Shown here in pieces: positions 1 through 10,338 of a stretch of 10,338 nucleotides of DNA. The stretch's first letter is position 1. Each line of letters starts with the position of its first letter. A program made the position numbers and the translations under genes. The notes under the pieces are model-generated. The model had not been told where the DNA came from. It ran no database searches and saw only the letters and a list, made by a program, of their open reading frames with translations. This DNA comes from Burkholderiales bacterium RIFCSPHIGHO2_12_FULL_61_11 (GTDB lineage: Bacteria; Pseudomonadota; Gammaproteobacteria; Burkholderiales; Burkholderiaceae_C), in contig MERZ01000030.1 in assembly GCA_001770785.1 (NCBI GenBank), positions 3,984 through 14,321 of the forward strand. Reading direction: 5' to 3'.

Positions 1-383
1 TTGGCACGCTGCTGTATCCCGCGCTGCAAGCGGCTGAAAAACTCGGGGCGACGGTCGTCAACATGCGCTGGGCCAAGCCGCTGGATATTGAACTGCTGCT
101 GAAGGTGGCGGCTGCGCACGACGCACTGGTCACGCTGGAAGAGGGCGCCATCATGGGCGGCGCAGGCAGTGCGGTCAGCGAAGCGCTGCAGGCGGCCGGT
201 GTGGTCAAGCCGCTGCTGCAACTGGGCCTGAGAGACGAGTTCATCGAGCATGGCGATCCGGCCAGGTTGCTGGCGCTGCAGGGACTCGACGCAGCGGGAA
301 TTGAAGCGTCCATCACCGCGCGCTTCGGGGTATTGCGGCCGACCGACAAGCCTGCCAAGGTCACGCTGAAATCAGTGGCGTGA
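1..383 (+). CDS. dxs: 1-deoxy-D-xylulose-5-phosphate synthase, C-terminal fragment
   Basis: The gene enters from the left edge; the first complete codon is at position 3, and it ends with TGA at 381-383. Dxs is a cytoplasmic thiamine-diphosphate enzyme that condenses pyruvate with glyceraldehyde 3-phosphate, the first step of the MEP isoprenoid pathway. About 126 residues are visible, all from the transketolase C-terminal domain. Recognisable stretches are the RWAKPLD segment, then [21 protein letters not shown], matching the E. coli [18 protein letters not shown] region, and near the end [12 protein letters not shown], matching the conserved end of Dxs. The ThDP-binding and catalytic domains lie outside the window. 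The C-terminus runs about 15 residues past the E. coli end, which is usual in betaproteobacteria. No terminator is seen after the stop. The family call is firm; the gene looks intact as far as it is visible. Confidence 0.95.
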
Positions 384-509
384 GCTGATCCAGTCCGCCA
401 CGGGCCGGGAAAGCATTGGCTCGCTGGCGCTACTGTCAGGCGACGGGTGGTCAGCTTGCAGAAAAAGGCTGGCAGAATGGCTATGCTCCGCCCATCGTCA
501 AGAGTCATT

Positions 510-532
510 GCCTTCATTGTCGCAACGAAGGC
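510..532. promoter_or_regulatory. Imperfect dyad upstream of dctP1 (possible operator)
   Basis: The arms GCCTTC (510-515) and GAAGGC (527-532) are perfect reverse complements. Inside them, TTG (517-519) and CAA (523-525) continue the symmetry around a TCG centre, with one mismatched pair at 516/526. It lies 66 bases upstream of the dctP1 start, in the 215-base gap after dxs. No T run follows, so it is not a typical dxs terminator; an operator or leader hairpin is more likely. I see no convincing -35/-10 pair in this gap. Function is inference. Confidence 0.3.
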
Positions 533-583
533 TTGAACGACGATCCGCAGATCAATGCAGAGATAAAAATTTCGATAACTTTT

Positions 584-590
584 CAGGAGA
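584..590 (+). promoter_or_regulatory. Ribosome binding site that fixes the dctP1 start
   Basis: CAGGAGA ends 8 bases before ATG 599. It supports this start over an in-frame start at 416, which would add 61 residues that do not look like a signal peptide. The paralogue at 2029 begins with the same MDRRSLIKNAGIAG sequence, confirming the choice. Confidence 0.85.
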
Positions 591-598
591 ATGTATTC

Positions 599-1678
599 AT
601 GGATCGTCGATCACTAATAAAAAACGCTGGCATCGCCGGGGTACTCGCTGCTGGCATCGCGCCCGCTGTGCATGCGCAGGCCGCTATTCGCTGGCGCCTG
701 GCATCGAGCTTTCCCAAGTCGCTGGATACCCTCATCGGAGGTGCCGAAACCTTTGCCAGGAAGGTCAGCGACATGAGCGGCGGGAAGTTCGTGATTTCCA
801 TTCATGCGGCAGGTGAACTGATGCCAGCGTTCGGCGTGGTCGATGGCGTGCAGAACGGCACGGTCGAGGTCGCTCAAACCGCGCCTTACTACTTTTTCGG
901 CAAGGACGAAACCTTTGCACTGGGCTGCGCCATCCCGTTCGGCCTGAACAGCCGCCAGATGACGGCCTGGATGTACGCCGGCAATGGCCTCAAACTGATG
1001 CGTGAGTTCTACGCCAAGTACAACATCGTGAGCTTCCCGGGCGGCAATACCGGGGCGCAAATGGGCGGCTGGTACCGCAAGCAGATCAAGAGCGTGGCCG
1101 ACTTGAAGGGCCTGAAATTCCGCGTCGGCGGTTTTGCCGGCAAGGTGCTTGAGCGCATGGGCGTCGTGCCGCAGAACATTCCGGGTGGCGAGATTTACCA
1201 GGCGCTTGAAAAAGGCACGCTGGATGCCGTGGAGTTCGTGGGTCCCTACGACGACCAGAAACTTGGGTTCAACAAGGTCGCACCTTACTACTACTACCCC
1301 GCCTGGTGGGAAGGCGGCGCGCAACTGGACCTCATGGTCAACGCCAAGGCCTACGAGGGACTGTCGGCCGAGAACAAGGCCATCGTCGAGGCCGCCGCTG
1401 CTTACGCGCACGTTGAAGTGCAGGCCAAGTACGATGCCAAGAACCCCACCGCCCTCAAGCAACTGGTCGGTAGCGGGACCAAGGTTTTGCCTTTTCCCAA
1501 GGATGTGATGGACCGGGCGTTCAAGGAATCGATGGCGCTGTATGCCGAGATCAGTGCCCGGAACCCCAACTGGAAAAAAGTTTACGACGACTACTCGGCG
1601 TTCCGCAAGGACCAGAACCTGTGGTTCCGCTTCACCGAAGCCCGCTTCGACGGCTTCATGCAAGCCCAAAAACTTTAA
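599..1678 (+). CDS. dctP: TRAP transporter substrate-binding protein, TakP/DctP family (copy 1)
   Basis: A 359-residue periplasmic binding protein of a tripartite ATP-independent transporter, which hands an organic acid to the DctQM permease in a Na+-driven process. Residues 1-26 form a signal peptide: the DRRSLIK motif fits the twin-arginine pattern, a short hydrophobic stretch follows, and AVHA gives a cleavage site after A26. The mature part shows DctP-fold landmarks: GELMPAFGVVDGVQ (72-85), a QMGGWYRK motif (154-161), the conserved ligand arginine R175, and VGPYDDQKLGF (214-224). It closely resembles Rhodobacter TakP, which binds Na+-pyruvate and other 2-oxoacids; with a two-residue offset, Q154, R175, E212 and F213 align with TakP ligand-site positions as I remember them. 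The odd point is F213, where copy 2, like TakP, has Trp. It is not in an operon with its permease, which lies convergently beyond copy 2. Family sure; ligand is inference. Confidence 0.93.
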   Translation: MDRRSLIKNAGIAGVLAAGIAPAVHAQAAIRWRLASSFPKSLDTLIGGAETFARKVSDMSGGKFVISIHAAGELMPAFGVVDGVQNGTVEVAQTAPYYFFGKDETFALGCAIPFGLNSRQMTAWMYAGNGLKLMREFYAKYNIVSFPGGNTGAQMGGWYRKQIKSVADLKGLKFRVGGFAGKVLERMGVVPQNIPGGEIYQALEKGTLDAVEFVGPYDDQKLGFNKVAPYYYYPAWWEGGAQLDLMVNAKAYEGLSAENKAIVEAAAAYAHVEVQAKYDAKNPTALKQLVGSGTKVLPFPKDVMDRAFKESMALYAEISARNPNWKKVYDDYSAFRKDQNLWFRFTEARFDGFMQAQKL

Positions 1679-1699
1679 GCCTCCAGTCGCTTCGCTCCC

Positions 1700-1732
1700 G
1701 TAAAAAAGCCCCGCCATGCGGGGCTTTTTTAC
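1700..1732. terminator. Intrinsic terminator after dctP copy 1
   Basis: A perfect 15-bp stem (1700-1714 with 1718-1732) with a three-base loop CAT; the stem contains GCCCCGC/GCGGGGC flanked by A6 and T6. It starts 21 bases after the stop. The A and T runs make it able to act in both directions, though only the upstream + strand gene is near. The same stem recurs after copy 2. Confidence 0.93.
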
Positions 1733-1905
1733 GGACTCACCGCTGACCTGCAGATTCACGGCGGCGAGTGTCGAGCCTTCCATCAGTGCCTGCTTTAATG
1801 AACAAGACAGCCCTCGGCATTCCGGGTTGCGTGAGGTGTGCCGGCGGCAGCTTTACTGACAATAGGCTGAACGCCAACAGTTTCGGCTGCCAATGCATGG
1901 CGGTC

Positions 1906-1920
1906 AAGGGAAAACCCCTT
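1906..1920. promoter_or_regulatory. Small inverted repeat AAGGG-N5-CCCTT upstream of dctP2
   Basis: Arms at 1906-1910 and 1916-1920 with centre AAAAC, about 110 bases upstream of the dctP2 start. It is short and could be chance; a regulator site is possible. The rest of 1733-2028 holds no gene that I can support. Confidence 0.2.
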
Positions 1921-1956
1921 AAAAGTTAACCCCGGGAGTACCTAGAATCATGCTTG

Positions 1957-1989
1957 ATCTGAAACGTCACAAGTTGTCTCAAATCAGAT
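1957..1989. promoter_or_regulatory. Nested dyad upstream of dctP2 (candidate operator)
   Basis: Two inverted repeats share the same centre at 1973: an outer pair ATCTGA (1957-1962) / TCAGAT (1984-1989), and an inner palindrome ACAAgTTGT (1969-1977). The left half reads ATCTGAAAC, close to the ATCTGGAAC half-sites in front of dctQ. Its position 40 bases upstream of the start suits an operator at or next to a promoter. Regulator unknown; function is inference. Confidence 0.35.
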
Positions 1990-2003
1990 TTTCAGCTTAT
2001 TTT
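1974..2003 (+). promoter_or_regulatory. Weak candidate promoter for dctP2
   Basis: TTGTCT (1974-1979) and TATTTT (1998-2003) are separated by 18 bases; each matches the sigma-70 hexamers at four of six positions. It overlaps the dyad at 1957-1989, which would fit repression. The gene needs its own promoter because a strong terminator separates it from copy 1, but this particular pair is a guess. Confidence 0.25.
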
Positions 2004-2028
2004 TTGACCCCTTAAAGGAGCTAATTAC

Positions 2029-3108
2029 ATGGACCGTCGTTCACTCATCAAAAATGCCGGCATCGCCGGAGTGTTGGCGGCTGGCGTGGCACCGGCCGTG
2101 CATGCGCAGGCTGCCATTCGCTGGCGCATGGCCTCCAGCTTTCCGAAGTCGCTTGACACCATTTTTGGCGCGGCGGACAGCTTCGCCAAGAAAGTCGGCG
2201 AAATGTCCGGCGGCAAGTTTTCCATCACGGTGCACGCTGCTGGCGAACTGATGCCCGCGTTCGGTGTGGTCGATGGGGTACAGAGCGCCGCGGTTGAGAT
2301 GTGCCACACGGCGCCCTACTACTTTTTTGGGAAGGACGAAACCTTTGCCTTGGGTTGTGCCATTCCCTTCGGCCTGAACAGCCGCCAGATGACGGCCTGG
2401 ATGTACGAAGGCAATGGTCTGAAGCTGATGCGCGAGTTTTACGCCAAGTACAACATCGTGAACTTCCCTGCCGGCAACACCGGCGCGCAAATGGGCGGCT
2501 GGTACCGCAAGCAGATCAAGAGCGTGGCCGACATGAAGGGCCTGAAGATGCGCATTGGCGGCTTCGGCGGCAAGGTGCTTGAGCGCATGGGCTCGGTGCC
2601 CCAGAACATTCCGGGCGGCGAGATTTACCAGTCGCTCGAAAAAGGCACGATTGACGCGGTCGAGTGGGTCGGTCCTTACGACGATCAGAAGCTGGGCTTC
2701 AACAAGGTTGCACCGTTTTACTACTACCCCGGCTGGTGGGAAGGCGGCCCGCAGCTCGATTTCTTTATCAACGACAAGGCGTATGCAGGTCTGTCGGCCG
2801 AGAACAAGGCCATGATCGAGGTCGCCGCTTCTCACGCGCACGTTGAAATGCAGGCCAAGTACGACGCCAAGAACCCCAATGCCCTCAAGCAACTGGTGGG
2901 TAGCGGGACCAAGGTTCTGCCGTTCCCGAATGACGTGCTGAATCTCGCGTTCAAGGAATCGATGGCGCTGTATTCGGACATCAGTGCCAAGAACCCCAAC
3001 TGGAAAAAAGTGTACGACGACTACTCAGCCTTCCGCAAGGACCAGAACCTGTGGTTCCGCTTCACCGAAGCGCGCTTCGACAGCTTCATGCAAGCGCAGA
3101 AACTGTAA
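2029..3108 (+). CDS. dctP: TRAP transporter substrate-binding protein, TakP/DctP family (copy 2)
   Basis: A second 359-residue periplasmic binding protein, gap-free against copy 1; by hand I count about 53 differences (about 85% identity). AAAGGAG at 2014-2020 lies 8 bases before the ATG. The Tat-like signal peptide is almost the same (DRRSLIK, cleavage after A26). Ligand-site landmarks are Q154, R175, E212 and W213; the EWVGPYDD motif is as I remember it from Rhodobacter TakP, a Na+-dependent 2-oxoacid binder, so this copy looks like the ancestral-type receptor. Differences from copy 1 cluster at residues 86-93 and 245-249 as well as at 213, and are scarce in the last 40 residues. It faces dctQM convergently across a two-way terminator. 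It probably supplies the same permease as copy 1. Family sure; 2-oxoacid ligand likely but unproven. Confidence 0.94.
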   Translation: MDRRSLIKNAGIAGVLAAGVAPAVHAQAAIRWRMASSFPKSLDTIFGAADSFAKKVGEMSGGKFSITVHAAGELMPAFGVVDGVQSAAVEMCHTAPYYFFGKDETFALGCAIPFGLNSRQMTAWMYEGNGLKLMREFYAKYNIVNFPAGNTGAQMGGWYRKQIKSVADMKGLKMRIGGFGGKVLERMGSVPQNIPGGEIYQSLEKGTIDAVEWVGPYDDQKLGFNKVAPFYYYPGWWEGGPQLDFFINDKAYAGLSAENKAMIEVAASHAHVEMQAKYDAKNPNALKQLVGSGTKVLPFPNDVLNLAFKESMALYSDISAKNPNWKKVYDDYSAFRKDQNLWFRFTEARFDSFMQAQKL

Positions 3109-3129
3109 GCCCCGGGTAGCTTCTCCTCT

Positions 3130-3162
3130 GTAAAAAAGCCCCGCATGGCGGGGCTTTTTTAC
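3130..3162. terminator. Bidirectional intrinsic terminator between dctP2 and dctM
   Basis: A perfect 15-bp stem (3130-3144 with 3148-3162), identical to the one after copy 1 but with loop ATG instead of CAT. It begins 21 bases after the dctP2 stop and 48 bases beyond the dctM stop on the other strand. A6/T6 tracts on both sides mean it can stop transcription from both convergent units. Confidence 0.93.
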
Positions 3163-3209
3163 GGGAGCCGCTGCGAACCTGCGGGGAACGCAGCGGCATT
3201 TTCAGAAAG

Positions 3210-4976
3210 CTATTTCTTCTGGTTTTTTTCCATCGACTCCTGCATGGCTTTCATGGGGTCATCGCTGGCTTCACCCGCAGGGGCTGGACTCCCGGCCTCC
3301 TCCAATGCCGCTTCTGCCTTGTTTGCCGCCTTGAAGTCTGCTTCCATCTGCATCTGAACCGCTTTGAGGTCGATCTTCTCCGTCACGTCCAGTCCGCTCG
3401 AAACGATGCCCGGGAAGAAGATGATCAGGCCCACCATCACGACCTGGATCAACACAAAAGGTATGGCACCCCAGTAGATTTGCATGGTGGTGACCGGCTG
3501 TATCGTCTTGCCGGTGATGCGGTCGGTGTATTCCTTTATCGGGGCCACGCTGCGCAGGTAGAACAGGGCAAAGCCAAACGGCGGGTGCATGAACGAGGTC
3601 TGCATGTTCACGGCCAGCAGCACGCCAAACCAGATCAGGTCAATCCCCAGCTTGTCGGCCACGGGCGCCAGCAGCGGCACCACAATGAAGGACAGCTCGA
3701 AGAAGTCAAGGAAGAACGCCAGAAAGAAGATCAGCAGGTTGACGACGATCAGGAAGCCGACCTGGCCGCCGGGCAGTCCGCTGAGCAGATGCTCGACCCA
3801 TTTCTGGCCATCGACGCCCTGGAACACCAGGCTGAAGATGGTTGAGCCGATCAGGATGAACACCACAAAGCATGCCAGCTTGGTGGTGCTGTTCAGCGCC
3901 TGCTTGAGCAGCTTGAAGTTCAGCCGCCCGCGCGCCGTGGCCAGGATGATGGCGCCCATGGCGCCCATGGCGCCGCCCTCGGTCGGGGTGGCGATGCCCA
4001 GGAAGATGGTGCCGAGCACCAGAAAGATCAGCAGCAGTGGCGGAATCAGCACGAAAGTCACGCGCTCGGCCATGCGCGACAGCAGGCCCAGACGGGTGAA
4101 CTTGTTGAAAAGCGCAATGACGAGGGCCAGTATGACACCGGCGGCCATCGATACGACGATGGTTTCGTCCTTGGCCACACTCATCACCGTTTCGCCCTTG
4201 AACCAGCTGGCAACGGCGGCGTAATGCTCACCAAAGTAGATGGCAATGCCCGTGCAGAGAACGGTCAGCAGCAGCAGCGACAGCAGGCCGCTCTTGCCAC
4301 TGTCTTCGCGGATGGTGCGCGCCTCGAGCGGCATGGCGGGAACCCATTTCGGGCGGAAGATCGCCAGCAAGATGACGTAGCCCGCATACATGCCCATGAG
4401 CGCGAAGCCGGGAATGAAGGCGCCCTTGTACATGTCGCCTACGCTGCGGCCCAGTTGGTCGGCCAGAATGATCAGCACCAGCGACGGCGGGATGATTTGC
4501 GCCAGCGTGCCTGAAGCCGCAATGGCACCGGCAGCCACGCGGCGGTCATAGCCATAGCGGAGCATGATTGGCAGTGAAATCAGGCCCATGGAGATGACTG
4601 AAGCCGCCACCACGCCGGTGGTGGCTGCCAGCAGGGCGCCGACGAAAACGGCCGCCAGCGCCAGGCCGCCACGCACCGGGCCAAACAGCTGGCCGATGGT
4701 CTCCAGCAGGTCTTCGGCCATGCCACTACGTTCAAGGATCAAGCCCATCAAGGTGAAAAAGGGGACGGCCAGCAGCGTGTCGTTTTGCATGATCCCATAC
4801 AGGCGCAACGGCAGCGCTTGCAGCAGTGCTTCTGGCAGCATGCCCAGTTCAATGCCAATGAAACCGAAAAACAGTCCGCAGGCACCGAGGCTGAAGGCCA
4901 CGGGAAAACCCATCAGCAGAAAAATGATCAGCCCCGCGAACATGATCGGGGCCATATTTTGCGTAATAAATTCCAT
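3210..4976 (-). CDS. dctM: TRAP transporter large permease subunit (DctM family), long form
   Basis: A 588-residue inner-membrane protein, the substrate-translocating subunit of a TRAP transporter. Hydrophobic segments run from about residue 9 to 522. Family landmarks are NDTLLAVPFFTLMG (65-78), SGTLAQIIPPSLVLII (155-170), ATPTEGGAMGAMGA (329-342) and MHPPFGFALFYL (463-474). Usual DctM proteins are about 430 residues; this one carries extra hydrophobic segments in the middle (about 230-290) and a charged C-terminal tail (530-588) rich in Ala, Glu, Lys and Met, which should be cytoplasmic and partly helical. Long forms of this kind are, as I recall, common with TakP-type receptors. It starts 13 bases after the dctQ stop with only a weak GGGAC ribosome site, so translation is probably coupled to dctQ. 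The receptors lie convergently downstream. A nine-base tandem repeat around 3952-3975 encodes the GAM repeats. Confidence 0.93.
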   Translation of the reverse strand: MEFITQNMAPIMFAGLIIFLLMGFPVAFSLGACGLFFGFIGIELGMLPEALLQALPLRLYGIMQNDTLLAVPFFTLMGLILERSGMAEDLLETIGQLFGPVRGGLALAAVFVGALLAATTGVVAASVISMGLISLPIMLRYGYDRRVAAGAIAASGTLAQIIPPSLVLIILADQLGRSVGDMYKGAFIPGFALMGMYAGYVILLAIFRPKWVPAMPLEARTIREDSGKSGLLSLLLLTVLCTGIAIYFGEHYAAVASWFKGETVMSVAKDETIVVSMAAGVILALVIALFNKFTRLGLLSRMAERVTFVLIPPLLLIFLVLGTIFLGIATPTEGGAMGAMGAIILATARGRLNFKLLKQALNSTTKLACFVVFILIGSTIFSLVFQGVDGQKWVEHLLSGLPGGQVGFLIVVNLLIFFLAFFLDFFELSFIVVPLLAPVADKLGIDLIWFGVLLAVNMQTSFMHPPFGFALFYLRSVAPIKEYTDRITGKTIQPVTTMQIYWGAIPFVLIQVVMVGLIIFFPGIVSSGLDVTEKIDLKAVQMQMEADFKAANKAEAALEEAGSPAPAGEASDDPMKAMQESMEKNQKK

Positions 4977-4989
4977 GAATGCGTCCCGA

Positions 4990-5589
4990 TCAGGCGGCTT
5001 TGTTTTTGGATTCGGCGAGGCGTATCAGGTCTTCCGCCAGCTCTTCTTCGGCAGTTTTTTCAGCCTTCTTGAGCGTCGGGTCCTCAATCAGGCCCTGCAG
5101 GAAGGCGACGCGCTTGATCAGCTCGGACCAGCCCTGCAGCAGCAGCAGGAAAAAGCCCAGCGGAATCATGGCGTACACCGGCCAGCGGATCAGGCCGCCC
5201 GCGCTGCCTGAAACCTCGCCGGAGCGATAGCCTTGCAGGAAAAACGGAATACCGTAATACAGGATCGCCAAGCACATCGGCGTCAAAAAAGCAGCGAACC
5301 CAAAAATGTCAATCCAGATCTGCGCGCGCTTGGACAGGTGGCTGGTGACCACGTCAATTTTCACGTGTTCACCATTGAGCAGGGTGTAGCCGGCGGCAAT
5401 CAGGAAAGATGCGGCGAACAAATACCACTGGATTTCAAGGAACGCATTCGAGCTCATGTTGAATGCTTTGCGGACGACCGCATTGATGGCGCTGATGACC
5501 GTCGAGGCCAGGATGAGCCAGATGATGTATTTGCCAAGCTGGGCGTTCAACCAGTCCACGGCATTTGAAAATTTCAACAAGGTGCGCAA
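4990..5589 (-). CDS. dctQ: TRAP transporter small permease subunit (DctQ family)
   Basis: A 199-residue inner-membrane protein with four predicted membrane segments (about 20-40, 52-72, 92-113 and 136-156). DctQ forms the membrane complex with DctM and helps dock the binding protein. The EIQWYLFAASFLIAAGYTLL stretch (52-71) followed by the GEHVKIDV motif (73-80) is the DctQ signature. The last 40 residues are charged and probably helical in the cytoplasm. The start is TTG at 5587-5589, chosen because no ATG or GTG lies nearby in frame and GGAG sits 7 bases upstream. It is the first gene of a dctQ-dctM operon; there is no dctP in the unit. A large inverted repeat lies just upstream of the start and may control the operon. 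Confidence 0.92.
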   Translation of the reverse strand: MRTLLKFSNAVDWLNAQLGKYIIWLILASTVISAINAVVRKAFNMSSNAFLEIQWYLFAASFLIAAGYTLLNGEHVKIDVVTSHLSKRAQIWIDIFGFAAFLTPMCLAILYYGIPFFLQGYRSGEVSGSAGGLIRWPVYAMIPLGFFLLLLQGWSELIKRVAFLQGLIEDPTLKKAEKTAEEELAEDLIRLAESKNKAA

Positions 5590-5596
5590 TTTTTGT

Positions 5597-5600
5597 CTCC
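5597..5600 (-). promoter_or_regulatory. Ribosome binding site deciding the TTG start of dctQ
   Basis: On the minus strand GGAG (within CTGGAGACAAAAA) lies 7 bases before TTG at 5589. The spacing is ideal, and no other start codon in the frame has a comparable site. The rare start suggests modest expression of the permease relative to the binding proteins, which is inference. Confidence 0.8.
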
Positions 5601-5620
5601 AGGATAAGGAATTTACGCAT

Positions 5621-5660
5621 AAAAAGTCATCTGGAACACGGGGTGCGTTGTTCCAGATGA
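5621..5660 (-). terminator. 12-bp inverted repeat followed by T5, upstream of dctQ (terminator/attenuator or operator)
   Basis: The arms TCATCTGGAACA (5627-5638) and TGTTCCAGATGA (5649-5660) pair perfectly over 12 bp with a 10-base loop. Read on the minus strand, the hairpin is followed by C and five T (5625-5621), as in an intrinsic terminator. It could end transcripts coming from amrS, which stops 285 bases earlier, or act as an attenuator in the dctQM leader. Because the arms contain the ATCTGGAAC half-site, a DNA-binding dimer site is an equal possibility. The stem has only five G-C pairs, so termination would be moderate. Confidence 0.55.
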
Positions 5661-5678
5661 AAGCTTGCGTGCGGAGGG

Positions 5679-5684
5679 ATTGTA
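5679..5684 (-). promoter_or_regulatory. Candidate -10 element for dctQM
   Basis: TACAAT on the minus strand matches TATAAT at five of six positions. A -35 partner is poor: CTTGCC or TTGCCG lies only 14-15 bases upstream. If used, transcription would begin around 5673, putting the inverted repeat at the very 5' end of the leader. Low certainty. Confidence 0.25.
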
Positions 5685-5945
5685 TAAAGAACTATAAGCG
5701 GCAAGCTGGCAGCGTTTTGACGGTGTTATCCCGAATGACGGACATTTCTTTGGGCGCTGCACTGAAGGGGGTGCAAAAACAGACCTCCCGCACGGTTATT
5801 ACGACACGAGCCTGGCGCGCTGGTTTCATCACAGCAAACCGCCTTCAGTATCGCAGCAGTTCCAGTATTGGCACCCAACAAGAGCAATGGGCAGGACAAT
5901 CGAGGAACGCCTGAGCGATGAAATCGTCGCGATAGCGATGCCGCC

Positions 5946-7031
5946 TTACATCAATTCCCCGATGGCAACCGGAATGCGTCTTCTGCCAAAGTTTCCGGCT
6001 CGCGCATCAAAGCGCCCTGCAATGGCCGTACCGCAATCCGGACAGTTCCCCTCGCTGGTCAGCCGGTATTGCTTGATCTGGTACCAGTCGCGCACGATCA
6101 GCGGGGCCTGGCAGCCGGGGCAAAACGTTGTATCGCCTTCCTGATTGTGCACATTGCCGGTGTAGACATACTGCAAACCTTCGCGCAGGGCGATAGCTCG
6201 GGCGCGTACCAATGTGCCAGCCGGCGTGGCTGGAATATCGGGCATTTTGTAATCCGGATGGAACGCCGAAAAGTGCAGTGGCACGTCAACACCGAGTTCC
6301 TTTCTGATCCATTGGCACATCGCGGTGATTTCCTCATTCGAGTCGTTTTGACCGGGAATGAGCAAGGTGGTAATTTCAAACCATACGTTTGTTTCATGCT
6401 TGAGATAGCGCAAGGTATCGAGCACCGGCTGCAGCTGCGAGCCTGTCAGCTTGAAGTAGAAAGCGTCGGTAAATGCCTTCAGGTCAACATTGGCGGCGTC
6501 CATTTTTGCGTAAAAATCGCGCCTGGCCTGGTCATGCATATAGCCTGCGGTGACGGCCACGGCCTTGATGCCACGGGCATGGCAGGCATCTGCCACATCC
6601 ATTGCATATTCAGCGAAGATGACCGGATCGTTGTAGGTAAACGCCACGCTCTTGCAGCCATGTTGTTCCGCTGCGGCGGCAATGGCCGTTGGCGACGCCT
6701 GATCCATCAACCGATCCATGTCCCTGGACTTGCTGATATCCCAGTTCTGGCAGAACTTGCACGCCAGATTGCAACCCGCCGTGCCAAAAGACAGCACGCT
6801 GCTGCCCGGGTAAAAGTGATTGAGCGGTTTCTTTTCGATCGGGTCAATGCAGAAACCCGATGAGCGTCCATACGTGGTGAGGATCATCTGGTCGCCCTCG
6901 CGCATGCGCACAAAACAGGCGCCGCGCTGTCCTTCGTGCAACTTGCAGTCACGCGGACACAGGTCACACTGCATGCGCCCGTCATCCAGCATGTGCCAAT
7001 AGCGGGCCTTGTAAGCAGAATTTTCAATCAT
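5946..7031 (-). CDS. amrS: AmmeMemoRadiSam system radical SAM enzyme (AmrS)
   Basis: A 361-residue radical S-adenosylmethionine enzyme of the family formerly annotated as pyruvate formate-lyase activating-like. The [4Fe-4S] cluster motif is C87-x3-C91-x2-C94 in CNLACKFC, followed by FCQNWDISK. An N-terminal Cys group CDLCPRDC (C22, C25, C29) plus C39 is typical of the family, and two C-x2-C pairs near the end (C304/C307 and C330/C333) look like a zinc ribbon. Other landmarks are FTYNDPVIFAEY (131-142), VDLKAF (182-187) and LIPGQND (224-230). The start ATG at 7031 overlaps the amrA stop as ATGA and has GGGAGA nine bases upstream; an earlier start at 7064 is less likely. Last gene of the amrB-amrA-amrS unit. 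AmrS probably cuts SAM to 5'-deoxyadenosyl radical; its substrate is unknown to me. Confidence 0.93.
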   Translation of the reverse strand: MIENSAYKARYWHMLDDGRMQCDLCPRDCKLHEGQRGACFVRMREGDQMILTTYGRSSGFCIDPIEKKPLNHFYPGSSVLSFGTAGCNLACKFCQNWDISKSRDMDRLMDQASPTAIAAAAEQHGCKSVAFTYNDPVIFAEYAMDVADACHARGIKAVAVTAGYMHDQARRDFYAKMDAANVDLKAFTDAFYFKLTGSQLQPVLDTLRYLKHETNVWFEITTLLIPGQNDSNEEITAMCQWIRKELGVDVPLHFSAFHPDYKMPDIPATPAGTLVRARAIALREGLQYVYTGNVHNQEGDTTFCPGCQAPLIVRDWYQIKQYRLTSEGNCPDCGTAIAGRFDARAGNFGRRRIPVAIGELM

Positions 7032-7606
7032 GCTTGAAATCTCCCAATATCCACTTCTTTCCATTTGCTCACCGTGTAGCGGGAGAGCTTGACTTGCTCA
7101 TCCCAAAAGTCCGGACGCAGGCCAGCCTTGTGCTTCAGGTGCGCCATGAACAGCGTCGCATCAGGCAACTGCTCCCACACTTGCGGCAGAAAGGTGCTGC
7201 GGCAACGGCCAAACTCGAACACCACGCCATCAATGCCCGGCTGCAATTGCGCCAATGCATCATGCTCATCAGAGAACGGCAATGGCTGCATGGCTGACAA
7301 CAGCGAAATCTCGATGTCCGTAGCGTCCAGCTCAGCCTCTGTCAGCGGTGAAAACCGACGGTCGCGGAACGCCGCCGCATGGGCGTTGGACTTGACATCC
7401 AGCAACAGGGAGCGATGCGCTTGCAGCGTGCCGATGCAGCCTCGCAGTTCTCGATGCTGGGTCAATGTGACAAAGCTTGCGCCTTTCTCCTGCAACCATG
7501 GCGAATTCTCGGGCACACGACCCCTCGACCTGCCCAATGCGTCCGAAATGGCAGCACGGGCGATTGAAAGCAACACTTCGCCGGTGTTTTTACGCGTTCC
7601 GGGCAT
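7028..7606 (-). CDS. amrA: AmmeMemoRadiSam system protein A (AMMECR1 domain)
   Basis: A 192-residue cytoplasmic protein consisting of one AMMECR1 domain, the bacterial relative of the human AMMECR1 protein. The hallmark LRGCIGTL is at residues 54-61; further family segments are AAFRDRRFSPLTEAEL (78-93), STFLPQVWEQLP (137-148) and FWDEQVKLSRYTVSKW (167-182). The biochemical role is not established; the invariant LRGCIG loop suggests a catalytic or binding site. The start at 7606 has GAGGAAA eight bases upstream and overlaps the end of amrB by 17 bases. A longer frame from 7741 runs far into amrB, and its extra 45 residues are unlike the family. It overlaps amrS by four bases (ATGA), so the three proteins are probably made together. 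Confidence 0.92.
   Translation of the reverse strand: MPGTRKNTGEVLLSIARAAISDALGRSRGRVPENSPWLQEKGASFVTLTQHRELRGCIGTLQAHRSLLLDVKSNAHAAAFRDRRFSPLTEAELDATDIEISLLSAMQPLPFSDEHDALAQLQPGIDGVVFEFGRCRSTFLPQVWEQLPDATLFMAHLKHKAGLRPDFWDEQVKLSRYTVSKWKEVDIGRFQA
7040..7045 (-). promoter_or_regulatory. Ribosome binding site deciding the amrS start
   Basis: GGGAGA on the minus strand, with its GGAG core nine bases before ATG 7031. Together with the ATGA overlap it supports 7031 over the upstream ATG at 7064. Confidence 0.75.
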
Positions 7607-8417
7607 CGCTTGTTTCCTCGGAAAAAATGAACGAGGCATAGCCAACCACACGGCTCTTGTCGCCAGCGGTATCTCCTGAATTGCACAAATCCAGCAGCCT
7701 GGGGCGCAGCTGATGCTTTCTGGCCGCAAAGACCAGGCCATTGATCGGCGTACCGCCGCAGGCTTGGCTGTGCGTCAAGGACGATTTCATGCCGAGAATG
7801 TGTTGCACGGTTTGCTGGTCCACCGCGCACGCCAAGGCATAAGGCAGGAAATGGGAAAGATCAGAGCTCACCACGATGACGGTTTCCGGCCCGCCCCAGA
7901 GCACATCGAGCACCTGCGCCACTTCTGCCGGGGTCGCGTCGCCGACGGCCAGCGGCACCAGCTTGAAATCATCCAGCACCGATTGCATGAAAGGCAACTG
8001 CACTTCCAGCGAATGCTCCTGGGCATGGGCAGCGGGACTCACCACAACCTGCTTCATCCCGGCCAGTAAGGCAATGGCAGCCTTATCCAGCTCAATGTTC
8101 CCCAACGGTGTTGCAAAAACATCGATACCTGGCAGCGCCAACCCCCGTACCGGCACACGATGCACCGGCCCCAGCAAGACCATGCGCTTGATGGTCTTGC
8201 GTCCGGCCGCAAGCCGGGCATAAGCCATCGCCGCGGTCTGACCGGAGTAGACATAGCCCGCGTGCGGAACCACCATCGCCTTGGGCAGTATTTGTTCAAT
8301 GTCCTGGTCAATATCGTGTAGCGCCGCGGCCAGCAGCGTTTCAATATCATCGGCCAATATCTGTCTGTTGCCCGGATAAAAGGCACCAGCCACAGCGGGA
8401 TGACGGATCGTAGGCAT
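7590..8417 (-). CDS. amrB: AmmeMemoRadiSam system protein B (Memo-like)
   Basis: A 275-residue cytoplasmic protein of the Memo family, whose fold is shared with LigB-type nonheme-iron dioxygenases. Landmarks in order are RHPAVAGAFYPG (5-16), PHAGYVYSG (51-59), GPVH (83-86), EHSLEVQLPF (134-143), SSDLSHF (184-190) and ACGG (219-222). The residues H52, H86, H189 and C220 appear to match the metal/redox pocket described for human MEMO1 (two His from separate loops, a third His and a Cys), judged from memory of the family. So the pocket looks intact, although no enzymatic reaction is firmly known. The start ATG 8417 has GGAGG five bases upstream. First gene of the operon; its end overlaps amrA by 17 bases. 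No defect seen. Confidence 0.93.
   Translation of the reverse strand: MPTIRHPAVAGAFYPGNRQILADDIETLLAAALHDIDQDIEQILPKAMVVPHAGYVYSGQTAAMAYARLAAGRKTIKRMVLLGPVHRVPVRGLALPGIDVFATPLGNIELDKAAIALLAGMKQVVVSPAAHAQEHSLEVQLPFMQSVLDDFKLVPLAVGDATPAEVAQVLDVLWGGPETVIVVSSDLSHFLPYALACAVDQQTVQHILGMKSSLTHSQACGGTPINGLVFAARKHQLRPRLLDLCNSGDTAGDKSRVVGYASFIFSEETSDARNA
7613..7619 (-). promoter_or_regulatory. Ribosome binding site deciding the amrA start
   Basis: GAGGAAA on the minus strand, inside the last codons of amrB, lies in the right place for ATG 7606. This favours the short 192-residue AmrA over longer in-frame options. Confidence 0.8.
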
Positions 8418-8425
8418 ATCACCCT

Positions 8426-8461
8426 CCCATCGGGTTACAGGGGTAAGCCCTGAATCATGGG
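8426..8461 (-). promoter_or_regulatory. Possible leader hairpin touching the amrB ribosome binding site
   Basis: CAGGG (8438-8442) and CCCTG (8448-8452) form a 5-bp stem; outside it CCCAT (8426-8430) can pair with ATGGG (8457-8461) across an uneven internal loop. The outer pair uses bases bordering the GGAGG at 8423-8427. It might hinder ribosome access. The stems are short and chance is not excluded. Confidence 0.25.
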
Positions 8462-8665
8462 CTGCGGCGGCGTATTACTGTATCGCGCGGTGTTCAATCC
8501 GTGTCGAGTTCTACGCTACGGGCGACTTGTATTGCCTCCACCGCGCTGATTTATTCAGAGTCTCTTAAACTGACTGATAGCAACAGAAATGAGGCTGCGA
8601 CGCCCTTTTTCAAGACTGGGAATCCATCACTTTTGACGGGGGAAAGGCAATGAGTGATACGCCGC

Positions 8666-9739
8666 TCAGTACACGCTGACGCCGCTCCCCTGGGTCACTT
8701 CGCCGATGACGGCGGCATCACCGAAACCTTGCGCGTGGAAAATCGCCAGCACTTGGGCTGCACTGTCCGCGCTGCAAGACACCAGCAGCCCGCCCGAAGT
8801 CTGCGGATCGCTCAGCAGGGCCTTGTCGACCTCGCCAAACGCGTCGGGCAGGCTGATTTCATGGCCATAACTGGCCCAGTTGCGTCCCGATGCGCCGGTG
8901 ATGCAGCCTTGGCTTCCAAGCTCGCGTACACCGGCGATCAATGGCGTACGGGTCCAGTCGAGCCGGATCTGCACGCCCGCTCCACGCGCCAGTTCCAGGG
9001 CGTGGCCTGCCAGGCCAAAGCCGGTGATGTCGGTCAGTGCATGCACGCCTTCCAGCGCGGCCAGCGCAATGCCGGGCTTGTTGAGTTGCGTGGCGAGGGC
9101 GATCATCCGGGCATAGCCTTCGGCGCTCAACTGGTCCTTTTTGAGCGCCGCCGACAAGATGCCGATGCCCAGGGGCTTGCCCAGCACCAGTACATCACCC
9201 ACCTGGGCACCCGAGTTTTTCTTGACGCGCGAGGGATGCACCAGGCCCATCACGACCAGCCCGTAAATCGGCTCCACGGAATCAATCGTGTGGCCGCCTG
9301 CAACCGGAATGCCGGCATCGCGGCAGACGTCGCGGCCGCCGCGCAAAATTGCGCCTATGGTTTCCAGCGGCAGCACGTTGATGGGCATGCCCACCAGCCC
9401 CAGCGCCATGATGGGCGTGCCGCCCATGGCGTACACGTCGCTGATGGCATTGGTGGCGGCGATGCGGCCAAAGTCATACGGGTCATCGACGATTGGCATG
9501 AAAAAATCGGTGGTGGCAATCAGTGCCTGCTCGTCGTTGAGCTGGTATACCGCGGCGTCGTCAGCGGTTTCAATGCCCACCAGCAGTTGCGGTGGCAACG
9601 GAAAATTGGGCAGGTTGCTGGAGTTTTTCAAAATCTCGCTCAGCACGCCCGGCGCAATCTTGCAGCCACAGCCGCCCCCGTGCGACAGGCTGGTCAATCG
9701 AGGCGTGGCGGGTGTTATTGGGGTCTTAGGGGCATTCAT
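8666..9739 (-). CDS. selD: Selenide, water dikinase (selenophosphate synthase)
   Basis: A 357-residue cytoplasmic enzyme that makes selenophosphate from selenide and ATP, the selenium donor for selenocysteine, selenouridine and, in some bacteria, selenosugar/selenoneine. The active-site loop HGGGCGCKI gives C24 and K27, equivalent to E. coli C17 and K20; the residue is a TGT cysteine, not a UGA selenocysteine. Other landmarks are DDAAVY (60-65), TTDFFMPIVDDPYDFGRIAA (76-95), GGHTIDS (148-154), LTDITGFGLAGH (235-246) and LLSDPQTSGGLL (308-319). Length is close to the E. coli protein (347). ATG 9739 is the only sensible start, with a weak ribosome site. It is divergent from an EgtB-like gene and is followed after 248 bases by the amr operon on the same strand; no selA, selB or selU is in the window. 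By context it may serve selenoneine synthesis (then called SenC). Confidence 0.96.
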   Translation of the reverse strand: MNAPKTPITPATPRLTSLSHGGGCGCKIAPGVLSEILKNSSNLPNFPLPPQLLVGIETADDAAVYQLNDEQALIATTDFFMPIVDDPYDFGRIAATNAISDVYAMGGTPIMALGLVGMPINVLPLETIGAILRGGRDVCRDAGIPVAGGHTIDSVEPIYGLVVMGLVHPSRVKKNSGAQVGDVLVLGKPLGIGILSAALKKDQLSAEGYARMIALATQLNKPGIALAALEGVHALTDITGFGLAGHALELARGAGVQIRLDWTRTPLIAGVRELGSQGCITGASGRNWASYGHEISLPDAFGEVDKALLSDPQTSGGLLVSCSADSAAQVLAIFHAQGFGDAAVIGEVTQGSGVSVY

Positions 9740-9898
9740 CAGGAGGCTTTCAAGGACGTTTCAAAGGCGAATCACCCGCTGGTGCGCGCGGGCTTCATTA
9801 AAGGCAATTTGGACAAGTTTATGACAAGGCTTTGAATGGCATCAGCGCAGTGTCACAATGGCTTGACAGAAATTGTGCCCACCGCAGAACTTCGCAGG
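9740..9898. other. Divergent intergenic region between selD and the EgtB-like gene
   Basis: 159 bases that must hold promoters for both directions. Besides the selD candidate, a perfect TTGACA lies at 9863-9868 for the + strand, but no good -10 follows at the normal spacing; transcription from it would start about at ATG 9899. No strong dyad or riboswitch-like structure was recognised. Confidence 0.5.
9797..9827 (-). promoter_or_regulatory. Weak candidate promoter for selD
   Basis: On the minus strand TTGTCA (9822-9827) and TTTAAT (9797-9802) each match the sigma-70 hexamers at five of six positions, but their spacing is 19 bases, longer than the usual 17. It would give a leader of about 50 bases. 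Confidence 0.25.
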
Positions 9899-10338
9899 AT
9901 GCTCGTTTTGGCTTCAGATTCCCTACCCCGTGCATCACCCGGTTTGCCACCGACCGCCAACCCGGACCTGATTGATTCACCGCTCATGCGCAAGGCGGGC
10001 CGCGAGCTGCTGTCGCTGGCGCTGATGGATGCACGCAATCACACGCTGCGCCTGTTTGGCCAGTACCAAAATGCGCTGGAAGGCGTGAATTTTGCCGTGC
10101 CTCAGCTTGACATCGTCAATCCACCGCTCTGGGAGCTGGGCCATGTGGGCTGGTTTCAGGAATGGTGGATAGGCCGCAACATGCAGCGGGCCCTGGGGTC
10201 GCGCTGTGAGCCCAGTCATGCTCGGCTGGCCTCGATCGAGTCGAACGCCGACCGCTGGTGGGATTCGGGGCTGGTTCCGCATGACACGCGCTGGGCCTTG
10301 GACTTGCCTGGCGTGGAAAACTGCCGCGCCTATTTGCT
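9899..10338 (+). CDS. senA: EgtB-like nonheme-iron enzyme, probable selenoneine synthase SenA, N-terminal part
   Basis: An open frame of at least 146 codons that runs off the right edge. The visible part is a DinB-like domain as in EgtB/OvoA/SenA sulfoxide and selenoxide synthases: LSLALMDARNHTLRLFGQY (38-56) is the first helix, and WELGHVGWFQEWWIGRN (78-94) holds H82, the equivalent of the first iron-binding His of EgtB. The other two His ligands and the FGE-sulfatase-like catalytic domain would lie beyond the window. SenA couples a selenosugar to hercynine using O2, giving selenoneine after breakdown; selD directly opposite points to this rather than to ergothioneine synthesis. ATG 9899 has no clear ribosome site; GTG 9875 or ATG 9986 are possible starts. 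Superfamily confident; the SenA assignment is inference from context and overall look. Confidence 0.65.
   Translation, partial: MLVLASDSLPRASPGLPPTANPDLIDSPLMRKAGRELLSLALMDARNHTLRLFGQYQNALEGVNFAVPQLDIVNPPLWELGHVGWFQEWWIGRNMQRALGSRCEPSHARLASIESNADRWWDSGLVPHDTRWALDLPGVENCRAYL

What the first reader, a model, noticed from the sequence alone, without database searches (positions are those of the whole stretch)
8666..10338. selD divergent from an EgtB-like gene: probable selenoneine locus
Selenophosphate synthase sits head to head with an EgtB/OvoA-type enzyme, and no selA, selB or selenouridine synthase is in view. In the known sen pathway, SenC (a SelD) makes selenophosphate, SenB makes a selenosugar, and SenA joins it to hercynine. 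Here the two genes are divergent rather than in one direction, which could mean separate control of selenium activation and of selenoneine assembly. The SenA call depends on 146 visible residues.
Basis: partly seen in the sequence, partly recalled or inferred. Interest (0 to 1): 0.7.

Follow-up and report, generated by a model that had tools for sequence, protein, structure and literature searches.

The report
Split selenoneine locus with senB relic
A Polaromonas genome fragment carries two genes of the selenoneine pathway back to back, with decayed remains of the third gene between them, and the missing function appears to come from a second cluster elsewhere in the same genome.

Summary
selD (8666-9739, minus) is head to head with the first 146 codons of an EgtB-type gene cut off by the contig end. 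Its best family is SenA, not EgtB; full-length congeneric relatives pass the curated SenA cutoff.

The selenoneine reading is right in kind, but the locus is a decayed one. In most relatives that keep senB here, it lies between selD and senA. Here only a relic of about 110 bp remains (9814-9924). The genome's one senB found is on contig C268, in an egtD-senB-[oxidoreductase/SelD fusion] cluster beside a putative selenate transporter and with no senA found there. The two loci look like complementary halves. Divergence is ordinary: in 39 of 96 loci with senB upstream, senA diverges from it in 39.

Unexpectedly, 19 of 71 relatives' SenA lost the third iron-ligand histidine; 15 of the 19 have no senB, and 3 of the other 4 have a second, intact SenA. 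These proteins stay under purifying selection. The window's visible residues match the intact class (47 of 47).

selA, selB, tRNA-Sec and mnmH also occur in the assembly, so selD is probably shared.

The parts
8666..9739 (-). selD (selenide, water dikinase; senC role), Cys form, N-terminal GGGCGCK
   Evidence: NF002098 537 bits, TIGR00476 431 bits; 75-90% identical to the SelD beside senB-senA in relatives; the Cys/Lys active-site reading of the GGGCGCK motif is recalled
9814..9924 (-). Relic of senB: piece of the 3' end (9814-9834), piece of the 5' third (about 9839-9885), and the start region (about 9905-9924) whose start codon is gone; about 0.8 kb and about 40 bp are deleted relative to L076/L139
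   Evidence: blastn against 32 loci that have senB here: middle piece hits senB in 23 (17 at E < 1e-3, best E 4.5e-12 with L139), start piece in 14, 3' piece in 18, all three in 10; 0 hits at E < 1e-3 in 50 shuffles
9899..10338 (+). senA (selenoneine synthase), 5' part only, cut off by the contig end; start uncertain (ORF open from 9836; 9986 also possible)
   Evidence: NF041186 E 7.8e-32; PDB hits at E <= 1e-3 are SenA only (8k5i, 8ryz); 0 mismatches at 47 positions conserved in iron-site-intact SenA

Best explanation
This is the senA-selD half of a selenoneine pathway in a Polaromonas species. The ancestral local arrangement was selD-senB read one way and senA read the other way. In this lineage senB was deleted in place, leaving a relic in the selD-senA intergenic region. 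The pathway is completed in trans: contig C268 has egtD (makes hercynine), a second type of senB (makes the selenosugar) and an oxidoreductase-SelD fusion (a second selenophosphate source), divergent from a putative selenate ABC transporter; that cluster has no senA found. SelD or the fusion makes selenophosphate, SenB makes the selenosugar, and SenA joins it to hercynine. Shown: gene identities, the relic, the second cluster. Inferred: that the truncated SenA is catalytically intact, that the two loci work together, and that the product is selenoneine.
For: SenA and SelD families; congeners with the same gene pass the SenA cutoff. Relic collinear with senB of relatives, 0 hits in 50 shuffles. 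The only SenB over cutoff in G000 is on C268 (344.7 bits, cutoff 300) with Lys158 and EGGAHV kept (motifs named in PMC10891094, passages). C268 has egtD 369.6 bits, fusion TIGR03169 518.5 and TIGR00476 288.6 bits, TIGR04553 412.9 bits, all over cutoff, and its tetranucleotide profile agrees with C30 (r 0.954). Sister-like genome G008 shows the reverse: senB kept between selD and senA, but egtD followed directly by the fusion. Among 14 loci with senA directly facing selD and no senB between, the 5 whose genome has senB elsewhere keep the iron motif and the 9 whose genome lacks senB have lost it. The window's residues match the intact class, 47 of 47; Ser139 is present in 51 of 52 intact and 0 of 19 broken.
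Against: The HX3HXE iron motif lies beyond the contig end and was not seen. The assembly is a fragmented draft (416 contigs, 93.8% complete, 2.8% contaminated), so linkage, absence and contig membership are not certain; C268 senB has a run of 62 N. selA-selB-tRNA-Sec (C181) and mnmH (C323) also need selenophosphate. The fusion falls below the cutoffs of TIGR04369 (458.5 of 700) and NF002098 (214.6 of 299). Intact-class SenA can also show 1-3 mismatches and broken ones as few as 2, so separates but not by a wide margin. Selenoneine was not measured.
Confidence: 0.82

Rival explanations
1. The window's SenA is already one of the iron-site-lost SenA proteins; senB was deleted because the pathway is gone here, and selD serves only tRNA selenouridine and selenocysteine.
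For: 9 of 14 senA|selD loci without senB between have lost the third histidine. The motif is not visible in the window. selA, selB, tRNA-Sec and mnmH are in the assembly.
Against: All 9 such genomes lack senB, whereas G000 has senB with egtD. The window has 0 of 47 mismatches, the broken class 2 to 13; it has Ser139 and Glu95. The 14 nearest full-length proteins that I checked keep HEDMHGEA.
Confidence: 0.12
2. The truncated gene is a plain EgtB (ergothioneine) or OvsA/OvoA-type enzyme, and the selD neighbour is coincidental.
For: Shared fold family; weak EgtB hit (E 2e-4).
Against: SenA beats EgtB by 90 bits on the fragment; PDB search at E <= 1e-3 returns SenA only; the gene is next to selD and/or senB in many related loci.
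Confidence: 0.03
3. The missing senB between selD and senA is an assembly error of the draft genome.
For: Draft from a fragmented assembly.
Against: The relic has two separate deletions and a lost start codon, not one clean join; 14 other loci show senA facing selD without senB; senB1-type sequence was not found on any other contig.
Confidence: 0.04

Closest known systems
sen cluster (senA-senB-senC) of Variovorax paradoxus DSM 30034
   Same: SenA and SelD/SenC families; egtD and SenB exist in the genome; SenB of C268 keeps the catalytic Lys158 and EGGAHV motif
   Different: Not one cluster: senB is a relic at this locus and the copy found is on another contig beside egtD and an oxidoreductase-SelD fusion.
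Oxidoreductase/SelD (NADH dehydrogenase-like) fusions
   Same: C268 gene has the TIGR03169 N-terminal part and the TIGR00476 SelD part; such fusions are described as the commonest SelD fusions in PMC4561486 (passages)
   Different: Here it sits directly after senB and egtD, which suggests a selenoneine role; that paper links the fusions to Sec use in the passage seen
EgtB / OvoA / OvsA sulfoxide and selenoxide synthases
   Same: Same DinB plus FGE-sulfatase enzyme superfamily
   Different: The fragment does not reach E 1e-3 with solved EgtB, OvsA or OvoA sequences, only with SenA

Membership tests
SenA (NCBIfam NF041186) | Score over the curated cutoff of 420 bits | tested here: inconclusive
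   111 bits over 106 of 382 model positions because the gene is cut by the contig end; of 6 full-length same-genus relatives scanned, 5 (L034, L036, L041, L047, L052) and L050 reach 447.6-516.7 bits, while the more distant L025 scores 366.5
SenA (NCBIfam NF041186) | Three-histidine iron site (His in LGHxxWF, and HX3HXE) | tested here: inconclusive
   First His present in the window; HX3HXE lies beyond the contig end; residues that track it are of the intact type
SenA (NCBIfam NF041186) | senB and egtD in the same genome | tested here: met
   C268: TIGR04348 344.7 bits and egtD 369.6 bits, both over cutoff
SelD / SenC | Curated SelD cutoff | tested here: met
   NF002098 537.4 (cutoff 299), TIGR00476 430.7 (cutoff 125)
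SelD / SenC | Dedicated to selenoneine (no other selenophosphate user) | tested here: not met
   mnmH on C323, selA-selB-tRNA-Sec on C181
EgtB (TIGR03440) | Best family and cutoff 360 bits | tested here: not met
   20.6 bits against 111.1 for SenA on the same fragment
sen gene cluster | senA, senB and selD/senC adjacent | tested here: not met
   senB is only a relic at 9814-9924; the copy found is on C268
sen gene cluster | Selenoneine produced | not testable with these tools
   needs metabolite measurement

The most novel reading that the evidence does not exclude
SenA has repeatedly been turned into an iron-free protein with a different, selected role. When senB is lost, or a second SenA takes over, the SenA at this locus loses the third (sometimes also the first or second) iron histidine, yet stays full length, next to selD or the TRAP transporter, under purifying selection. 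It could be a hercynine- or selenium-metabolite-binding regulator. The window's locus, with senB deleted in place but rescued in trans, would be the stage just before that switch.
Probability: 0.5. Interest if true: 0.65.

Novelty: new variant of a known kind. Interest (0 to 1): 0.48.

Why it matters
It gives a worked case of a selenometabolite pathway held together by two unlinked half-clusters, with the relic of the missing gene still visible. It also gives a genome-level test of the pathway: SenA keeps its iron site where SenB is present and loses it where SenB is gone or another SenA exists. It warns that proteins now named selenoneine synthase SenA in databases (for example in Polaromonas naphthalenivorans) can lack the iron site, so annotation alone overcounts selenoneine producers, and it points to an unknown role for the iron-free SenA proteins.

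Tried and rejected
Plain EgtB and OvsA/OvoA readings were tested and rejected for the fragment. An FGE-like copper site in the SenA C-terminus was considered from memory and dropped; no call tested it. That selD is present for selenoneine alone was rejected. That senB types 1 and 2 exclude each other holds in the 25 genomes (12 with type 1, 7 with type 2, 6 with neither) but not generally: G085 has two SenB over cutoff. A tree-corrected test of iron-site loss against senB absence did not reach significance: 4 supported (6 in all) independent pairs, median sign-test p 0.25, although trait directions agree in 3.2 and oppose in 0.1 pairs on average. The AmmeMemoRadiSam genes were considered as a selenium link and dropped, since they occur at this place only in the window and G008 among the loci mapped (L045 and L131 are the same contig). 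No structure prediction or structure-fold search was run.

The 17 loci left out all have senB beside senA and an intact motif. One search counts 71 of 74 (G000 has no visible motif; G003 and G011 have no SenA found). G062 was counted as having senB from two half matches on two contigs, each below the cutoff. Two motif-intact rows (L143, L149) and one broken row (L146) have stops inside the aligned stretch. dN/dS pairs were picked by hand (14 broken, 13 intact).

Papers: passages only of PMC10702425, PMC10891094, PMC4561486, PMC5322559 and PMC13188914; whole text of PMC9814287; the rest as search listings. I found nothing in print on iron-site-lost SenA or on Polaromonas selenoneine in the held library; the primary sen paper is not held.

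Full report
Identity of the two genes. selD (8666-9739, minus) passes curated SelD cutoffs. The divergent gene is open to the window end, which is the end of contig C30 of a 416-contig draft genome. Its visible part matches the SenA model NF041186 at E = 7.8e-32 and EgtB only at E = 2e-4. Against solved structures at E <= 1e-3 it matches only two distinct SenA sequences. Of the full-length relatives scanned, six Polaromonas proteins score 447.6-516.7 bits (cutoff 420) and the more distant L025 scores 366.5. Named relatives place the genome in or near Polaromonas.

What belongs between them. In the congeners that have the type-1 senB, senB lies upstream of senA and divergent from it, with selD behind it. 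Over 96 mapped loci (14 repeats of the same contig removed), senB is within 4 kb upstream of senA in 39, always divergent; in 14 senA directly faces selD as in the window; in most of the rest it faces dctQ of a TRAP transporter or the neighbourhood is cut short. One second-type cluster (L032) has senA and senB in the same direction, about 3.6 kb apart, so divergence is common rather than universal.

The relic. Between selD and senA the window holds three collinear pieces of senB: near the 3' end, in the 5' third, and at the start, where the start codon is gone. Against 32 loci with senB here, the middle piece hits senB in 23 (17 at E < 1e-3), the start piece in 14 and the 3' piece in 18, all three in 10; 50 shuffles gave no hit at E < 1e-3. 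The single 3' hits are weak on their own (mostly E 0.03-0.3; L076 1.5e-5). Relative to L076 and L139 about 0.8 kb and about 40 bp are missing.

The other half. The only SenB over cutoff in G000 is on contig C268, between egtD and an oxidoreductase-SelD fusion, divergent from a TIGR04553 putative selenate ABC transporter with its ATPase and permeases. It has a run of 62 N inside, keeps EGGAHV and the lysine that I count as Lys158 in the alignment (the motifs are named in PMC10891094). No second SenA or EgtB was found in G000. In genome G027 of another family the same cluster includes senA (L024). In G008, the relative that shares the AmmeMemoRadiSam insertion, senB is kept at the senA locus and is absent between egtD and the fusion. 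Among 25 genomes, 12 have type-1 senB, 7 type-2 and 6 neither, but G085 in the larger set has two SenB.

Iron-site loss. In the alignment of 111 SenA rows the third iron histidine of HX3HXE is replaced in some. Of 71 genomes with a readable motif, 19 are broken: at the third histidine 10 Gln, 8 Arg, 1 Glu. Of the 19, 15 lack SenB over cutoff; of 52 intact, 48 have it (Fisher p 1.2e-8, not corrected for relatedness). The 4 intact exceptions are G064, G065, G078 and G080 (assemblies of 2.0, 1.8, 2.8 and 5.2 Mb). The 4 broken genomes with SenB are G001, G021, G049 and G050; a second SenA (E <= 1e-40, 58 genomes searched) occurs only in G001, G049 and G050, with HEDMH kept and, for G050 and G001, over the SenA cutoff. 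G021 has only a 69-residue SenA-like piece on another contig. The tree needs at least 6 changes, but only 4-6 independent pairs exist and the sign test is not significant. Broken SenA pairs have dN/dS 0.09-0.24 (14 pairs), intact pairs 0.06-0.18 (13 pairs): relaxed somewhat, far from neutral. Of 191 columns conserved at 96% or more in intact SenA, 146 stay 90% or more the same in broken ones. In the 120 best protein hits, 108 have the intact motif, 11 a broken one, 1 was not resolved.

Prediction for the window. The motif lies about 40 residues past the contig end. At 47 visible positions conserved in the intact class the window has no mismatch; intact rows have 0-3, broken rows 2-13. Ser139 is in 51 of 52 intact and 0 of 19 broken rows, and is present. 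Of the 14 loci with the window's architecture, the 5 with senB elsewhere are intact and the 9 without are broken. G000 has senB elsewhere, so an intact SenA is the better bet.

Other selenium users. mnmH is in 24 of 25 genus genomes including G000. selA is over cutoff in 1 of 25, G000 itself, on C181 with selB (400.5 bits, cutoff 242) and tRNA-Sec. C181's tetranucleotide profile agrees less with C30 (r 0.88) than C268 or other Polaromonas loci do (0.95-0.96), so it may be transferred or foreign DNA.

Verdict. A real selenoneine locus, of a known kind, in an unusual decayed and trans-completed form. The more surprising result is the repeated loss of the SenA iron site under retained selection.

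Noticed in passing
L036 9927-11243 (G024); L025, L026, L027, L047, L049, L092, L101, L106, L119, L125, L127, L137, L145-L148, L153, L154: SenA-like proteins that lack the third iron-ligand histidine yet are under purifying selection; some carry the database name selenoneine synthase SenA.
   Followed up: yes
window 5946-8417 (-): Complete AmmeMemoRadiSam set (radical SAM, AMMECR1, Memo) inserted between dctQ and selD; among the loci mapped only the window and G008 (L045) have it here.
   Followed up: partly
window 599-5589: Tandem DctP genes and a DctQM TRAP transporter keep a place beside selD/senA in many related loci; its substrate and any link to selenium are unknown.
   Followed up: no
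L069 2402-6153 (G000 contig C181): tRNA-Sec, selA and selB cluster; selA found in only this 1 of 25 genus genomes, with an odd tetranucleotide profile, so transferred or contaminating.
   Followed up: partly
L025, L026, L027 (G013, G007, G022): SenA-like gene next to dxs with both the first and third iron histidines replaced, in genomes where no senB over cutoff and no egtD were found.
   Followed up: partly
L062 2665-10575 (G000 contig C268): egtD, senB and an oxidoreductase-SelD fusion divergent from a putative selenate ABC transporter: a candidate second selenoneine cluster without senA.
   Followed up: yes
window 3-383 (+): C-terminal end of a dxs (1-deoxyxylulose-5-phosphate synthase) gene, a conserved outer neighbour of this locus in relatives.
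   Followed up: no
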